Assembly: GCF_003384035.1 (NCBI RefSeq)
Contig: NZ_QQAK01000011.1
Location: 62,001-126,000 of the forward strand
Origin: Sporosarcina sp. BI001-red
Lineage (GTDB): Bacteria; Bacillota; Bacilli; Bacillales_A; Planococcaceae
DNA: 64,000 nucleotides
Reading direction: 5' to 3'
Part shown: positions 1-64,000 of the stretch, piece by piece
Layout: every line of letters starts with the position of its first letter
Numbering within the stretch: position 1 is the stretch's first letter
Position numbers and translations under genes: made by a program
The notes under the pieces: generated by a model
Database searches by the model: none
What the model saw: only the letters and a program-made list of their open reading frames with translations
Told to the model about the DNA's origin: nothing

Positions 1-542
1 TCCGTCCATCCGTAATCTACATCCTCCAATTCACGTAAAAAACGCACAGGCTGATTCAACGGTTCCCCATGAAGTTCCGTCACTTTCGCATGTTTGCCGA
101 CTAACCTCTGTAAACTCACGTTACCAAGCGTAACGATCAGTTCCGGTTGAACATTCGCAATTTCAAAATCGAGAACAGGTGCATGCGCAAGAATTTCATG
201 CTTTGTTGGAGGACGATTGTATTTACGCTCCGTCAACGTTCCGTCCCTTTCTTTTCTATGTCCATAGCGGTATGGTCGGCTTCTTACTGCACTTGTTATA
301 TAGACATCTTCCCTAGTGAGCCCAATGGAAGCAAGTGATTTCATAAGCTCTTTTCCCGCTCTTCCTGTAAACGGAATACCACCTTGTGCTTCCGTCTCTC
401 CAGGCGCTTCGCCAATTAACATCAATTTAGGATGACGGGGTCCTTCACCATACACAAATCCTTCCACAGGAAACCCTTCAATCCGTTTTTTCCCTATGTC
501 TGCAACAAACTCAGGAATTCTGAATGGACGAACCTCATTCAT
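1..542 (-). CDS. Uracil-DNA glycosylase family 4-like protein (3' end beyond window)
   Basis: The reverse strand reads open from an ATG at 542 (preceded by GAGGTG) to the window edge, giving the first 180 residues. The uracil-DNA glycosylase signature GEAPGE is at residues 44-49, followed by GIPFTGRAGKEL, and ITSAVRSRPY lies about 30 residues later. Family members remove uracil from DNA to start base excision repair. Odd feature: no cysteine appears in the visible part, although classical family 4 enzymes carry a 4Fe-4S cluster with ligands in the N-terminal region and near the position of SAVRSRP. It may be an Fe-S-free branch or a relative with changed specificity. The C-terminal HxGN-type motif is outside the window. 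Confidence 0.85.
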   Translation of the reverse strand, partial: MNEVRPFRIPEFVADIGKKRIEGFPVEGFVYGEGPRHPKLMLIGEAPGETEAQGGIPFTGRAGKELMKSLASIGLTREDVYITSAVRSRPYRYGHRKERDGTLTERKYNRPPTKHEILAHAPVLDFEIANVQPELIVTLGNVSLQRLVGKHAKVTELHGEPLNQPVRFLRELEDVDYGWT

Positions 543-638
543 GTGCTTCACCTCGACCTTTGCTTAATTTACTTAGTTCATGGAGCCTAAGCAATTCTCT
601 CTTTGTTATACGGTTTGAATACGAGAACGTTTCAAGTT

Positions 639-1514
639 TCAGTTCAAAACTTCCTCCATAGAGTAAGCAATTCGGATTCTTTTCGGTGTAAGAAAGATTT
701 CGTGATTGAAGACACCTTGTCCCCCTATAAAAAACTCTGTAGATTCATTTCTTTCTGCAATCCCCTCCAACTTTTCGAAAAGTTGGGGATCCTGTTCGAA
801 TGGGAGTGTCGTAGTCGCTGATAAAAGGAGCTTATCTGGTTTTAATCGTTGCACTAAGTATTCAATGGACGACAACTTAGGGGAAGGTCCAGCTGCAATC
901 GTTTGCCACCCGTGCATCATCGCTTGCAACAAAATGATATGCAACGGGATTTCATGTGTTTCGTTAGGCAAACAGCTCCCAAGTATGATTGGTGCCCCTT
1001 CTGCTAGATCAAAGTTTCTGCGAATCTGAACTAAGAAATCACGAATTACTAGACTAGTGATGGTTTCTTGGCTCTCGTCCCACTCTCCTCTTTCCCACAG
1101 TTCTCCGATTTCCAACATCAATGGCTGAATGGTATTGCTTAAAAAATTCTCCAATCCATAACGGTGATGGGCTTGCTTCAACAGTAGTAATAGACCTGAT
1201 TCATCATAATTAGACCCTTTCTCTAAAAGCTCTATTACGTATTCGCTTAGAGGCTGTTTAGGTACCGCTTCCAGCGTCTGTTGTGAGCGGAGTATGAGAA
1301 GAGCTTCTTTCAATGAATGACCTTTGTCTTTTAAACCACAGATTTTCATTAGTGTGGCAACATCTTCAAATGTGTACAATCTATAGCCATTTTCGTGACG
1401 TCTCGGGCATATAATTCCGTATCGATCTTCCCATTTACGAATAACTTGTCGGGACAAACCGGTCATCTCAGACACTTCTTTTACAAGAAGACCTTGTTCT
1501 TGTTTTGTTTTCAT
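639..1514 (-). CDS. litR: LitR/CarH-like MerR regulator with cobalamin-binding fold
   Basis: This 291-residue protein has an N-terminal MerR-type winged helix (about residues 8-75, with SRQVIRKWEDRYG and NGYRLYTFED). A helical cap domain follows (about 90-165) and then a Rossmann-like B12-binding domain (about 172-290). LitR and CarH use adenosylcobalamin as a light sensor: in the dark they hold promoters shut, and light releases them. Here the lower-ligand motif is present as E185-T-H187-E-I-P, and a GG pair occurs in FFIGGQG. The cap motif Wx9EH is changed to W140-x9-E150-T151. It is divergent from the carotenoid operon, which supports a role in controlling it. The gene name is by analogy; B12 binding is untested. 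Confidence 0.8.
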   Translation of the reverse strand: MKTKQEQGLLVKEVSEMTGLSRQVIRKWEDRYGIICPRRHENGYRLYTFEDVATLMKICGLKDKGHSLKEALLILRSQQTLEAVPKQPLSEYVIELLEKGSNYDESGLLLLLKQAHHRYGLENFLSNTIQPLMLEIGELWERGEWDESQETITSLVIRDFLVQIRRNFDLAEGAPIILGSCLPNETHEIPLHIILLQAMMHGWQTIAAGPSPKLSSIEYLVQRLKPDKLLLSATTTLPFEQDPQLFEKLEGIAERNESTEFFIGGQGVFNHEIFLTPKRIRIAYSMEEVLN

Positions 1515-1562
1515 TGTTCAGTGCCTCTTTCCTTAAGGAGATCATCAGGACTTTCTATATCT

Positions 1563-1640
1563 CTGACATTATCCTTTCGATCCCCAAACGTTGTACAAAC
1601 ATAACGCGTGTACAATGTTTAAAATCATGTATAATGGGAA
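1563..1640. promoter_or_regulatory. Divergent litR/crt promoter region with TGTACA boxes
   Basis: On the plus strand a perfect TATAAT lies at 1630-1635, and TGTACA at 1609-1614 sits 15 bp upstream, in the -35 position for crtN. On the minus strand GATAAT (1573-1568) has a second TGTACA (1597-1592) 18 bp upstream, in the -35 position for the regulator gene. So each divergent promoter appears to carry one TGTACA box. Another TGTACA is at 1676-1681 in the crtN leader. CarH-type repressors are known to recognise TnTACA-like repeats, so these are good operator candidates. This is inference from position and sequence. Confidence 0.55.
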
Positions 1641-1746
1641 TAAAATACTTAATTTAAGATATTCCTAGAATGTATTGTACAATCTTATCACAAAACCTTA
1701 TACAAGTAAACGATTTGTTATTTTAAAGAGAATTGGGGAGATCCAT

Positions 1747-3267
1747 TTGAAAAAAAGCGTTATTGTCATAGGAGCTGGTGTAGCTGGACTAGCGAGTGCA
1801 TGTCGATTACAGCATGCCGGGTACGATGTCACACTGTACGAAAAAGAATCCTTACCTGGAGGAAAGATGCATAGAATTCAACAGGACGGTTATCAGTTCG
1901 ACTTAGGTCCAACCATTGTAATGATGCCTGAACTCTATCGCGAAGTATTTCAAGTGTGTGGTGTTGATCCAGATAATTACATACCGATGCGGCGCCTAGA
2001 TCCGATGTATAGCGTATTCTTCGGTGATCAGCCGGAAGACCATTATGAAATTAGCTCCGACTTAATAGAATTGACAAAAACACTAGAGTCTTTCGGGGAT
2101 GAGGATGCGCAAGGCTTCCTAGAATACTTACAAGTAATCTATAAGCGTTTCCTTGTTGCTAAAGAACATTTTCTTCAAAAACCTTTCCGTAAACCTTCGG
2201 ACTTCTATAACCCTGCAATGTTGAGACAAGGACTTAAATTAAAGACCTTTGATAACGCAGATACATTCATCAGTAAATACATTAAAAACGAACGGCTTAA
2301 ACAAATGATTAGTTTTCAGACGTTGTACATCGGCGTTTCCCCTTACAGTGGCCCATCACTCTATACAATGATTCCAATGATTGAGTTCCTCTATGGCGTC
2401 TGGTTCATTGAAGGCGGGATGCACACTATGGCTCAATCCCTTGAGCGGTTATTTAAAGAATTAGGTGGCAGTATCCATTATAATTCACCCGTTGACGAGA
2501 TCGTGATTGAAAACGGTCAAGCGTCAGGTATTCGTTTGAACGGCAAAATCATCTCATCAGACTATGTGATGTGTAATGCGGATTTCCCTTATGCCATGAA
2601 AAATCTTGTCAAAGAACCAAAGGCAAAAGGCAAATACACCGATAAGAAGATTGATAATATGAAATATTCATGTTCCTGTTTCCTGATGTATCTCGGAATG
2701 AACAAAAAATATGAAGAAGTCCCAAATGCCCATAACTTCATCTTCAACGAAGAGCTTGAACGTAACTTGAGCGATATCTTTTCTGGGAAGCGTCTCGACA
2801 CTGCCTCATTCTATGTCTACATCGGTTCTAAGCTCGATCCAAGTCTTGCACCTGAAGGAAAAGATGGACTCTACATACTCGTTCCCGTGTCAGACAAATC
2901 TTGTTCACAGTATGAATGGAATGATGAAACCATCCAGCACTATCGGGGTTATATATTAGATGCACTGGAAAAAATCAAAGGCTTTGAAAACGTTAAACAG
3001 GAAATCGTGTCTGAATCGTATATGACACCACCTGATTTTGAACAACGTTTTAACGCATATAACGGTGCTACTTTCGGTCTTCAACCGACGCTCTCCCAAA
3101 GTAATCATATGCGCCCGCAAAGTAAAGCTACTCATTGTGAAAACCTTTACTTCACAGGAAGCAGTACACACCCTGGGGCTGGTGTTCCAATCGTCTTATT
3201 GTCCGCACGCATTGCCACGGAAGAACTATTGCATGACGACAAAGGAATCCTATTCCACACCCGCTGA
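1747..3267 (+). CDS. crtN: 4,4'-diapophytoene (dehydrosqualene) desaturase CrtN
   Basis: The enzyme desaturates the colourless C30 carotene 4,4'-diapophytoene stepwise to yellow 4,4'-diaponeurosporene (or further), with FAD. With the TTG start at 1747 it is 506 residues, normal for CrtN. An in-frame ATG at 1675 lies in the leader, while TTG is preceded by TTGGGGAG at good spacing and places the FAD-binding GAGVAG at residues 9-14. The C-terminal motif TGSSTHPGAGVPIVL is typical of CrtN rather than CrtP. It is the first gene of the crt operon, 14 bp from crtM. The CrtN/CrtP assignment rests on these motifs. Confidence 0.9.
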   Translation: MKKSVIVIGAGVAGLASACRLQHAGYDVTLYEKESLPGGKMHRIQQDGYQFDLGPTIVMMPELYREVFQVCGVDPDNYIPMRRLDPMYSVFFGDQPEDHYEISSDLIELTKTLESFGDEDAQGFLEYLQVIYKRFLVAKEHFLQKPFRKPSDFYNPAMLRQGLKLKTFDNADTFISKYIKNERLKQMISFQTLYIGVSPYSGPSLYTMIPMIEFLYGVWFIEGGMHTMAQSLERLFKELGGSIHYNSPVDEIVIENGQASGIRLNGKIISSDYVMCNADFPYAMKNLVKEPKAKGKYTDKKIDNMKYSCSCFLMYLGMNKKYEEVPNAHNFIFNEELERNLSDIFSGKRLDTASFYVYIGSKLDPSLAPEGKDGLYILVPVSDKSCSQYEWNDETIQHYRGYILDALEKIKGFENVKQEIVSESYMTPPDFEQRFNAYNGATFGLQPTLSQSNHMRPQSKATHCENLYFTGSSTHPGAGVPIVLLSARIATEELLHDDKGILFHTR

Positions 3268-3281
3268 AAGGGGGACTTTTC

Positions 3282-4139
3282 ATGACTACTCACCTGTCTG
3301 TCCAAGACGATTTTGCGTATTGTGAACAGATTATTAAACGACACTCGAAAAGTTTTTACTACGCATTTTCAAGACTTCCCGAGGAGAAAGCCCAAGCTGT
3401 CTATGCAATTTATGCATTTTGCAGGACGGCAGATGACAGCGTCGATGAAAACCGCGAAGGGATCGCCCAATTAATAGCGTTGGATAACTTAACAGACGAA
3501 CTTAACCGCTTTACCCGAAGACAAGAAATCGATCATCCCTTGTGGCGTGCTTTACGAGTTGTCTTTAACACGTATGACATGGATCTTGAACCATTTTATG
3601 ACCAAATCAAAGGTCAACGTATGGACATCTCTTTTTCCACTCCTCAAACGCTTGATGATGTTGAAACGTATAGCTATTACGTAGCGGGTTCAGTTGGTAG
3701 AATGCTCTTACCTATCATCGCTTCAGATTCTACTCGAGATTGTACCGATGCCGCAGTCAGTCTAGGTGTTGCTATGCAATTGACGAATATTTTAAGAGAT
3801 ATAGGAGAAGACTATCGCGAGAAAGGTAGGATCTATCTTCCAGCAGATGAACTTCAGCGAGTAGGATACCACGCGGACCAGTTGGCGAGTGCTCAGATTA
3901 CAGATAGTTTCATTCAAGTGTGGGAGCTATTGGCCAATCGTGCTGAACACCTATACGAAGAGTTTCTTGGGCTTATATCAGAGTTTGACAAAGACAGTCA
4001 ATTTGCCGTTCTCGCTTCCGCACAGGTTTATCGTGGGATTTTAACGAGTGTCCGGCAAAATAACTATGATTGCTTCGCTCGGAAAAACTTCGTAACTAAA
4101 CGGGAAATGATCCGAATTTTAGCTGATTCGATTGTATGA
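3282..4139 (+). CDS. crtM: 4,4'-diapophytoene (dehydrosqualene) synthase CrtM
   Basis: CrtM joins two farnesyl diphosphates head-to-head into 4,4'-diapophytoene, the first committed step of C30 carotenoids. The 285-residue protein has both aspartate-rich magnesium/diphosphate motifs of the squalene/phytoene synthase family: DDSVDE at 51-56 and DIGED at 173-177 within [32 protein letters not shown] near residue 21 is also typical. A Shine-Dalgarno AAAGGGGG precedes the ATG. It lies between crtN and crtP and is co-transcribed with them by appearance. A squalene synthase role is less likely given the crt context. Confidence 0.92.
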
Positions 4140-4170
4140 AAAGAATCTTGGAAAGAAGGAAGATACGCGT

Positions 4171-5676
4171 ATGACGACTCCTAACAAATCCGTAATCGTT
4201 ATCGGTGGAGGCCTTGGAGGCTTATCTGCCGCTATTTCCCTCGCACAAAACGGATACTCTGTTTCTTTATATGAAAAAAATACGCATTTAGGCGGAAAAC
4301 TGAACCGTCTTGAGCAGGACGGCTTCGGCTTTGATCTCGGACCGTCCATTTTAACGATGCCACATATTTTCGAAAGATTATTCCGTGGTAGCAAAAAGCG
4401 CATGATGGATTATGTCCCTATGACTCGTCTCAGTCGTGAGTGGCGCTCTTTCTTTCCAGACGGTACAGTTTTAGATTTGTATGGAGATCTCCGTTTAATG
4501 GAAAGAGGAAACCCATCACTTACTCGTGATGATATTAAAGAGTATTATTCATTTTTGACGTACGCAAAGCGACTCTATGACACGACGGAAGATGGCTATT
4601 TCGCCGAAGGGCTTGATACGACAAAAGAAGTGCTAGCGCATCATGGGGTCCTATCTTCTTTAAAAGGATTTGACCTTACGTCGACAATGTATGAAGCGAT
4701 TTCAAAACGAATCAGCGACCCGCATTTACGAGATATGCTTTCTTATTTTATCAAATACGTAGGTTCTTCCCCTTACGAGGCTCCCGCAGTTCTCAATATG
4801 ATGATCTACATGCAGCACGTTCAAGGCTGTTGGTACGTCCCGGGCGGTATGCATAAATTAGCTGAAGGATTAACAAAACTCGCTGTTGAGGCTGGGGTTC
4901 AATTACATACAGGTATGGGTGTCATCCGTGCACACACTAGTAAGGATAAGCAAATCACTGGTGTTGAACTAGAAGATGGCTCTTTGAAGTCGGCCGACTA
5001 CTATGTATCGAATATGGAAGTGATTCCATTTTATAAAAATATGGTGGACGTAGATAAAAAATTTGTTCGTAAGTTGGAAAAGAAGTTTGAACCATCTAGC
5101 TCTGGTCTCGTGGTACATCTAGGAGTGAGCAAGACGTATCCCTTCTTAAATCACCATAACTTCTTCTTTTCGGAGAATTTGCATGAACAAATGGATAAAG
5201 TTTTCAAGAAACATGAGTTACCGGATGATCCAACGCTTTACGTTGTCAACACGAACAAAACCGATCCATCTCAAGCGCCTCCTGGTCACGAAAACTTAAA
5301 GATTTTACCTCATATCCCTTATATACAGGACAATCCATTTACAAAGGATGACTACTTAAAATTAGAAGCACGCGTTCTTAATAAGTTGGAACGGATGGGC
5401 TTACATGGATTACGTGAAAACATCGTGACACGTGATGTATGGACTCCGCATGATATCGAGCGTACTTATGGATCTGATCGTGGAGCAATTTATGGCACAG
5501 TTTCTGATAAAAAGAAAAACAACGGGTTTAAACACAAAAAACAGAGCGAACTATACGACAACCTTTACTTTGTGGGAGGTACCGTGAATCCTGGGGGGGG
5601 CATGCCAATGGTAACACTGAGCGGACAACAGGTGAGCCATAAAATTGTGAATCGCGACAGGTCTCGGAAAAGATGA
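4171..5676 (+). CDS. crtP: 4,4'-diaponeurosporene oxygenase CrtP (CrtNb)
   Basis: This CrtN-related FAD enzyme oxidises the terminal methyl group of 4,4'-diaponeurosporene toward the aldehyde or acid. The start at 4171 follows GAAGGAAG by eight bases and gives 501 residues. An upstream in-frame ATG at 4132 overlaps the end of crtM and lacks a ribosome binding site. The dinucleotide motif [10 protein letters not shown] is near the N-terminus, and the C-terminal [20 protein letters not shown] matches CrtP rather than CrtN. No aldehyde dehydrogenase gene, which S. aureus needs to make the carboxylate, is present nearby, so it is supplied elsewhere or the product differs. Confidence 0.88.
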
Positions 5677-5728
5677 TAGAAAAAAGGTTAGCGATAGCAA
5701 CAGTGCGCTTTAGGGAGGGGGATTTCTG

Positions 5729-6856
5729 GTGTTAGTCGTACTTTTCGTACTTGCCTCAGTGATTTCAGTACTCGGTCTTTTAAGCGGAATGCTCATGTTT
5801 TGGAGATATCCGGTTCCCTCTTCTGAGGGTTCTCGCAACATGCAATATCCATCTATCGTCTCCATTATAATCCCAGCCCGTAATGAAGAACAACGGATCG
5901 TTCCATTACTAGAGTCTTTATATAGTCAACAAGGTGTTTCGTTTGAAACGATTGTAATTGACGATGATAGTGAAGACCGGACAAGCGAGGTAGCCCGCTC
6001 GTTCAATGCACGTGTCATTCGAAATACTGAACCGGAAGATGGCTGGATCGGTAAATCAGCCGCATGTTGGGCAGGCGCTCAGGCAGCAAAAGGAAAGCTT
6101 CTCCTGTTTATGGATGCAGATACAGCATTCGAGGATTCGTATAGCTTACTGCGTTATGTGAACGCCTATGAAAAAATGGGGGGCACAGGCATTCTATCCC
6201 TTCAACCGTACCATCAGATTAAACAAGTTTACGAAAACGCTTCAACCATTTTCAATATTATTGTCATGGCGGGCATGAATGTATTCACGCCATTGGGTGA
6301 ACGGCTTAAAAGTGCAGGATCATTTGGGCCAAGCATTCTGTGTAATCGTACTGACTATGATGTCTCTGGTGGTCACGAGGGGATTCGCGGGGCAGTCATG
6401 GATGACTTAGCACTCGGTGAAGCCTTCCAAGTTCAAGGTCTTCCTGTACGTTGCTACGCAGGACGCGGACTTATACATTTCCGCATGTATCCGGAAGGCT
6501 TCCATCAGTTGCTCGAAGGGTGGACAAAGAACTTTGGGACCGCTTCAAAATCTACCCATCCATTCGTAATGACGCTCGTTAACCTATGGATTACAGGCGG
6601 ATTTGTGACTCCTGCTCTGCTCGCACTTTCCAGCCTATTCGGTTCTGCTGGGTGGATTTGGATTTCCGGGATACTTTATCTGCTGAATGTTATAGTGATG
6701 GCGTGGCTGGCACGAAGGACCGGTAATTTCTCATGGTGGGTTTTCCCGTTATATCCTGTTTTATTACTCTTCTTCACCGTTATTTTTATGTATTCCCTCT
6801 ATTTAACTCATATTCGCAAAACGGTCAAATGGCGCGGACGTGACGTACAAGTATAA
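5729..6856 (+). CDS. crtQ: Family 2 glycosyltransferase CrtQ
   Basis: By family, CrtQ attaches a sugar to the C30 carotenoid carboxylate at the membrane. The 375-residue protein starts with a hydrophobic anchor (about 1-25). It then has a GT-A domain with SIIIPARNEEQRI, VIDDDSEDRTSE and the metal/nucleotide site LFMDADT, and ends with two to three membrane segments (about 275-360). The GTG start at 5729 is supported by a strong GGGAGGGGG seven bases upstream. It lies 52 bp after crtP and 24 bp before crtO, in the S. aureus-like gene set. The exact acceptor could differ from staphyloxanthin biosynthesis. Confidence 0.85.
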   Translation: MLVVLFVLASVISVLGLLSGMLMFWRYPVPSSEGSRNMQYPSIVSIIIPARNEEQRIVPLLESLYSQQGVSFETIVIDDDSEDRTSEVARSFNARVIRNTEPEDGWIGKSAACWAGAQAAKGKLLLFMDADTAFEDSYSLLRYVNAYEKMGGTGILSLQPYHQIKQVYENASTIFNIIVMAGMNVFTPLGERLKSAGSFGPSILCNRTDYDVSGGHEGIRGAVMDDLALGEAFQVQGLPVRCYAGRGLIHFRMYPEGFHQLLEGWTKNFGTASKSTHPFVMTLVNLWITGGFVTPALLALSSLFGSAGWIWISGILYLLNVIVMAWLARRTGNFSWWVFPLYPVLLLFFTVIFMYSLYLTHIRKTVKWRGRDVQV

Positions 6857-6880
6857 TCAGACTGTCGAGGTGATTCAGAA

Positions 6881-7393
6881 ATGCCTTTTATTGAATTACC
6901 AATCGTTTGGGTTGTCCTGTTAGATGCTGTTGCATGGACATTTTTTCATCTTGCAATTTCATTCTGGACCGTTCGAATCTCTTTCAACTGGTTCGTCCGT
7001 CACGAACGTCTATTCCATACTTTTCGTTTTGAGCGACAAGGTGATTTGTGGCAACAATTCTTTCGAGTAAAACGATGGAAACAGCTCATTCCAGACGGTA
7101 CGATGTTCATCAAAAATGGATATAACAAACAGTCGCTTCACGGGAATGACCTATCGTCTTTGGATGAATTCATCATTGAATCCAGAAGAGCTGAATTGAC
7201 TCATTGGCTGTCGATTATTCCTGCAGCACTTTTCTTTCTTTGGAACCCTTTGTGGGCAAGCTGGTTGAATGTTGCGTATGCGGTTCTATTCAACGGGCCG
7301 ATTATTATTGCTCAACGGTATAATCGCCCGCGTCTTGAACGGTTGGTTGCCAGAAAACGAAACAAGCCCCAAGCGGAATCATTCATCCGCTAA
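6881..7393 (+). CDS. crtO: Glycosyl-4,4'-diaponeurosporenoate acyltransferase CrtO
   Basis: CrtO esterifies the sugar of the glycosylated C30 carotenoid with a fatty acid, the last step of staphyloxanthin-type pigment synthesis. The 170-residue protein is a short integral membrane protein: hydrophobic segments lie around residues 5-28 and 108-140, with a polar stretch containing RFERQGDLWQQFFRVKRWK and IPDGTMFIKNGY between them, typical of the CrtO family. It follows crtQ directly and is the last gene of the operon. The terminator stem begins inside its final codons. Family identity is from overall pattern, without alignment. Confidence 0.82.
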   Translation: MPFIELPIVWVVLLDAVAWTFFHLAISFWTVRISFNWFVRHERLFHTFRFERQGDLWQQFFRVKRWKQLIPDGTMFIKNGYNKQSLHGNDLSSLDEFIIESRRAELTHWLSIIPAALFFLWNPLWASWLNVAYAVLFNGPIIIAQRYNRPRLERLVARKRNKPQAESFIR

Positions 7394-7407
7394 GGGGCTT
7401 TTTTTTA
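7364..7407 (+). terminator. Terminator of the crt operon
   Basis: AAGCCCC-AAGCGGA (7364-7377) pairs with TCCGCTAAGGGGCTT (7386-7400), followed by a run of eight or nine T. The left arm and the loop encode the end of CrtO, and the stop codon TAA (7391-7393) is in the right arm. Confidence 0.88.
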
Positions 7408-7423
7408 ATCCTCAACCGAGGTG

Positions 7424-8659
7424 TTATTCAAGTTCCATTTGTTTCGTTTCTGTCCCTAAAAATACAACTGCAAGGACACCTATTAAAATAGCACCGCAGA
7501 AAATACCGAATATCTGTCCGAATCCGTAACCAGCTGTTAGCATGGATCCCACTAATAGCGGACCAAAGATTCCTCCGATACGACCAATCCCTGCAGCCAT
7601 CCCAGTCCCCGTCCCTCGAATTGAAGTAGGATATTGTTCAGGTGAATACGCGTATAGCGCACCCCATGCACCTAAGTTGAAGAACGATAGCAGTGCACCA
7701 AACAATAGCAGCATCGCTAGCGTGTCTGCATTTCCAAATGCAAACGCACTTAGCGCTGTCCCAACTAAGTAGGTCGAGAGGACAAACTTTCGTCCAGTTC
7801 GTTCAATTAGCCAGGCTGCTGAGAAATAGCCAGGCAGCTGAGCAAGTGTCATCAGCAAGACGTAGCCAAAAGTTTTGATCATTGCGAAGCCTTTAATGAC
7901 CATAACGCTAGGTAACCATAAAAACATTCCATAATAAGAGAAAACCACTGTAAACCAAACAATCCAAAGCATTAATGTGCGTCTTCTATAAGGCTTTGCC
8001 CATAGAGCCGCCAACTTTTCACCGATCGATTGTTTCTTGACACTAGCTTCTACAAACTTCGGCGAGTCTGGTAAGTTGCGGCGTAAATAAATCGCGTAAA
8101 ATGCAGGTAATGCCGTGATGACGAGTGCCGCTCTCCAGCCGAACGTTGGAATGACGAAATATGCAATCAATGCAGCGATGAGCCAACCCGCTGCCCAGAA
8201 GCTCTCCAATAGCACAACGATTCGTCCCCGTTCCTTTGCTTCTACACTTTCTGAAACTAATGTAGATGCAACCGGTAGCTCTCCCCCGAGTCCAGCCCCA
8301 ACGAAAAATCTTAGTATGAGAAATGCTGCAAGAGTCGTTGTAAATGCAGATAAACCGCTTGCCACCGAGAATAATACGAGTGTTAACATAAACACTTGTT
8401 TTCTTCCGATCCTGTCAGCTAATAGTCCAAATCCAATCGCACCGAACATCATTCCTAATGAGTTGATACTTCCAACCCACCCAATCGCTGCGGGCGCCAG
8501 ATTCCACTCCACTGCAATTGCAGCAATCACGAATGATAGGATTCCTACATCCATTGCATCAAACATCCAGCCCGTTCCTGATATTACTAGTAATTTGTTA
8601 CGAGAAATTGTCTGCGTCTTCTGAGGTTTTGAAGCTGCACGCTCCATAGATTTTGCCAT
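7424..8659 (-). CDS. MFS transporter, NaiP/aromatic acid:H+ symporter type
   Basis: A 411-residue, 12-segment major facilitator. It has the GWMFDAMDVGILSFV opening typical of the sugar/aromatic-acid branch, loop motif GLLADRIGRK, and ELPVASTLVSE with RGRIVVLLESFW in the first half. It resembles Bacillus niacin permease NaiP (YceI) more than drug pumps, but the substrate cannot be fixed from sequence. ATG at 8659 has GGGAG eight bases upstream; an upstream in-frame start at 8713 overlaps the promoter and is unlikely. The gene is convergent with crtO and has its own promoter with an operator-like palindrome. Confidence 0.75.
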   Translation of the reverse strand: MAKSMERAASKPQKTQTISRNKLLVISGTGWMFDAMDVGILSFVIAAIAVEWNLAPAAIGWVGSINSLGMMFGAIGFGLLADRIGRKQVFMLTLVLFSVASGLSAFTTTLAAFLILRFFVGAGLGGELPVASTLVSESVEAKERGRIVVLLESFWAAGWLIAALIAYFVIPTFGWRAALVITALPAFYAIYLRRNLPDSPKFVEASVKKQSIGEKLAALWAKPYRRRTLMLWIVWFTVVFSYYGMFLWLPSVMVIKGFAMIKTFGYVLLMTLAQLPGYFSAAWLIERTGRKFVLSTYLVGTALSAFAFGNADTLAMLLLFGALLSFFNLGAWGALYAYSPEQYPTSIRGTGTGMAAGIGRIGGIFGPLLVGSMLTAGYGFGQIFGIFCGAILIGVLAVVFLGTETKQMELE

Positions 8660-8688
8660 TGTCTTTTCTCCCATTCTGCCTAAATTAC

Positions 8689-8733
8689 TGTCATGACACA
8701 TGTCATTATACAATTAGTTAGAGTTATGGTAAA
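8689..8733 (-). promoter_or_regulatory. Promoter and palindromic operator of the NaiP-like gene
   Basis: On the minus strand TTTACC (8733-8728) and a perfect TATAAT (8710-8705) are spaced 17 bp. Immediately downstream are overlapping inverted repeats: TGACA/TGTCA at 8694-8705 and the perfect TGTCATGACA at 8689-8698. Their position over the start-site region suits a repressor. No regulator is encoded next to it. Confidence 0.6.
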
Positions 8734-8752
8734 GAGCAATTTAGAATCCGCT

Positions 8753-10699
8753 TTAACGAACAGTCAGCAACCCATTATGCAACTTAGCCGTGACGCCGAT
8801 GAGTGTTTCCGATAAATGATACGATTGGTCTCCCACAATGAGCACCGTTCCTGGATATGCAATTCCGATAACAATGGATCCTTCTTCTTTTGTGCGGACA
8901 ATCGTTTGGCCGCCTCGTTTCGAACCGCATTCACGAATAGATACATGACGGTCAGCAGCAAGCTCTCCACCTCGACAAACGCCTTCCGCCAGCAGATCCA
9001 ACTGGGCATGGACATTACATTGAGCAAGGCCATTCCCAGTGATTTCAATTGTTCCCGCACAATTCAATGTGCTGTTTACTGCATACGGAATACGTAAACG
9101 TCCAGTGGTTATTGCTGCTTTTGGAAGATGACGCGCTGCCATCTCTTCTGCTTTGGAAATTAGCTCTAGGAACTCTACTCCATCTCTCACACCTGGATTC
9201 ATCGTATTTACAAAAATACTGTACAGCGTTGTTTGTAACTCACTCCAGTCAGGATCTGTTGCAATCGGCTCTCTGCGCTGGGTGAATGTTTGAAGCTGTT
9301 CTTGAAAAGATGAGTACTTTTCACCAAACCCGATCCGGAACAGCTTTTTTAGTTCTTGTCCATCTAACGCTGACAATTCCACCTCACGGAATGCTCCAAT
9401 ATCTTGGATGAACGACCCAAGCTTGCTGAGTATAGGAAGCAAGGTTTCCAATTCAGCTGCATACTTCGCATCCGTTGTTAACTGTTGCCCAACTTCAATC
9501 GTCGAGGAAGAAACGTGGCCATTTGCATACACCGCTTTCTGCGCGTATACTTCAGCCTTACGTACCTCTCCTCCAATTTCAACAGCACCCGTCGCTTCTA
9601 AAAGACAGCCGTGGCTAACACTTCCTTTCACCGTAACATCACCATCAAAATGGATATTTCCGCTTGAAAAATTCACTTCTTCCATTTCTAATGAATCCGC
9701 GATATCTATAAAAATTACATTGTCTGTACGTTCTAAAATAAGATTTCCCGAACAATTTGCAAAGATATGGTTTCCCGTTTGCGTAACGTTCCTACCAAGA
9801 CGAATGGTAGCTGTTTGCCCGTCTTCTGCAATAATTTCATTACCGAACACGTCTTCCCCCGATTGACCAGGAATCGGAGGAAGGACAGCTGCCACAAGTT
9901 GACCATTCTGAACCAGTTGTACCGAGGTTTGTTCTCTGTAATTCACTTTCCCCTCATCCGCGAGTGTACTGCCATCTACATCGATTTGAACTTCAACGTC
10001 TCCATCAAGTCCAGGTTTCGGGAAAATCCCTCGTGCTACAATCGCTTCATAGGGTACAACCGTCTCACACGCTTCCCACAGCACCCGTTTGTCTAAAGGT
10101 GCACTGATACCCAATTGTGTGCAGGCATCTCGAATCATTCGTTGAGAACAATCATTTACAATCTCATGAATTTCTTCAGCCACAACCGTCAAATTGCGCT
10201 CATACTCCGTATTTTTTACAGTTCTTGTTACTTTTTTACCAGGCGATACCGTTAACAGCGCAAGCGCTCCCTGTTCTCGTACCGTAATGGACAATTGTGC
10301 ACGCGTCAGTTCGTCAATCGTTCGTATATGTACAATATCCGATTCCGAAATTCGGCGTCTCCCGTCTAGTTTCTCGCCATTTATAATTACAGATACACCA
10401 TTGCCCGCTTCAATTGTCGGGTATGATTTTGCAGATGCCTCATGCATCTCTATATGTCCGTCTCTAATCCTAAGGCCTGCTTGTCCAGTTTCCTCTGCAT
10501 GTAAATCTGAAGCAGGACCATTGAAACGAACAGGAGTCACTGTCACTTCCGCAAATCTAGACGCCCCTGTAAACCCGCTGGACTCCGCAGTTTTATTCAC
10601 TTGGATATGTACATCTGATAAATCAAGGCATAAGATATTAAGTGCTGTCTCAACAGCTTGTTCAACCGACTTTCCCCGCACTGTAATCGCTTTTCCCAT
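8753..10699 (-). CDS. DUF342/FapA family polymer-forming protein
   Basis: This 648-residue protein begins with a Jag-N-like domain (about 1-55, MGKAITVRGKSVEQAVETAL) seen at the start of some FapA (DUF342) proteins. A variable region follows, then a long segment rich in short beta repeats (about residues 240-415 and 545-645, e.g. GNIHFDGDVTVKGSV, VEIGGEVRKAEVYAQKAVYANGHV). These repeats suggest a right-handed beta-helix as in bactofilin-like scaffolds. The ATG at 10699 was chosen over GTG at 10711 because AGAGAGTGGG lies between or overlaps them. The cellular role is not established. It stands alone, followed by the NaiP-like gene on the same strand. Confidence 0.72.
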   Translation of the reverse strand: MGKAITVRGKSVEQAVETALNILCLDLSDVHIQVNKTAESSGFTGASRFAEVTVTPVRFNGPASDLHAEETGQAGLRIRDGHIEMHEASAKSYPTIEAGNGVSVIINGEKLDGRRRISESDIVHIRTIDELTRAQLSITVREQGALALLTVSPGKKVTRTVKNTEYERNLTVVAEEIHEIVNDCSQRMIRDACTQLGISAPLDKRVLWEACETVVPYEAIVARGIFPKPGLDGDVEVQIDVDGSTLADEGKVNYREQTSVQLVQNGQLVAAVLPPIPGQSGEDVFGNEIIAEDGQTATIRLGRNVTQTGNHIFANCSGNLILERTDNVIFIDIADSLEMEEVNFSSGNIHFDGDVTVKGSVSHGCLLEATGAVEIGGEVRKAEVYAQKAVYANGHVSSSTIEVGQQLTTDAKYAAELETLLPILSKLGSFIQDIGAFREVELSALDGQELKKLFRIGFGEKYSSFQEQLQTFTQRREPIATDPDWSELQTTLYSIFVNTMNPGVRDGVEFLELISKAEEMAARHLPKAAITTGRLRIPYAVNSTLNCAGTIEITGNGLAQCNVHAQLDLLAEGVCRGGELAADRHVSIRECGSKRGGQTIVRTKEEGSIVIGIAYPGTVLIVGDQSYHLSETLIGVTAKLHNGLLTVR

Positions 10700-10764
10700 A
10701 CCATTTCCCACTCTCTTTGTTCTAGTGCTTACGCTCTAATCTCAATTACTCTTTCACAGGATTA

Positions 10765-10908
10765 TCCGTTGATTGGAGCGGAAGGCGGCGACTCCGGAGG
10801 GATTAGCGAAGTTTGAAGACCCCGCAGAGAGCGAAGCGAGCGAAGCGAGCGAGGAGGCTGAAATCTAGCCCCTCGGAAAACGTCCGCCTGCAGCGCAAAT
10901 CAACACCG
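10765..10908 (-). repeat. Intergenic palindromic element, copy 1
   Basis: A 144-bp element whose reverse strand begins CGGTGTTGATTTGCGCTGCA and ends CTCCAATCAACGGA. Its ends are inverted (GTTGATT ... AATCAAC), and inside are conserved blocks TTTCCGAGGGGCT-like, GGGGTCTTCAA and CCCTCCGGAGTCGCC. A near-identical copy lies at 54211-54345, a diverged one at 47595-47721 and a deleted one at 46176-46221. No coding capacity. This copy also has a local expansion of the GCGAA/GCGAG motif around 10835-10855. Confidence 0.82.
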
Positions 10909-10958
10909 TTTAACCGATGCTTAAAGTGTAGCATAGCGTAGACTGCTCGGGCAGACAC

Positions 10959-10993
10959 AAAAGACCGATTCCACGTGTGGAATCGGTCTTTTT
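10959..10993. terminator. Bidirectional hairpin terminator
   Basis: AAAGACCGATTCCAC pairs perfectly with GTGGAATCGGTCTTT, with A and T runs on both sides, so it can stop transcription from either direction. It closes the siderophore-binding remnant on the minus strand. Confidence 0.85.
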
Positions 10994-11000
10994 CATGTAA

Positions 11001-11240
11001 TTATAGTCCTGCTTCAACCTCTTTAATCATTTCTTTCATCGACTTCAATCCGCCGCCAGAAAGGTACCAATATTCTCCGTCAAGATAAACAATTTTATCA
11101 TTTTTGAATGCATTTGTTTTCTTCACAACATCGTTTTCAATTGTCTTCTTAGCATTTGCGCCTTTACCAATTGCTGCATCGCGGTCAACTACGAAAAGAA
11201 TAGTAGGATTGGTTTCTAGAATACTTTCATCAGTTGTTTA
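11001..11240 (-). pseudogene. Truncated siderophore-binding protein (YclQ-like), C-terminal remnant
   Basis: The reverse strand encodes about 78 residues ending at TAA (11003-11001), including ETNPTILFVVDRDAAIGKG, IENDVVKKTNAFKNDKIVYL and YWYLSGGGLKSMKEMIKEVE. This is the recognisable C-terminal lobe of ferric-siderophore ABC substrate-binding proteins such as YclQ. The N-terminal lobe, lipobox and any start codon are missing, and an in-frame TAA lies immediately upstream. The break near 11240 abuts an unrelated short plus-strand reading frame end (YLLDWNDFVARMIGYP, stop at 11298), suggesting a deletion junction between two former genes. The terminator at 10959 is still intact. Confidence 0.8.
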
Positions 11241-11311
11241 TTTACTTGACTGGAATGACTTTGTAGCGAGAATGATTGGGTATCCAGAAAATACATAAGA
11301 GAAAACGAAAC

Positions 11312-11353
11312 AAAAAAGGTGAGGGGAAGCATATGCTTCCCCTCACCTTTTTT
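11312..11353. terminator. Bidirectional hairpin terminator
   Basis: AAAAAAGGTGAGGGGAAGC pairs perfectly with GCTTCCCCTCACCTTTTTT around the loop ATA. It serves the minus-strand lipoprotein gene and blocks readthrough from the left. Confidence 0.9.
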
Positions 11354-11394
11354 AGAGTAGACGCTAACAATTTTTCCGATTCATCTCGCTATTC

Positions 11395-12324
11395 TTATTC
11401 ACCCACTTTATTACCAGACATATCATACGCGTTGTTCCTCACTTCATCTGGGATAACAATTTTTTCTAATTCATTTATTTGGCTCATTTTCGCATTGATA
11501 CTTTGGATGACGACTGTGCGGTAGCCCGCTATGTCCATGATCGCATCCAGTTTCATGTCAAACGAATTCGTATAGTAGGTTTCTTTGTTAATGTGAAGTG
11601 TGAGCTCAATTTTTTTCACTTCAACATTTTCCATCGCCTCTTCATCTTCCAATTCTTGATTACCCATTGCAGTTTGGTCCATGAGTTCTTTCAAGAGTTC
11701 ACCAAATTTATCACCTGAGGCGGACAAGTTCAAAATATATTCGTCTCCTTGTTCTTCAAGTGTAAATTCTTGCGTAAAGTCTTTGAACACTTCCAAGTCC
11801 ATCATTGCATTGGAACTGTCCATTCCAGCTAGAACTTCATCGTGCATTTCAGCAGGAACAAGAATCCAGTCGCCTTCTAATTCCTGCGTCTGAATGTACA
11901 GTTCGTCTCCTTCTCCATACATCTCCATATCCATTGCGCCCTCAGCATCCCCTTTTACTGTCATCCGCTGATGAAGAGACATCGGCTCTGTTACCATATC
12001 CATCGTCATATCAATATCATTTTTCATACTCAAATTCTCTTCGCCAGTTGTCTGCATGTTTTGTTGAATTGCAAAATCCGCATGCATACTTTTAATGGAT
12101 TCCGAGGTTTCCAACGACTTTTGATAAACATCTTGAGCGGTAAGTTCTGTTTTTTCTACTTCTTTACTTCCTTCTTTTCCGTTACCTTTAGTGTCTGTAG
12201 TGTCTGTGCCTGCCCCTGTGTCTGTATTTGTATCCGCCTCTGCATTCGGTTCTTCACCTGACCCACACGCTCCAAGTGCTAGCACGAGTAAGCCTGCTGC
12301 AATCCCTTTTGTCCACTTTTTCAT
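11395..12324 (-). CDS. DUF6612-like surface lipoprotein
   Basis: A 309-residue lipoprotein: signal peptide with lipobox LALGAC (Cys about residue 20). An Asp/Thr/Glu-rich linker follows (about 22-60, TNTDTGAGTDTTDT), then a globular domain beginning LTAQDVYQKSLETSESIKSMHADFAI. The domain has the LolA/LppX-like character of DUF6612 proteins, which are anchored outside the membrane and may carry lipid-like ligands; that function is inference. The ATG has AAGGAGAAG upstream. Monocistronic, between a strong terminator and the divergent ABC exporter. Confidence 0.7.
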   Translation of the reverse strand: MKKWTKGIAAGLLVLALGACGSGEEPNAEADTNTDTGAGTDTTDTKGNGKEGSKEVEKTELTAQDVYQKSLETSESIKSMHADFAIQQNMQTTGEENLSMKNDIDMTMDMVTEPMSLHQRMTVKGDAEGAMDMEMYGEGDELYIQTQELEGDWILVPAEMHDEVLAGMDSSNAMMDLEVFKDFTQEFTLEEQGDEYILNLSASGDKFGELLKELMDQTAMGNQELEDEEAMENVEVKKIELTLHINKETYYTNSFDMKLDAIMDIAGYRTVVIQSINAKMSQINELEKIVIPDEVRNNAYDMSGNKVGE

Positions 12325-12543
12325 GAAATCTTCTCCTTTTTATGAAACTTTATTTCATATTAGTCTACGACAGCAAATACGTTTGGTTCCACTATATTTC
12401 TAAAAAATCTGAAAATCCTCCTTTTTGTCTATACCCTATATTCCTAACAAAAGTCCTGCATTGTAGAATATTCCAAGAGTTATGTCGAACTTTCTGATTA
12501 AACCGTGTATACTATCACTAAACTTGTAAAAAGGACGGGTATG

Positions 12544-14262
12544 ATGCTAAAGCAATTTTTCTCCTATTATAAACCGCATAAAAGACTGTTCATGATTGAC
12601 TTCTCCAGTGCTGTATTTGTGGCCTTACTCGAACTAGCATTTCCACTCGCCGTCCGGGGGTTCATTGACAAACTCTTGCCTAGTGGCGAATGGGGACAGA
12701 TTACTACTATTAGTATTCTGTTACTCGTCATTTATCTATTTAGTACGTTCCTTCAATACATCGTTAGTTACCTTGGGCACAAACTCGGCATTAATATTGA
12801 AACGGACATGCGCGAAAAACTATTCAATCATGTCCAAAAACAGTCTTTCCGATTTTTTGACAATACGAAAACTGGGCATATCATGACGCGGATCACGACG
12901 GATCTTTTTGACATCGGAGAGCTTGCCCACCACGGACCTGAAGATGCGTTCATTGCAGTTATGACCATTGTAGGAGCATTCATTCTGATGTACTCCATCA
13001 ATCCAGAACTCGCTCTTATTGCAATCGTTATGGTCCCTTTCCTGATTGTCCTCGTTGCTTTCTGTAACAAAGCCATGAATTCCGCTTGGCTCAATATGTA
13101 CGGGAAAATTGCAGAAGTGAATGGACGCGTAGAAGACTCAGTCTCAGGATCACGTGTCGTAAAATCATTTACAAATGAAAACTTCGAATTGGCACGTTTT
13201 CAGAAAGACAACGGTAACTTCCGACTTGCCAAATTAGTTGCATATAACGTAATGGCTTGGACGACTTCTTCTATTTACATGATGACACGTCTTGTGACAC
13301 TTGTTATTTTAGTCGTTGGCGCTTGGTTCACCATCCAAGATAAGCTTTCTATTGGTGAACTGGTCAGTTTCATATTGTTCGTCAATATCCTCATTAAACC
13401 GATTGATAAAATTAGTGCATTGCTAGAACTTTATCCAAAAGGGATGGCTGGATTCAGCCGTTTCCAGGACTTACTCAACCAAGATCCTGAAATCATCGAT
13501 ACCCCCGATGCGATTGACGTCGCGCACTTAAATGGAGACATCACACTTTCCGACGTCACGTTTGGTTACGACGGAGGAAAGCCGGTACTCAACAATCTGA
13601 GCTTGTCGATACAATCTGGACAAACCATTGCGTTTGTAGGACCTTCAGGCGCTGGGAAAACGACGATTTGTTCATTGATCCCTCGTTTTTACGATGTGGA
13701 TGAAGGTCAAATCACAATCGATGGAATGGATATTCGCAATATGAGTCAACGTTCGTTGCGCCGTCAAATCGGTATCGTCCAACAAGATGTTTTCCTATTC
13801 ACAGGTACTGTTAAAGAAAACATTGCTTACGGAGATCTGAATGCTCCAGATGAAGCGATCTATGAAGCCGCCAAGCGTGCTCATTTAGAAGACTTCATCG
13901 CTAATCTTCCTGATGGCTACGAAACACAAATTGGTGAACGTGGGTTGAAATTGTCTGGTGGACAAAAACAACGTCTTGCCATTGCACGGATGTTCTTAAA
14001 AAATCCACCGATTCTAATTTTGGATGAAGCCACTTCTGCTCTCGATACTGAGACAGAGCGTATTATTCAAGAATCCCTTACAGAGCTCTCTGAGAATCGA
14101 ACGACGCTCGTCATCGCCCATAGACTTGCAACCATACGCGATGCAGATCGTGTCGTTGTTGTGACAACCGAAGGGATTGCTGAAGATGGCGGGTATGCTG
14201 AACTCGTTGCGCAGAATGGCATTTTTTCGAAGTTACACGCAAATCAGTTTCAACAGGTTTAA
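12544..14262 (+). CDS. ABC exporter, fused membrane and ATPase domains (multidrug/lipid type)
   Basis: A homodimeric-type ABC exporter of about 572 residues. The six-segment membrane domain (about 1-300) starts FSYYKPHKRLFMIDF, and the ATPase has Walker A GPSGAGKTT, Q-loop QQDVFLF, signature LSGGQKQR, Walker B ILILDEATSALD and switch IAHRLAT. The substrate is not predictable; it resembles YfiB/YfiC and MsbA-like pumps. The start is taken at the second of two tandem ATGs (12541, 12544) because AAGGA at 12531 is eight bases away. A GTG at 12505 overlaps the likely -10 TATACT and is not the start. Confidence 0.87.
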   Translation: MLKQFFSYYKPHKRLFMIDFSSAVFVALLELAFPLAVRGFIDKLLPSGEWGQITTISILLLVIYLFSTFLQYIVSYLGHKLGINIETDMREKLFNHVQKQSFRFFDNTKTGHIMTRITTDLFDIGELAHHGPEDAFIAVMTIVGAFILMYSINPELALIAIVMVPFLIVLVAFCNKAMNSAWLNMYGKIAEVNGRVEDSVSGSRVVKSFTNENFELARFQKDNGNFRLAKLVAYNVMAWTTSSIYMMTRLVTLVILVVGAWFTIQDKLSIGELVSFILFVNILIKPIDKISALLELYPKGMAGFSRFQDLLNQDPEIIDTPDAIDVAHLNGDITLSDVTFGYDGGKPVLNNLSLSIQSGQTIAFVGPSGAGKTTICSLIPRFYDVDEGQITIDGMDIRNMSQRSLRRQIGIVQQDVFLFTGTVKENIAYGDLNAPDEAIYEAAKRAHLEDFIANLPDGYETQIGERGLKLSGGQKQRLAIARMFLKNPPILILDEATSALDTETERIIQESLTELSENRTTLVIAHRLATIRDADRVVVVTTEGIAEDGGYAELVAQNGIFSKLHANQFQQV

Positions 14263-14318
14263 AAAAGTTGTGAGCGGGCATACTATTACTATCCCACCCC
14301 CTTTCTCTTATAGAAATT

Positions 14319-14356
14319 AAAGAACGGCACTGCCAATACTGGCGGTGCCGTTCTTT
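14319..14356. terminator. Convergent terminator between ABC exporter and hflX
   Basis: AAAGAACGGCAC pairs with GTGCCGTTCTTT around TGCCAATACTGGCG, with T and A runs on either side, so it serves both converging genes. Confidence 0.88.
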
Positions 14357-14361
14357 TTCGG

Positions 14362-15645
14362 TTAATGACTGACTATGAATTCCTCAAGTTTCTTCCGTTC
14401 ACGCTCGTCCATCTCTACAACCATCAAAGTACCATCTTCTTCGTACTCTGTCGATTTCACTTGCGTCTCCTCGTTCAAATAGGAAACCAAATCTCCACGG
14501 TCAAATGGTATGAGTAGTTTACACGTAATATGTTTTTGATAGACTTTTTGCTCGATGAGGGTCACTAACTCATCAATTCCTGAACCAGTCTTTGCTGAAA
14601 GCCAAATCTGGTCATCTTGTACGCGTGGAAACTCCACCTCATTTGCCAGATCCGCTTTGTTGTATACGTATAGCGTTGGGATATCTTCCACACCGACTTC
14701 TTGAAGTGTTTTGTTCGTGATGTCAATCATATGGCGGTACTCTGGATTTGAAACGTCTACCACATGCAATAACAAATCTGCTTCACGAGCTTCCTCCAAT
14801 GTAGAACGGAACGCTTTCACAAGATGGTGAGGAAGTTTGGCAACAAAACCAACAGTGTCAGTTAGGATGAACGGCTTACGGTCAACCAATGTCACGTTTC
14901 GGACTGACGTGTCGAGTGTCGCAAATAACATATCTTTCTCCATCACAGTCTTCGCATCGTCACCATTGGCTTCAGAAAGAATTCTGTTCATCAACGTGGA
15001 TTTACCAGCATTCGTATAGCCTACAATTGAAACAACTGGTGTTCCACTCCGTTTTCTTTGTTTTCGCTGAACATCCCGCTGTTGCTTCATTCCTTCTAAT
15101 TCTTTCCGTAACTTCGCAATCTGTTCTTCAATTTTACGACGGTCGAGCTCTAATTTCGTCTCACCGGCACCTTTGTTTTGGAAGCCTCCGCCAGTGCCCC
15201 CACCTTGGCGACCAAGGGATGCCCGTAATCCGACAAGCCTTGGCAATGTATATTGAAGTTCTGCAAGTTCAACTTGCATGCGTGCTTCGTGGGTTCGGGC
15301 TCTTCGTGCGAATATGTCCAAGATAAGCATCGTCCGGTCAATGATTTTCACTTCTAGATCGCGTTCCAGGTTCCGTAACTGTGAAGGAGACAGCTCATCG
15401 TTAAAAATGATTAAGTTTGCTCCTGCTTCATCTGCAAATAGTCTTACTTCATCAATCTTTCCTTTTCCGATATAGCCTGTCGGATGCTTACGCTCTAATT
15501 TTTGAACGACACTTCCGACAACTTTCACCCCTACAGCAGATGCCAGATTGCCAAGTTCCTCTAGCTCGTATTCAAAATGATTATCATTTTGCTCTTCTAC
15601 CCCAACAAGTATCGCGGTTTCTTTTAGTAGTTCCATTTCATCCAT
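14362..15645 (-). CDS. hflX: GTPase HflX
   Basis: HflX is a ribosome-binding GTPase that splits stalled or hibernating ribosomes under stress. The 427-residue protein has the N-terminal HflX domain (IDRTMLILDIFARRARTHEA and the glycine-rich LGRQGGGTGGGFQNKGAGE) and a coiled linker. The GTPase domain has G1 GYTNAGKST, G3 DTVGF and G4 NKAD. Length is typical. ATG at 15645 has GAGAAGGTG upstream. The downstream convergent terminator suggests the hflX transcript ends at 14319. The VOC-family gene lies directly upstream, 30 bp away, so the two may be co-transcribed. Confidence 0.95.
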   Translation of the reverse strand: MDEMELLKETAILVGVEEQNDNHFEYELEELGNLASAVGVKVVGSVVQKLERKHPTGYIGKGKIDEVRLFADEAGANLIIFNDELSPSQLRNLERDLEVKIIDRTMLILDIFARRARTHEARMQVELAELQYTLPRLVGLRASLGRQGGGTGGGFQNKGAGETKLELDRRKIEEQIAKLRKELEGMKQQRDVQRKQRKRSGTPVVSIVGYTNAGKSTLMNRILSEANGDDAKTVMEKDMLFATLDTSVRNVTLVDRKPFILTDTVGFVAKLPHHLVKAFRSTLEEAREADLLLHVVDVSNPEYRHMIDITNKTLQEVGVEDIPTLYVYNKADLANEVEFPRVQDDQIWLSAKTGSGIDELVTLIEQKVYQKHITCKLLIPFDRGDLVSYLNEETQVKSTEYEEDGTLMVVEMDERERKKLEEFIVSH

Positions 15646-15675
15646 TCAAACACCTTCTCCCAATCATTTACCTTA

Positions 15676-16362
15676 TTATTCAGCTTGCCCCGTCACAACA
15701 GCAAGCATACGGTTCGGTTCATCCGGATTTTTAACAAAACGCAATCTTACATCATTCAGCATAAGACTTTCCGCGTTTTCGGGTTGTACGCCGAGAATTC
15801 TAGTCCAACGCTCAAGCGTCCTTTTAGGACTTTCAGTAACCAAAACACATTCGGAGATTCGTTCAGTCTCACTTTCGTCTGTGATTGTACCTTCTTTACG
15901 TAATACATCTCGACGGCTCTCTTCACTTTCTTCCCATTGAATAAAAAACGGGAAAGGAAGATCAGTTAGATCCTCATCATGAATAAACAGCATTTTCCAT
16001 TTCTTTAGTGTTCCCGAAGAGGTAAGACGAGAGGCATCGAGTACACCAGAAGTTTGCATTCCCGCTTTTTCTAGTTTTCTGTTAAGTGCCTGAATATCTT
16101 CAGTTGATACACATAATGTACCCCATCCCTCTCCAGAAGCACTTAAGTCGTGTTTCAACTGAATAACTAGAGGGTGCGATGAATCCTCTGCCACATCATC
16201 CTGTTCAATCGCCAGCCATTCGATATAGGCATTTTGTAGATACTTCAGCGCATTGTACGTCCCCCAATTTTCGTGTCTGCCACCTACGAATGCACCTGCA
16301 TTTTGAGCAGCGATTTCATCAGGCGTACGCTCAGTGAACCAAACTGCATGATCGAGTTTCAT
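15676..16362 (-). CDS. Glyoxalase-like (VOC superfamily) protein
   Basis: A 228-residue protein beginning KLDHAVWFTERTPDEI, with GGRHENWGTYNAL and YIEWLAI near residues 28-50. This matches the glyoxalase-like (Glyoxalase_3) group of the vicinal-oxygen-chelate superfamily, which has two beta-alpha-beta-beta-beta halves. No substrate is known for these Bacillales proteins. The start at 16362 is fixed by AAAGGAGGAG upstream; a longer reading frame to 16428 runs into the putP terminator. It likely shares a transcript with hflX, 30 bp downstream. Confidence 0.72.
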   Translation of the reverse strand: MKLDHAVWFTERTPDEIAAQNAGAFVGGRHENWGTYNALKYLQNAYIEWLAIEQDDVAEDSSHPLVIQLKHDLSASGEGWGTLCVSTEDIQALNRKLEKAGMQTSGVLDASRLTSSGTLKKWKMLFIHDEDLTDLPFPFFIQWEESEESRRDVLRKEGTITDESETERISECVLVTESPKRTLERWTRILGVQPENAESLMLNDVRLRFVKNPDEPNRMLAVVTGQAE

Positions 16363-16413
16363 AACCACTCCTCCTTTACTAGCTATCATACCGCACCAAC
16401 AAAAAGAATCCAT

Positions 16414-16448
16414 GAAAAAGCCGCCCACTCTAGACGAGGGACGGCTTA
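16414..16448 (-). terminator. Terminator of putP
   Basis: On the minus strand AAGCCGTCCC pairs with GGGCGGCTT across an 11-base loop, followed by TTTTTC. It lies just after the putP stop codon. Confidence 0.8.
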
Positions 16449-16452
16449 CTTA

Positions 16453-17937
16453 TTATCGATCGCGCTTCAAAACTTCCAGTGACTCTGCAAATTCTCGTTC
16501 GATTTCTTTGTTTTCTTTATATGTTGCAAGACTAACAAAATACGTGACAAGTAAACAAACTATGAAACCAGGGATGATTTCATACAAAGTGTTTGATAGT
16601 GCTGGAATGTTCCCCCATACGCCGACAACGATTGCACCTGCAACCATTCCAAATAGCGCGCCTTTAGCAGTCAGTTTGCGCCAGTAAAGAGACAAGAGAA
16701 TAATCGGTCCGAATGCCCCACCGAAACCAGCCCAAGCGAATGAAACTAGTTTTAAGATGGACTCATTATTCGGCCAAGCAAGCAACATCGCAATAAGTGA
16801 TACGACTAGAACTGCCATACGCCCTAGGAATACGTATTGCTTATCCGTACCATCTGTCTTGTAAACCGTCTTATATAAGTCTTCAATCAACGCTGAAGAC
16901 GTAACGATAAGTTGTGACGAAATTGTACTCATAACTGCTGCAAGAACTGCCGCAAGCATGATTCCTGCAATGAATGGGTGGAAAATAATTTGACCCAGTG
17001 CAATGAAAATTGTTTCTGAGTCTACTAACTCTGCTCCAGGATTCTGTTGGTAATAAGCAATCCCGACGAGTGCTGTTGCGACTGCACCAAGTAAGCTTAA
17101 AATCATCCAGCTAATCCCGATGCGTCGAGCGCTTTTCGTTTCTTTCACCGATTTAATCGCCATGAAACGTACGATAATATGCGGTTGACCGAAATATCCG
17201 AGTCCCCATGCAACCGATGATATGACACCGAGAAGAGTGGCTCCTTTTACAAGACTGAGCATATCCGGATTGACTGCACGGATTGACTCAGCAGTTTCAG
17301 GAATTCCACCTGTTACAAACACTGCAACTACTGGAACTAGAATGAGTGCCAAGAACATGATCAGACCCTGTACGAAGTCTGTATAACTTACAGCGAGGAA
17401 CCCTCCGAACAATGTGTATCCTACAACGACGACAGATACAATGATCAGTCCAACGTGATAATCCAATCCGAATGAGCTGAGGAAGAACTTACCGCCTGCA
17501 ACCATTCCAGAAGATACGTAAAATGTAAAGAAAATTAGAATAATTAGTCCGGAAGCAATTCTCAATAGTCTCGATTTATCCTTCAATCGGTTTTCAAGAA
17601 AACTTGGAATCGTGATTGAATCGTTTGTGACTTGGGTATATACACGTAGACGTGGTGCTACAAAGTACCAGTTCAGGTAAGCTCCGGTTGTTAAACCGAT
17701 TGCAATCCAAATCTCTGGCAATCCTTTGTCAAAGATTGCACCCGGCAATCCGAGTAGTAGCCATCCTGACATATCAGCAGCTCCGGCACTGAGCGCGGTA
17801 ACTGCCGGTCCGAGTGAACGACCACCGAGCATGTAGTCTGTTAAGTTAGATGTACGGCGGAACGCGTACCAACCTATGAATACCATTGCCGCCATATAAA
17901 GCACAATCGAAATCAGTTTGTAACCATCAGCTGACAT
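16453..17937 (-). CDS. putP: Sodium/proline symporter PutP
   Basis: A 494-residue, 13-segment member of the sodium:solute symporter family, importing proline with Na+. Characteristic stretches are DYMLGGRSLGPAVTALSAGAADMSGWLLLGLPG near residues 33-65, SYTDFVQG, and GYFGQPHIIVRFMAIKS, all diagnostic of PutP. Length matches OpuE/PutP of Bacillus. ATG at 17937 has AAAGGGGGA upstream. The leader carries a catabolite-response-element-like palindrome. It is divergent from guaD. OpuE (osmoprotection) and PutP (catabolism) cannot be told apart by sequence alone; no putBC genes are nearby. Confidence 0.9.
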   Translation of the reverse strand: MSADGYKLISIVLYMAAMVFIGWYAFRRTSNLTDYMLGGRSLGPAVTALSAGAADMSGWLLLGLPGAIFDKGLPEIWIAIGLTTGAYLNWYFVAPRLRVYTQVTNDSITIPSFLENRLKDKSRLLRIASGLIILIFFTFYVSSGMVAGGKFFLSSFGLDYHVGLIIVSVVVVGYTLFGGFLAVSYTDFVQGLIMFLALILVPVVAVFVTGGIPETAESIRAVNPDMLSLVKGATLLGVISSVAWGLGYFGQPHIIVRFMAIKSVKETKSARRIGISWMILSLLGAVATALVGIAYYQQNPGAELVDSETIFIALGQIIFHPFIAGIMLAAVLAAVMSTISSQLIVTSSALIEDLYKTVYKTDGTDKQYVFLGRMAVLVVSLIAMLLAWPNNESILKLVSFAWAGFGGAFGPIILLSLYWRKLTAKGALFGMVAGAIVVGVWGNIPALSNTLYEIIPGFIVCLLVTYFVSLATYKENKEIEREFAESLEVLKRDR

Positions 17938-17978
17938 AGTTCATATCCCCCTTTTATCTTTTGTTATTTTGTAGATGA

Positions 17979-17993
17979 CCGTAAACGTTTCCA
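17979..17993. promoter_or_regulatory. cre-like (CcpA) site upstream of putP
   Basis: The sequence CCGTAAACGTTTCCA matches the CcpA consensus WTGNAANCGNWNNCW at 13 of 15 positions and is centred on AAACGTTT. It lies about 45-60 bp upstream of the putP start, a usual place for carbon catabolite repression. By inference only. Confidence 0.4.
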
Positions 17994-18105
17994 TTATCTT
18001 ATGCAAGCCCGGTCAAATTCATTATAGGCAAGTTAGTGGCGATGTGCCATACCTATTTCGATTTATTTCCCGGGAAATTGCTACTATTCGACAGGAGGAA
18101 TTCAA

Positions 18106-18582
18106 TTGGATCACGAACGTTTTTTAAATGATGCCATCCATCTAGCAACAGATAGTGTCTTTCAAGGTGGTGGCCCTTATGGTGCTATCATCGTACGTGA
18201 TGGAGAAATCATTGCGAGTGGCGTCAATTCGGTAGATGTGGATCACGACCCTTCTGCGCATGCAGAATTGGTTGCAATTAGAGAAGCATGTCGAATCATT
18301 GCTTCAACGGATCTCTCAGACACGATTCTTTATGCGAGTGGAGAACCTTGCCCGATGTGTTTAGCTGCTGCCTATCAAGCCCGTGTAGGGGAAATCTATT
18401 ACGCTTGTAGTAAGAAAGAAGCGATGGAAGTCCTCCCGAAACCCGATAAAGTGAAACATTTCTACAGCGATCAGGATAAGGCTGGGGCAATGCGGGACGT
18501 TCCCTTTATCCATCTAGAAACCACTCATAAATTGGAGCCTTTCATAGCGGCTTCCAACCAACAATCCAATAGCCCAAACTAA
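18106..18582 (+). CDS. guaD: Guanine deaminase / nucleoside deaminase
   Basis: A 158-residue zinc deaminase of the CMP/dCMP deaminase fold. It has the zinc and proton-shuttle motif H52-A-E54 and the second zinc motif P81-C82-P-M-C85. The length and the C-terminal half (ACSKKEAMEVLP ... KVKHFYSDQ) resemble Bacillus guanine deaminase GuaD, which converts guanine to xanthine, rather than the tRNA deaminase TadA. Start is TTG at 18106 with AGGAGG seven bases upstream; no ATG fits. Monocistronic, with its own terminator. Confidence 0.82.
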   Translation: MDHERFLNDAIHLATDSVFQGGGPYGAIIVRDGEIIASGVNSVDVDHDPSAHAELVAIREACRIIASTDLSDTILYASGEPCPMCLAAAYQARVGEIYYACSKKEAMEVLPKPDKVKHFYSDQDKAGAMRDVPFIHLETTHKLEPFIAASNQQSNSPN

Positions 18583-18703
18583 ACCCGTTCCCAACCTAGT
18601 CAACCTTATGATAAAGCAAAGTTCTATGTTCCGAATCATGACATCGTGTTAAGGGTTTGCCATGCTGACGGGAAAAAGGATTAGACGTTGTATGAATAAC
18701 AGA

Positions 18704-18736
18704 GACGCATGCCCTAGCTGGCATGCGTCATTTTTT
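18704..18736. terminator. Terminator between guaD and acyl-CoA synthetase gene
   Basis: GACGCATGCC pairs perfectly with GGCATGCGTC around CTAGCT, followed by A and six T on the plus strand. It separates two convergent genes. Confidence 0.85.
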
Positions 18737-20372
18737 ATGAGTGTATCGCTTTTCCTTGGGACATTTCACGCAACTTGTACTTTTGAATTTTTCCTGAAGC
18801 CGTCATTGGATAGGCATCCGTGAATTCGATATAACGCGGAATTTTGTGATGAGATATAGCTCCCTTGCAAAATGCCCGAATCTCTTTCTCATCCAGTTCC
18901 ACCCCGTCTTTCGGAATGACCCATGCCATCAGTTCCTCACCGTATCTCTCGTCTGGCACCCCTACTACTTGAACGTCAGAAACCCCGGGATACGTGTACA
19001 AGAACTCTTCCACTTCACGAGGATAAATATTTTCTCCCCCGCGAATGACCATGTCTTTCATACGGCCTGTTATGTCCAGATAGCCATCGTCATCCAATCT
19101 AGCAATATCCCCTGTATGCAACCAACCTTCTTCATCAATCGCTTCGCGAGTTGCATCAGGGTTATTGTAGTAGCCTTTCATCACATGATACCCTCGTGTA
19201 CAAAGTTCCCCTGACTCTCCTATAGGCAGTTCTTGGCCAGTAGCTGGATCGATGATTTTAACTTCTACATGAGGGTGTGGTTTACCGACTGTAGACACGC
19301 GCTTTTCAAGTGGATCATCAGTCTTCGTTTGAGAGATGACAGGTGAAGCCTCTGTTAATCCATAACAGATTGTAATTTCATCTGCTCCCATCACTTCAAT
19401 GACTTGCTTCATCACTTCAATCGGACACGTAGACCCCGCCATAATACCAGTTCTCAACTTAGACGTATCAAAGCTCTTGAAATCCGGATGATTCAATTCT
19501 GCTATGAACATCGTCGGGACTCCGTGCAACGCGGTACATTTCTCATCTTGAACTGCACGTAGTACACGGGCAGCTTCGAATTGTTCAACAATAACCATCG
19601 TTGTTGCATGAGTAACCGCCGCTAAGGTGCCTAGTACACAACCGAAACAATGGAAAAATGGAACTGGGATGCATAAACGATCCTCACTAGATAGGTTCAT
19701 CGTTTCTCCAATCATATTGCCATTGTTGACAACATTATTATGAGTGAGCATGACACCTTTAGGAAACCCTGTCGTCCCGGATGTATACTGAATGTTGATC
19801 ACGTCATCCGGACTGAGAGATCTTTTGCGTTTTTCCAGTTCTTCATCCAACACCATTTCTGCGTGTTTCAAAAACTCAGACCATTTATAAATTCCCGCTT
19901 CACTTTTCTCGGTCATCAGGATCACACGTTTCAAATTTGGCAGCGTTGGGCAGTTAATATGTCCACCATCACATTCCTGTTGGGACGGACAAATGGATCG
20001 CAAGATTTCTAAATAACTAGTAGTCTTAAATCCCTCGTCCAAAATGAGAGTCGTGGCCTCAGATTGTTGCATTAAATACTTCAATTCAGTTGCTTGATAA
20101 TTCGTATTCACCGTTACGAGAACAGCGCCCATCTTTCCAGTCGCAAATTGACTCAGTAGCCATTGTGGTTTGTTATCTGACCAAATCGCAACGTTTTCCC
20201 CTTTTTGAATGCCCATTCCCATAAAAGCTTTTGCCAATTGATCAGTTTCTTTGTCGAATTCGGCATACGTTTTTCTCAATACTCGCTCCGGATACACATA
20301 CGCTTCGTTTTCCGGGAACCGAATTGCTTGCTCACTTAGAACCTCTCCGACAGTCTTGTTCATCAGCTCCAT
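18735..20372 (-). CDS. Acyl-CoA synthetase (YngI-like AMP-binding ligase)
   Basis: A 545-residue adenylate-forming ligase that activates a carboxylic acid to its CoA thioester through an acyl-AMP. Motifs: P-loop YTSGTTGFPKGVMLTH (about residue 195), A5-like YGLTEASPV, adenine-binding GWLHTGDIARLDDDGYLDITGR, and the catalytic Lys in TASGKIQKYKLRE at the C-terminus. It resembles Bacillus YngI and medium-chain enzymes; the chain-length preference cannot be read from sequence. First ATG chosen (AGGGGGATGGAG upstream). It lies alone, before a GltB-like gene on the same strand but with a terminator between them. Confidence 0.85.
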   Translation of the reverse strand: MELMNKTVGEVLSEQAIRFPENEAYVYPERVLRKTYAEFDKETDQLAKAFMGMGIQKGENVAIWSDNKPQWLLSQFATGKMGAVLVTVNTNYQATELKYLMQQSEATTLILDEGFKTTSYLEILRSICPSQQECDGGHINCPTLPNLKRVILMTEKSEAGIYKWSEFLKHAEMVLDEELEKRKRSLSPDDVINIQYTSGTTGFPKGVMLTHNNVVNNGNMIGETMNLSSEDRLCIPVPFFHCFGCVLGTLAAVTHATTMVIVEQFEAARVLRAVQDEKCTALHGVPTMFIAELNHPDFKSFDTSKLRTGIMAGSTCPIEVMKQVIEVMGADEITICYGLTEASPVISQTKTDDPLEKRVSTVGKPHPHVEVKIIDPATGQELPIGESGELCTRGYHVMKGYYNNPDATREAIDEEGWLHTGDIARLDDDGYLDITGRMKDMVIRGGENIYPREVEEFLYTYPGVSDVQVVGVPDERYGEELMAWVIPKDGVELDEKEIRAFCKGAISHHKIPRYIEFTDAYPMTASGKIQKYKLREMSQGKAIHS

Positions 20373-20471
20373 TTCTCCATCCCCCTATCTAATTCTTAGT
20401 TCCTTCTATACTATCATAGTTTTCTGATTGTAAGAATAATTATTATATTTATCAACAACAATTATTCGACA

Positions 20472-20506
20472 TAAAAAACAAGCAGGGTGTAACTGCCCCT
20501 GCTTGC
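20472..20506 (-). terminator. Terminator of the YerD-like gene
   Basis: On the minus strand CAAGCAGGG pairs with CCCTGCTTG across GCAGTTACA, followed by TTTTTT. Confidence 0.85.
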
Positions 20507-20525
20507 ACACTTCAATGGATTTTTT

Positions 20526-22085
20526 TTACTCGATGGGGCTCACTCGACCACGTTCGTCTTTATAGAATACGTGGTGTCTCTCTAATTTTGTCGGTGAGTC
20601 CAGTCCTGCTGCTGCGGCAATTCTGAAAAGCCCTTCACGCATTGTTAAAATATAATTGGTCACCCGATACTTTTTCTCTTCAACAACGAGTCCACGCTGT
20701 AAATGTTTATCTGTCGTAGCGACTCCTGCCGGGCATTCATTAGTATGACAGCGTTGCGCCATAATACACCCGACTGAAATCATGAATCCTCGGGCAATTT
20801 GGACAAGATCCGCTCCCATTGCGAGGGCAATTGCTGCTTTGTCTGGGGTTGTCATCTTTCCCGAAGCAATGATTTTCACTCGATCACGTACTTCGAACTT
20901 TCTTAATGCATCGTCCAGTATGATTAATGCAGATCGAATCGGAAGACCTACTGAATCTGCTAAATCTTGATACGTCGCACCGGAACCACCTTCTGATCCA
21001 TCTAAAGAAATAAAGTCTGGTCCCATTCCAGTCTCTTTCATAAACGATGCTAACTCTTCTGCATCCGATTGCCCACCAATCACGATTTTAATGCCGACAG
21101 GTTTCCCTGAATGATTCCGAATCTGTTCGATAAATGAAAACATGGACGGGAAATCATCGAACTGATGGAAACGGTTCGGGCTGTTAATTGTTTTAAAAGG
21201 AGTTACATTCCGAATGGAAGCAATCTCTTCCGTCACTTTTGATCCTTCTACGTGCCCGCCACGCATTTTAGCACCTTGAGCAAGTTTCAATTCAAATGCT
21301 CGGACTTTTGGGTTTTTCGCTTTTTCTGTGAGTAGATTCCAATCGAATTCGCCTTCATTCGTGCGGAAGCCAAATAATCCGGAACCGATTTGAGCGATAA
21401 TATCTGCATCGCCTGCTAGATGGTGTGGGGATAGACCCCCTTCTCCTGTATTCATCCAGGCTCCAGTTGCCATCCCGATCCCTTTAGAAAGTGCCGTTAT
21501 TGCATTTTCACCAAGTGCTCCATAACTCATCCCCGATTGTCCAAGTAAACTATGAACACGGAATGGATGTGTACAGGTGGGACCGATTACAATCGCATCT
21601 TCATCAGGAAGTAACCACGGCTGTGCTGCCACTTCCTCACGGTGCTCTCTACGGGAAAACAGTCCTTCACCATCCATAACGTACCGCATCGAATCGACTT
21701 TACGGTTGTTATCAACGCGCATTTCCTCGTTTTGTTTCGTAAACATCGCGTTGCGCAAATAGTAACCTGGAGAATCGAAATCACGCTTTGAACCGAATCC
21801 AATTACACTCTTCAAGTATTTACCTGGTAAAACCATGTGCAAGTAATCTTCTCGACTGAACGGTTTACCTTCGTTATCGTTGTCGAATAAGTATTGCCTG
21901 AATTCCGGCCCCACTTTTTCGATCATGTAGCGGATTCTACCGAGTATAGGATAATTACGTAAAATCGCATGTTGTTTCTGCTTCCTATCAAATATATACA
22001 GATAAGAAATCGCTAAAATAGGAATGACGATAATTGCAATTATTATCAGCATGGTGGTTAGCGAAAGCCCTTCAAAAATGTTCAT
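20526..22085 (-). CDS. GltB-like FMN oxidoreductase (YerD-like)
   Basis: A 519-residue protein with one N-terminal membrane segment (about 10-33). A glutamate-synthase catalytic-type domain follows: FMN/2-oxoglutarate region with SLDGSEGGSGATYQD and IASGKMTTPDKAAIALAMGAD, and a cluster C-x5-C-x4-C (CIMAQRCHTNEC) that matches the 3Fe-4S ligands of glutamate synthase. It lacks the amidotransferase domain, so it is the stand-alone 'glutamate synthase-like' type known as YerD, whose substrate is unknown. ATG at 22085 follows AAAAGGAGTGG; the upstream GTG at 22094 is too close to that site. Divergent from the nitroreductase gene. Confidence 0.85.
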   Translation of the reverse strand: MNIFEGLSLTTMLIIIAIIVIPILAISYLYIFDRKQKQHAILRNYPILGRIRYMIEKVGPEFRQYLFDNDNEGKPFSREDYLHMVLPGKYLKSVIGFGSKRDFDSPGYYLRNAMFTKQNEEMRVDNNRKVDSMRYVMDGEGLFSRREHREEVAAQPWLLPDEDAIVIGPTCTHPFRVHSLLGQSGMSYGALGENAITALSKGIGMATGAWMNTGEGGLSPHHLAGDADIIAQIGSGLFGFRTNEGEFDWNLLTEKAKNPKVRAFELKLAQGAKMRGGHVEGSKVTEEIASIRNVTPFKTINSPNRFHQFDDFPSMFSFIEQIRNHSGKPVGIKIVIGGQSDAEELASFMKETGMGPDFISLDGSEGGSGATYQDLADSVGLPIRSALIILDDALRKFEVRDRVKIIASGKMTTPDKAAIALAMGADLVQIARGFMISVGCIMAQRCHTNECPAGVATTDKHLQRGLVVEEKKYRVTNYILTMREGLFRIAAAAGLDSPTKLERHHVFYKDERGRVSPIE

Positions 22086-22158
22086 AAGCTCCACTCCTTT
22101 TCTATAGGCTCAATCTGGTGTACCATTAAAAACAATTACTCATTGGAGGCGATTCATA

Positions 22159-22890
22159 ATGGTTATTGACTTACTTAAATCTCATGCATCTGTCCGTTCC
22201 TATACAGATGAGCGTTTATCAATAGAAACGGTCCGAGAACTTGTTTCAGCTGGACAACATGCTGCAAGTTCCCATTTTGTCCAGGCCTATTCAGTCATCC
22301 ACGCTACCGATGAAGCAGTTCGTGAAAAACTAGGTGAGTTTTCCAAAAACCCTCATCAATTTAATGGCGCAGGAGCTGCTTTGATTTTTTGTGCAGATTT
22401 CCATCGATTGCAAGCTGCAGCTGCCATGCATGACCGTTCAATTGATTTCACTCATGCAGAAGCCTTGCTTGTTGGTACAATTGATGTCGCACTCTTTGCA
22501 CAAAATATTGCCATCGCAGCCGAATCGAAAGGATATGGCATTTGCTATATCGGTGGCGTTCGGAATAACCCTGCTGATATCAGCAAACTTCTAAAACTAC
22601 CGGATGGCGTTGTTCCAATGTTTGGGATGACGATCGGTGTCCCTGCCAAAGTAAATGAAGTGAAACCACGACTACCAGTGGATGCAGTACTTCACGAAAA
22701 TATGTACGATGCGAGCAACTTTGAAGAAGTTCTCCGTGAGTACGACACCACTATGACCACTTACTATGAAACGAGAAGCTCAAATCAGAAGCTTGCTGGA
22801 TGGACCGAACAGATGGCTGACTTTTTGGAATCTCCTCAACGCCCATATATGAAGGAATTTTTGAGAGATCAAGGATTTAAGTTCGAGTAA
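22159..22890 (+). CDS. NADPH-dependent nitro/flavin reductase (NfsA/NfrA family)
   Basis: A 243-residue FMN oxidoreductase of the NfsA/NfrA class, which reduces flavins, nitroaromatics or quinones with NADPH. It shows the typical N-terminus LLKSHASVRSYTDERLS, the FMN-contacting SAGQHAASSHFVQAYSVI, and the GYGICYIGGVRNNP and PMFGMTIGVP stretches. ATG at 22159 has GGAGGCG upstream. It lies 45 bp before the methyltransferase gene and may share a transcript with it. The physiological substrate is not predictable. Confidence 0.85.
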   Translation: MVIDLLKSHASVRSYTDERLSIETVRELVSAGQHAASSHFVQAYSVIHATDEAVREKLGEFSKNPHQFNGAGAALIFCADFHRLQAAAAMHDRSIDFTHAEALLVGTIDVALFAQNIAIAAESKGYGICYIGGVRNNPADISKLLKLPDGVVPMFGMTIGVPAKVNEVKPRLPVDAVLHENMYDASNFEEVLREYDTTMTTYYETRSSNQKLAGWTEQMADFLESPQRPYMKEFLRDQGFKFE

Positions 22891-22935
22891 GTCTATTCTT
22901 TCTTCCCTACCTCTCTTATAAAGGAGTCAAACCTC

Positions 22936-24111
22936 ATGGAGTTTGAAAAATTGATTACCGACTTAGCGGCGCGTCTAACGGACGGAACATTTGTCCGCGC
23001 AACGTTCAGTCAACCGCGCACTAAAGCGGATGGATTGTTGCGCATTAAAGCGAAACCTATTGAGTTGAAAGGTGAGTTGCACATACAGTTTGAAGAACAG
23101 TTTGAGCGTGTGCTGAATCACCATAATATTTCCGCTAACGGTGTCGAGCTGTTTTTGACGAATGTATTAATGCGTTTCAAACAAGTACAGGCCGAATTCA
23201 CAGGTGAAACCATTCAAATACAACTGACCAAAAAGTTTAAAGTTTCTTGGAAGTCGAGTGTGACAGAAACGTCAAAAACTGCTGATTTGTCGCACAATCG
23301 CAAGAAGAATTATTTGCTTGAAGAAGGCACCCCCTATCCATTTTTAATACGACTTGGTGTTCAATCGGCAGATGGACAGGTCAAGAAACAGAAGCACGAT
23401 AAGTTCAGACAAACTAATCGATTCATCGAATATATCGATGATGCACTGATGCATCTTCCGAAAAATCGAACTGTACGAATTCTGGATTTCGGTTCTGGCA
23501 AATCATATTTGACGTTCGCGTTATACCATTATCTTCATATTGAAAAAGGACTTGATATCCATGTGACAGGTCTCGACTTGAAGAAAGAGGTCATTGAAGA
23601 ATGCGCGGAGATCGCGCGCGATCTTGAATACGATCGCTTGGAGTTTTTAGTCGGGGATATTAATGATTATGAGGATGAAACCTCGGTCGACATGGTGGTC
23701 ACGTTGCATGCGTGTGACACTGCGACGGATATGGCTCTGGCACGCGCGGTCCGTTGGGGAGCGAGTGTAATATTAAGCGTTCCGTGCTGTCAACATGAAT
23801 TGTTTAGTCAAATCCAATCCCCTATGTTGGATGTGATGTTACAGCACGGACTCGTGAAAGAACGTTTTTCTGCACTGGCGACAGATTCGATGCGTGCAGA
23901 GTTATTGACGTTATCTGGATATGAGACACAATTACTGGAGTTCATCGACATGAGCCATACGCCGAAGAACATTTTGATTCGTGCGTACCATTCAGGGAAA
24001 CAACCTTCTTCAGAATCCATTGAGCGCTATAAGGCTTTCCGTGATTTGTTGAATGCAAGACCGTTTTTGGAGAATGAACTGAAGTTGGATGTATTGTGTG
24101 AAGGAAAGTAA
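22936..24111 (+). CDS. Class I SAM-dependent methyltransferase (Methyltransf_32 type)
   Basis: A 391-residue protein. The N-terminal part (about 1-110) is of unknown fold. The C-terminal half is a SAM methyltransferase with motif I RILDFGSGKSYLTFALYHYL (about residue 182), VTGLDLKKEVIEECAEIA, and VVTLHACDTATDMALA followed by SVPCCQHEL. The HACDTATD and PCCQ pattern fits the group that includes human GSTCD-like and bacterial proteins of unknown target. AAAGGAG precedes the ATG. The gene ends at a strong terminator before the alternating repeat array. Confidence 0.8.
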   Translation: MEFEKLITDLAARLTDGTFVRATFSQPRTKADGLLRIKAKPIELKGELHIQFEEQFERVLNHHNISANGVELFLTNVLMRFKQVQAEFTGETIQIQLTKKFKVSWKSSVTETSKTADLSHNRKKNYLLEEGTPYPFLIRLGVQSADGQVKKQKHDKFRQTNRFIEYIDDALMHLPKNRTVRILDFGSGKSYLTFALYHYLHIEKGLDIHVTGLDLKKEVIEECAEIARDLEYDRLEFLVGDINDYEDETSVDMVVTLHACDTATDMALARAVRWGASVILSVPCCQHELFSQIQSPMLDVMLQHGLVKERFSALATDSMRAELLTLSGYETQLLEFIDMSHTPKNILIRAYHSGKQPSSESIERYKAFRDLLNARPFLENELKLDVLCEGK

Positions 24112-24114
24112 GTG

Positions 24115-24147
24115 GAGAGCACCTGCTATTGCGGGTGCTCTTTTTTT
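24115..24147 (+). terminator. Terminator of the methyltransferase gene
   Basis: GAGAGCACCTGC pairs with GCGGGTGCTC around a short loop, followed by eight T. Confidence 0.88.
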
Positions 24148-24170
24148 GTGTGGATTGTGGTGGTGGTGCT

Positions 24171-24486
24171 TGAGCGGATTTGTTACTGGCTTGATCACTT
24201 TTAGGCTTACTTGAGCAGATTCAGCTCTCGCTTGATCACTTTCACGCGGGCTTGAGCGGATTTGCCACTTGCTTGATCACTTTCACGCGGGCTTGAGCGG
24301 ATTCATCACTTGCTTGATCACCCCTACTCGCTTGATCACTTCCTCCACCCGCTTGATCACTTTCACCCCTCGCTTGAGCGGATTCGCTACTTGCTTGATC
24401 ACTTTCACGAGGGCTTGAGCGGATTCATCACTTGCTTGATCACTTTCACCCTCGCTTGAGCGGATTCCCTATCGCTTGATCACTCC
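24171..24486. repeat. Phased array of alternating TGAGCGGATT and TGATCACTTT units
   Basis: Sixteen decamer units start at 24171, 24192, 24212, 24233, 24253, 24274, 24294, 24315, 24333, 24354, 24375, 24396, 24416, 24437, 24457 and 24477. Steps are 20 or 21 bp, with one of 18. TGAGCGGATT (type A) and TGATCACTTT (type B) alternate for the first eight; three B in a row follow at 24315-24354, then alternation resumes. Most units are preceded by CT, giving CTTGA. The 10-bp spacers vary (TTCACGCGGG, CATCACTTGC and similar). The array lies between terminators of two convergent genes. The period is not a multiple of three, so it is not coding. It is not a CRISPR: units are too short and spacers are related. 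Confidence 0.9.
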
Positions 24487-24527
24487 CACCTCTCAAATGC
24501 GGGTCCCCCGGTACTCGTTAACATACA

Positions 24528-24564
24528 AAAACCATCCACCTCTCAAGTTGAGAGGTGGATGGTT
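24528..24564 (-). terminator. Terminator of tcyP
   Basis: AACCATCCACCTCTC pairs perfectly with GAGAGGTGGATGGTT around AAGTT; on the minus strand it is followed by TTTT. Also efficient on the plus strand (GTTTAT after the stem). Confidence 0.85.
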
Positions 24565-24566
24565 GT

Positions 24567-25961
24567 TTATAATTCAGACACCGATGTTTCTCGCGCCATC
24601 ACTTCATCATATTGTGCAACATCAAGTTCTCCTGTCGCTCGTGCTGTTGTGACTCCAGCTGTCATGGAACCACTGACGTTTAACGCCGTGCGCCCCATAT
24701 CAATGAGTGGTTCGACGGAAATTAGAATCCCTGCGAGCGCTATTGGGAGATTCAGTGCAGACAATACGAGGATTGCAGCAAAGGTTGCGCCTCCTCCAAC
24801 ACCTGCGACGCCAAACGAACTGATCGCGACAATTGCAATGAGTGTCAAAATGAATTGAGCATCAATGGATTGACCGACCGTTGGCGCAATCATGACCGCG
24901 AGCATCGCTGGATAAATTCCAGCACACCCGTTTTGACCAATCGATAATCCAAATGACCCTGCGAAGTTCGCTATCCCGTCAGGTACTCCAAGTCGCGTGG
25001 TCTGTGTATTGAGTGTCAATGGTAATGTTCCCGCACTCGATCTAGAAGAGAATGCGAACAATAGCGTATCTCCTGCTTTTTTCACATATGTGATTGGGTT
25101 CAATCCTGAAGCCGCAAGAATCACTAAGTGCACTAAAAACATGACAATCAACGCAACATAGGAAGCTGCTACGAACTTACCGAGATTCACAATTGCCCCG
25201 TAATCAGACATTGCAACTGTCCGCGCCATGATTGCGAGAATCCCATAAGGTGTGAGTCGTAATACAATTTTCACGACGGCCATTACCAATGAATACACTG
25301 CATCGATCCCTTTTCGTACGACTGCCGCTTGTTCAGGTTCTTTTCTTCGAATTGTCAAAAACGCGAATCCTAAAAATGCCGCAAAGATTACAACGCCGAT
25401 AGTGGAGGTAGGACGAGCCCCTGTGAAATCGAGAAACGGGTTTGCTGGCAATAAATCCAATAACTGTTCAGGTAGCACTTTGTCCGAAACGCCTGCTGCT
25501 GTTTCTTCCAGCGATACCCCTCGAGAAATTTCCGCATCTCCTTGTACGATTTGCTCTGCATCCAATCCGAACAAGAGTGCAGACCCGATTCCAATAAGTG
25601 CCGCAATTGCTGTCGTTCCTATGAGCAAACCTAAAATCAAGGCCGCCTGTTTTCCGAAGTTCTTCCCTGCTACCACTTTGGTAAAAGCAGTTAAAATTGA
25701 GATGAACACGAGTGGTACGACAATCATTTGCAAGAGTTTAATATAGCCAGTTCCTATAATATTGAACCACGGAACCGATTGTTGAAGTGCGCTCGAATCT
25801 ACGCCATAACTAACATGCAAAATAACTCCATATATAATCCCCAGACCTAACCCTGTAAACACCCGCTTTGAAAACGAAACGTGCTTACGATTCATCCAAA
25901 ACAATATACCCGCCAATAGAAGCAATCCCGCCACATTCAACAAGACAAATCCTGTCTCCAT
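24567..25961 (-). CDS. tcyP: L-cystine:cation symporter TcyP
   Basis: A 464-residue member of the dicarboxylate/amino acid:cation symporter family, importing L-cystine with protons or sodium. TcyP traits are GTGYIKLLQMIVVPLVFISIL, the serine-rich reentrant loop FAFSSRSSAGTLPLTL, GIANFAGSFGLSIGQNGCAGIYPAML and the final VEPLIDMGRTALNVSGSM. The length equals B. subtilis TcyP. ATG at 25961 has AAAGGGGGA upstream. A -35/-10 pair (TTGACA, 17 bp, TAAGAT) lies at 26037-26009. No S-box or T-box is visible in the short leader, so sulfur control, if any, acts through a protein such as CymR. Confidence 0.93.
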   Translation of the reverse strand: METGFVLLNVAGLLLLAGILFWMNRKHVSFSKRVFTGLGLGIIYGVILHVSYGVDSSALQQSVPWFNIIGTGYIKLLQMIVVPLVFISILTAFTKVVAGKNFGKQAALILGLLIGTTAIAALIGIGSALLFGLDAEQIVQGDAEISRGVSLEETAAGVSDKVLPEQLLDLLPANPFLDFTGARPTSTIGVVIFAAFLGFAFLTIRRKEPEQAAVVRKGIDAVYSLVMAVVKIVLRLTPYGILAIMARTVAMSDYGAIVNLGKFVAASYVALIVMFLVHLVILAASGLNPITYVKKAGDTLLFAFSSRSSAGTLPLTLNTQTTRLGVPDGIANFAGSFGLSIGQNGCAGIYPAMLAVMIAPTVGQSIDAQFILTLIAIVAISSFGVAGVGGGATFAAILVLSALNLPIALAGILISVEPLIDMGRTALNVSGSMTAGVTTARATGELDVAQYDEVMARETSVSEL

Positions 25962-26008
25962 CCCAACGTCCCCCTTTGTGAATAATCTATGATTTTCTAA
26001 TACACTTT

Positions 26009-26037
26009 ATCTTATGTATCTAATTCCGATATGTCAA
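26009..26037 (-). promoter_or_regulatory. Predicted sigma-A promoter of tcyP
   Basis: On the minus strand TTGACA (26037-26032) and TAAGAT (26014-26009) are separated by exactly 17 bp, about 50 bp upstream of the tcyP start. Confidence 0.65.
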
Positions 26038-26179
26038 CTAGGGATTGAGAGTTTTTTAAATTTAATTCTAAATAGGTAGAAGCGATTAAAAAGTAGATTC
26101 CTTTAATCCAATATAAGTTCCAAGTCACTCCAAACTTTGCTACAATGAACAAAATCTACTATGTAAATGGAGGATTCAT

Positions 26180-26719
26180 ATGTTTACACTACCTGTTTCA
26201 GAAACGGTTTCACTGAAGTTACTTGAGCAAGAAGATGCCGCAAAAATTTTCTTTTTAGTAAATGACTCACGGGATCATTTGCGAGAATGGCTTCCTTGGG
26301 TAGACGGCGCACTCTCTCCTGAAAGCTATCGTCCTGTAGTAGAAATGTGGCTGAAACAGTTTGCGGAGCATAATGGCTTTCAAGTTGGGATTTTGTACAA
26401 AGGGGAACTTGCAGGAATGATCGGATTCCATAAGATTGATTGGATAAACAAAACGACGAGTTTAGGTTATTGGATTGGGGATCGTTTTCAAGGGCATGGA
26501 ATTATGACGGATTCAGTTCGTGCAATGATTAACTATGCGTTTACTACATATAAGTTAAATCGCATCGAGATTCGTTGCGGAGTCGAAAACGTAAAAAGTC
26601 GAGCAATCCCTGAGCGCCTCGGTTTTCAACTTGAGGGGATTCAACGCGATGGGGAGTTTTTGTACGATCATTTCCATGATTTAGCCGTATATAGCATCCT
26701 CGCACGTGATTGGAACTAA
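26180..26719 (+). CDS. RimL/YdaF-like GNAT N-acetyltransferase
   Basis: A 179-residue GNAT acetyltransferase of the RimL (ribosomal-protein-serine acetyltransferase) branch. It has REWLPWVD near residue 37, the acetyl-CoA-binding GYWIGDRFQGHGIMTDSVRAMINYAF, and NRIEIRCGVENVKSRAIPERLGFQLEG at the C-terminal half. It closely follows the pattern of Bacillus YdaF, whose substrate is unsettled. GGAGG precedes the ATG. Monocistronic, between divergent tcyP and its own terminator. Confidence 0.85.
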   Translation: MFTLPVSETVSLKLLEQEDAAKIFFLVNDSRDHLREWLPWVDGALSPESYRPVVEMWLKQFAEHNGFQVGILYKGELAGMIGFHKIDWINKTTSLGYWIGDRFQGHGIMTDSVRAMINYAFTTYKLNRIEIRCGVENVKSRAIPERLGFQLEGIQRDGEFLYDHFHDLAVYSILARDWN

Positions 26720-26730
26720 GCCCTATCCAC

Positions 26731-26766
26731 CAGCTACTTCTCCTGTAAAGAGAATAGCTGTTTTTT
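26731..26766 (+). terminator. Terminator of the GNAT gene
   Basis: CAGCTACTTCTC pairs with GAGAATAGCTG (one mismatch) around CTGTAAA, followed by six T. Confidence 0.8.
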
Positions 26767-26833
26767 ATATGACTGTGTCGCTAAATCAAGGTCATCCTCA
26801 ACGGACTCGGGTACTTAAAATAATATAAAAGAT

Positions 26834-26850
26834 TTTGCGAGATTCGCAAA
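26834..26850. promoter_or_regulatory. Palindrome upstream of the DHA2 efflux gene
   Basis: TTTGCGA-GAT-TCGCAAA is a perfect 7-bp inverted repeat with a 3-bp centre, about 135 bp upstream of the transporter start. It has the size of a TetR/MarR-type operator, but no regulator gene is adjacent. Confidence 0.4.
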
Positions 26851-26985
26851 TTGAGATGCTTCATACAGCCATTTTACGAATCACATACTTTTTTTGTAAT
26901 CTACAGTTTATATAAAGTTCATCTACTAGGGGTACACTGTTTAAATGATTTGTAAGACCGAGCATTCTTTAAAGGGGGTCAAACA

Positions 26986-28608
26986 ATGGCAGTAGCAAAA
27001 ACATCTAAAGTGAACACGGGCTTTATTATTTTGTTGGTGGGTGTATTCATGGCAGCACTGGATAACGGGATTATCAGTGCTGCACTTACAACCATTAACA
27101 CCTCATTCGATGTAAGTGCCACGCAAGGATCGTGGGGAATAACTTTATACACGCTAGGCCTTGCTGTGATGACACCTATTGTAGGGAAACTTGCTGACAG
27201 GTATGGACGAAAAAAACTCTTCCTCATCGAAATTGTGATTTTCACAGTTGGATCACTCGGGGTAGCGCTGAGTCCTAACTTTACGCTATTCCTCGCAGCG
27301 CGTTTGTTCCAATCATTTGGTGGCGGTGGTATATTCATTATCGCTAGCTCCCATGTATTAAGTACGTTTACGAAAGAAAAACAAGGCCGCATGCTTGGAC
27401 TTCTAGGTGGGATGAACGGGATCGCCTCTGTTGTCGGACCAAGCATTGGAAGTTTTCTTATCGATTTGACTGGAAACTGGCATTGGTTATTTATAATTAA
27501 CGTACCTATCGGGATTGCACTCGTCATAGTCGGTTTCTTCTCACTGAAAGAGACAAAATCCTATGTCATGTCTAAAATTGACTTTCTCGGGATATCATTG
27601 TTATCCTTCTCTATTCTCAGTGTCATGTTTGCCATCAATAACATTGGTCGAGGCGGTTCCTTCGCCGATGTATTCATCAAGTGGAGCGTTCTCGGACTTC
27701 TTATTCTCGGCGTCCTGACTTTCGCAACATTGATCTTTGTTGAAAAGCGCAACGAACAAGGGGATACTATCGACCCTATTCTTCCATACAGCCTTCTTCG
27801 CAAGCCCACTTATGCGATGACAATGGTGATGGGGTTATTGTCAGGGACATTCATCGGTGCGATTATTTTCATTCCGTCCTTCGCCCAGCAAATCCTTGGT
27901 ATTTCAGCCGCGAAGTCCGGGTACTGGATGACACCACTCGCGCTCGCATCAGGCATAGGAGCTGGTGGTGGTGGCTATTTCGTCGATAAAAAAGGGCCCG
28001 TGAAGACGCTGATTTTTGCAGGAGTCATCGGAATCATCGGTTTTGGTGGTCTCGGTTACTTTGTAGATACTAAATTGTTGTTCATCATTTTCTCTGTTAT
28101 TGCAGGTGCTGGATTCGGATTTGTACTTGGTGCTCCTTTGACCATTCTTACTTCAAATGCGGCCGGAACACAAAAAGGTTCTGCGATTGGTACCCTTTCA
28201 GTAGCCCGTCAAGTCGGACTTACGATCTCTCCGGCAATGTTTGCTGCGTTCATCCAAAGTGGATTCAGTAAATTCGGAGACCTGATTCCTCAGAAACTGA
28301 AAGAACATGGGATTGATCCTAGTCAACTTCCAGAAGGCTCTATGGAGGATTTAGTTGGGACCAGCTACGGGGATTTACAAACTAAAATCGATAAGATTCC
28401 ATCTCCTGAAGTGCGAGATGCGCTTCAGGAAGCTTTCCAACAAGCCGCGCATTCTGCGTATGAACCGATCTATTTAACGACTGCTGTCATGGCCTTTCTC
28501 ATTATCGTGATTTCACTTGTGTTCAGCAAACAATTTAAACATGACGCGATTGAAAGTGACATGCTGGAAGTACAGGAAAACCAACAAACTGCTTCAAAGA
28601 GCGAATAA
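26986..28608 (+). CDS. DHA2-family (14-segment) MFS drug:H+ antiporter
   Basis: A 540-residue major facilitator with 14 membrane segments. Motif D1 appears as VFMAALDNGIISAALTTI, motif A as GKLADRYGRKKLF, and motif C as GGMNGIASVVGPSIGSFLID. It is EmrB/QacA-like and probably exports toxic compounds; the substrate is unknown. Unusual for the family is a polar loop between the last two segments (about residues 425-485, with KLKEHGIDPSQLPEG and two possible helices). AAAGGGGGTC precedes the ATG. No partner EmrA is nearby. Monocistronic. Confidence 0.87.
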   Translation: MAVAKTSKVNTGFIILLVGVFMAALDNGIISAALTTINTSFDVSATQGSWGITLYTLGLAVMTPIVGKLADRYGRKKLFLIEIVIFTVGSLGVALSPNFTLFLAARLFQSFGGGGIFIIASSHVLSTFTKEKQGRMLGLLGGMNGIASVVGPSIGSFLIDLTGNWHWLFIINVPIGIALVIVGFFSLKETKSYVMSKIDFLGISLLSFSILSVMFAINNIGRGGSFADVFIKWSVLGLLILGVLTFATLIFVEKRNEQGDTIDPILPYSLLRKPTYAMTMVMGLLSGTFIGAIIFIPSFAQQILGISAAKSGYWMTPLALASGIGAGGGGYFVDKKGPVKTLIFAGVIGIIGFGGLGYFVDTKLLFIIFSVIAGAGFGFVLGAPLTILTSNAAGTQKGSAIGTLSVARQVGLTISPAMFAAFIQSGFSKFGDLIPQKLKEHGIDPSQLPEGSMEDLVGTSYGDLQTKIDKIPSPEVRDALQEAFQQAAHSAYEPIYLTTAVMAFLIIVISLVFSKQFKHDAIESDMLEVQENQQTASKSE

Positions 28609-28619
28609 TACATGTTGCT

Positions 28620-28653
28620 AAAAACCGTTCAGGATACTTTCTGAGCGGTTTTT
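28620..28653 (+). terminator. Terminator of the DHA2 gene
   Basis: AAAACCGTTCAG pairs with CTGAGCGGTTTT (one G-T pair) around GATACTTT, ending in TTTTT. Confidence 0.85.
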
Positions 28654-28690
28654 GGCACAATAAAACCCGAAACACGATCTAGGCTCCGGG

Positions 28691-29266
28691 TTATTCTGTC
28701 CATTCTGCTTTTAAGAGAAGGCAACGATCATAGGCTTGTAGCTGTTCCAACGATTTTTCATCACTCATGTTAAATGTTTGTACCCTGCCGCTTGCGGAGA
28801 CAATGTAGTACGCAAGATAAGCGACTTCTCCTTGCTTCAATGTAAGCTCACTTTCAAAGGCTGGCATTAGCGTGGATCCTCCCGGTATCCCTTCCAGTTC
28901 TGGTTGTAACCGTCCTCCGGGAGAACTGAATAGGATTTGTTCAATAGCTTGTTCTTCTGTCTGCTCGACACCAAATCCGATAAGTGGTGCCTGCTGGTCT
29001 GAGGAACCATTCCACGGAATTTCAGCAAGAGTTCCTACGTATTCCCCATGTTCGTATTGCTCAATCGTAAATTGAATGCTTTTCCCCTCAGCCAGTGTGT
29101 CTTTTGACGTAAAATGCAGGGCATCCATTCCACCCGCACTGTAGATTAACCGTTGTTCATCGTCCGTCAACAATCTTTGTGTCAATGTGATGGACTTGCC
29201 TCCAAAGCACCCAGATAACAACAATGTTGCTACTAACAAAATTATAGCCACACCAATCCGTTTCAC
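28691..29266 (-). CDS. Lipoprotein of unknown function
   Basis: About 191 residues: signal peptide with lipobox LLLSGC (Cys near residue 20), then a beta-rich domain without motifs I recognise. It contains two cysteines in the mature part: the lipidated one and one in YDRCLLLKAEW near the C-terminus. Start is taken at GTG 29266 because AAAGGGG lies six bases upstream; the in-frame ATG two codons earlier abuts that site. It follows the Dph6-like gene by 24 bp on the same strand and is probably co-transcribed, though no functional link is evident. Confidence 0.65.
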   Translation of the reverse strand: MKRIGVAIILLVATLLLSGCFGGKSITLTQRLLTDDEQRLIYSAGGMDALHFTSKDTLAEGKSIQFTIEQYEHGEYVGTLAEIPWNGSSDQQAPLIGFGVEQTEEQAIEQILFSSPGGRLQPELEGIPGGSTLMPAFESELTLKQGEVAYLAYYIVSASGRVQTFNMSDEKSLEQLQAYDRCLLLKAEWTE

Positions 29267-29290
29267 ACGCATCCCCTTTGTTTGTCAGCG

Positions 29291-29947
29291 TTACTCGGCA
29301 CAGTCTGTCGGTAAAAAGACGTAGTTTCCTTTTTCTATCCGTTCGCCGAATACGAGTGGTACCCGTTCACTGAAAATCGGTCCATCTGCAACGACTGTAT
29401 GAAATTCTCCAGACTCTCCACAACTATCGATTGCTAGCGCGTCGAGTTCATCCATCAATTCAATTGTAAAACGTTGTCCAAGAAAGCGTTCCGGCATCCG
29501 ACTTGTGTCGACTACAATAATATACGCTTCAAATCCAGCTGCAATGAATTCTTCCAACAATTGACGTCTCGGGATAAGCCATAGTGGATGCCATGGAATC
29601 ATGCCTGCTTTTCCACACGCTTGTTGGACCCACTTCCGATGATCTTCTAAATCGATATCTCCGAAGACACCATTTTCGATACCTGCATCTGCACACGCTT
29701 TCATGGCCCCGATAAATTCTTGTTCATATGTTTCCCACGATGCTTGCCTTTTCATGAAAGGTGCACCCATTCTCTCTGCTTGAGCACGAATTACGGATTC
29801 CGGCAATGCATGTGATCGAGAGCGATCCGCCTCTTCTTCAAACATCGTCCATACTCGCGCAAGTCTAGCACCGCTCTGTACAGCTTTGTAGACTGCCATT
29901 GCGGAGTCTTTCCCACCGCTCCAGGAGGCTGTAAACTTTTGGTTCAT
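29291..29947 (-). CDS. Dph6-like ATP-pyrophosphatase (adenine nucleotide alpha hydrolase)
   Basis: A 218-residue PP-loop protein. The ATP-binding SGGKDSAMAVY (about residues 9-19) is followed by the Dph6 family's EFIGAMKACADAGIENGVFGDIDLEDHR, HPLWLIPRRQLLEEFIAAGFEAYI and the C-terminal CGESGEFHT. In eukaryotes Dph6 amidates diphthine on EF2, but bacteria lack diphthamide, so the bacterial enzyme acts on an unknown substrate. ATG at 29947 has AAGGGGAG eight bases upstream; a GTG at 29956 overlaps that site. First gene of a likely two-gene unit with the lipoprotein. Confidence 0.82.
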   Translation of the reverse strand: MNQKFTASWSGGKDSAMAVYKAVQSGARLARVWTMFEEEADRSRSHALPESVIRAQAERMGAPFMKRQASWETYEQEFIGAMKACADAGIENGVFGDIDLEDHRKWVQQACGKAGMIPWHPLWLIPRRQLLEEFIAAGFEAYIIVVDTSRMPERFLGQRFTIELMDELDALAIDSCGESGEFHTVVADGPIFSERVPLVFGERIEKGNYVFLPTDCAE

Positions 29948-30006
29948 CCTATCCACTCCCCTTTTTCATAGACTTGCAGACAGTATAGCATGTAGGTTAC
30001 AGCCAA

Positions 30007-30039
30007 CAAAAACCCCCTATGCACATGCGCATAGGGGGT
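30007..30039 (-). terminator. Terminator of the DinB-like gene
   Basis: ACCCCCTATGC pairs perfectly with GCATAGGGGGT across ACATGC; on the minus strand it is followed by TTTTTG. Confidence 0.82.
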
Positions 30040-30078
30040 GACTACTATTCCAACCATCTTTCAATCAGAAAAGATTAG

Positions 30079-30585
30079 TTAGATTACTTTTTTAAGCTGT
30101 AGTGATTCGATGGTATCGCGTAATTGTTTCAAATGACGCTTTTCATGCAATCCTACAAACGGGAACCATTGACACAATGGAATCTGTCCAAAAATCGGAT
30201 GCTTGCATGACTTTTTCATAAGTGACTCTTTGTTGCTACTGTCATACACGTCGAGTAAATATAATCGGGAATTGTGCAACTCTTGTTTCATCTCGCATAG
30301 CGTCTTAAATGTATCCGAAGGAACTGTACGTCCTGGAGCTTCTACTTTAATGATGCGGTTGGTTGAAATGGAAATCGGCTTCTTCATCGCTTTCGGGCTC
30401 TCTGGATTCTTTAATTCCTTAGCCACATTTGAGGCGATGAGCGCTTCCATGAGCGAGAGATGCTCGAGGATTTGTTTCGGTGACCAGCCACCATTGGCAG
30501 GTTTCCGATTGAGTTCCTCATTCGTCAGTCCTTGGACTGCTTGCCAGATCTTTTTGCGTATTTTGTTATTGCCTTCAAAAACCAT
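30079..30585 (-). CDS. DinB-like four-helix metalloprotein
   Basis: A 168-residue DinB/YfiT-type four-helix bundle. Histidines in the expected metal-binding places are ILEHLSLME (about residue 40) and GLHEKRHLKQL (about 146-152). Members include bacillithiol S-transferases and other thiol-dependent enzymes; the specific reaction here is not known. Reads cleanly from ATG with AGGAGGGGT upstream to a strong terminator. The upstream 30586-30830 has no gene that I can support. Confidence 0.8.
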   Translation of the reverse strand: MVFEGNNKIRKKIWQAVQGLTNEELNRKPANGGWSPKQILEHLSLMEALIASNVAKELKNPESPKAMKKPISISTNRIIKVEAPGRTVPSDTFKTLCEMKQELHNSRLYLLDVYDSSNKESLMKKSCKHPIFGQIPLCQWFPFVGLHEKRHLKQLRDTIESLQLKKVI

Positions 30586-30832
30586 GGTACCCCTCCTACG
30601 CAGTTTTCACGTCTGCATTCTCTCTGAAATATATTAGAATCATACGCCCATATTCTTGAAAAAGGAACCCCAAATCTAACTGTCAGAATAGTAAATTCCC
30701 CTACCTTTTATAGCTCATCTGACACCGATCATAGACCACCTTTCGAAAGAATACAACCTTTATGAGTTTTTCCTTTTGTGAAAGGGTTTCCAGAGGTTTT
30801 TTATGCAAAAATAATGAAAGGATTTATTCAAA

Positions 30833-30863
30833 AAACAGGCTCTCCTAAGAGAACCTGTTTTCA
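30833..30863 (-). terminator. Terminator of the PCYCGC lipoprotein gene
   Basis: AAAACAGGTTCTC pairs with GAGAGCCTGTTTT on the minus strand (one mismatch), followed by TTTTTTG. Confidence 0.82.
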
Positions 30864-30868
30864 TCATT

Positions 30869-31384
30869 TTATGATGGCATTGGCGTATCGGTTGGACGCG
30901 CGTACCCTGTTTTATAATTTGAATCAATTGTCTTACGAATCTCTTTTAATGATTTACCTTCTTGCGCCATCGTGACAGACTTGATTGCGATTTCTACACA
31001 AACGTCACAACGCGTGCCATGGTCATCCCATACGACAGAACCGTCTTTACGGATTTCATCCACAAAACAGTTCAAGTTGCTGCCGTGACCTGCACTATCT
31101 GCACATCCACAATAGCAAGGCATATATTTTAGAATATCTTCTGCGTTTCCTGCTACTTGATAAACAAGTTGTAGATTCTCGGATTTGTCATCTAGAAATT
31201 CAGGCAGTTGTTCTGCAGAGGCAGTGACTTGCTGTAAGTCACCATTGGGAAGTTGTTTTTCCTCGCCTATGGCTAGTGCTGGCGTTTCTTTGTGATGTTG
31301 CTCAGTTGCCATTTTCCCACCACATGCGGAGAGAACAATCACAAGTATTGCTAAGATCGGCATGAGACGCTTTTTCATGGACAT
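30869..31384 (-). CDS. PCYCGC-motif lipoprotein
   Basis: A 171-residue lipoprotein with lipobox VLSAC (Cys about residue 21) and the family hallmark PCYCGC in KYMPCYCGCADSAGHGSNLNCF. A second cysteine pair, RCDVCVEIAIKS, follows about 35 residues later. The six cysteines and nearby histidine suggest metal or redox chemistry on the outer face of the membrane; PCYCGC proteins of Bacillales are uncharacterised. The start at 31384 is fixed by AAAAGGAG; the longer frame to 31420 has no such site. Between fumC (same strand, upstream) and a terminator. Confidence 0.85.
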   Translation of the reverse strand: MSMKKRLMPILAILVIVLSACGGKMATEQHHKETPALAIGEEKQLPNGDLQQVTASAEQLPEFLDDKSENLQLVYQVAGNAEDILKYMPCYCGCADSAGHGSNLNCFVDEIRKDGSVVWDDHGTRCDVCVEIAIKSVTMAQEGKSLKEIRKTIDSNYKTGYARPTDTPMPS

Positions 31385-31462
31385 GTCGACTCCTTTTCTT
31401 GAAGGTTGTCCTCCCAGCATACAGGATTATACATACTCATGCCGTTACAATATTGTGGCAAC

Positions 31463-32845
31463 TTACAAGCCGGTCATTTTAGAAGGATCTACCCACTCAT
31501 TGAACTGATCTTCAGTTAGAAGTCCTGTTTTAAGTGCAGCTTCTTTCAAAGTTGTGCCTTCTTTGTGAGCCGCTTTCGCGATTTTCGCTGCATTTTCATA
31601 CCCAATGTGCGGGTTAAGAGCCGTTACAAGCATAAGCGAGTTTTTCACTTTGTTATCGATTTCCTCACGATTCGGTTCAATGCCCACTGCACAATTGTCG
31701 TTGAAGCTGACCATACCTTCTGCTAACAGCTTTGCCGTTTGCAAGAAGTTGAAGATGATGACCGGCTTAAATACGTTGAGCTCGAAGTTTCCTTGGCTCG
31801 CTGCAAACCCGATTGTTGCGTCATTCCCCATGACTTGTGCAACGACCATCGTCAACGCTTCACTTTGTGTCGGGTTCACTTTACCTGGCATGATCGAACT
31901 ACCTGGCTCGTTTTCAGGAATCGTAATTTCACCAATACCTGAACGCGGACCACTCGCTAACCAGCGAACGTCATTCGCAATCTTCATAAGATCTGCAGCG
32001 AGTGCCTTCATCGCCCCGTGTGTGTAAACGACTTCGTCATAGCTTGTCAATGCGTGGAATTTGTTTTCAGCCGACGTGAATTCGATACCGACAGACTTCG
32101 AAATTTCTTCCGCCACTTTGTCTCCGAATCCTTTTGGTGCGTTCAGGCCCGTACCGACTGCTGTACCACCGATTGCAAGTTCTTTCATCGATTCAACGCT
32201 TTCCTTCAACATTTTCTCTGTCTTTACGAGCATATGGTGCCAACCGCTCATCTCTTGACCGAGTGTTAGAGGTGTCGCATCCTGCAAGTGTGTACGACCA
32301 ATTTTAATAATATCCATGAACGCTTCAGACTTATCGCCTAGCGTCTTTTTTAACTTTTCAAGTGCTGGTAGGAGTTCACGCTCCACTGCGATCACTCCGG
32401 ACACGTGAAGTGCTGTCGGGAATGTGTCGTTCGAACTTTGCGACTTGTTCACGTCATCATTCGGGTGCAAACGTTCTTCCTCGCCCCATTCTTCCAACAA
32501 CTGGTTCCCGCGGTTCGCGAGCACTTCGTTCATATTCATGTTGGATTGCGTTCCACTACCTGTCTGCCAAACGACGAGTGGGAAGTGTTCGTCCCATTTG
32601 CCTTCTAATACTTCATTGGCTGCAGCTGCGATCGCTTTCATCTTCACTTCAGAAAGGTTTCCGAACGAGTGACTTGCAATCGCTGCAGATTTTTTCAAAT
32701 GTGCAAAGGCTTGGATGACGCCAGTCGGAATGCGCTCTCCACCAATTTTAAAGTTTTGTTTACTGCGCTGTGTTTGTGCGCCCCAAAGCTTGTCCGCTGG
32801 GACTTGAATTTCACCAAACGTATCGTGCTCAATGCGGTATTCCAT
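31463..32845 (-). CDS. fumC: Fumarate hydratase class II FumC
   Basis: FumC interconverts fumarate and malate in the TCA cycle without iron. The 460-residue protein has the superfamily signature [10 protein letters not shown] (about residue 317), the substrate-binding [10 protein letters not shown] (about 97), and [16 protein letters not shown] with the catalytic His. Length is normal. ATG at 32845 was chosen over an upstream ATG at 32866 because the conserved family N-terminus [13 protein letters not shown] starts there. AAAGGGG lies nine bases upstream. Confidence 0.95.
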
Positions 32846-32941
32846 CCTGAAAACCCCTTTTCGCAATTAAATTCACTCTCTTCTTATCTATCATGCCGGA
32901 ATTCTTCTGTAAAATCAAAGATATTTGAATCGATAGAATGA

Positions 32942-32970
32942 GAAAAAGACCCGCCACAGTGAGCGAGTCT
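32942..32970 (-). terminator. Weak terminator after the MacB-like permease gene
   Basis: GACTCGC pairs with GCGGGTC (one mismatch) across an 8-base loop, followed on the minus strand by TTTTTC. Confidence 0.65.
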
Positions 32971-32975
32971 TCCTT

Positions 32976-34298
32976 TTATAATTCGCGACGTAGTGCATCG
33001 ATGACATCGATTTGTGTCGCTTTACGTGCGGGGCGCCATCCTGAAATCATGGCCACTCCTATACTGATGGCAGATGCAATGACAACGAGTTGCCACGGAA
33101 TGATAGAGAACGTTACGTTCAGCTCACCGAAATTTTCTTCTCCAAGCGCGGCTCCTACTACGAGTGGCAAGATGTAGTTTGCAAGGATACTGATTGCATA
33201 AGATAGGATGACTGCGATTAGGGTTCCAATGATGCCAATCCATGCACTTTCCAGTAAAAATAGGCGTTGAATCAATTTCGGCTTCGCACCGAGTGCTTTC
33301 ATCACACCGATTTCACGTGTGCGCTCCGTCACTGCCATCGTCATCGTATTGAAAATACCGATGGATGAAATCAAGATGGCAATGGTTCCTACGAAAATGA
33401 GACCTGCTTTTAGGGCTAGGAAGAAGACATCAATCTGCTCCAATTCCTCAGATATGGAATAGACAGAATATCCGTCATCTTTTAACGTAGTCGTGATGCC
33501 CTTTACATTTTGCAGTTCATCAGCGTAAACGTTCAGATTCGAATAGAATAGTGAGGCTTCACTTTCTTCCGGCTTATGTCGGTCGTAAATGGCTTCCATC
33601 TCTGGAATTAACGAAGCATCTGCATATAGATTACCGTCAGAGATAAAATCTTTCGAAGGGGCCTTTGCAATTCCGACAATCGTCAGTTTGATCGGCTCTT
33701 TGTATGATTCACCCGTTTCGAAGCTTCCGATTTCATAGGTAATCTCCTTCCCTAGTAATTCCCCTTCATAGTGAGGCAATTCTGGTACTATTTGTTCTTC
33801 TTCATTCGATTCATTGGCTTGTTGTTGACTTTGAAACTTTTCAACTTCTTCTTCATTCATTAAATTCTCAGCAAAATCATGTCCGACGACGACTTCATAT
33901 TTCCCCTTTGGTAATCGTCCTTTTTCTAGAGCGAATCCTGCTTTCTTTTCCTCACTAAAGTCTGAAATGAGAAGACTGCTCGGACTAGTATACTTATCTA
34001 GCGTGGTTGTCTGGAAAGCATTCACTTCTTGTCTAAGAACTACGGCTTTCACATGGTCGAGTTTTTTCATCTTGTCCGCTTTCTCTTTATCTAAATCCGC
34101 GCTATGCACTTCCACTTGGGTCACGAGGCGGTTATCGAGAATTTCCTTTTTCAACGTATCTTGAATACCGAAACCGACAGAAGCCAGGATGATGAGGAAT
34201 GCAGTTCCCATCGTTGCGGCTAAAATCGTCATGAAGACGCGAAGCTTATTCTTTTTAATGTGCTGGCTCACAAAGTTTAGCTGATCTTTAAATTGCAT
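32976..34298 (-). CDS. MacB/FtsX-type ABC transporter permease
   Basis: A 440-residue permease with the MacB-like layout: one N-terminal membrane segment (about 20-45), a large outer domain (about 46-275) and three C-terminal segments with GIFNTMTMAVTERTREIGVMKALGAKP, the usual coupling region, ending in GWRPARKATQIDVIDALRREL. These transporters act by mechanotransmission on envelope or exported substrates rather than by carrying a solute through the membrane. The start overlaps the ATPase gene by 11 bp, giving translational coupling. The substrate is unknown. Confidence 0.88.
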   Translation of the reverse strand: MQFKDQLNFVSQHIKKNKLRVFMTILAATMGTAFLIILASVGFGIQDTLKKEILDNRLVTQVEVHSADLDKEKADKMKKLDHVKAVVLRQEVNAFQTTTLDKYTSPSSLLISDFSEEKKAGFALEKGRLPKGKYEVVVGHDFAENLMNEEEVEKFQSQQQANESNEEEQIVPELPHYEGELLGKEITYEIGSFETGESYKEPIKLTIVGIAKAPSKDFISDGNLYADASLIPEMEAIYDRHKPEESEASLFYSNLNVYADELQNVKGITTTLKDDGYSVYSISEELEQIDVFFLALKAGLIFVGTIAILISSIGIFNTMTMAVTERTREIGVMKALGAKPKLIQRLFLLESAWIGIIGTLIAVILSYAISILANYILPLVVGAALGEENFGELNVTFSIIPWQLVVIASAISIGVAMISGWRPARKATQIDVIDALRREL

Positions 34299-34986
34299 GA
34301 TGTATACCTCCTGCTTTCAAAACGCCGTCATGCATTTGATAGATCTCGTCTGCAATCGAAGCTACTTCATCGTCATGCGTAATAATGACGAATGTAATTC
34401 CACGTGATTCGTTCAGTGAACGGATGAGCGCAAGGATCTCTTGTTCCGTCTCTGAGTCCAGACTTCCTGTAGGTTCATCCGCAAAAATGATTGGTGGATT
34501 CGTAATGAGTGCCCGGGCGATACTGACGCGTTGCTGCTGACCTCCTGATAGCTCATTTGGGTAATGGTCTTGAACTTCTTTCAAACCGACGTGCTGGACG
34601 AGTTGCTCCACTTGTTTCGTACGTTCTGCTTTCGTAACACCTTTCAGTTTTAAAGGGAGTTCAATGTTTTCGAATGTCGTCAGTCCAGGCATGAGTTGAA
34701 AGTTTTGGAAGATGAATCCGAATTGCTCGAGTCGGAATTCTGCACTTTGGGTTTCAGTGAATTTAGAAGTTACTGTCCCATTGACCGTAATCTGCCCGCT
34801 CTCAGGCTTCAAGAATCCGGCCATAATATGCAGCAGTGTTGACTTCCCTGACCCACTTCTACCGACGATCGAGATAATGGATCCTTTTTTCACTTCGAAT
34901 GAAAGGTCTTTCAGGACAGGCACGGGGCGTTCTTTTCCTTTTTTACCGATTTTGAATGAATGCTGAATATGTTCAACGTGAATCAT
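34288..34986 (-). CDS. MacB/LolD-type ABC transporter ATPase
   Basis: A 232-residue ATPase with Walker A GRSGSGKST, Q-loop FQNFQLMPGLT, signature LSGGQQQR, Walker B IIFADEPTGSLD and H-loop ITHDDE. These are typical of the MacB/LolD/BceA group. It pairs with the overlapping permease gene downstream. GAGGAGGACG precedes the ATG. No adjacent two-component system or membrane-fusion protein is present, unlike Bce-type or YknXYZ modules. Confidence 0.9.
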   Translation of the reverse strand: MIHVEHIQHSFKIGKKGKERPVPVLKDLSFEVKKGSIISIVGRSGSGKSTLLHIMAGFLKPESGQITVNGTVTSKFTETQSAEFRLEQFGFIFQNFQLMPGLTTFENIELPLKLKGVTKAERTKQVEQLVQHVGLKEVQDHYPNELSGGQQQRVSIARALITNPPIIFADEPTGSLDSETEQEILALIRSLNESRGITFVIITHDDEVASIADEIYQMHDGVLKAGGIHHAI

Positions 34987-35210
34987 TGTAACGTCCTCCT
35001 CTAATTTGCTGATAAGTTGAGTATGACAGCCAAATCTTTAGAAGAAGTGTATGGAAATATGAAGAGTTTCTTAAGATGTTGAGTTTTTTAAAATGGAATG
35101 CTTCTCATGGCGAAGCGTGCCTTTTGTTCTTAGTTTTCATTGGTAAAGGGCACTTTTACGCGAGTGGGTGTGCTGTTAGTCTGGGGGCCGGTCCGTGGCT
35201 GATGCTGTTA
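34987..35210. other. Intergenic region without a supported gene
   Basis: About 220 bp upstream of the ABC operon. It holds the presumed promoter of that operon but no reading frame with a ribosome binding site. The repeat array begins at its distal end. Confidence 0.5.
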
Positions 35211-35360
35211 TGATCACTTTTTGAGTTTTATGAGCGGTTTTCCTGGCTTATGATCACTTTTCGGGAGTTATGAGCGGTTTTGCACATTTATGATCACATT
35301 TATGTTTTTATGAGCGTTTCGAAACTTTTATGAGCACATTTCCTAGTTTATGATCATTTA
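35211..35360. repeat. Second phased array, exact 20-bp period, alternating TGATCACTTT and TGAGCGGTTT
   Basis: Eight decamer units start at 35211, 35231, 35251, 35271, 35291, 35311, 35331 and 35351, exactly 20 bp apart. The order is TGATCACTTT, TGAGCGGTTT, TGATCACTTT, TGAGCGGTTT, TGATCACATT, TGAGCGTTTC, TGAGCACATT, TGATCATTTA. Each is preceded by TTA, giving TTATGA, unlike the CTTGA context at 24171-24486. The later units are degenerate. The alternation of the same two decamers shows a common origin or function with the first array. It is not coding and lies between the ABC operon promoter and the flotillin terminator. Confidence 0.88.
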
Positions 35361-35375
35361 CTCAAAACCCTATAC

Positions 35376-35414
35376 AAAAAAGCTGATGTCCCCAGTTATC
35401 TGGGGACATCAGCT
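35376..35414 (-). terminator. Terminator of the NfeD-flotillin operon
   Basis: AGCTGATGTCCCCAG pairs perfectly with CTGGGGACATCAGCT around TTAT; followed on the minus strand by TTTTTTT. Confidence 0.9.
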
Positions 35415-35431
35415 ATATGCATGCAATGAGA

Positions 35432-37006
35432 TTACTCTTTATCCGAACCTTCGTCTGTAGCTGCTCCTTCTGTTGACGCAGCGAGTGGTGAACGAGGTTT
35501 CTTGAGTTCATCTGCTAAGTTATCAAGGCTTGGGCGCAATGTCCCTTTACCTGCATAACTTTCTAGCATTTCTTTAATGTTAAGACCTGTTGTCGCTCCT
35601 AATGATTCCTGCATCGTAGCCATAAGGTCCGTTGCGTAGCCGGTGATTTTGTTGGCACCGCCACCTTCTCCGCTACCTGTGTCGACCACTGTAATCTTAT
35701 CAATGTTAGCAAGTGGGCTCGCAACTTGTTTCGCGTATTCCGGTAGCATGCCAACGATCATATCGAGCATCGCAGCCTGACCGTAGTGTTCGAATGCTTC
35801 TGCAATTTTACGCTTCGCTTCTGCTTCTGCAAGACCTTTCAAACGGATAATATCTGCTTCAGATTCACCTTGAGCACGCTGGGAATCGGCACGAGCTGTA
35901 CCATCCAAACGAACCTTTTCAGCGTCTGCTGATGCACGCGCTTCAATTCTATATTTCTCAGCATCCGCTTCAGCAAGTTGGCGGGACTTCTCAGCCGCTG
36001 CATTTTGCTCAATTGCATAACGGTCCGCATCTGCTTTTTTCTTAACTTCAGAGTCGTATTGTAGTTCACGACGTTGAATCTCTTTTCCTTCAAGTTCAAT
36101 TTGTTTCTGACGTTCTATGATGCGGATTTGCATCTCTTGCTCCATAACTTCCTGTTTAGAGCGAGCTGTTTGCAATTCGTACGCTTGGTCAGCACGTGCA
36201 CGAGCTGCATCTTGTTCCAAACGATACTCCGCAACTTTCAATTGGTTCTCTTTTTCGGCTTCTGCAATTTCAGTTGCACGCTCAATTTCAGCTTTTTGTG
36301 CTTCTTTTGAAGCCTCTGCATTCTTGATACGCGTTTCTTTCACAGAAATTGCAGTTGCAATATCGGCATCTCGTTTTACTTGTGCGATACGTGGCTTACC
36401 GAGTGAATCGAGGTATCCGTTTTTATCTCGAACGTCTTTAATCGTGAATGATACGATCACTAATCCCATTTTCGCTAAATCTTGTGAAGCGACACGTTGA
36501 ACTTCTTGAGAGAATTTGTCTCGATTTTTATAAATTTCTTCAACTGTCATCGAGCCTAAGATGGAACGGAGATGACCTTCCAGTACTTCTTTCGCTTCGT
36601 TCTCTCGATCATCCTTAGACTTTCCTAGGAACTGCTCAGCAGCTGTGGCGATTTCTGAAATCGATCCGCCAATCTTGATGATTGCCGTTCCATCTGCCAT
36701 CACCGGAACCCCTTGTTCTGTATACACTTCAGGCGTTGTCACTTCGAGCTTGCTAGATAGCAAACTGAGTGGTGCAGCTTGTTGGAACACTGGTAAGACG
36801 AACGTTCCGCCTCCGCGAATGATCTTTACTTTGTTGCCTGAGTCATCGGTATGGACATTTTTAGTCCCGATATAACTACCAGTAACAATCAAGGCCTCAT
36901 CTGGACCGACAGTACGGTATTTTGTAACGTATACAAGAATGACAGCTAACACAACAAATGCGGCGATCGCAATGGCAATCCACATTCCAGGTATTTCTAT
37001 TGGCAT
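35432..37006 (-). CDS. floT: Flotillin FloT-like protein
   Basis: A 524-residue flotillin that scaffolds functional membrane microdomains. A membrane-inserted hairpin at about residues 6-27 is followed by the SPFH/PHB domain (about 28-210). A long Ala/Glu-rich coiled coil (about 215-400, with repeated EAE, AEA and EAEAKRK motifs) and an acidic C-terminus come next. This matches Bacillus FloT (YuaG). ATG at 37006 has AAGGGGGAAA upstream. The NfeD gene is 26 bp upstream, the usual operon. Confidence 0.93.
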   Translation of the reverse strand: MPIEIPGMWIAIAIAAFVVLAVILVYVTKYRTVGPDEALIVTGSYIGTKNVHTDDSGNKVKIIRGGGTFVLPVFQQAAPLSLLSSKLEVTTPEVYTEQGVPVMADGTAIIKIGGSISEIATAAEQFLGKSKDDRENEAKEVLEGHLRSILGSMTVEEIYKNRDKFSQEVQRVASQDLAKMGLVIVSFTIKDVRDKNGYLDSLGKPRIAQVKRDADIATAISVKETRIKNAEASKEAQKAEIERATEIAEAEKENQLKVAEYRLEQDAARARADQAYELQTARSKQEVMEQEMQIRIIERQKQIELEGKEIQRRELQYDSEVKKKADADRYAIEQNAAAEKSRQLAEADAEKYRIEARASADAEKVRLDGTARADSQRAQGESEADIIRLKGLAEAEAKRKIAEAFEHYGQAAMLDMIVGMLPEYAKQVASPLANIDKITVVDTGSGEGGGANKITGYATDLMATMQESLGATTGLNIKEMLESYAGKGTLRPSLDNLADELKKPRSPLAASTEGAATDEGSDKE

Positions 37007-37032
37007 TTTGTTTCCCCCTTAAGCTAGTAAGA

Positions 37033-37566
37033 TTATTTGAAACGGAAAGGTTCGTATTCTTTGACGATGAACGTCCCTGAATTGACTTCAATAATGAGCA
37101 CTTCTTTTCCATAGTCGATCGGGTGATTCTCATAACCAGACGCTCGCTTCGACAATAGGCCATTGACAGTTTCAATCACAATTTCGCCAAACCCATCAGC
37201 AGGAATCGGAACAATGACTTTCGCGACTTTCCCTGCGAGCGATTCGTTGGTGTATGCGATAGAGACTTCTGCTGACTTGAGTGGCAACAAAATGAAGAAG
37301 TATAGTAAAAAGTCAAGTATTGCGCCGGCAGCAAGTGAGATAATTAGAACGAGTTCGCTTCCAAGTCCCGTAACTAATTCTAGTACGTAGCCCCATGTCG
37401 CTGACAAAGTAATGAATGGTAAGATGACAGCCGGATCTAGTAAAGGAAACAAGTCACCGGCACCATCCGTTAAATCACTGAAGAATAAGTAGATCAACGT
37501 TGCAATTCCTGCGATAATCAATATCGGTAAATACAGTTCTTGCATCGTCATGCCGAACAGTTCCAT
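37033..37566 (-). CDS. NfeD-family membrane protein (YuaF-like)
   Basis: A 177-residue NfeD-type protein. Membrane segments at about 12-35, 50-75 and 78-100 are followed by a C-terminal OB-fold (about 110-175: VAKVIVPIPADGFGEIVIETVNG). YuaF of B. subtilis works with FloT in lipid-microdomain organisation and has a small NfeD OB domain without protease. ATG at 37566 was chosen since AAAGGGGG lies eight bases upstream, while the GTG at 37575 is too close. First gene of the NfeD-floT operon. Confidence 0.87.
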   Translation of the reverse strand: MELFGMTMQELYLPILIIAGIATLIYLFFSDLTDGAGDLFPLLDPAVILPFITLSATWGYVLELVTGLGSELVLIISLAAGAILDFLLYFFILLPLKSAEVSIAYTNESLAGKVAKVIVPIPADGFGEIVIETVNGLLSKRASGYENHPIDYGKEVLIIEVNSGTFIVKEYEPFRFK

Positions 37567-37804
37567 TTCAAACACCCCCTTTGCCTATTCTATACGTAAG
37601 AGAATAAGAAAGGATTCATTTGAATGAATATTTCGTTACCAATATTTAAATTGGGTTAGTTTCTGCTTAGTTTGTGAACAATTTGTAGTGTGTTAAATTT
37701 TTTGTCGAAAAAACGCAGATTATGTTCGTCTTACACGTTTGAATTTGCTATGATAGGTAAGTTATTAAACAATACACTTTCCGTTAATCGGATGGAGGCC
37801 AATC

Positions 37805-38425
37805 ATGTTCAGTCCAAGAAAAACAGACCCCTTTTTTGCTGCTTTGCTAACGATTGCAGAACATGTGCAAGAAGCGATGCACTATGCAAATGATTATAAA
37901 GTTACGTCCGTTGCTGATTTAAAAGAAGTCAGCATTCGTTTAAAGAAATACGAAACGGAAGGCGACGACCTAATCCACGAGCTTATCTCAAAACTGAACA
38001 CATCATTCATGACACCAATCGAGCGTGAAGATATTTTACAACTCGCCATTAAAATGGATGATATTTTAGATGGAGTAGAACATTTTGCTGCGAACTTGGA
38101 AATGTTTTCGTTGATTGAAATCGATGTGTACGTGCAGACATTCATGGACAATATTGTGAAAAGTTCGGACGAAATCGTAAAAGCGATGAAGTTGTTAGAA
38201 CGCAGAAAACTCGTAGAAATGAGAGATCATGCTGTCACTATCAAGGAATATGAGCGGATTTGTGATGAAGTGCTACGTACTTCCATCAAGCAATTGTTCA
38301 TCCGAGAAACAGATCCAATCCGAATTATCCAATTTAAAGATATATACGAATTGCTAGAAGATATCGCAGATTACTGCCAGGATGTCGCCAACACGATTGA
38401 GACGATTATCATGCGTAATGCTTAA
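37805..38425 (+). CDS. DUF47 phosphate-transport accessory protein
   Basis: A 206-residue helical PhoU-like DUF47 protein (FSPRKTDPFFAALLTIAEHVQEA at the start, KYETEGDDLIHELISKLN and IKMDDILDGVEHFAANLEMF later). DUF47 proteins accompany Pit transporters and are thought to modulate them. GGAGG lies six bases upstream of the ATG. Spacing to pit is 12 bp, so the two are clearly one operon. It resembles B. subtilis YkaA, which sits next to pit as well. Confidence 0.9.
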   Translation: MFSPRKTDPFFAALLTIAEHVQEAMHYANDYKVTSVADLKEVSIRLKKYETEGDDLIHELISKLNTSFMTPIEREDILQLAIKMDDILDGVEHFAANLEMFSLIEIDVYVQTFMDNIVKSSDEIVKAMKLLERRKLVEMRDHAVTIKEYERICDEVLRTSIKQLFIRETDPIRIIQFKDIYELLEDIADYCQDVANTIETIIMRNA

Positions 38426-38437
38426 GGGGACAAACTG

Positions 38438-39436
38438 ATGGATACAGTATTGCTTTTCACGCTTCTGATAGTAGTTTGTGCGCTCGTATTCGATTTCATC
38501 AACGGGTTTCATGATACTGCGAATGCGATTGCCACTTCCGTTTCGACTCGCGCCCTCAAGCCACGTGTAGCTATTTTACTCGCTGCCACGATGAACTTTG
38601 CTGGTGCTTTGACGTTCACAGGCGTAGCAAAAACCATTTCAAAAGATATTGTAGATCCATTTACACTAGAAAACGGTTCGCTCGTCATTTTAGCTGCTCT
38701 TCTGTCAGCAATTATCTGGAACTTGGTAACGTGGTATTTCGGTATTCCGTCCAGTTCTTCACATGCTCTAATCGGTTCGATTGCAGGAGCTGCAATTTCA
38801 GCGGCAGGATTTGGAATTTTGAACTATAGTGGTTTCATAAAGATTATGGAGGCACTTCTCATTTCACCGGTCATTGCAATTGTCGGCGGATTCATCGTCA
38901 TGACGCTCCTTCGAGCTGTACTGAAAAATCGTAATCTATTTAAAGCAAACAAACGCATCCGGTATTTACAGATTCTCACAGCAGCTATCCAGTCTTTCAC
39001 ACACGGAACAAACGATGCTCAAAAAGCAATGGGGATTATTACGATGGCTCTTATAGCCGCGAACCTCCAAACAGGTGATGATATTCAAATGTGGGTACGA
39101 ATTGCCGCTGCAACTTCAATGGGAATTGGGACATCGATCGGTGGTTATAAAATCATTAAAACTGTCGGTGGTAAGATTATGAAAATCCGACCGATTCACG
39201 GGGCTGCTGCCGATTTGAACTCTGCTGCCATCATCTTTGGGGCAACCCTTCTTCATTTGCCTGTATCTACAACACATGTCATCTCTTCTTCTATCATGGG
39301 AGTTGGCTCTGCACAACGTGTAAAAGGCGTTAAATGGGGGACGGCTAAGAAGATCGTCATCACCTGGGTAATCACGATGCCCATCTCCGCAATGGTAGCT
39401 GCGATATTGTACCAATTGCTCAACTTGTTATTTTAA
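38438..39436 (+). CDS. pit: Low-affinity inorganic phosphate transporter Pit
   Basis: A 332-residue phosphate:cation symporter with the inverted-repeat signature: GFHDTANAIATSVSTRAL near residue 22 and HGTNDAQKAMGIITMAL near 189. SSSHALIGSIAGAAIS and STTHVISSSIMGVG are the paired substrate-site motifs. Ten or so membrane segments. It imports metal-phosphate complexes. It is preceded by AAGGGG and follows the DUF47 gene in the same unit. Confidence 0.95.
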   Translation: MDTVLLFTLLIVVCALVFDFINGFHDTANAIATSVSTRALKPRVAILLAATMNFAGALTFTGVAKTISKDIVDPFTLENGSLVILAALLSAIIWNLVTWYFGIPSSSSHALIGSIAGAAISAAGFGILNYSGFIKIMEALLISPVIAIVGGFIVMTLLRAVLKNRNLFKANKRIRYLQILTAAIQSFTHGTNDAQKAMGIITMALIAANLQTGDDIQMWVRIAAATSMGIGTSIGGYKIIKTVGGKIMKIRPIHGAAADLNSAAIIFGATLLHLPVSTTHVISSSIMGVGSAQRVKGVKWGTAKKIVITWVITMPISAMVAAILYQLLNLLF

Positions 39437-39560
39437 TCCGAAACAAATGGGTTGCTTTGCCAACAGCCGTCTGTTATGATAAAGAAGAATTATTTTTGTT
39501 CGGCGCGATGGTTGAGTTCTCTTGACCCTTTCAAGACTTGAGCAAGGATAGTAACACAAT

Positions 39561-39580
39561 GTATGCGAAATTCCGCATAC
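39561..39580 (+). ncRNA. Hairpin in the cold shock gene 5' leader
   Basis: GTATGCG (39561-39567) pairs perfectly with CGCATAC (39574-39580) around AAATTC. The stem stops just before the Shine-Dalgarno GAGGAGG (39581-39587) of the cold shock gene. The long leader of csp genes commonly folds in a temperature-dependent way, so this hairpin is a plausible regulatory structure. Confidence 0.5.
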
Positions 39581-39595
39581 GAGGAGGAAACAAAC

Positions 39596-39796
39596 ATGGA
39601 ACATGGTAAAGTAAAATGGTTTAACGCAGAAAAAGGTTATGGTTTCATCGAACGTGAAGATGGCGACGACGTATTCGTTCACTTCTCAGCAATCCAAGGC
39701 GACGGCTTCAAGACTCTTGAAGAAGGCCAGGATGTAACTTTCGAAATCGAGCAAGGCCAACGCGGTCTTCAAGCTACAAACGTTGAAAAGAACTAA
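39596..39796 (+). CDS. Cold shock protein (CspB-like)
   Basis: A 66-residue cold shock domain protein, an RNA chaperone that melts structured RNA. It contains RNP1 KGYGFIE and RNP2 VFVHF, and the length is that of CspB/CspD. Start is ATG at 39596, nine bases after GAGGAGG; a longer in-frame ATG at 39563 lies in the leader hairpin. It stands alone with its own terminator. Aromatic residues at RNP sites are conserved as in CspB. Confidence 0.93.
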
Positions 39797-39812
39797 TTAA
39801 CTTTAACCTTTC

Positions 39813-39846
39813 AAAACCGTTTCCTCCTATGGGAACGGTTTTTTTA
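39813..39846 (+). terminator. Terminator of the cold shock gene
   Basis: AAAACCGTTTCC pairs with GGGAACGGTTTT around a short loop, ending in T7. Confidence 0.88.
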
Positions 39847-40061
39847 TGCTGTTTTGTCTTCCGCGGCCTTTTAAGAACTAGTTATCTGTATAGCCGTTGG
39901 TTCTCTACCGTCCCACTGCAAATTGCGTCTCGTTGCCGATTATTCTATACTGCTTCGCTTCTTCCTAAAAATACGAATTCTTCCAACGAAACAGTTCCAT
40001 TCTCCACCACTACCCGATATGATGAACATAGTGAAATTTACATAAGAAAGAGGGACACGAC

Positions 40062-42170
40062 ATGAAAGCATTTTCCGGCTTCGTTGCCGCCCGACATAAA
40101 TGGATAATCGCCTTTTGGCTCCTCCTACTCATCGGATTTGCCATTTTTGCAATTCGTCTCCCTAGCCTTCTTGAAGGCGATGGATTCCGTATGGACGGCG
40201 AACAAGAAGATGTTTCCAATACATTAACGCGAGACTTTGATCAACCCGATGAGACCATGTTTCTCGTTTTCGAAGGGAAAACAGATAATGAAATTTCAGA
40301 TGCCTTAACTGCCATTGAAAAGCTCAAAATCACGAAAGGAATCCTTTCCCCTCTGGATGAATCAGATCAGTATACAGGTGATATTTCCTATGCGTTGCTT
40401 CAGTTTGACGAGAGCGAGAGCGATAAATCTCAGTTTGTCTCTGATATCCGTGAAACGGTGGGAACGAATAATGGCATCACACTTACTGGACAATCACCGA
40501 TTACGAAAGATATTAACGCTGCAAGTCAAAAAGATTTAATGGTCGCCGAAGCAATCGGACTACCAATTGCACTCATTGTGCTACTTTTCGCATTCGGTAC
40601 TGTTGTAGCTTCCATAATCCCCCTACTTATTGGGGTTGCTACCATCGTTACTTCGTTCGGGATACTCGCGCTGTTCGGTCAACAGATGGACCTGTCCATC
40701 TTCGTCTTAAATATCATTCCTATGCTTGGACTCGCGCTCAGTATCGATTTTGCACTCCTGTTCATCAGTCGATATCGGGAAGAACGTAAACTGCAGCCAA
40801 TTCCTGGCGCCGTTCGCACAACGATTGAAACAGCAGGACGATCGATCATTTTCTCAGCGTTTTGTGTATTTATTGGACTCGGAGCGATGTTGCTCATTCG
40901 CGTGGACATCTTCCAAAATATAGCGCTCGGTGGCATGATTGTCGTTTCGATGGCTGTTCTTGCATCCATCACTCTCCTGCCAGCTGTACTACTTGTTCTT
41001 AAAGAACGGATTGACAAGTGGAAAGTCCTTCGGGTTAAAACCGGTACAGATCGCTGGCGAACATTTGCAGAAAGTGTCATTAAACGTCCGGTTCTTATTA
41101 CAATCGGTGCACTTGTCATACTCGGAATTGCGCTTATACCGGTTCGTAACATGACGCTAACGATTCCTCAGATCGACTCATTACCTCTTTCCTATGACAC
41201 TCGTTCTGCATATGAAAATATGGAAGATGCCTTCGGGATGCGCGATGAATCTACTGCGTTTGTCATCGCGGAGCGCAAAGGCGGCTGGAAAGATGAAGAC
41301 GGATTGAATGCACTGAAAGAAGTACAAGAAGCACTAGAAAAAGATCCACTCACAGGTAAAGTGACGACTGTTTTCTCTGAAAGCGGTATCGAGCAACCAA
41401 AAGATTTCACTCAGGCCCTGCAGCTACCAGAGCAGTCTGCGCAATTGCAGCCATTGCTCGATGCATTCATCTCAAAAGACTTGCTCATGATTCCCGTAAC
41501 ACTGGAATCAGACGGCGCATCCAGTCAAGCACAAGAATGGGCACGGAATTGGTCTGAGAAAAAGACTCCATGGAATTTGCAAATCGGAGGAGAAGCAAAA
41601 TTCAACCAAGAAATCTTTGACGAAATTACCGACAACATCGTCTTCGCCCTACTCATAATTATCATATCGACGTTTATCATCTTAAAGATTGCATTCCGTT
41701 CGCTTCTCATTCCAGTTAAAGCGATTCTGATGAACATCATCGGATTGTCAGCATCATTTGGATTGCTTGTCTACATTTTTCAATATGGCCACTTCGGCCT
41801 TCACCCCGGAACTATTGCACTGATTATTCCGGTCATCGTATTCAGTCTCGTGTTCGGACTGAGCATGGATTATGAAGTATTCCTGATCTCTCGTATGCAG
41901 GAATCGTATTTAGAAACGGGTGACAATGATAAGTCGACGGTTGAAGGCCTTGCATCGACAAGTAAAGTCATTACTTCCGCTGCGCTCATTATGATTGTAC
42001 TGACAGGTGCCTTCGCATTTACGGATGTGATGCCTGTAAAACAAATCGGTGTTGGCATCGCCATCGCAGTAGCGATTGACGCGACTATCATCCGTTTGTT
42101 GCTCGTTCCAAGCCTTATGAAACTGTTCGGAGACTGGAACTGGTGGTTGCCGTTCCGCAAGAAAAAATAA
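40062..42170 (+). CDS. MMPL/RND-type membrane transporter
   Basis: A 702-residue MMPL-family transporter with 11-12 membrane segments. A first segment (about 13-33) is followed by an outer domain (to about 175), then a cluster with GLALSIDFALLFISRYREER. The second half repeats this with VFGLSMDYEVFLISRMQE and ends in PSLMKLFGDWNWWLP. The DFALL and DYEVF motifs are the proton-relay Asp region (Asp-Tyr/Phe) of the family. These pumps move lipids or drugs; the substrate is unknown. AAGAGGGA precedes the ATG. No regulator is adjacent, unlike the second MMPL gene at 54952. Confidence 0.88.
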   Translation: MKAFSGFVAARHKWIIAFWLLLLIGFAIFAIRLPSLLEGDGFRMDGEQEDVSNTLTRDFDQPDETMFLVFEGKTDNEISDALTAIEKLKITKGILSPLDESDQYTGDISYALLQFDESESDKSQFVSDIRETVGTNNGITLTGQSPITKDINAASQKDLMVAEAIGLPIALIVLLFAFGTVVASIIPLLIGVATIVTSFGILALFGQQMDLSIFVLNIIPMLGLALSIDFALLFISRYREERKLQPIPGAVRTTIETAGRSIIFSAFCVFIGLGAMLLIRVDIFQNIALGGMIVVSMAVLASITLLPAVLLVLKERIDKWKVLRVKTGTDRWRTFAESVIKRPVLITIGALVILGIALIPVRNMTLTIPQIDSLPLSYDTRSAYENMEDAFGMRDESTAFVIAERKGGWKDEDGLNALKEVQEALEKDPLTGKVTTVFSESGIEQPKDFTQALQLPEQSAQLQPLLDAFISKDLLMIPVTLESDGASSQAQEWARNWSEKKTPWNLQIGGEAKFNQEIFDEITDNIVFALLIIIISTFIILKIAFRSLLIPVKAILMNIIGLSASFGLLVYIFQYGHFGLHPGTIALIIPVIVFSLVFGLSMDYEVFLISRMQESYLETGDNDKSTVEGLASTSKVITSAALIMIVLTGAFAFTDVMPVKQIGVGIAIAVAIDATIIRLLLVPSLMKLFGDWNWWLPFRKKK

Positions 42171-42180
42171 TTTACAGCAA

Positions 42181-42217
42181 AGAGACGCACGCTCCATCTA
42201 GGAGTGTGCGTCTCTTA
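42181..42217. terminator. Convergent terminator after the MMPL gene
   Basis: AGAGACGCACGCTCC pairs with GGAGTGTGCGTCTCT around ATCTA (one G-T pair). T runs are short on both strands. It also ends the minus-strand small-protein gene at 42221. Confidence 0.75.
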
Positions 42218-42220
42218 CTA

Positions 42221-42388
42221 TCAACTTATGGCGGACTGATCCGTCCACTCCAACGAAACTGATACACCCATTGATGAATCCACATCGTGTTGGTCGTGTT
42301 TGAACGTCGCCATTACTAGAAAGTAGATGGCTGCTACCGCCACAATTGTCAGGACAATCACTGCTATCGCGATTGGTTTGCCTTTCAT
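42221..42388 (-). CDS. Small membrane protein, 55 residues, coupled to upstream gene
   Basis: A 55-residue reading frame from ATG (42388) to TGA (42221). MKGKP is followed by a single membrane segment (about residues 6-27, IAIAVIVLTIVAVAAIYFLV), and the tail is polar (FKHDQHDVDSSMG ... LEWTDQSAIS). GGAGGG lies seven bases upstream, and its ATG overlaps the stop codon of the preceding gene as ATGA, a coupling arrangement. This supports a real gene of unknown function. Confidence 0.7.
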   Translation of the reverse strand: MKGKPIAIAVIVLTIVAVAAIYFLVMATFKHDQHDVDSSMGVSVSLEWTDQSAIS

Positions 42389-42861
42389 CGGACGATCCCT
42401 CCGTCCTCCACTTTCTTAAATCCTTCTTCTCTCAAATAGTCCGCAGCTTCTTGGTAATCCCCGAAGCTGTCTTCCAAATTCAACCCGTGATAGATATTCC
42501 AAGCACCAATCTCTTCTTTTAGCTCAAGTTTCGAATTGTGCCCGTCTAACCAGACTTCTTCAACCGGCTCCGAATCCGTCTTCTCTTCAGCCAATCCTGC
42601 AATCGCATCTTCAATCGTCTTACGTAATTCTGTTTCAGATGCCTCTCGCACATTCACGAGACCGCGGCTATCCGGCTCATAACCAGGCACGTCCGCAACG
42701 TAAATGAACGCATTGCCATTCGGATGTAAATGCTGAACGACAACCGTCTTATCAAATTTACTAGCTGCGTAATGATAATTAACTCGCTTCATTGAAACGT
42801 CTTTACGGGACAGTTCCGGGAAAGATTCAATAATGGTTTGTTTTTCTTCAAATGTAAGCAT
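42385..42861 (-). CDS. Conserved hypothetical protein, 158 residues
   Basis: A soluble 158-residue protein starting MLTFEEKQTIIESFPELSRKDVSMKRVNYHY. The middle holds NAFIYVADVPGYEPDSRGLVNVREASE, and the C-terminus GLNLEDSFGDYQEAADYLREEGF looks like a helical pair. I do not recognise a characterised family or catalytic motif. A weak ribosome binding site (GAGTGTG) precedes the ATG. It overlaps the small membrane-protein gene by 4 bp (ATGA), suggesting joint synthesis. Confidence 0.7.
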   Translation of the reverse strand: MLTFEEKQTIIESFPELSRKDVSMKRVNYHYAASKFDKTVVVQHLHPNGNAFIYVADVPGYEPDSRGLVNVREASETELRKTIEDAIAGLAEEKTDSEPVEEVWLDGHNSKLELKEEIGAWNIYHGLNLEDSFGDYQEAADYLREEGFKKVEDGGIVR

Positions 42862-42900
42862 TGGTGTTTACACACTCCTCATATTGTTCGTTTTAGTATA

Positions 42901-43548
42901 TCATGATTCTTCGTGTATCAATAACCCGAACATCCGTGCGAATCCGATTGCTTGTTCCTTGGAAACCGTGCATGCTGCAATTTTGGAAGGGGTCACTTCC
43001 AGACGTTCGAATGTACATTCAGCCAGATTCACTCCTGCAAGATCCGTCTCTCTAAAATTCGCATTCTCCAATTGACTACGGGTAAACTTCATATCCTTTA
43101 ATATACACTCAAAAAAGTCCGACTCCGAAAACTGGGAATCAGCGAGCTGAACTGACTGCAACTTACTGAAGCTAAAGCCGCTGTAGCGTGCGTCACATTC
43201 CTCAAATCGTACATGTTTGACCCCTGAATGATCGAAGTTCGCTCCCGTCAATTTGCAATTTCTGAATTCACAACGCAATACATCTGCATGTCCAGCCGCC
43301 ACATTTGAGAAATCACATCTTTCAAATACGGTATCGACAAATGAGGCGCCTGATAAATCCATATTTGCAAACGTACAATCGGTGAACACTGCATCATCTG
43401 TAGAGAGCTGCATCCCACTCGTAAAACGTAAGTCTCCATTTTCCATTTCCACTCCACGAAGCGTTCCTGGGTCTGACGGGACTTGCTCAGAAAGTAACTG
43501 TTCTCTATGCGCTGACAACTTAGGTTTCTGTAATACCACTTTCTTCAC
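42901..43548 (-). CDS. Pentapeptide-repeat protein
   Basis: A 215-residue protein. After a 35-residue leader it consists of pentapeptide repeats with A/C(D/N)(L/F)xx spacing, e.g. CTFANMDLSGASFVDTVFERCDF, CEFRNCKLTGANFDH, LENANFRETDLAGVNLAECTFERL. These fold as a four-sided beta-helix. Roles in the superfamily range from gyrase protection to unknown; no more can be said. The GTG start is supported by AGGAG eight bases upstream; no ATG fits. A predicted 32-residue membrane peptide gene lies 10 bp upstream on the same strand. Confidence 0.85.
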   Translation of the reverse strand: MKKVVLQKPKLSAHREQLLSEQVPSDPGTLRGVEMENGDLRFTSGMQLSTDDAVFTDCTFANMDLSGASFVDTVFERCDFSNVAAGHADVLRCEFRNCKLTGANFDHSGVKHVRFEECDARYSGFSFSKLQSVQLADSQFSESDFFECILKDMKFTRSQLENANFRETDLAGVNLAECTFERLEVTPSKIAACTVSKEQAIGFARMFGLLIHEES

Positions 43549-43558
43549 ATCACCACTC

Positions 43559-43657
43559 CTATCTCGTTTTCCATTCTGTAATTAAAACAATTACGATGAC
43601 GACGGAAAATGCGACAATATAAAACCAATTGGGGATTGTACTTAACCCACCAAACAT
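43559..43657 (-). CDS. Possible 32-residue membrane peptide
   Basis: ATG at 43657 (with GAGGAG eight bases upstream) to TAG at 43559: MFGGLSTIPNWFYI followed by a strongly hydrophobic run VAFSVVIVIVLI and TEWKTR. Such small proteins are common in Bacillales and often missed. The tight 10-bp spacing to the pentapeptide-repeat gene suggests co-transcription. Supported by the ribosome binding site and membrane profile, but the length makes chance possible. Confidence 0.5.
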   Translation of the reverse strand: MFGGLSTIPNWFYIVAFSVVIVIVLITEWKTR

Positions 43658-43831
43658 TCCACCAGCTCCTCATTATATAGGAATCCTTCGACTTCCCGTC
43701 CTCATTTCGCTTCTTTCTAAAAGTATACCTGCAATCTACTCTTCTGGAAACAATCACCGGTAAAAATTAAAGGGTTCACACTGTATTCAATCGACTCCAG
43801 CAAGGTATACTAGGAATAGGAGGCGAATTAT

Positions 43832-44959
43832 TTGAAACGACTTTTCCTATTCATGCTATTTCTAGTTGCCCTCTTTCTCTCAAAATCTTACTGGGAAGAA
43901 CCGGTCTCTAAGTATGTCGATCTATCCTTTTTAGATTCTATAGATGAAAAACTTGAAGACGTCATCAACAAAGACACGATTGATACGACAATCGATACAT
44001 TGCGGACTGCGACTCAAGACCTTGCAGGCATCATCTCGGACAAAACAGATGGATTACGAGATGCGAAACAGTCTGTTGACAAACCTGCGCTCGCAAAACC
44101 TACAGGCACCCCTATTTCAATCAACAACCTTGAAATTGGTGCATCGGCTGAACAAGTTACAGCTACACTCGGAGAACCAAAGGGCCAATCCCTCAATGAA
44201 TACGGAGCCGAATGGCGCACGTATCACACAGATTATCAAAACTTCGTCATGGTCTCTCTTGATGAATCCAACCGAGTCGCTGCCCTTTACACGAATGACG
44301 ACCTCATCGCATCGACAGTCGGCGTTACGTATGGAGCCTCTAAAGCAGATGTCAGAAAAGCACTCGGCCAACCACTGACTAAGATGCGTAAAGGAATGAA
44401 CGTGTTTGTCCTTCAAGATGATGAAGGCATGGACCTTTTCAAACTCGGTGATGTCTATGCGTATGTATTTTATGACATTCATCAAGAAACAACAGTGACC
44501 GCTGTTGAACTCGTATCTGTTGCGCTGGAAAACAACAAAAAGTCACTTTATGCTGAGCGCAGTGAAGCACTCCGAAATGGATTTGAGCGCCAGTTGTTTG
44601 ATCTTACGAATGCAGCTCGGGTCCGTCACGGGCGCTCCATCCTTACTTGGGACAGCACCGTGTCAGGAACTGCAAGAAAACATAGTGTGGATATGGCTGT
44701 CAATAACTATTTTAGCCACGATAATTTGCAAGGACTCTCCCCCTTCGACCGCATCAAAGAAGATGGTATAGGATTTAAACGTGCGGGTGAAAACCTTGCT
44801 TACGGACAGTCCAGTAGCATATTTGCACACGAAGGCTTGATGAATTCGAAAGGCCACCGCGAAAATATTCTTCTAAAAGATTATAGTAGCCTCGGTATCG
44901 GCGTCGACTTCAACAAAGAGATGCAACCCTATTATTCAGAGGAGTTTCTACTCCGATAA
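43832..44959 (+). CDS. CAP-domain protein with CAP-associated N-terminal domain
   Basis: A 375-residue secreted or membrane-anchored protein. N-terminal membrane segment (about 1-19), a helical linker, a CAP-associated domain (about 95-230: SINNLEIGASAEQVTATLGEPKG and VTYGASKADVRKALGQP), then a CAP/SCP domain (about 250-375) with FDLTNAARVRHG, HSVDMAVNNYFSHDNLQGLSPFDRI and GHRENIL. Bacterial CAP proteins act at the cell envelope with unknown chemistry. Start is TTG (43832), eight bases after TAGGAGGCG. It resembles Bacillus YlbC. Its terminator is shared with the convergent sodC. Confidence 0.87.
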   Translation: MKRLFLFMLFLVALFLSKSYWEEPVSKYVDLSFLDSIDEKLEDVINKDTIDTTIDTLRTATQDLAGIISDKTDGLRDAKQSVDKPALAKPTGTPISINNLEIGASAEQVTATLGEPKGQSLNEYGAEWRTYHTDYQNFVMVSLDESNRVAALYTNDDLIASTVGVTYGASKADVRKALGQPLTKMRKGMNVFVLQDDEGMDLFKLGDVYAYVFYDIHQETTVTAVELVSVALENNKKSLYAERSEALRNGFERQLFDLTNAARVRHGRSILTWDSTVSGTARKHSVDMAVNNYFSHDNLQGLSPFDRIKEDGIGFKRAGENLAYGQSSSIFAHEGLMNSKGHRENILLKDYSSLGIGVDFNKEMQPYYSEEFLLR

Positions 44960-45003
44960 AAAACAGCCAGACAGTGCTTCGTTCTCACTGTCTGGCTGTT
45001 TTT
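44957..45003. terminator. Convergent terminator between CAP-domain gene and sodC
   Basis: AAACAGCCAGACAGTG pairs perfectly with CACTGTCTGGCTGTTT, with A and T runs on each side. Confidence 0.92.
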
Positions 45004-45558
45004 TCACTTCGTCTTGAGTTCCGCACAGGCAATCCGGTCTCCAGAATTCCCGGAAGGGTCTGTTTTATAATCATCTTCATCTTCGTGAATGACGAGAGCA
45101 CTACCATCCCCATCTATCAAGGAGTTGGGCTTTCCAGGCTGCAGGGTGAGATTATGCATGGTCACTTTAACCGACACTTTCCCATCTTCTCCTACTTCCA
45201 AATTAGGCAAGTCCCCAAGATGATACCCTTTCGGATTGTCAAAGCCATGTTGTTTATCCGTCGGGTTAAAATGACCTCCTGCAGATTTGAAATCTGGTGG
45301 TGTACAAACTGCCTTCTCATGAAGATGAATGCCATGTATGCCTGGCTTTAGCCCATCAGCTCTTAAGCTAATCGTAAGAATTCCATCTACTTCTGAAACA
45401 TGTGCTTCTCCAATTTTTTTGCCATCGGTGTTTATTAAATTCGTTTCAATTGTTTTTGTTGCCTCCGCGTTCACGGGCACTTTTTCTTTCTCATCCCCGC
45501 AACCACTTAAGACAATCATCAGTGTCGCAATAAGAATTCCCTCAACTAGACGTTTCAT
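45004..45558 (-). CDS. sodC: Superoxide dismutase [Cu-Zn] lipoprotein
   Basis: A 184-residue Cu/Zn superoxide dismutase-fold lipoprotein: signal peptide with lipobox VLSGC, then GIHGIHLHE, GGHFNP, KQHGF, GYHLGDLPN, and ALVIHEDEDDY. The His set (HLH, GGH, QH, YH, VIH) and the Asp in GDLPN match all copper and zinc ligands of active enzymes, unlike B. subtilis YojM, which lacks copper ligands. A disulfide pair (AVC and IAC) is also present. GTAAGGAGG precedes the ATG. It would remove extracytoplasmic superoxide; activity is inferred. Confidence 0.87.
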   Translation of the reverse strand: MKRLVEGILIATLMIVLSGCGDEKEKVPVNAEATKTIETNLINTDGKKIGEAHVSEVDGILTISLRADGLKPGIHGIHLHEKAVCTPPDFKSAGGHFNPTDKQHGFDNPKGYHLGDLPNLEVGEDGKVSVKVTMHNLTLQPGKPNSLIDGDGSALVIHEDEDDYKTDPSGNSGDRIACAELKTK

Positions 45559-45629
45559 AAAATTTTCAAACCTCCTTACGATAAGGATGGCTGAAAACCG
45601 GTAAATTATGTGTCTTTATGAACGTTTTT

Positions 45630-46013
45630 TTAGAGTCTCACTTCATCGCTCATTTCTAACACGTCAAAAACATCATGCTGGATGATCAGCGACATAATTT
45701 TCCCGTTCTTTTTAAAGTAATGGACATTTCCGACTCGCGCTTCGAGCATCTCCGTCCACCCCCATTTTTCAATTTCCGCCAAATATTCAGGAGGCGGTGT
45801 GCCTTCTTCGTCCCCAATATCGTTCATTTTGTATTTGGCAGACTTCGCAATTTCTGTCGTGCAGTCTTCCGGTTTTACTTCGTACGCATTGTTTGGTACA
45901 GGGAATCCTTCGTTAATGACCGCCATCCGGTAACCGTCTTCGTGAGCAAATGTATAAGAACAGCCAGACAGCAACCATACGCCTACGATGAGTATTCCGA
46001 CAACCCGTTTCAT
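45630..46013 (-). CDS. Small lipoprotein of unknown function
   Basis: A 127-residue lipoprotein: signal peptide with lipobox LLSGC (Cys about residue 18), then a short domain VKPEDCTTEIAKSAKYKMNDIGDEEG, KWGWTEMLEARVGNVHYFKKNGKIMSLIIQHDVFDV. I recognise no family. GGGAGG precedes the ATG. It lies 71 bp upstream of sodC on the same strand and could share its transcript, as another surface-exposed protein. Confidence 0.65.
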   Translation of the reverse strand: MKRVVGILIVGVWLLSGCSYTFAHEDGYRMAVINEGFPVPNNAYEVKPEDCTTEIAKSAKYKMNDIGDEEGTPPPEYLAEIEKWGWTEMLEARVGNVHYFKKNGKIMSLIIQHDVFDVLEMSDEVRL

Positions 46014-46091
46014 TCTACCAACCTCCCGAATTGTTCTGTTACTTCAAGAATACTTCATAAGTTGGGACATGTCTTTAACGTATTTGTGACA

Positions 46092-46147
46092 AAAGGAAGG
46101 GAAGTTATAAAAAGTCGTGTTGACCTTTTATAACTTCCCTTCCTAGT
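46092..46147. terminator. Long hairpin downstream of the RlmI-like gene
   Basis: AAGGAAGGGAAGTTATAAAA pairs with TTTTATAACTTCCCTTCC over 18 bp around AGTCGTGTTGACC. Followed by TTTTG on the minus strand and TAGTTTT on the plus strand, so it may terminate the RlmI-like transcript; the poly-T tract is weak for a usual terminator. Confidence 0.6.
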
Positions 46148-46175
46148 TTTCGTAATCGTTAGCCATCTAGCATAT

Positions 46176-46221
46176 GGTGTTGATTTACGTTAAAGGCGGA
46201 CGCTTTCCACCTCAATCAACA
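46176..46221 (+). repeat. Internally deleted copy of the intergenic palindromic element
   Basis: GGTGTTGATTTACGTTAAAG, GCGGACGCTTTCCA and CCTCAATCAACA join the left end of the longer element directly to its right end. The inner 90 bp or so found in the copies at 10765 and 54211 are missing, as in a deletion derivative. Confidence 0.6.
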
Positions 46222-46280
46222 AATCTCCCATACGCAACAGTTCGTATCGGATCAAGTTATAGTTCAACAAAACTAAATCC

Positions 46281-47474
46281 TTATTTCAACTTCTGGATGA
46301 TGCAGACTTTCAAGTAGTTGAATTCCGGATAATCCCGGTTTGTGCGGAAGTCTTTTGGCAAAGATGATTCTTCTAAAATTTTATACTTTGTACCTGTCGC
46401 TTTAAATGCTTCATCGATGAACGTTTTGAACTTCTTCATACTGAAGCTTGCGTTATTTGTAGATGCAACGATAAACCCTTTTTTCTCAGTAATTGCAATT
46501 GCATCCTGCAGTAAGGTCGTATAGTCTTTTGCTGAACTGAACGTGTACTTTTTAGAACGCGCAAAGCTAGGTGGGTCTAGTACCACTACATCGAACTTCA
46601 GCTCGTGACGCTTTGCATAACGGAAGTAATCAAAGACATCCATTACTTTAATATCTTGTGCTTCATAGTCGATACCGTTCACACTGAACTGTTCAATCGT
46701 TTTCGCAAAGCTGCGTTTTGCTAAATCGACACTAGTTGTCTTCACAGCACCACCACTTAATGCAGCGACTGAAAACGCACCTGTGTAAGAAAACGTATTC
46801 AAAACATGATTGCCTTCAGAATATTTATCTCGAAGTGCCTCACGGACATCACGCTGGTCAAGGAATACGCCAGTCATCGCTCCGTCATTCAAATCAACGG
46901 CAAAGTTCATGCCATTTTCTTTAACAATGATTGGGAAGTCGCCAGGTGTACCTGATACGTAATCATCCTGATCGATATACTGCCCTTTTGTATCAAAGCG
47001 CTTTTTCTCATAAATCGCTTTCGCATTAACAATTTTATCAAGTACGCCGTACACGTGATGCTTCATTGAATAAATTCCTTCACTGTACCAGCTCACCATA
47101 TAATAACCATCGAAGTAGTCAATTGATAGGCCGCCAATTCCGTCGCCTTCTCCGTTAAATAGACGGTATGCAGTCGTTTGGGTATTCAACTTAAAGTTAC
47201 TACGACGTTCAATTGCCGCGCTTATGCGGGATTCGAAAAATGTGAAGTCGATTGCCTCTTCTTCTTTTCTCGTTAATACCCAGCCAATCCCTTTGTTCTG
47301 GTTACCGTAATAACCTTTTGCAATGAATCGACGGTTTCGGTCGATCAGACGAAGCAAGTCGCCTTCTTCTTTTAAGACTTCCGGGTTCATGACAGCATCT
47401 TTTAAGATGAGTGGATAGCCTTTCTTTAAAGCGATCCCACTTTTATCGTTTACGAGTACATCAATTGTTTTCAT
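46281..47474 (-). CDS. RlmI-like 23S rRNA methyltransferase (YwbD-like)
   Basis: A 397-residue SAM-dependent methyltransferase of the RlmI/YccW class, which makes m5C on 23S rRNA. The N-terminal PUA-like domain (about 1-75) is followed by EEL linker regions. The catalytic domain has VLNTFSYTGAFSVAALSGGA (SAM motif), VDLAKRS and DVVVLDPPSFARSKK. The typical RlmI catalytic Cys motif is not obvious. It resembles Bacillus YwbD. ATG with AAAAGGATG upstream. Monocistronic, ended by the 46092 hairpin. Confidence 0.85.
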   Translation of the reverse strand: MKTIDVLVNDKSGIALKKGYPLILKDAVMNPEVLKEEGDLLRLIDRNRRFIAKGYYGNQNKGIGWVLTRKEEEAIDFTFFESRISAAIERRSNFKLNTQTTAYRLFNGEGDGIGGLSIDYFDGYYMVSWYSEGIYSMKHHVYGVLDKIVNAKAIYEKKRFDTKGQYIDQDDYVSGTPGDFPIIVKENGMNFAVDLNDGAMTGVFLDQRDVREALRDKYSEGNHVLNTFSYTGAFSVAALSGGAVKTTSVDLAKRSFAKTIEQFSVNGIDYEAQDIKVMDVFDYFRYAKRHELKFDVVVLDPPSFARSKKYTFSSAKDYTTLLQDAIAITEKKGFIVASTNNASFSMKKFKTFIDEAFKATGTKYKILEESSLPKDFRTNRDYPEFNYLKVCIIQKLK

Positions 47475-47594
47475 GTTTTCATCCTTTTCTACGGATATTT
47501 ATGTCCGTTCGCACATTTTCTTTATTATCGCACGTTTGGCGTTGAATTGCGATTCCTTGTTAACAAACATTCACAAGAATATACATTTTGTCAC

Positions 47595-47721
47595 CGTTGT
47601 TTTCCGCTACAGGTGGACGCTTTCCGAGGGGCTTGATTTCAGCCTCCTCGTTGCTTTGCTCCTGTGGGGTCTTCAATCTGGGCTTGTCCCTCTGGAGTCG
47701 CCACCTTTCTCTTCAAACAAC
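47595..47721 (+). repeat. Intergenic palindromic element, diverged copy
   Basis: About 127 bp with the same block order as the copies at 10765 and 54211: GGTGGACGCTTTCCGAGGGG, TTGATTTCAGCCTCCTCG, GTGGGGTCTTCAATC, TCCCTCTGGAGTCGCC. The terminal GTTGTTT/AAACAAC is substituted relative to GTTGATT. It lies between the RlmI-like and EamA genes and has no coding capacity. Confidence 0.75.
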
Positions 47722-47767
47722 TATCGTAACAGGCTAACATAAAACCCCAAATTGATAATACAAGAAT

Positions 47768-48652
47768 TCACAAAATTGATTTGCGGATTTTTCGTTTTAG
47801 TAAAAAAGAAGGCTTTGTTTCTGCAAGTACGATTGCTAGTAAGATGAGTACAGCTCCTATGATCATTTGCCCTGTGACGATTTCGCGAAGCATGATAATG
47901 GAGAAAATCATTCCCCATAGTGATTCCATTGATAGAAGAATTGCCGCTTTTGTTTCTGAAACGTGCTTTTGTGCAACGGTCTGAAGCAAAAATGCGAGAG
48001 TGGTTGAAAATATACCTAAATAGAGTAATGAAGTCGCAGAAGTAGTCGTGATGGGAAGTGATGCCTCTCCTTTAATTCCGACAACTATCCAGGCAATGCT
48101 CGCAGCTACCGCCATTTGAACAATTGTCAATGTAATTGCGTCTTCTTTACGGACAAACTGTCCCGTGTAAAAAATATGGAATGCGAAAAATATTGCACAT
48201 AATAGCGATAATACATCTCCTGGATTAACGGATAGTGATCCATTTAATGATAAAAGTGCAATTCCACCCATCGCAAGAACAGCACCCACGAGTTCAAAAG
48301 GACTTACTTTTCTACGATAAAGAACAAACGCAATGAACGGAACGATCAGCACATTCACCGCAGTTAAAAAAGCATTATTGGACGGCGTGGTAAATTGCAG
48401 GCCGACCGTCTGAAAAGCGAATGCACTATACAAAAACACACCTAACAACCCGCCCTTTAGAATAACAGCAATGGAAACCTTCAACAGTTTTTTATAAAAC
48501 ACAACTCCAAGCAAGACGGCCCCAATGATAAACCGTCCTGCAAGAATTTGATATGGACTAAAATAGTCTAACGCAATCGCGCTAACAGGAAATCCCGTCC
48601 CCCAAATTACGGCCGTCACGAGCAGGCCGATTTCACCCATGTATTTACGCAT
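47768..48652 (-). CDS. EamA/DMT-family transporter
   Basis: A 294-residue drug/metabolite transporter with ten membrane segments in two EamA repeats (about 5-135 and 150-285). Conserved regions are VIWGTGFPVSAIAL, ILAGRFIIGAVLL in the first half and ESLWGMIFSIIMLREIVTGQMIIGAVLILLAIVL in the second. The substrate could be an amino acid or another metabolite. ATG at 48652 has AGGGGG seven bases upstream. It follows cstA on the same strand but is separated by about 100 bp and possibly has its own promoter. Confidence 0.85.
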   Translation of the reverse strand: MRKYMGEIGLLVTAVIWGTGFPVSAIALDYFSPYQILAGRFIIGAVLLGVVFYKKLLKVSIAVILKGGLLGVFLYSAFAFQTVGLQFTTPSNNAFLTAVNVLIVPFIAFVLYRRKVSPFELVGAVLAMGGIALLSLNGSLSVNPGDVLSLLCAIFFAFHIFYTGQFVRKEDAITLTIVQMAVAASIAWIVVGIKGEASLPITTTSATSLLYLGIFSTTLAFLLQTVAQKHVSETKAAILLSMESLWGMIFSIIMLREIVTGQMIIGAVLILLAIVLAETKPSFLLKRKIRKSIL

Positions 48653-48752
48653 CCAGCATCCCCCTGTCTGTGATTAGTATACAAGGGAATTAGGAGTGCC
48701 GTATAGAGGAATAAAAAAGACCTCCGGAATGTTTCCCCAGAGGTCCCGTCTA

Positions 48753-50240
48753 TTATTCTTGTGGTGTCGTTGCTGCAGTCGCGGCTCCCGCTAATGCATC
48801 ATCCCAATTCGGTGCTTCGACTTCCAACGGGATATTCTCTCTTCGCGCCTTGAGCGCTGCGAAAAAGAACAAGACCACTAGGAAAATCGAAATCACTGTC
48901 GCACCTATCAATGCCACATCCATTGGTAATCTGAAACCAATTTGTGCATTTAAGATATACGTTGTTGTTGCCATGAGCATGAATATCCCGGGTATAAGTG
49001 CAATCCAGTAATTCTTTTTAGCGATGAACAAGTACATTGCCCCCACAAAGAGCGCAATAACCGCAGTCGACTGATTCGCCCATGAGAAATATCTCCACAG
49101 AATGTTGAAGTCTACGAACGTTAGTGCAACAGAGATTACGAACAACGGTAGTGCAATCCAAAGACGGCTCAAGATTTTCACTTGTGGTAACTTGAAGTAG
49201 TCTGCAATAATCATGCGAGCACTACGGAATGCTGTATCACCTGAAGTGATCGGTAAGATGATAACTCCAAGGATTGCTAGTGTTCCACCAACAGCACCAA
49301 GCATTAACACGGAAGCTTCACTAACAATCATTGCAGGACCCCCTGCTGCAAGCAATTCGTTCAATCCAACTGGACCATTGAACAACGCCATACCAGCAGC
49401 TGCCCAGATCATCGCGATAACTCCTTCAGCAATCATCATACCGTAGAAAATCTTACGACCTTGCTTCTCACCTTGTGTCGTACGTGAAATAATTGGTGTC
49501 TGTGTCGCATGGAATCCAGACAATGCTCCACATGAAATCGTCAAGAATAGAAGTGGAAAGATTGGAATATTATCCGGATGCAAGTTTGCAAGTGTCAATT
49601 CCGGAATAGGAGCGCCGGTAAAGAGCATCCCGCCACCAACGCCAAGTGCACTGATGATGAGCAACAAACCGAAGATTGGATAAAAACGGCCAATGATCTT
49701 ATCGATTGGTAGCAACGTTGCAAGAATGTAATAGATGAAGATCGCTGCAATGATGAAGCCCATTGCGACCCATCCGTTCATTAAATTATAAAGTAAGCCT
49801 GCAGGCGCAGAAACAAATACCGTTCCTACAAGTAGTAATAGAAGAATTGCGAAAGCGTTTACAAGATGCTTCATAAATTTACCGAGGAACTTACCAGCAA
49901 GTTCTGGCAAATGGGCACCGCGGTTTCGAATGGAAATCATACCTGTTAAATAGTCATGAACCGCACCGGCAAAAATCGCTCCGAGTACAATCCATAGGAA
50001 TGCAACAGGTCCGTAAAGTGCTCCCATGATCGGACCGAAGATTGGCCCAACCCCTGCAATATTCAGCAACTGAATCAGAGAGTTCTTCTTTGTGTTCATA
50101 GGTACATAGTCAATGCCATCAGCGTTTGCATAAGCAGGTGTCTGACGTTCTTCTTTCACTCCGAAAACGCGTTCCACGAATTTCCCATACGTGAAATAGC
50201 CGACAACGAGTAACACTACCCCAAATAGAAATGTATACAT
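48753..50240 (-). CDS. cstA: CstA-family (pyruvate/peptide) transporter
   Basis: A 495-residue carbon-starvation-family permease. Conserved stretches are YANADGIDYVPMNTKKNSLIQLLNIAGVGPIFGPIMGALYG near residues 42-83, PLLFLTISCGALSGFHATQTPI, and ITSGDTAFRSARMIIAD. It is short like the Gram-positive CstA/BtsT group. E. coli BtsT and CstA import pyruvate with protons, so pyruvate is the first candidate. It sits directly downstream of a LytS/LytTR two-component system with three LytTR-type boxes in its promoter. AAGGGGTGGGAAG precedes the ATG. Confidence 0.88.
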   Translation of the reverse strand: MYTFLFGVVLLVVGYFTYGKFVERVFGVKEERQTPAYANADGIDYVPMNTKKNSLIQLLNIAGVGPIFGPIMGALYGPVAFLWIVLGAIFAGAVHDYLTGMISIRNRGAHLPELAGKFLGKFMKHLVNAFAILLLLLVGTVFVSAPAGLLYNLMNGWVAMGFIIAAIFIYYILATLLPIDKIIGRFYPIFGLLLIISALGVGGGMLFTGAPIPELTLANLHPDNIPIFPLLFLTISCGALSGFHATQTPIISRTTQGEKQGRKIFYGMMIAEGVIAMIWAAAGMALFNGPVGLNELLAAGGPAMIVSEASVLMLGAVGGTLAILGVIILPITSGDTAFRSARMIIADYFKLPQVKILSRLWIALPLFVISVALTFVDFNILWRYFSWANQSTAVIALFVGAMYLFIAKKNYWIALIPGIFMLMATTTYILNAQIGFRLPMDVALIGATVISIFLVVLFFFAALKARRENIPLEVEAPNWDDALAGAATAATTPQE

Positions 50241-50316
50241 GCACTTCCCACCCCTTTGTCTTTATATATTCTGTTATTAGTTTAGATGAATTATTCTAAC
50301 AATAGGCAGGTTTTGA

Positions 50317-50368
50317 GTTAACATGTCGTTTTTCTAGATTAAGATGCCCGTCTGGGAGGTTAACATGC
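50317..50368 (-). promoter_or_regulatory. Three LytTR-type direct repeats upstream of cstA
   Basis: On the minus strand GCATGTTAAC (50368-50359), GCATCTTAAT (50347-50338) and ACATGTTAAC (50326-50317) start 21 bp apart, i.e. on one helix face. The proximal repeat overlaps the -35 region of a likely promoter with -10 TAGAAT about 17 bp further on. LytTR regulators typically bind direct repeats of about 9-10 bp spaced by two helical turns, so these are likely operators for the response regulator encoded immediately upstream. Confidence 0.65.
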
Positions 50369-50372
50369 AGTG

Positions 50373-51104
50373 CTAGTGTTCTAGCTTTGTCCGTAACCCT
50401 TTCACATAGTTGCGGCTCACAGACAATTTTTCCGAGCATCCATCTATTTCTAGCTGATAGGCACCATTGAACCAAGGCGACAAGCGACTGACGTGCAACA
50501 GATTGACCAGGTAGCTTTTATGAATACGATAAAAAGAAAATGGAGTCAGCCGCGTCTCCAACTCTTTTAACGTAAGCTTCACTTCATACTCTCCCGTCTT
50601 TGTTACGATTCGGGTCACACTGTCCTCACGACAAATGTATAAAATACTACTGATAGGCAGATAGATAATTTCTCCATCCCGCTCAATAGCCAACTTACCT
50701 AGTTGATGGTTAGAATCTGGAGTAGCCTTAAGTGATTCCTTGACGCTAATCCGGTTCATCGTTTGTGCGAGCTGTTCTTCTTCATAAGGTTTTAATAAGT
50801 AATCGATTGCATTCACACGGAATGCATCGGCTGCAAATTGAGGATAAGCGGTTGCAAATACAATTTGGGGTGGATTCTTCAATTCTTTCAGTACCGCCGC
50901 AACTTCGATTCCGTTCATCTTCGGCATTTCAACGTCCAAAAACACAACGTCAGGCTGCAATCGAATCGCCTGCATAATGGCAGTGTCCCCTGAATCCGCT
51001 TCTCCCACAATTTCCACATTCGTATGCCGTCCAAGTAGAAATATGAGTTCTTCACGCGCATAGCGTTCATCATCCACGACGAGTGCTTGAATATTAGATG
51101 GCAT
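50373..51104 (-). CDS. LytTR-type response regulator (LytT/BtsR-like)
   Basis: A 243-residue response regulator. The receiver domain (about 1-120) has acidic pocket D11-D12, phosphorylatable D57 in VVFLDVEMPKMNG, and conserved Lys in YLLKPYEEEQ. The LytTR DNA-binding domain (about 140-240) has YICREDSVTRI, FYRIHKSYLVNL and VSRNYVKGLR. ATG at 51104 is fixed by GAGGAGGCG; a longer frame to 51194 lies inside the kinase gene. It overlaps the kinase gene by 11 bp and lies just upstream of cstA, which it likely activates. Confidence 0.92.
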   Translation of the reverse strand: MPSNIQALVVDDERYAREELIFLLGRHTNVEIVGEADSGDTAIMQAIRLQPDVVFLDVEMPKMNGIEVAAVLKELKNPPQIVFATAYPQFAADAFRVNAIDYLLKPYEEEQLAQTMNRISVKESLKATPDSNHQLGKLAIERDGEIIYLPISSILYICREDSVTRIVTKTGEYEVKLTLKELETRLTPFSFYRIHKSYLVNLLHVSRLSPWFNGAYQLEIDGCSEKLSVSRNYVKGLRTKLEH

Positions 51105-52842
51105 GGTGAATCGCCTCCTCTTTTGGAATTGCAAAGCGCACGATGGTCCCTTCTCCGCTTGCTGTTGTAAATTGAAGACCCGCTTGGTCGCCAAACGTCA
51201 TCATTAATCGACGATGTACATTAAACAACCCCATTCCAGTTCCCGATTCCGATTCAACAGGGTGTTCCCCTAACATTTTCAACCGCTCTGATGTTATCCC
51301 TTTGCCGTTATCTTGAACTGTAATTTCCGTTTCTCCATCCCGTGCAGCAATCCTCACTTTCACGACACTCCCTCGTGCCATATCAGCGATTCCATGTTTA
51401 ACCGCATTTTCGACAATCGGCTGGAGTGTTAGTGGCGGTATGAGTTGTGAAAGCACAGTAGGATCTACATCAAAGTCAATCGTAAGTTTGTCGACAAAAC
51501 GAGCTTCTTCAATTTGAAGGTACGCACGTACGTGAGATAGCTCTTGTTCGAGCGTAACCCGAGCAGCAGTTGTTCCTTCAACATTTTGCCGGAGAAATTT
51601 TGATAACGATGTCAAAAGTTGACGAGCCTGATCGGGATCCGTTCGAATAAGGGAAATGATCACATTCAGAGAGTTGAAGAAGAAGTGCGGACTGATCTGT
51701 GCTTGCAATGCTTTTATCTCCGCATCCTTCGCCAGTTCATGCGCTTGGTCCGCAGCTGCGATTTCCAACTGATCACTAAGCAACGAACTTAATCCATCAA
51801 TGAGTTCTATCGTGACATCTGTAATCGCTTTTTCAGAAGGATAATACAGTTTAAGAGTTCCGACCACTTTATCCCGCTGCTTTAGAGGGGCAATAACTGC
51901 AGCACCTAACGGACAATCAGATTGAACACAATGGATAGCTCGGTCATTTGCCACAACTCGATTTCCATGACGAAGTACTTCTTTCGTTATATGCGTTTGG
52001 ATCGGACTGTAGGAACGGTGATGATCACTAGCTACACCGACGTGTGCGAGAATTTCGTTTCTATTCGTCATCGCGACAGCACTCGGGGAGAGCTCGTTGA
52101 AGAGGATCTGACATACTTCGTTGCACGTTTCAGGTGTCATGCCTTTTCTTAAATGAGCGAGTGTTTGGTTTGCGATGCGTAACGTTTTTTGCGCTTGAAG
52201 CGCCGTTGCTCTATCCTGCTCACTCATCACGTTATAAACGATAAGAAGAAAAATAGCGGTTCCCACACCATTCGCGATAATCATCGGCAGTCCAATTGCT
52301 TGAACGAGTGCCCATGCTTCAGTGAACGGCTTCGAGAGCACGAGAATCAGCCCCATTTGAATGGACTCCGCAAGCGCACCGATTGCAAAAGCTGTGAGCG
52401 GTTTAACAGTTTTCCCTTTTTTATAAAAATAGCTCGCTAGAATCCCGGACAATATTGTCGATAGACCGCATGAAAATGCAGTAAATCCACCTAGGGTCAT
52501 CCGATGAATACCAGCGATTAAACCAGCACCGATACCGAAGCGATAGCCCCCGAGTAAACCAGCGACCACAATACCAATAACTCGTGAATTGGCAATGGCA
52601 TCCTCTCCAGCTAAATTCATCGTCACACTATTGAAATGGAAGGTTTCTGTATTAAAAGCAACGCCTAAATACGTCCCGATAATACCGAAAAACCCAAAGA
52701 ACACAATGGCACTTACTGTTTGACGACGATCGAGGGTATCATGATGAACGAGCTGTTTGAAGAAACGAAACCTTGTTAGTATGAATGCAACCGCAACAAT
52801 CGTACCAACTCGCTCCAACATGATTATTAATAAATCCAACAT
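51094..52842 (-). CDS. LytS-type sensor histidine kinase
   Basis: A 582-residue kinase. Five to six membrane segments form the 5TMR-LYT sensor (about 1-205, with VGVAFNTETFHF and RFGIGAGLIAGIHR). A GAF-like domain follows (about 235-355). The histidine kinase has H-box ISPHFFFNSLNV, N-box IVENAVKHGI and G-box DNGKGI and GTGMGL. It is the LytS/BtsS/YpdA type that senses pyruvate or membrane state. ATG at 52842 has AAGGGAGGA upstream. With its partner regulator and cstA it forms a sensing and uptake unit. Confidence 0.92.
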   Translation of the reverse strand: MLDLLIIMLERVGTIVAVAFILTRFRFFKQLVHHDTLDRRQTVSAIVFFGFFGIIGTYLGVAFNTETFHFNSVTMNLAGEDAIANSRVIGIVVAGLLGGYRFGIGAGLIAGIHRMTLGGFTAFSCGLSTILSGILASYFYKKGKTVKPLTAFAIGALAESIQMGLILVLSKPFTEAWALVQAIGLPMIIANGVGTAIFLLIVYNVMSEQDRATALQAQKTLRIANQTLAHLRKGMTPETCNEVCQILFNELSPSAVAMTNRNEILAHVGVASDHHRSYSPIQTHITKEVLRHGNRVVANDRAIHCVQSDCPLGAAVIAPLKQRDKVVGTLKLYYPSEKAITDVTIELIDGLSSLLSDQLEIAAADQAHELAKDAEIKALQAQISPHFFFNSLNVIISLIRTDPDQARQLLTSLSKFLRQNVEGTTAARVTLEQELSHVRAYLQIEEARFVDKLTIDFDVDPTVLSQLIPPLTLQPIVENAVKHGIADMARGSVVKVRIAARDGETEITVQDNGKGITSERLKMLGEHPVESESGTGMGLFNVHRRLMMTFGDQAGLQFTTASGEGTIVRFAIPKEEAIHHAI

Positions 52843-52930
52843 GATTCCTCCCTTCATCCTCTGCTCACTTGAGTATACTGTATTTTCCGTCATCTCAAAA
52901 GAGGAGAATGTACGAATACATCCTCCTCAC

Positions 52931-53947
52931 TTAATCTTTAGTTAACAACTTTGCTACAATACTTTCCACAGTGCCTACTTGGGTAAGTTGAACAGCTGTC
53001 CCTGCCCATAATGACAAAAGTTCCGCATTGTTTTGGACAGCTGCTTCTTTTCTAATGCGTTTCGTCAAGTCGTTTTGATAGGGATAGGGTGCAATAGGTG
53101 ATCCGTTCATCTGTTCAATGAATCGATTGTGAATACCCCGAGCCGGTCTGCCTGAGAACGCCTCTGTAATCACCGTATTGTCCGAATTTGCATTCAAAAC
53201 TGCTTGTTTATACGAATCCGCTGCGCCACTTTCTTCTGTCGCAAGAAAAGCCGTTCCAATTTGAACAGCAGACGCACCGCTATTCAGCAGTTCTTTCATG
53301 CGTGAATTGGTTGCAATTCCGCCAGCTGCAATCATCGGAATTCGAATGAGTTCTCGCGCCTCCGCCAGTAAGTCGTCTAGCGAAACTAACGGACCTTCCG
53401 GATGAAACGACCCTCTATGTCCACCGGCTTCTGCTCCTTGGATGACGACCATATCTAGCCCTGCCTGTTGCACAGCCATTGCTTCGTCTATAGTGGTTGC
53501 CGTTCCCATTAAAAGGATTCCAGCTTCGCGAAGTCTTTCAACGGATTCACCATATGGAATTCCGAATGTAAACGAACACGCTGCCGGTTTTTCTTCTAGT
53601 ACGACGTCAATTTGACTCTGTAAATCCGGTTCAGACAGCGGTGCTTTCCAGAAAGGCATTCCAAGCTGTTCTCCGATTGGCTGAAGTGCTAAATAGGCTA
53701 AGCGCAATTGTTCTTGGTTAAATGGCGTGTTGTCCGGCACAAATAGATTCACAGAAAAAGGTCTTTTAGTAAGTGACTTTACCTGCTGAATTGCAGCGCG
53801 AGTGTCAGCAGCAGATAAGTACCCTGCTCCGAGTGACCCTAAAATACCAGCTTCTGCACATGCTGCCACGAATTCAGGTGTCGTAATACCCGCCATAGGC
53901 GCTTGAATAATCGGATGTTGAATTCCCAGAGTGTGTTCGAACCCCAT
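52931..53947 (-). CDS. Nitronate monooxygenase-like flavoprotein
   Basis: A 338-residue FMN TIM barrel of the nitronate monooxygenase (2-nitropropane dioxygenase-like) family. HPIIQAPMAGITTPEFVAACAEAGILGSLGAG is at the N-terminus, VVIQGAEAGGHRGSFHP contains the catalytic-type His region, and IPMIAAGGIATNSRMKELLNSGASAVQIGTAFLATEESG is the phosphate-binding part. It detoxifies nitronates such as propionate-3-nitronate, or has related activity; FabK-type enoyl reductase is less likely. ATG at 53947 with AGGAGGGAAA upstream. It is separated from the YwbE gene by 33 bp, a likely pair. Confidence 0.87.
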   Translation of the reverse strand: MGFEHTLGIQHPIIQAPMAGITTPEFVAACAEAGILGSLGAGYLSAADTRAAIQQVKSLTKRPFSVNLFVPDNTPFNQEQLRLAYLALQPIGEQLGMPFWKAPLSEPDLQSQIDVVLEEKPAACSFTFGIPYGESVERLREAGILLMGTATTIDEAMAVQQAGLDMVVIQGAEAGGHRGSFHPEGPLVSLDDLLAEARELIRIPMIAAGGIATNSRMKELLNSGASAVQIGTAFLATEESGAADSYKQAVLNANSDNTVITEAFSGRPARGIHNRFIEQMNGSPIAPYPYQNDLTKRIRKEAAVQNNAELLSLWAGTAVQLTQVGTVESIVAKLLTKD

Positions 53948-53980
53948 GATTTCCCTCCTATTCATAGTGGTCAGGATTTT

Positions 53981-54178
53981 TTAGTTCCCTAAAATGTCGC
54001 ACACTCTGCCGACTTGTCCATCTTCAAGACGCACTTTGATGCCGTGAGGATGATGGGCTGAATTTGTCAGCAAGTCTTTAACAATCCCCTCTGTCTTTGC
54101 ACCGCTCCGCTGATCTTTCTTCAAGATGACTGCTACTTTTAATCCTGGATGAATATCATTTCTGTTTTTACCGTCCAT
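53981..54178 (-). CDS. YwbE-family small protein
   Basis: A 65-residue protein (DGKNRNDIHPGLKVAVILKKDQRSGAKTEGIVKDLLTNSAHHPHGIKVRLEDGQVGRVCDIL) matching the YwbE family of unknown function; the fold is predicted to be a KOW/SH3-like barrel. AGGAG eight bases upstream fixes the start at 54178; a longer frame to 54337 runs into the repeat element and is not used. It lies 33 bp upstream of the nitronate monooxygenase gene and likely shares its transcript. Confidence 0.88.
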   Translation of the reverse strand: MDGKNRNDIHPGLKVAVILKKDQRSGAKTEGIVKDLLTNSAHHPHGIKVRLEDGQVGRVCDILGN

Positions 54179-54210
54179 AGTTACCACTCCTTTATTAATA
54201 GTCTGCATAA

Positions 54211-54345
54211 CAGTGTTGATTTGCGCTGCAGGCGAACACTTTCCGAGGGGCTCGATTTCAGCCGCTTCCCTCGCTACGCTCAGTCCAGGGTCTTCAATCT
54301 TCGCTGATCCCTCCGGAGTCGCCGCCTTCCACTCCAATCAACGGA
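54211..54345 (+). repeat. Intergenic palindromic element, copy 3
   Basis: A 135-bp element, from CAGTGTTGATTTGCGCTGCA to CACTCCAATCAACGGA, largely identical to the reverse strand of 10765-10908. Inverted ends GTTGATT and AATCAAC are intact. It lies upstream of the YwbE gene and near the MarR operator. The region 54179-54445 holds no gene apart from it. Confidence 0.82.
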
Positions 54346-54445
54346 GATAATTAATATATACATTACTCCTATATAAGTCTCTGTACTAGTTTATCACATC
54401 TAGTTTGGGCATTTATGTTGGTAGATAATAATAAAAACATTCTAG

Positions 54446-54490
54446 TTGACGCACAATAGTTTATGCCCTAAACTAGTAATTAGTTTAGGG
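54446..54490 (+). promoter_or_regulatory. marR promoter with palindromic operator
   Basis: TTGACG (54446-54451) and TAAACT (54469-54474) are spaced exactly 17 bp. A perfect inverted repeat, CCCTAAACTA (54466-54475) with TAGTTTAGGG (54481-54490), covers the -10 and start region. That is the expected place for autorepression by the MarR protein encoded next. TAGTTTA half-sites recur nearby (about 54388 and 54403). Confidence 0.8.
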
Positions 54491-54502
54491 GGTGAACTTA
54501 TT

Positions 54503-54955
54503 ATGAAAGAAACATTACTAGAAGCAATTGAGTTATTCGAGGAAGTGATGATTTACGGAACGGAGCATTTCATAAAGTCGGTTCAATCACCGATTTGGAA
54601 AGAGTATTCTCCAGAGCAGATTCAAACGTTAAAGCTGTTATCGGCTTATGATTCCTTATCAAATGGCAAACTTGCGGAACTACAGGGTGTCCACAAAAGT
54701 GCGATTACGGCTCGTTTAAAGAAGCTCGAAGAAAAAGGACTGATCCGTACCGAACGTGCTCAGCATGACCAACGTGCAAAAGTGGTTCGACTGACCGAAG
54801 AAGGTCAAGAAATTCTTGTTGCTTCGAATACTGCCATCAACGAAACGATCACCTCTCTTTTTAGTGATGAAATATCAGAAGAGGAGCTGGTCCAGTTCGT
54901 CCGCACATTCCGGAAACTGAAAGATATCTTACAAATGAGGGAGTTTAACGAATGA
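54503..54955 (+). CDS. MarR-family transcriptional regulator
   Basis: A 150-residue MarR protein. The winged helix (about 35-115) contains LLSAYDSLSNGKLAELQGVHKSAITARLKKLEEKGLIRTERAQHDQRAKVVRLTEEG with the usual beta-wing DQR. ATG at 54503 is nine bases after AGGGGGTG; a TTG 57 bp upstream falls in the promoter. It overlaps the MMPL gene by 4 bp (ATGA), so the two form a co-translated unit similar to Bacillus ydgG-ydgH. The palindrome at 54466-54490 is the likely operator. Confidence 0.9.
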   Translation: MKETLLEAIELFEEVMIYGTEHFIKSVQSPIWKEYSPEQIQTLKLLSAYDSLSNGKLAELQGVHKSAITARLKKLEEKGLIRTERAQHDQRAKVVRLTEEGQEILVASNTAINETITSLFSDEISEEELVQFVRTFRKLKDILQMREFNE

Positions 54956-57606
54956 AAACGATATTAAAATTTAGATGGCCGATCTTCATCGTATTGCTTG
55001 GCCTTGCGATCGGATTGTTGTTCGTTGCACCTGACCTTGCAAAGCAAGCAGAAGAAGCCGGTTCGTTCCAGTTAGCGGACGATGCGGATTCCCAGAAAGC
55101 GGCGGATATCTTAGAACAAGCAGGCGCTTCAGAAGATACACTTTCCCTCGTCTATGACTTTGACAAAGCCGTATCGGATGAAGACAAAAAAGCGGTTCAG
55201 GCCACTGCGAAAGAAATTGCAGACTTAGGAAAACCTGTGACTGCTGTCATGGATCCATTTGAAAGCGCGGAGATTGAAGATCAACTTGTCTCTGAAGACA
55301 AGAAAACGGTACTTGTTCCGATCACTGTAGATGGTTCAGAAGAAGAAGTCATCGATCTAAGTGATAAAATCCGTTCTGAAATGCTGCCGAAAGACACAAC
55401 AGTCTATCTAACTGGCGAAGCCATCATCAATAATGATGTGAACGACAGTGCGCAAGAAGGATTGAAGAAAACGGAAGTCATCACCGTTGTCCTTATCTTC
55501 GCTTTGCTTCTTATCGTGTTCCGTTCAATTGTGACACCAATCGTTCCACTGATCGCCGTTGGGATTACATACTTGCTCAGTCAATCTCTCGTTGCGTTCT
55601 TCGTAGATTGGTTCGGGTTCCCGGTCTCCAACTACACGCAGATTTTCCTCGTCGCGATTCTATTCGGACTCGGGACTGACTACTGTATCCTGCTCTTGAG
55701 CCGGTACAAAGAGGAATTGATTGAAGGACACGAAATCCAGGAAGCAATTGTGAACACATATAAAACTGCAGGTCGTACGTTGATTATCAGTTCACTTGCT
55801 GTATTCATCGGATTCGCGGCGATTGGGTTCGCTGACTTCCCTATCTTTAAATCCGCTGTCGCGGTTGCTGTAGGAATAGCGGTACTGATTCTTGTCCTGT
55901 TTACAGTCGTTCCCCTGTTCATGATGTTGCTAAAAGACAAATTGTTCTGGCCAGCAAAACAGGCAACGACTCATAACGATAGTAAATTGTGGGTTCGTTT
56001 CAGTAAGCTATCCGTTTCACGCCCATTGCTCTCGATGGCAATCGTTGCAGTTATTACAGTGCCATTATTGCTGACGTACGACAACGATCTTTCCTTTAAT
56101 ACAGTGGATGAAATCGATCAGTCGAAAGAATCCGTGAAAGGATTGAACTTGATCTCAGAAGGATTCGGGAAAGGGGATTCCCTTCCAGTCCAGGTCATCT
56201 TGAAATCTGATAGTTCTATTGTCGATGAAAAAGATGTCCCCTATTTGGAAACAATCAGTCGAAACCTAGAGAAAGTGGATGGTGTGAAATCCGTTCGCAC
56301 GATTACTCGACCAACAGGTGAGCAAATTGATGAGTTAAATGTCGATACGCAGCTGGGATTACTCTCCGATGGACTAAAAGAAGCAAATGACGGTATTAAA
56401 AGCGTTCAAGACGGACTTGGGCAAGTCGAAGGAGGACTGAACGATGCCGCAAGCCAGCTACCGTCTGGTTCTGAAGCATCGTCAGGCGGTGCAGGATTGC
56501 GTCAAGCTGCGCAAGGTATTGGGCAAATCAATGACCAGCTTGGGCAAATTGCTGGCGGATTATCTCAAGGAATGCCGGCCGCTCAAGCTGCAGGCGGTTT
56601 GAATGACCTTAGTGCAGAGCTAGGCAAAATCTCTACAAGCCTGAATGGCGCTGCAGGACAGATCGAAGGATCCGGTTCCCAAATTGGCCAGCTTAGCGGC
56701 GGACTCAGTCAGCTTGCTAAAGGCGTCACTGATTCTAAAAATGGTCTCACTGAAATCAGCAAAGGTCTCACAGAAGTGACCGATATGCTGAAAGATATGA
56801 GTGAAACACCAAGTATCCGCGATACAGGAATCTACATTCCCGCAGGTACACTCGGCGAAGAAGAGTTCCAACCAGTCATCGATCGTTATACATTTGGCGA
56901 CGAAACCGGAATTCTTATGGAAGTGATATTGAAAGATGATCCCTATGCCCGTGAATCGATTGCAACAGTACATGCGATCAAGGACAGCGTAAGGACTTCT
57001 GTCATCGGTACTCCATTTGAAGATACGGAAGTTGCATTCGCAGGTATTTCCAGCATGAACTCAGACCTTGATGATATTTCATCGCAAGACTTTACCCGGA
57101 CCGTTGTCATTATGTTGGTCGGACTGTTCGTCGTATTGACGATTCTATTCCGCTCCGCAATCATGCCACTGTATATGATCGGTTCGTTGCTGCTCACGTA
57201 TTACACGGCAATTTCCGTGACGGAATTGATTTTCGTAAATATTCTGGGCTACGACGGCATCAGCTGGGCAGTTCCATTCTTCGGATTCATCATGCTCATC
57301 GCGCTCGGTGTCGACTATTCAATCTTCCTGCTCGATCGCTTCCGTGAAGAGAGTATCAAAGGAAGTACGATTGCCGATGCATTGAAGATCTCCATGGCCA
57401 AGATGGGCACAGTCATCATCACCGCAGCTGTCATCTTAGCCGGTACATTCGGTGCAATGATGCCGTCCGGCGTCTTGAGCCTCGTGCAGATTGCAACCAT
57501 CGTCATTACAGGTCTCTTGCTGTATGGACTCATCATTTTACCGCTTCTGATCCCGGCGATCACCGTATCGTTCGGCCGAGGCGTCTGGTGGCCATTCCGC
57601 GGGTGA
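54952..57606 (+). CDS. MMPL/RND transporter (YdgH-like)
   Basis: An 884-residue transporter with 12 membrane segments. First-half core contains FGLGTDYCILLLSRYKEELIEG, and second-half core contains ALGVDYSIFLLDRFREES; the Asp-Tyr pairs are the presumed proton relays. The second outer loop (about 480-630) has a repeated heptad-like pattern of GLxQxxxGLxxAxxQL type (IKSVQDGLGQVEGGLNDA, IGQINDQLGQIAGGL), forming a probable extracellular coiled coil as in YhgE/Pip-type proteins. Under MarR control by arrangement. Likely exports a lipophilic toxin or lipid. Confidence 0.9.
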   Translation: MKTILKFRWPIFIVLLGLAIGLLFVAPDLAKQAEEAGSFQLADDADSQKAADILEQAGASEDTLSLVYDFDKAVSDEDKKAVQATAKEIADLGKPVTAVMDPFESAEIEDQLVSEDKKTVLVPITVDGSEEEVIDLSDKIRSEMLPKDTTVYLTGEAIINNDVNDSAQEGLKKTEVITVVLIFALLLIVFRSIVTPIVPLIAVGITYLLSQSLVAFFVDWFGFPVSNYTQIFLVAILFGLGTDYCILLLSRYKEELIEGHEIQEAIVNTYKTAGRTLIISSLAVFIGFAAIGFADFPIFKSAVAVAVGIAVLILVLFTVVPLFMMLLKDKLFWPAKQATTHNDSKLWVRFSKLSVSRPLLSMAIVAVITVPLLLTYDNDLSFNTVDEIDQSKESVKGLNLISEGFGKGDSLPVQVILKSDSSIVDEKDVPYLETISRNLEKVDGVKSVRTITRPTGEQIDELNVDTQLGLLSDGLKEANDGIKSVQDGLGQVEGGLNDAASQLPSGSEASSGGAGLRQAAQGIGQINDQLGQIAGGLSQGMPAAQAAGGLNDLSAELGKISTSLNGAAGQIEGSGSQIGQLSGGLSQLAKGVTDSKNGLTEISKGLTEVTDMLKDMSETPSIRDTGIYIPAGTLGEEEFQPVIDRYTFGDETGILMEVILKDDPYARESIATVHAIKDSVRTSVIGTPFEDTEVAFAGISSMNSDLDDISSQDFTRTVVIMLVGLFVVLTILFRSAIMPLYMIGSLLLTYYTAISVTELIFVNILGYDGISWAVPFFGFIMLIALGVDYSIFLLDRFREESIKGSTIADALKISMAKMGTVIITAAVILAGTFGAMMPSGVLSLVQIATIVITGLLLYGLIILPLLIPAITVSFGRGVWWPFRG

Positions 57607-57629
57607 TTGTCCCGTAAAATTTTTAGAAA

Positions 57630-57668
57630 TGCCCGAAACAGATTACTACCTGTTCCGGGCGTTTTTTT
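57630..57668 (+). terminator. Terminator of the marR-MMPL operon
   Basis: GCCCGAAACAG pairs with CTGTTCCGGGC (one mismatch) around ATTACTAC, followed by G and seven T. Confidence 0.88.
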
Positions 57669-57683
57669 GTACTCAGGCATCGT

Positions 57684-58580
57684 TCAGACGGTCGAATCGA
57701 TTTCATAGAATTCTTTATACAGCTGTTCGAGATTGCCATTGCTCCGACGGACTCCCAGCACTTTCGCTCCGCTTTCTAATAACTTTCCTAAATAGGCTTC
57801 TAATGGGTATGCCGGATCTGTGACCAATCCGTCCTCAGCTTCGCGGAACGGCAGCGGACTGTTACTGTTCGCCAACAGTTGAGCGGCTGAGCGGCCGTCC
57901 GGCATGGAAAACTCAATATAGAACGGCGTCTCCTCAGAGTGCTCCATACTGGTCTTCACAAGTTCTCCGTCTTTAAGGAACCAAATAGTTTTCGTCAGAT
58001 CCTCCAGTATGTCCAAGTTATGAGTAGAAACTAGGATACTAATTCCCCGGTCACGTAGCGAGCGGATCAATTGCTTCAATTCTATCACGCTCGTAGGATC
58101 GAGCCCGTTGAATGGTTCATCCATCAGAATGACACGCGGATTGGTCAGAATGCTCAAGGCAATCAGTAAATGCTGTCGCATTCCGTAGGAGTATGACTTA
58201 ACCGGCTGGTCCACATAGCTTCGGACGCCGATGCTGTCAACTACACTGTCGATTATTTGGCGTTCGAGCTTATAGATGCTGGCAACGAACGCCAGATGAT
58301 CATACCCGGTCAGCTGCTGATATAAATAGTTATCGCTTGGTAAGAAGGATACGTATTGGAAAAACTCAGGGTTTTGATTGGAAACCCCTTCGACTGTCAC
58401 CGAGCCCTGCTCCACCCTCTCGAGTGACAGAATAGAGCGCATCAGCGTCGATTTCCCAGCTCCGTTTGGGCCAACTAGCCCGATGACGTCTCCTTTCTCC
58501 ATCGTAAAAGATATCTCTTTTAATACGGAGCGTTTCCCATATTTTTTCGTTAGCTGATGAACCGTCAAAACAGACATCAT
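57684..58580 (-). CDS. ABC-2 type transporter ATPase, downstream module
   Basis: About 298 residues: Walker A GPNGAGKST, signature YSYGMRQ in place of LSGGQ (as in many ABC-2 type lantibiotic/exporter ATPases), Walker B ILMDEPFNGLD, H-loop STHN. The C-terminal part (about 220-298) is variable. Two ATGs (58580, 58577) overlap the stop codon of the permease gene, in translational coupling. It is a clear paralogue of the ATPase at 62822, sharing QLTGYDHLAFV and QHLLIALSILTNPR. Partner is the 829-residue permease. Confidence 0.87.
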   Translation of the reverse strand: MMSVLTVHQLTKKYGKRSVLKEISFTMEKGDVIGLVGPNGAGKSTLMRSILSLERVEQGSVTVEGVSNQNPEFFQYVSFLPSDNYLYQQLTGYDHLAFVASIYKLERQIIDSVVDSIGVRSYVDQPVKSYSYGMRQHLLIALSILTNPRVILMDEPFNGLDPTSVIELKQLIRSLRDRGISILVSTHNLDILEDLTKTIWFLKDGELVKTSMEHSEETPFYIEFSMPDGRSAAQLLANSNSPLPFREAEDGLVTDPAYPLEAYLGKLLESGAKVLGVRRSNGNLEQLYKEFYEIDSTV

Positions 58581-61066
58581 GACACCTTCTTTCCAGGGGA
58601 TAGTAGGCCTAAAAGGAATAATGCAAACCCGCCGATGACGAGGACCAGACACCCAGTCAGGACATTCACGCTGGCAGAGTTTGCCTCCACCGATTTCCAG
58701 CCGTCTGCGATATTCCACGTATCAAAATACAAAAACGGATTGAACACCATCAGGTCGTGGGCCGGGAACTGGCTCGCCGCTACAACTCCTGCGATAGTGA
58801 GGAACAATGTCGTCAGGATGGCAGCATATGGATGGTTCATCCACCTGCCGAGCAATCCGAACAGGCCGTTCAGAAAAAAGAGCTGCGCCAGCACGAGAAC
58901 GAGACATTTCACAAGAAGACTTCCCAAACCATCAAACGAAAAGTACGTCAGGTCCACCGGGGAGTAGAACAGGGTCTCCTTTGAACTCTCAGCGGCAGCC
59001 GCCGTGGCGTACGTCACAATCGGATACTGGGCATCCCCGATTCCGCCAAGCAGTGAATTGAACAGGAAGACCAGCACGCCTGCCACAAACAACAGCACAT
59101 AAGCCATTGCCAGGTTATAGATCGTTTTACTGATATAGACCGACCGGAGACGGAGTGGCTGGGTCGATAGGAACTGGACGGACGGAACCGGCTTTTTCTC
59201 CTCTGCCATACTAGTCCAAAGAAAGAGGACAAATACGCCGAGCACAAGCCACGGCACATTCCACGTGAAGAAACGGTAGCTGGTAAACAAAGCGCTGTTT
59301 CCGTATTTCGTGTTTCCCTCCTGTTTCTCCACTAATGTTTTGTAATGTTGGCTATCAAGCGCCGCTGTCTTCGGATCATCTAAGTTCGACACCCATACAT
59401 CACCGATTGGCCAAGGGGATAACCCCTTTTTTTCCAAAAGTACCTGCTGTTCTTCCGTGGCCATGACAGTTACGCTCCAAAGCGTCTGTTCCAGCTCTTT
59501 GTATGATTGATAATCATCTATTGATTTCATTGTTTTTCTATATGCCTCCACAAATTGCGGAGAATTCGCCTGTTTCTTCAAGTTTTCCAGGATAGATGCT
59601 TTTTTCATCATTTCCTCAACTATTTCCGTGTAAGGATTTGCTGCTGTTTCCTCCTCGGTCGAGACATCTGATTGTTCAGATTGCCGGTTCTGTTCGAATT
59701 CCTCCGCTAACAGCTTAAAATCCACTTGCCGATCGATATAGAAACTTTGCAAATCAGTAATGGCACGCAGCGCTTTTTCCGGAAGTTTTTCATTTTGTTG
59801 GTTCACCATAATGACCGTTCCGACAAATACACCAAAAAGAAGAAAAACTAAAAATAAAAATTGACCGCTCCGCCTCTTCTTCAACTTTTCGAATTGAAGC
59901 ATCTTCCATTTCATCTTCGGCTGATATTGCTTTCGATTACCGGTTGTTATCCGTATCTTCAGTATTGGTCTCTTCGTTCGCAACAGTGGATAGGAAACAC
60001 ACAGCACAACAAGGAGCAGTCCCAGCATACCTGCCAAATAGGGAACGAACTGATAGCCAGTTAATAATGGTGCTTCATAGGACAGCACTAAATGTATGGG
60101 GTTTGCCATATGAAATCCTGCTTGTGCGGAAATGATATAGGTAATCAACACCGGCAGTGCAATTGACGTCAAAAGCAAGCCTAAAGAAATACGCTGTTTG
60201 CATAGACATACTGCTACAGTCAGCAGCAATGAGACAAAAACTCCCCAGCCAATTGGGATGAAGAGAAGCCATTTCCATACGGGCACCATCTTTGTTTCCG
60301 CCCCAACAATTACTTCGGTTGGATAGTGGATAGTGTCAAGGTTACCGGTTAATAGAGGCGGTAGCACAGAAAGTATACTGACGATTACAATATAACTTGC
60401 CATGAACAGGAGAAAAGAGATCAAATAACCAAAATAGATAGCTCGATTTGAAACAGAGTTCACCCTGAAAAAGTCAAATGTCCGATTTTGTTCATCCGAA
60501 ATATGTTTATAGGTGAAGAAAAGAAGAAATAGCATCGCTGTAATAGGATTTAAGAATAACTGTAGCAGCTGCTTTGTGAAAAGTACGGAGTAAACAGGGT
60601 TTTGTTGTTCGGTGTAGGGTAAATTATGCATGACCAACATCTGTGCTTTGTCTTTTTCGATTTTCAACAAGCTTTCATTTTCGAAGTTTACGAAATGAAG
60701 CTTTGTATAATTCTCGTATTCATCTATGTATCCAATTAGATCAGCCGCAATCGTCAGATTACCGTCATGTAAGTCTTGATCGATTTCATTTATCAAATCC
60801 TCTTGGGCTAGCAAGCTATCCAGTGCCTGCTGCTGCTCGTCAGGAAGTCCGATATGATTTTTCTTATTTAATGTTTTACTAATAAGAAAGTCGAGAGATT
60901 CTTTACGGTTATCATTTATCTCTTGCAGTTCAGTGAACGTGTTTCCAGAGTAACGGAGATTGGTTAGTAGTAAAGCAGAAGAAATAAGAATAATAGCGAT
61001 TAAGAACAACAAAATATATTTACTTTTAAAGACACCTTTACTTACGTAATTGACAACAGCTCTCAC
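58577..61066 (-). CDS. ABC-2 permease of double length (two fused permease halves)
   Basis: An 829-residue permease. The first unit (about 1-385) has one N-terminal segment (about 18-35), a polar outer loop (about 40-140), and about five segments. A second unit starts at about 390 with MKWKMLQFEKLKKRRSGQFLFLVFLLFGVFVG, another outer loop (about 440-610, acidic, with QSEQSDVSTEEET) and five more segments. So it looks like two ABC-2 permeases in one chain, which would give a full transmembrane set with one dimer of the ATPase. The codon use grows more GC-rich toward the 3' end. Start ATG at 61066 with GAGGAGG upstream. Substrate unknown. Confidence 0.78.
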   Translation of the reverse strand: MRAVVNYVSKGVFKSKYILLFLIAIILISSALLLTNLRYSGNTFTELQEINDNRKESLDFLISKTLNKKNHIGLPDEQQQALDSLLAQEDLINEIDQDLHDGNLTIAADLIGYIDEYENYTKLHFVNFENESLLKIEKDKAQMLVMHNLPYTEQQNPVYSVLFTKQLLQLFLNPITAMLFLLFFTYKHISDEQNRTFDFFRVNSVSNRAIYFGYLISFLLFMASYIVIVSILSVLPPLLTGNLDTIHYPTEVIVGAETKMVPVWKWLLFIPIGWGVFVSLLLTVAVCLCKQRISLGLLLTSIALPVLITYIISAQAGFHMANPIHLVLSYEAPLLTGYQFVPYLAGMLGLLLVVLCVSYPLLRTKRPILKIRITTGNRKQYQPKMKWKMLQFEKLKKRRSGQFLFLVFLLFGVFVGTVIMVNQQNEKLPEKALRAITDLQSFYIDRQVDFKLLAEEFEQNRQSEQSDVSTEEETAANPYTEIVEEMMKKASILENLKKQANSPQFVEAYRKTMKSIDDYQSYKELEQTLWSVTVMATEEQQVLLEKKGLSPWPIGDVWVSNLDDPKTAALDSQHYKTLVEKQEGNTKYGNSALFTSYRFFTWNVPWLVLGVFVLFLWTSMAEEKKPVPSVQFLSTQPLRLRSVYISKTIYNLAMAYVLLFVAGVLVFLFNSLLGGIGDAQYPIVTYATAAAAESSKETLFYSPVDLTYFSFDGLGSLLVKCLVLVLAQLFFLNGLFGLLGRWMNHPYAAILTTLFLTIAGVVAASQFPAHDLMVFNPFLYFDTWNIADGWKSVEANSASVNVLTGCLVLVIGGFALFLLGLLSPGKKVS

Positions 61067-61129
61067 AATACCTCCTCCTCGTCATAACAACTTAGCATTC
61101 CTTTATGGCAAGTAGTTCCTCTTGCGTAT

Positions 61130-61168
61130 AAAATTGACTGCGTCAGTTTATAACTGAGCAGTCAATTT
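61130..61168 (-). terminator. Hairpin terminator after the XRE remnant
   Basis: AAATTGACTGC and TCAGTT pair with AACTGA and GCAGTCAATTT around TAT; one base is unpaired. Followed on the minus strand by TTTTAT. Confidence 0.75.
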
Positions 61169-61221
61169 AATTGGAATCCTATTAACTCCTATACTTTCCA
61201 TATTCCACGACTTTCTTCACG

Positions 61222-61698
61222 TCACTTTTCAAGATTTTGGCTAGTCGGTGCGTAGGGGCCTGTTTTTAGGTAACCAGAAAAAGTAGAAGTTCTGTTATTA
61301 TCCGTAGTTCCTCTGTTGTATAAATATCCTGAGTATGTTTTACCGTTTCTTACTTCTGTAACCCAAACGCTTATTTTTGTTGTATAAGCTAACTGCTTGA
61401 TTACAAAGATTGACTCGATCTCTGCTGTCATCTTAACTGCTTTTCCATTGTCTCGTAAGTGGATTATTTGAAAACACCGAGCTTCCAGCTCATTAATATC
61501 AGGAAGAGTATGACCACAATCTACTGTCAAAGAAAAATCCAATCGATTTGACAGCAGCGATAGAATCTCCTCATTTGGTTTTCATTTTCCGTTTTCAATA
61601 CGACTAACGTATGAGGGGGAACAGATCCCCTTTGCAAGTACTTCCAGTTTCACGCCTTGTCGCAGTCTTTCTTTTTTGATTTGTGTTCCTGGCTTCGT
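61222..61698 (-). pseudogene. Decayed XRE-family regulator joined to a secreted-type C-terminus
   Basis: In one continuous frame of 159 codons the minus strand gives (ACG)KPGTQIKKERLRQGVKLEVLAKGICSPSYVSRIENGK, then TGA (61584-61582), then KPNEEILSLLSNRLDFSLTVDCG. The first part is an intact XRE helix-turn-helix. TGA falls where a sense codon is expected, and the start position holds ACG (61698-61696) instead of ATG, seven bases after AGGAGG. After FVIKQLAY the sequence TTKISVWVTEVRNGKTYSGYLY ... TFSGYLKTGPYAPT is unlike a regulator and may come from another gene by fusion. The probable original role was local control of the flanking ABC genes (TPR-linked XRE type); now dead or recoded. Confidence 0.7.
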
Positions 61699-61700
61699 CT

Positions 61701-62825
61701 CTATCCTCCTCGTAAATAGCTCTTTCTCACTTCCCGGACAGCGGCAATAACTATCACAATGGCTGCAACCAGTGTAATCGGCAGCGCTTCGTACCATGTC
61801 CGACCATTTTGCAGATGGAGGAGATCGCTCGAGAACAGATTCAGGAACGGGTTCAGCCAGCTGGGGATAGAGGTACCGAACAATTTCGTGATGCCGTAGC
61901 CTGCACCGAGTGTTCCGAGAACAGCGGCCAGCACGGGCAGCGTCTTCTTCGCATACAGGCTGTACAGCAGGATCAGCGAGATGACGAGAAGTGCTAGAAC
62001 CGAGGTGATGATGATTCCTTCAATCAGCTGGACTCCAAGATTGCTAAAGGCCGGGGAGCCGTCCTTTTCGATAAGGACCGGATAGCGAAACGACCCTTTG
62101 TCCCCGAACAAGGAACTCACCGCTGCAGCAGTGATCAGTGCGGCGAATAGCGCCAGGACATACGCGATGCAAGCTGCACCCAGTTTGCTGAGCAGCCACT
62201 GTGCTTTGCGGATCGGCTGCGTGAACAGCAGGTTGACGGACTGGCTTTCATACTCGGACGCGAGGATGTCCCCGGCGAGCAGTAACACGAGAAGCAGTCC
62301 GCCGCCATACATCCAGAGCGATACGATCTGCTGCAGGAAATTCGGCAGCGCGATGCTGTAGGCGCTGTGTTCCGGCCGGATTCCGCGTTTCAGGAATTCG
62401 TTGTTCTGCGCTATTGTGCGTTCGATCTCCTTGACGGAAAGCGGGCTTTCACCACCGAGTTCTTTGTAGGTCAGCGTCGTTTCCAAAATACCGTTCTGGA
62501 CTTCGAGATTGTGCTTCCAGTCCTCATGGGAGAAATTCGCCGCGAGATCATACAGCGGATCCCGGATTTCCAGGTTGACGATTTGCAGTTCTTTCTGCTT
62601 TTCATCGTCAGGATCTTTTTCCAACAGCAGGATATGGGCGCGGCCGTTCGCCTGACTCGTCCGGACCTGGGCATCGATCGCCTGGCGTTCCGCTTTTTCG
62701 ACCTGCGTTTGGAACGTCAAGTTGCGGACAAACAGGAGAATGACGAACGCTGCGAGCACAGCGAGGACGGCAAGCGTCTTCTTGCTGAACAGCAATTTCT
62801 TCAGCTCGAACCGGAATAACTTCAT
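61701..62825 (-). CDS. ABC-2 type permease, upstream module
   Basis: A 374-residue permease. One segment (about 18-35), an outer loop (about 40-165, with QTQVEKAERQAIDAQVRTSQANG as an amphipathic helix), then five segments from about 168 to 370 with LLLAGDILASEYESQSVNLLFTQPIRKAQWLLSKLGAA, a typical ABC-2 turn. It overlaps its ATPase gene by 4 bp (ATGA). Codon use is strongly GC-biased relative to most of the window. Its end AGGAGGATAG also supplies the ribosome binding site for the decayed XRE gene. Confidence 0.85.
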   Translation of the reverse strand: MKLFRFELKKLLFSKKTLAVLAVLAAFVILLFVRNLTFQTQVEKAERQAIDAQVRTSQANGRAHILLLEKDPDDEKQKELQIVNLEIRDPLYDLAANFSHEDWKHNLEVQNGILETTLTYKELGGESPLSVKEIERTIAQNNEFLKRGIRPEHSAYSIALPNFLQQIVSLWMYGGGLLLVLLLAGDILASEYESQSVNLLFTQPIRKAQWLLSKLGAACIAYVLALFAALITAAAVSSLFGDKGSFRYPVLIEKDGSPAFSNLGVQLIEGIIITSVLALLVISLILLYSLYAKKTLPVLAAVLGTLGAGYGITKLFGTSIPSWLNPFLNLFSSDLLHLQNGRTWYEALPITLVAAIVIVIAAVREVRKSYLRGG

Positions 62826-63706
62826 CGTACATTCTCCTTTGCAAACAACTCCTGATAGCGTCGTTCCGCCCCGATTTTCCGGTTATCGATGCGCAAGATG
62901 GTCAGCCCGGCCGCCTTCAGCTGATCGAGTAGATCTTGCAGCGGTGCCTCCGTTTCCAAGAACTCGATTTGCCCGTCTTCGTTTGCTGTATACGGCAGAC
63001 TTGTCTGCGTAAGGACGGCTGCCGCCTGATCCGGTGCGTCGACAGTAATCGTATACTCGCTCCTTGAGAAGTCCTGTAAGGATTCCTTCAGCAGTTCCCC
63101 GTCTTTCATGAAGTAGATCGTGTCTGTCAACCGATCAATTTCATCCAGGTTGTGGGAAGAAATGAAGATCGTCGTCCCTTCTCCGTGCAGTTCCAGCAGA
63201 ATATTGCGCATCGTGATCGCACTGGAAGGATCCAGACCGTTGAGCGGTTCGTCCAGTAGCAGTAGTTTCGGCTCATTCAAGATAGCCATCGCGAGCAGCA
63301 GATGCTGCTTCATGCCGAGCGAATAATTGCGCACCCGTTTCTTCACATACGCTGTCATGCCGACACGGTCGGTCACTTGGCGGATCCTTGTGGCTGGCAG
63401 CTGCTGGATGCTGCACACGAACTTCAGATGATCGTACCCTGTCAGGTCCCCGTACAGGATCCGGTTGTCCTGCAAGTAGGAGACGTCTTTGAACACGGAG
63501 ATATCGGTGTTCTTCTTTCCAAGCAGCTCAATCTTCCCTTCCTGGAACGGCAGCAGGTTCGTCATGCAGTTCAGGAGCGTTGTCTTCCCTGAGCCGTTCG
63601 GTCCGACTAGGGCTATAATCTGCGGCTCGCTGACCGTCATATTGATTCCACGCAGGACGTGCTGTTTTTTATAGTGTTTATGAAGATTTTCGACTTGGAT
63701 GATCAT
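62822..63706 (-). CDS. ABC-2 type transporter ATPase, upstream module
   Basis: A 294-residue ATPase: Walker A GPNGSGKTT, signature YSLGMKQ, Walker B LLLDEPLNGLD, H-loop SSHN. It shares with the ATPase at 57684 the segments LTGYDHLKFV, GMKQHLLLAMAILNEPK and NGLDPSSAI, so the modules are paralogous. AGGAGG precedes the ATG. It lies between a permease gene upstream (63735, incomplete) and one downstream, so the module probably has two permease subunits. Confidence 0.9.
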   Translation of the reverse strand: MIIQVENLHKHYKKQHVLRGINMTVSEPQIIALVGPNGSGKTTLLNCMTNLLPFQEGKIELLGKKNTDISVFKDVSYLQDNRILYGDLTGYDHLKFVCSIQQLPATRIRQVTDRVGMTAYVKKRVRNYSLGMKQHLLLAMAILNEPKLLLLDEPLNGLDPSSAITMRNILLELHGEGTTIFISSHNLDEIDRLTDTIYFMKDGELLKESLQDFSRSEYTITVDAPDQAAAVLTQTSLPYTANEDGQIEFLETEAPLQDLLDQLKAAGLTILRIDNRKIGAERRYQELFAKENVR

Positions 63707-63734
63707 CGGGTTTCCTCCTTTTTGACCAGGGTTT

Positions 63735-64000
63735 TCATGCCCGTTTCCGCTGCAGACCGGACACTAGATAGGCCGCGGCGAGCAGGACGGCGGATGCACC
63801 GCCGAGCACCAGCAGGCCGAGCGGGAATGTGAACCGGAAATCCTGCCAGATCGCCGCTGTCTGCATCGTGACAATATACGGAGATGCCAAGTAGGCGAAC
63901 GGCACATATGGGGCGAACGCGAGTCCCGCCACCTGGTTGCTGAGCTGGATGCCGAGCAGGATAACGGCGGCTGTCAGGACGAGAGCCGCGATGGCCCGCT
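63735..64000 (-). CDS. ABC permease C-terminal part (5' end beyond window)
   Basis: The reverse strand is open from the window edge to 63735. Its last 87 or so residues include hydrophobic segments RAIAALVLTAAVILLGIQL and PLGLLVLGGASAVLLAAAYLVSG, ending LQRKRA. This suits the C-terminal end of an ABC-2 permease. It is 28 bp upstream of the ATPase gene at 62822, consistent with one operon. A GTG at 63932 is internal, not a start. GC content is high. Confidence 0.75.
   Translation of the reverse strand, partial: RAIAALVLTAAVILLGIQLSNQVAGLAFAPYVPFAYLASPYIVTMQTAAIWQDFRFTFPLGLLVLGGASAVLLAAAYLVSGLQRKRA

Follow-up and report, generated by a model that had tools for sequence, protein, structure and literature searches.

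The REP and BIME elements of enterobacteria are dispersed, intergenic repeats found beyond gene ends, in which two alternating motif types occur in variable copy number. Their units are palindromic, form hairpins, alternate in opposite orientation, and are bound by gyrase, IHF, or Pol I. The iterons of theta-replicating plasmids are direct repeats, each about two helical turns long and with a directional core, that are bound by monomers on the same face of the helix. The DNA uptake sequences of the Neisseriaceae consist of a short word repeated over the whole genome, with dialects that differ by species. Bacterial minisatellites, or VNTRs, are tandem units whose copy number varies. The STAR repeats of Staphylococcus are intergenic and made of short conserved repeats, of a different word from the one described here, with variable and longer spacers; we know of no two-turn pitch in them.

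The array described here, array 1, lies at positions 24168 to 24486 (+ strand) of the window, by which we mean the whole 64,000-nucleotide stretch that was analyzed. Arrays of this kind resemble REP/BIME elements in being dispersed between genes, in lying beyond gene ends, and in having two alternating motif types and a variable copy number. However, array 1 has neither a hairpin nor an inverted arrangement, its units all point one way (16 of 16 on the + strand), the pitch is 20 to 21 bp, and the core differs by species. The sequence-only reading had set the array apart from REP, and that separation stands. Like iterons, the arrays consist of directly repeated units that span about two turns and carry a directional core, and R6K-type iterons have TGAGnG in common with them; unlike iterons, the arrays occur in dozens of chromosomal copies, alternate between A and B units, and match no Firmicute plasmid. 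They share with DNA uptake sequences a short word that is repeated over the genome and has species dialects, but they are phased, lie mostly in gaps, and comprise several words per genome. The likeness to minisatellites is closest in form, since the arrays run head to tail (Tandem Repeats Finder [TRF] period 41) and comprise 9 to 22 units at one site in six genomes; the difference is that half of the unit is invariant and half is free, that the unit is common to many unlinked loci, and that nearly one pitch prevails in the whole family. STAR repeats are likewise intergenic, with short conserved repeats and variable spacers. CRISPR had also been set aside from the sequence alone, correctly: the arrays have blocks of 10 to 13 bp at a pitch of 20 to 21 bp, whereas CRISPR loci have longer repeats, spacers of foreign origin, and cas genes. 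Formally, the arrays are minisatellites, and they lack the tested defining features of REP/BIME elements, iterons, and CRISPR. Among the papers listed by searches of the open-licence full-text literature, none describes such arrays, as judged by title and the opening of the abstract.

Array 1 contains 16 units, A (GCTTGAGCGGATT) and B (GCTTGATCACTTT), which mostly alternate and form a 41-bp A+B dimer. A unit-by-unit listing thus bears out the number claimed for positions 24171 to 24486, and TRF, which is independent of that listing, agrees with a period of 41, 7.8 copies, and a score of 303. The units start at positions 24171, 24192, 24212, 24233, 24253, 24274, 24294, 24315, 24333, 24354, 24375, 24396, 24416, 24437, 24457, and 24477, in steps of 21, 20, 21, 20, 21, 20, 21, 18, 21, 21, 21, 20, 21, 20, and 20 bp. 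Alternation at 20 to 21 bp had been claimed; 14 of the 15 steps are indeed 20 or 21 bp, but one is 18 bp, and the order (A B A B A B A B B B A B A B A B) is broken once, at 24315 to 24354. The irregular stretch, at 24315 to 24363 (+), holds three consecutive B units together with the sole 18-bp step. Constant blocks do exist, but the register given for them was slightly off: the constant decamer begins 3 bp further upstream (GCTTGAGCGG / GCTTGATCAC), with GCT preceding both the first A unit (TGAGCGGATT, 24171 to 24180, +) and the first B unit (TGATCACTTT, 24192 to 24201, +). Nor are the decamers quoted originally found in every unit, as the A unit at 24212 reads TGAGCAGATT and three B units end in CCC, TTC, or TCC. 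The placing of both motifs on one face of the helix holds approximately; with 10.5 bp per helical turn, arrays with a 20.0-bp pitch rotate by about 34 degrees per step. As had been argued, the period speaks against a coding function, because neither 20+20 nor 20+21 is a multiple of 3. Within the window, TGAGCGG occurs 22 times against 6.0 expected, a number that 0 of 100 shuffles reach, while TGATCAC taken alone is not significantly enriched (18 versus 11.8 expected; 7 of 100 shuffles reach 18). A second array, array 2 (35208 to 35341, +), which the sequence-only note on array 1 does not mention, has seven units (35211 to 35337) of the TTATGATCAC / TTATGAGCGG type, some of them variant. It has the same two cores as array 1 but starts with TTATGA, and it keeps a strict 20-bp pitch.

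The genome that contains the window, G000 (genus Sporosarcina; 3.52 Mb in 17 contigs), holds 114 matches to TGAGCGG followed by TGATCAC and 117 to the opposite order, with 8 to 14 bases allowed between the heptamers, against 0 in each reversed control. Among the matches listed, the gap is 12 to 14 bases throughout, though 8 to 14 were permitted, and the steps are 19 to 21 bp, though 15 to 21 were permitted. The triple of TGAGCGG and TGATCAC occurs 78 times. Chaining of units in 20 stretches around pair or triple matches, together with the window, yielded 32 arrays of at least 4 units, with 399 units in all. Their 367 steps are of 20 (298), 21 (66), 19 (1), 42 (1), and 60 (1) bp, the last being how the 18-bp step of array 1 appears, as chains permit only steps of 19 to 22 bp and their multiples and other steps split or skip a chain. 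Because chaining itself imposes this range, it is the heptamer pair scan that supports the pitch without bias.

Units in G000 share one anatomy: a fixed block (GCTTGAGCGG / GCTTGATCAC or TTATGAGCGG / TTATGATCAC), a triplet that is mostly W, and about 7 free bases. In the GCT dialect, the step from A to B is 21 bp in 44 of 49 cases and that from B to A is 20 bp in 37 of 49, while nearly all steps of the TTA dialect are 20 bp. Further arrays in the same genome are built from the words AACCGCTCCAT and AACCCGCTCG. The GC-rich array of the latter (L198, 1713 to 2075, contig C10) has spacers that contain CGAGC, and its neighboring units could form hairpins, unlike those of array 1. At the start of contig C4 (L195, 282 to 1287), two 24-unit arrays lie 539 bp apart, apparently through a recent duplication of a whole array, the unit sequences matching in the rows listed. 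Two contigs, C2 and C4, have arrays close to an end, at a distance of a few hundred bases at most; arrays may break assemblies, in which case their counts are lower bounds.

The arrays are widespread in the family. In a collection of 84,980 species genomes, the exact triple was found in 82 stretches, 78 of them from Sporosarcina, Planococcus, Lysinibacillus, and Filibacter; the four lone triples in unrelated metagenome bins (L108, L117, L131, and L155) are taken for chance. Three successive copies of the degenerate word TGAKCRS match in 101 of 261 family genomes, with as many as 552 overlapping matches in a single genome of Sporosarcina. The reversed control is at or near zero in most and reaches at least 15 in seven of the 261. 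Six of these seven (G014 is left out) carry real arrays with other cores at a pitch of about 21 bp, namely, CGCGAGTATT in G133, G134, and G157, CGCGAGTA in G244, GACGAGTAAA in G178, and GGCTAGTTTT in G261. A search at the level of the order covered the same 261 genomes and gained nothing further.

Sampling that was blind to the word, over about 400 kb each of three more Sporosarcina genomes, found arrays of at least 80 bp with a periodicity of 20 to 21 bp in all three: 11 in G060, 22 in G049, and 24 in G008. TRF clusters had a period of 20 to 21 bp or a multiple in 13 of 19 cases in G060 and in 24 of 29 in G049, counts that include a few two-copy or coding repeats. The words in these sampled genomes include GTCCAACCAA, TGTACGACA, ACCGACCATA, and TTTACGGGCGCG, as well as TTGAGCGG, TACGTTTCGATACG, TATCACCGC, and TATCGGACA. 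TGAKCRS has zero matches in G060, although that genome bears arrays; GTCCRAY triples occur in 13 of 68 Sporosarcina genomes, and several core families coexist within one genome. Among 20 genomes from other families of the class (359 kb in 20 stretches, four of them only 4.8 to 17.7 kb long), 6 of 25 TRF clusters have a period of 21, each with 2.0 to 2.2 copies. Judged by the sequences compared, the arrays are a dispersed chromosomal element of the Planococcaceae whose word varies by species and locus and whose pitch hardly varies.

We give about an even chance to the reading that an array is a lattice of short, directional, sequence-specific putative DNA-binding sites set two turns apart, mostly outside transcription units, and maintained by selection or drive. 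The core would be read on duplex DNA by a single DNA-binding protein or by a few paralogues, and neighboring protein molecules would touch across the two-turn step, coating or wrapping the stretch. The coated stretch could conceivably separate transcription units from one another, as a boundary of an architectural or topological kind. Cores would persist through their benefit to the cell, or else because arrays are spread and maintained by the factor bound to them, which would amount to drive. If so, a large class of cis elements that we did not find described would fill intergenic space in Sporosarcina, Lysinibacillus, Planococcus, and their relatives, and bacteria would have in these elements an equivalent of satellite DNA, with a fixed architecture, a fast-changing word, and recurring places.

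The lattice reading draws first on the contrast between core and spacer. Between different loci of G000, cores of the same type are identical at 2784 of 2880 positions (97%) and W positions at 734 of 864, while spacers are identical at 789 of 2016, or 0.39 versus the 0.34 expected from column composition over all arrays. As the spacers are near chance while the cores agree, recent copying does not explain the shared cores. Orthologous arrays are identical at 1380 of 1400 core positions (99%), 377 of 420 W positions, and 582 of 980 spacer positions (59%). Neighboring units of the same type within an array differ at 99 of 3060 core positions (0.032), 115 of 918 W positions, and 697 of 2142 spacer positions (0.325); the choice of units by a match to TGAKCRS, with one mismatch tolerated, depresses core divergence at positions 0 to 6. 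Positions -3 to -1 had no influence on that choice, and there 1 to 8% of neighboring same-type units differ, compared with 24 to 41% at spacer positions. The lengths of neighboring steps differ in 20 of 279 comparisons, in chains that permit only 19 to 22 bp. The comparisons within arrays and between orthologues used one array per genome and site, leaving out eight further arrays. Fixed blocks with variable spacers at a two-turn pitch, as first proposed for array 1 alone, are thus a recurrent observation.

These figures bear most directly on a neutral origin, in which minisatellite units of 40 to 42 bp slip or cross over unequally in unconstrained gaps and the shared words are relics of an old spread. 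Without selection, divergence should be uniform along the unit, and it is not, either over the core as a whole or at those core positions that played no part in unit choice. Between loci it is again the spacers and not the cores that approach chance, the steps in the pair scan fill only part of the permitted range among the matches listed, and the few changes in step length stand against 697 spacer substitutions. An unconstrained tandem repeat should not show such core protection and step constancy, as far as comparison of these arrays can tell. We consider the neutral account unlikely, yet it has real points in its favor. Dimers and higher multiples do amplify, and arrays grow and shrink by A+B dimers of 40 to 42 bp. 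The sequence-only reading had named a slipped 41-bp repeat with no conservation as the outcome that would count against it; slippage is there, but the cores are conserved. At one site (L208a), arrays of 22, 17, 9, 15, 10, and 20 units are found in six genomes with a constant core and varying spacers, a variation in copy number that a neutral minisatellite would readily produce. Neutral arrays would still call for a mutational explanation of the two-turn pitch and of the protected core.

Orthologous sites speak to both readings. Many array sites of G000 have array-bearing orthologues in related species, with flanking proteins that are mostly more than 80% identical and, in orthologue pairs with an array nearby, the same orientation to the flanking gene; since the loci had been selected by their TGAGCGG/TGATCAC triple, they show which sites match, not how often an array is absent. 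In a less biased test, two anchor genes (tcyP and tyrS) were followed in the best 30 of 68 genomes each by protein sequence. Chains of at least 4 units at 19 to 22 bp lie downstream of tcyP in 17 of 30 genomes and downstream of tyrS in 12 of 30 (16 and 11 without the weak-looking chains of G014 at tcyP and G047 at tyrS), while no such chain was seen in 60 coding controls or 1200 letter shuffles. The pitch, which the sequence-only reading had proposed to compare in related species, is nearly the same at orthologous sites in spite of changed spacers. The array is absent at the tcyP site in 13 of 30 genomes and at the tyrS site in 18 of 30, so no single array is needed, and absence at many orthologous sites also suits a neutral origin.

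The core itself turns over. Among the 30 genomes, the tcyP site has about seven cores: GCTTGAGCGG/GATCAC in G000, G020, G007, and G010; ACCCGCTCAA/ACCCGCTCGT in G267, G038, and G025; TTATGAGCG in G022, where the orientation of the array is reversed; ACCGCTCCAT in G270 and G008; AAACGACYA in G003 and G013; and two more. At the edge of the new array in G267 and G038, two or three units still carry the old word, and the word is therefore replaceable by local mutation and amplification. The array at L373, in G270, has five steps of exactly 21 bp, with a spacer identity of 0.39 and a core identity of 0.84, the latter raised by the choice of units through an exact CGCTC. At the array 2 site of S. 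koreensis (L084, 2590 to 3240), the whole array seems to have been duplicated together with its flank, so that two arrays, of 7 and 5 units, are present.

Such local takeover of arrays by a variant core, seen in the hybrid arrays, resembles neutral array turnover, and a plastic core with several families per genome is hard to reconcile with a single recognition protein. One extension of the lattice reading we regard as possible but doubtful. The Planococcaceae may have a satellite system in which tens to a couple of hundred lattices per chromosome (the latter figure extrapolated from samples) sit at the edges of transcription units and are read by fast-diversifying DNA-binding proteins; site and pitch would be selected, the word would drift as a dialect and sweep through an array when units amplify, and the protein would follow. 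We liken this to eukaryotic centromeric satellites and their binding proteins. If the lattice reading holds, the dialects and hybrid arrays form a natural series for how genome-wide binding specificity changes.

The arrays lie, as far as terminators are visible, outside transcription units. Array 1 is flanked on the left by a gene for a protein with a methyltransferase domain (Pfam Methyltransf_32; 22936 to 24111, +) and on the right by a gene that we read as a TcyP/SstT-like transporter (24567 to 25961, -), the anchor of the orthologous site. A terminator-like hairpin with a T-run (24114 to 24151, +) follows the left gene ahead of the array, and another hairpin of the intrinsic terminator type (24524 to 24562, -) lies 3' of the right gene on the opposite side; a third (35374 to 35413, -) separates array 2 from the gene to its right. 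Over G000, 18 of 28 junctions have a terminator-like hairpin that separates the gene end from the array, while the far side of the array has one in only 1 of 18 tandem gaps, and it is this gene-side position that places the arrays outside; in eight tandem gaps, neither side shows a terminator. The predicted folding of array 1 is no more stable than that of shuffled sequence, whether the array is folded as DNA (z -0.53) or its other strand as RNA (z -0.39), and the one Rfam match in the whole window lies elsewhere. Placement past terminators, lack of structure in array 1, and lack of an Rfam match there all speak against an RNA role, as had been supposed. The convergent setting that the sequence-only reading gave is true of array 1 but incidental more widely: among 457 gaps of at least 100 bp in the sampled stretches, arrays occupy 9 of the 75 convergent gaps, 26 of the 279 tandem ones, and 8 of the 103 divergent ones, with no significant preference (p 0.5 to 0.7), although the ORF calls used were crude and put 7 of 59 arrays inside predicted ORFs.

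This placement would also fit an analogue of the E. coli BIMEs, in which sites for DNA gyrase or another wrapping protein lie at the ends of transcription units and phased AT/GC blocks favor wrapping and remove supercoils. Arrays do lie beyond terminators at those 18 gene ends, a 10-bp harmonic dominates the GC profile in 21 of 32 TRF arrays of G000 and 21 of 24 of G008, and the spacer centers of the TTA type are GC-rich between AT-rich edges. However, in G049 the harmonic dominates only 8 of the 22 arrays and in G060 only 1 of the 11, and we rejected a general 10-bp AT/GC wrapping pattern on that ground. Convergent gaps are not preferred, array 1 lacks a REP-like hairpin, and wrapping alone needs no invariant decamer. 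We hold this analogue to be improbable.

A link of the arrays to a gene family or a mobile element was rejected, the flanking proteins being ordinary and the plasmid and phage matches weak. Thirty of 46 flanking proteins of G000 were scanned with Pfam; 27 had a match and 3 had none, and the scan found no recurrent family, no replication initiator, and no cas family. The sole recurring domain among those scanned is the S4 domain of the neighbors tyrS and rpsD, and two of the proteins are helix-turn-helix regulators of different families. The plasmid search gave 5 weak matches, all to Sinorhizobium (best E value 0.3) and none to a Firmicute plasmid. The phage search gave 14 matches with a best E value of 1 (BLAST with the low-complexity filter on; the best for array 1 was also 1), and viral contigs had 0 matches to the exact triple.

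The lattice reading leaves room for drive, but drive might also act by itself, through a machine for uptake, packaging, or recombination that favors a word, so that arrays accumulate and each species acquires its dialect, as with DNA uptake sequences. Dialects do differ between species and genera, and in some genomes the word keeps to one strand, GTCCRAY being found 19 times forward and 0 times reverse in G060, although in G008 it occurs on both strands within the same replichore. The words nonetheless sit in phased arrays in gaps, and several coexist in one genome. Outside both arrays of the window, TGATCAC occurs 6 times against about 12 expected for the window, and TGAGCGG occurs 14 times in 64 kb against 6 expected for the window. 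We consider this account quite improbable. It is scarcely credible that the arrays are Chi-like stop signals for AddAB, since AGCGG, the Chi sequence of B. subtilis, though contained in the main A-unit words of G000 (the consensus A units of the GCT and TTA types and two further words), is lacking from B units and from many cores of relatives (GTCCAAC, TCCGATA, TACGAC, and CGCGAGT), and the strand of the arrays does not follow one replication direction. TCCAAC and TACGAC resemble sites of the MmeI family, which cuts about 20 bp away, but restriction sites of this type were rejected, as PF20473 has no match in the array-bearing genomes G000, G049, and G060 and is found in 12 of 68 genomes.

With respect to replication, the sequence-only reading had looked toward the terminus; we see instead a weak sign of crowding toward the origin. 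Arrays are more numerous nearer the presumed origin in G049 (Spearman -0.57, p 0.008) and G060 (-0.49, p 0.027), less so in G008 (-0.18, p 0.46), with a pooled value of -0.42 (p 0.0008); the counts are clustered, and the origin was presumed to be at coordinate 0 for G049 and for contig C1 of G060 and at about 2.2 Mb, from skew, for G008. Among 31 strict-pattern loci of G008, 11 to 14 fall in the nearest quarter (p 0.01 to 0.13 by the origin chosen), which does not clearly confirm the crowding, and we regard it as a hint. The strand of the arrays was compared with replication in those 25 of 32 G000 arrays for which gene direction and GC skew give the same answer, the remaining 7 being left out. 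Counted by locus, the GCT type is opposed to the leading strand at 6 of 6 loci and the TTA-T type at 7 of 8, while the TTA-A type runs with it at 6 of 7. The A/T difference between the two TTA types may be strand-biased drift at W positions. On contig C1 of G054, the GTCCRAY arrays in the rows listed lie on the minus strand as far as 0.76 Mb and on the plus strand between 1.19 and 2.25 Mb, followed by one minus array at 3.21 Mb and one plus array at 3.56 Mb.

The single Rfam match of the window, at 39446 to 39844, is to the cspA thermoregulator (RF01766; 86 bits, above the gathering score). It overlaps a small gene (39563 to 39796) for a cold-shock-like protein. Such a match is unexpected in a Firmicute, and the coding part of the gene may drive it.
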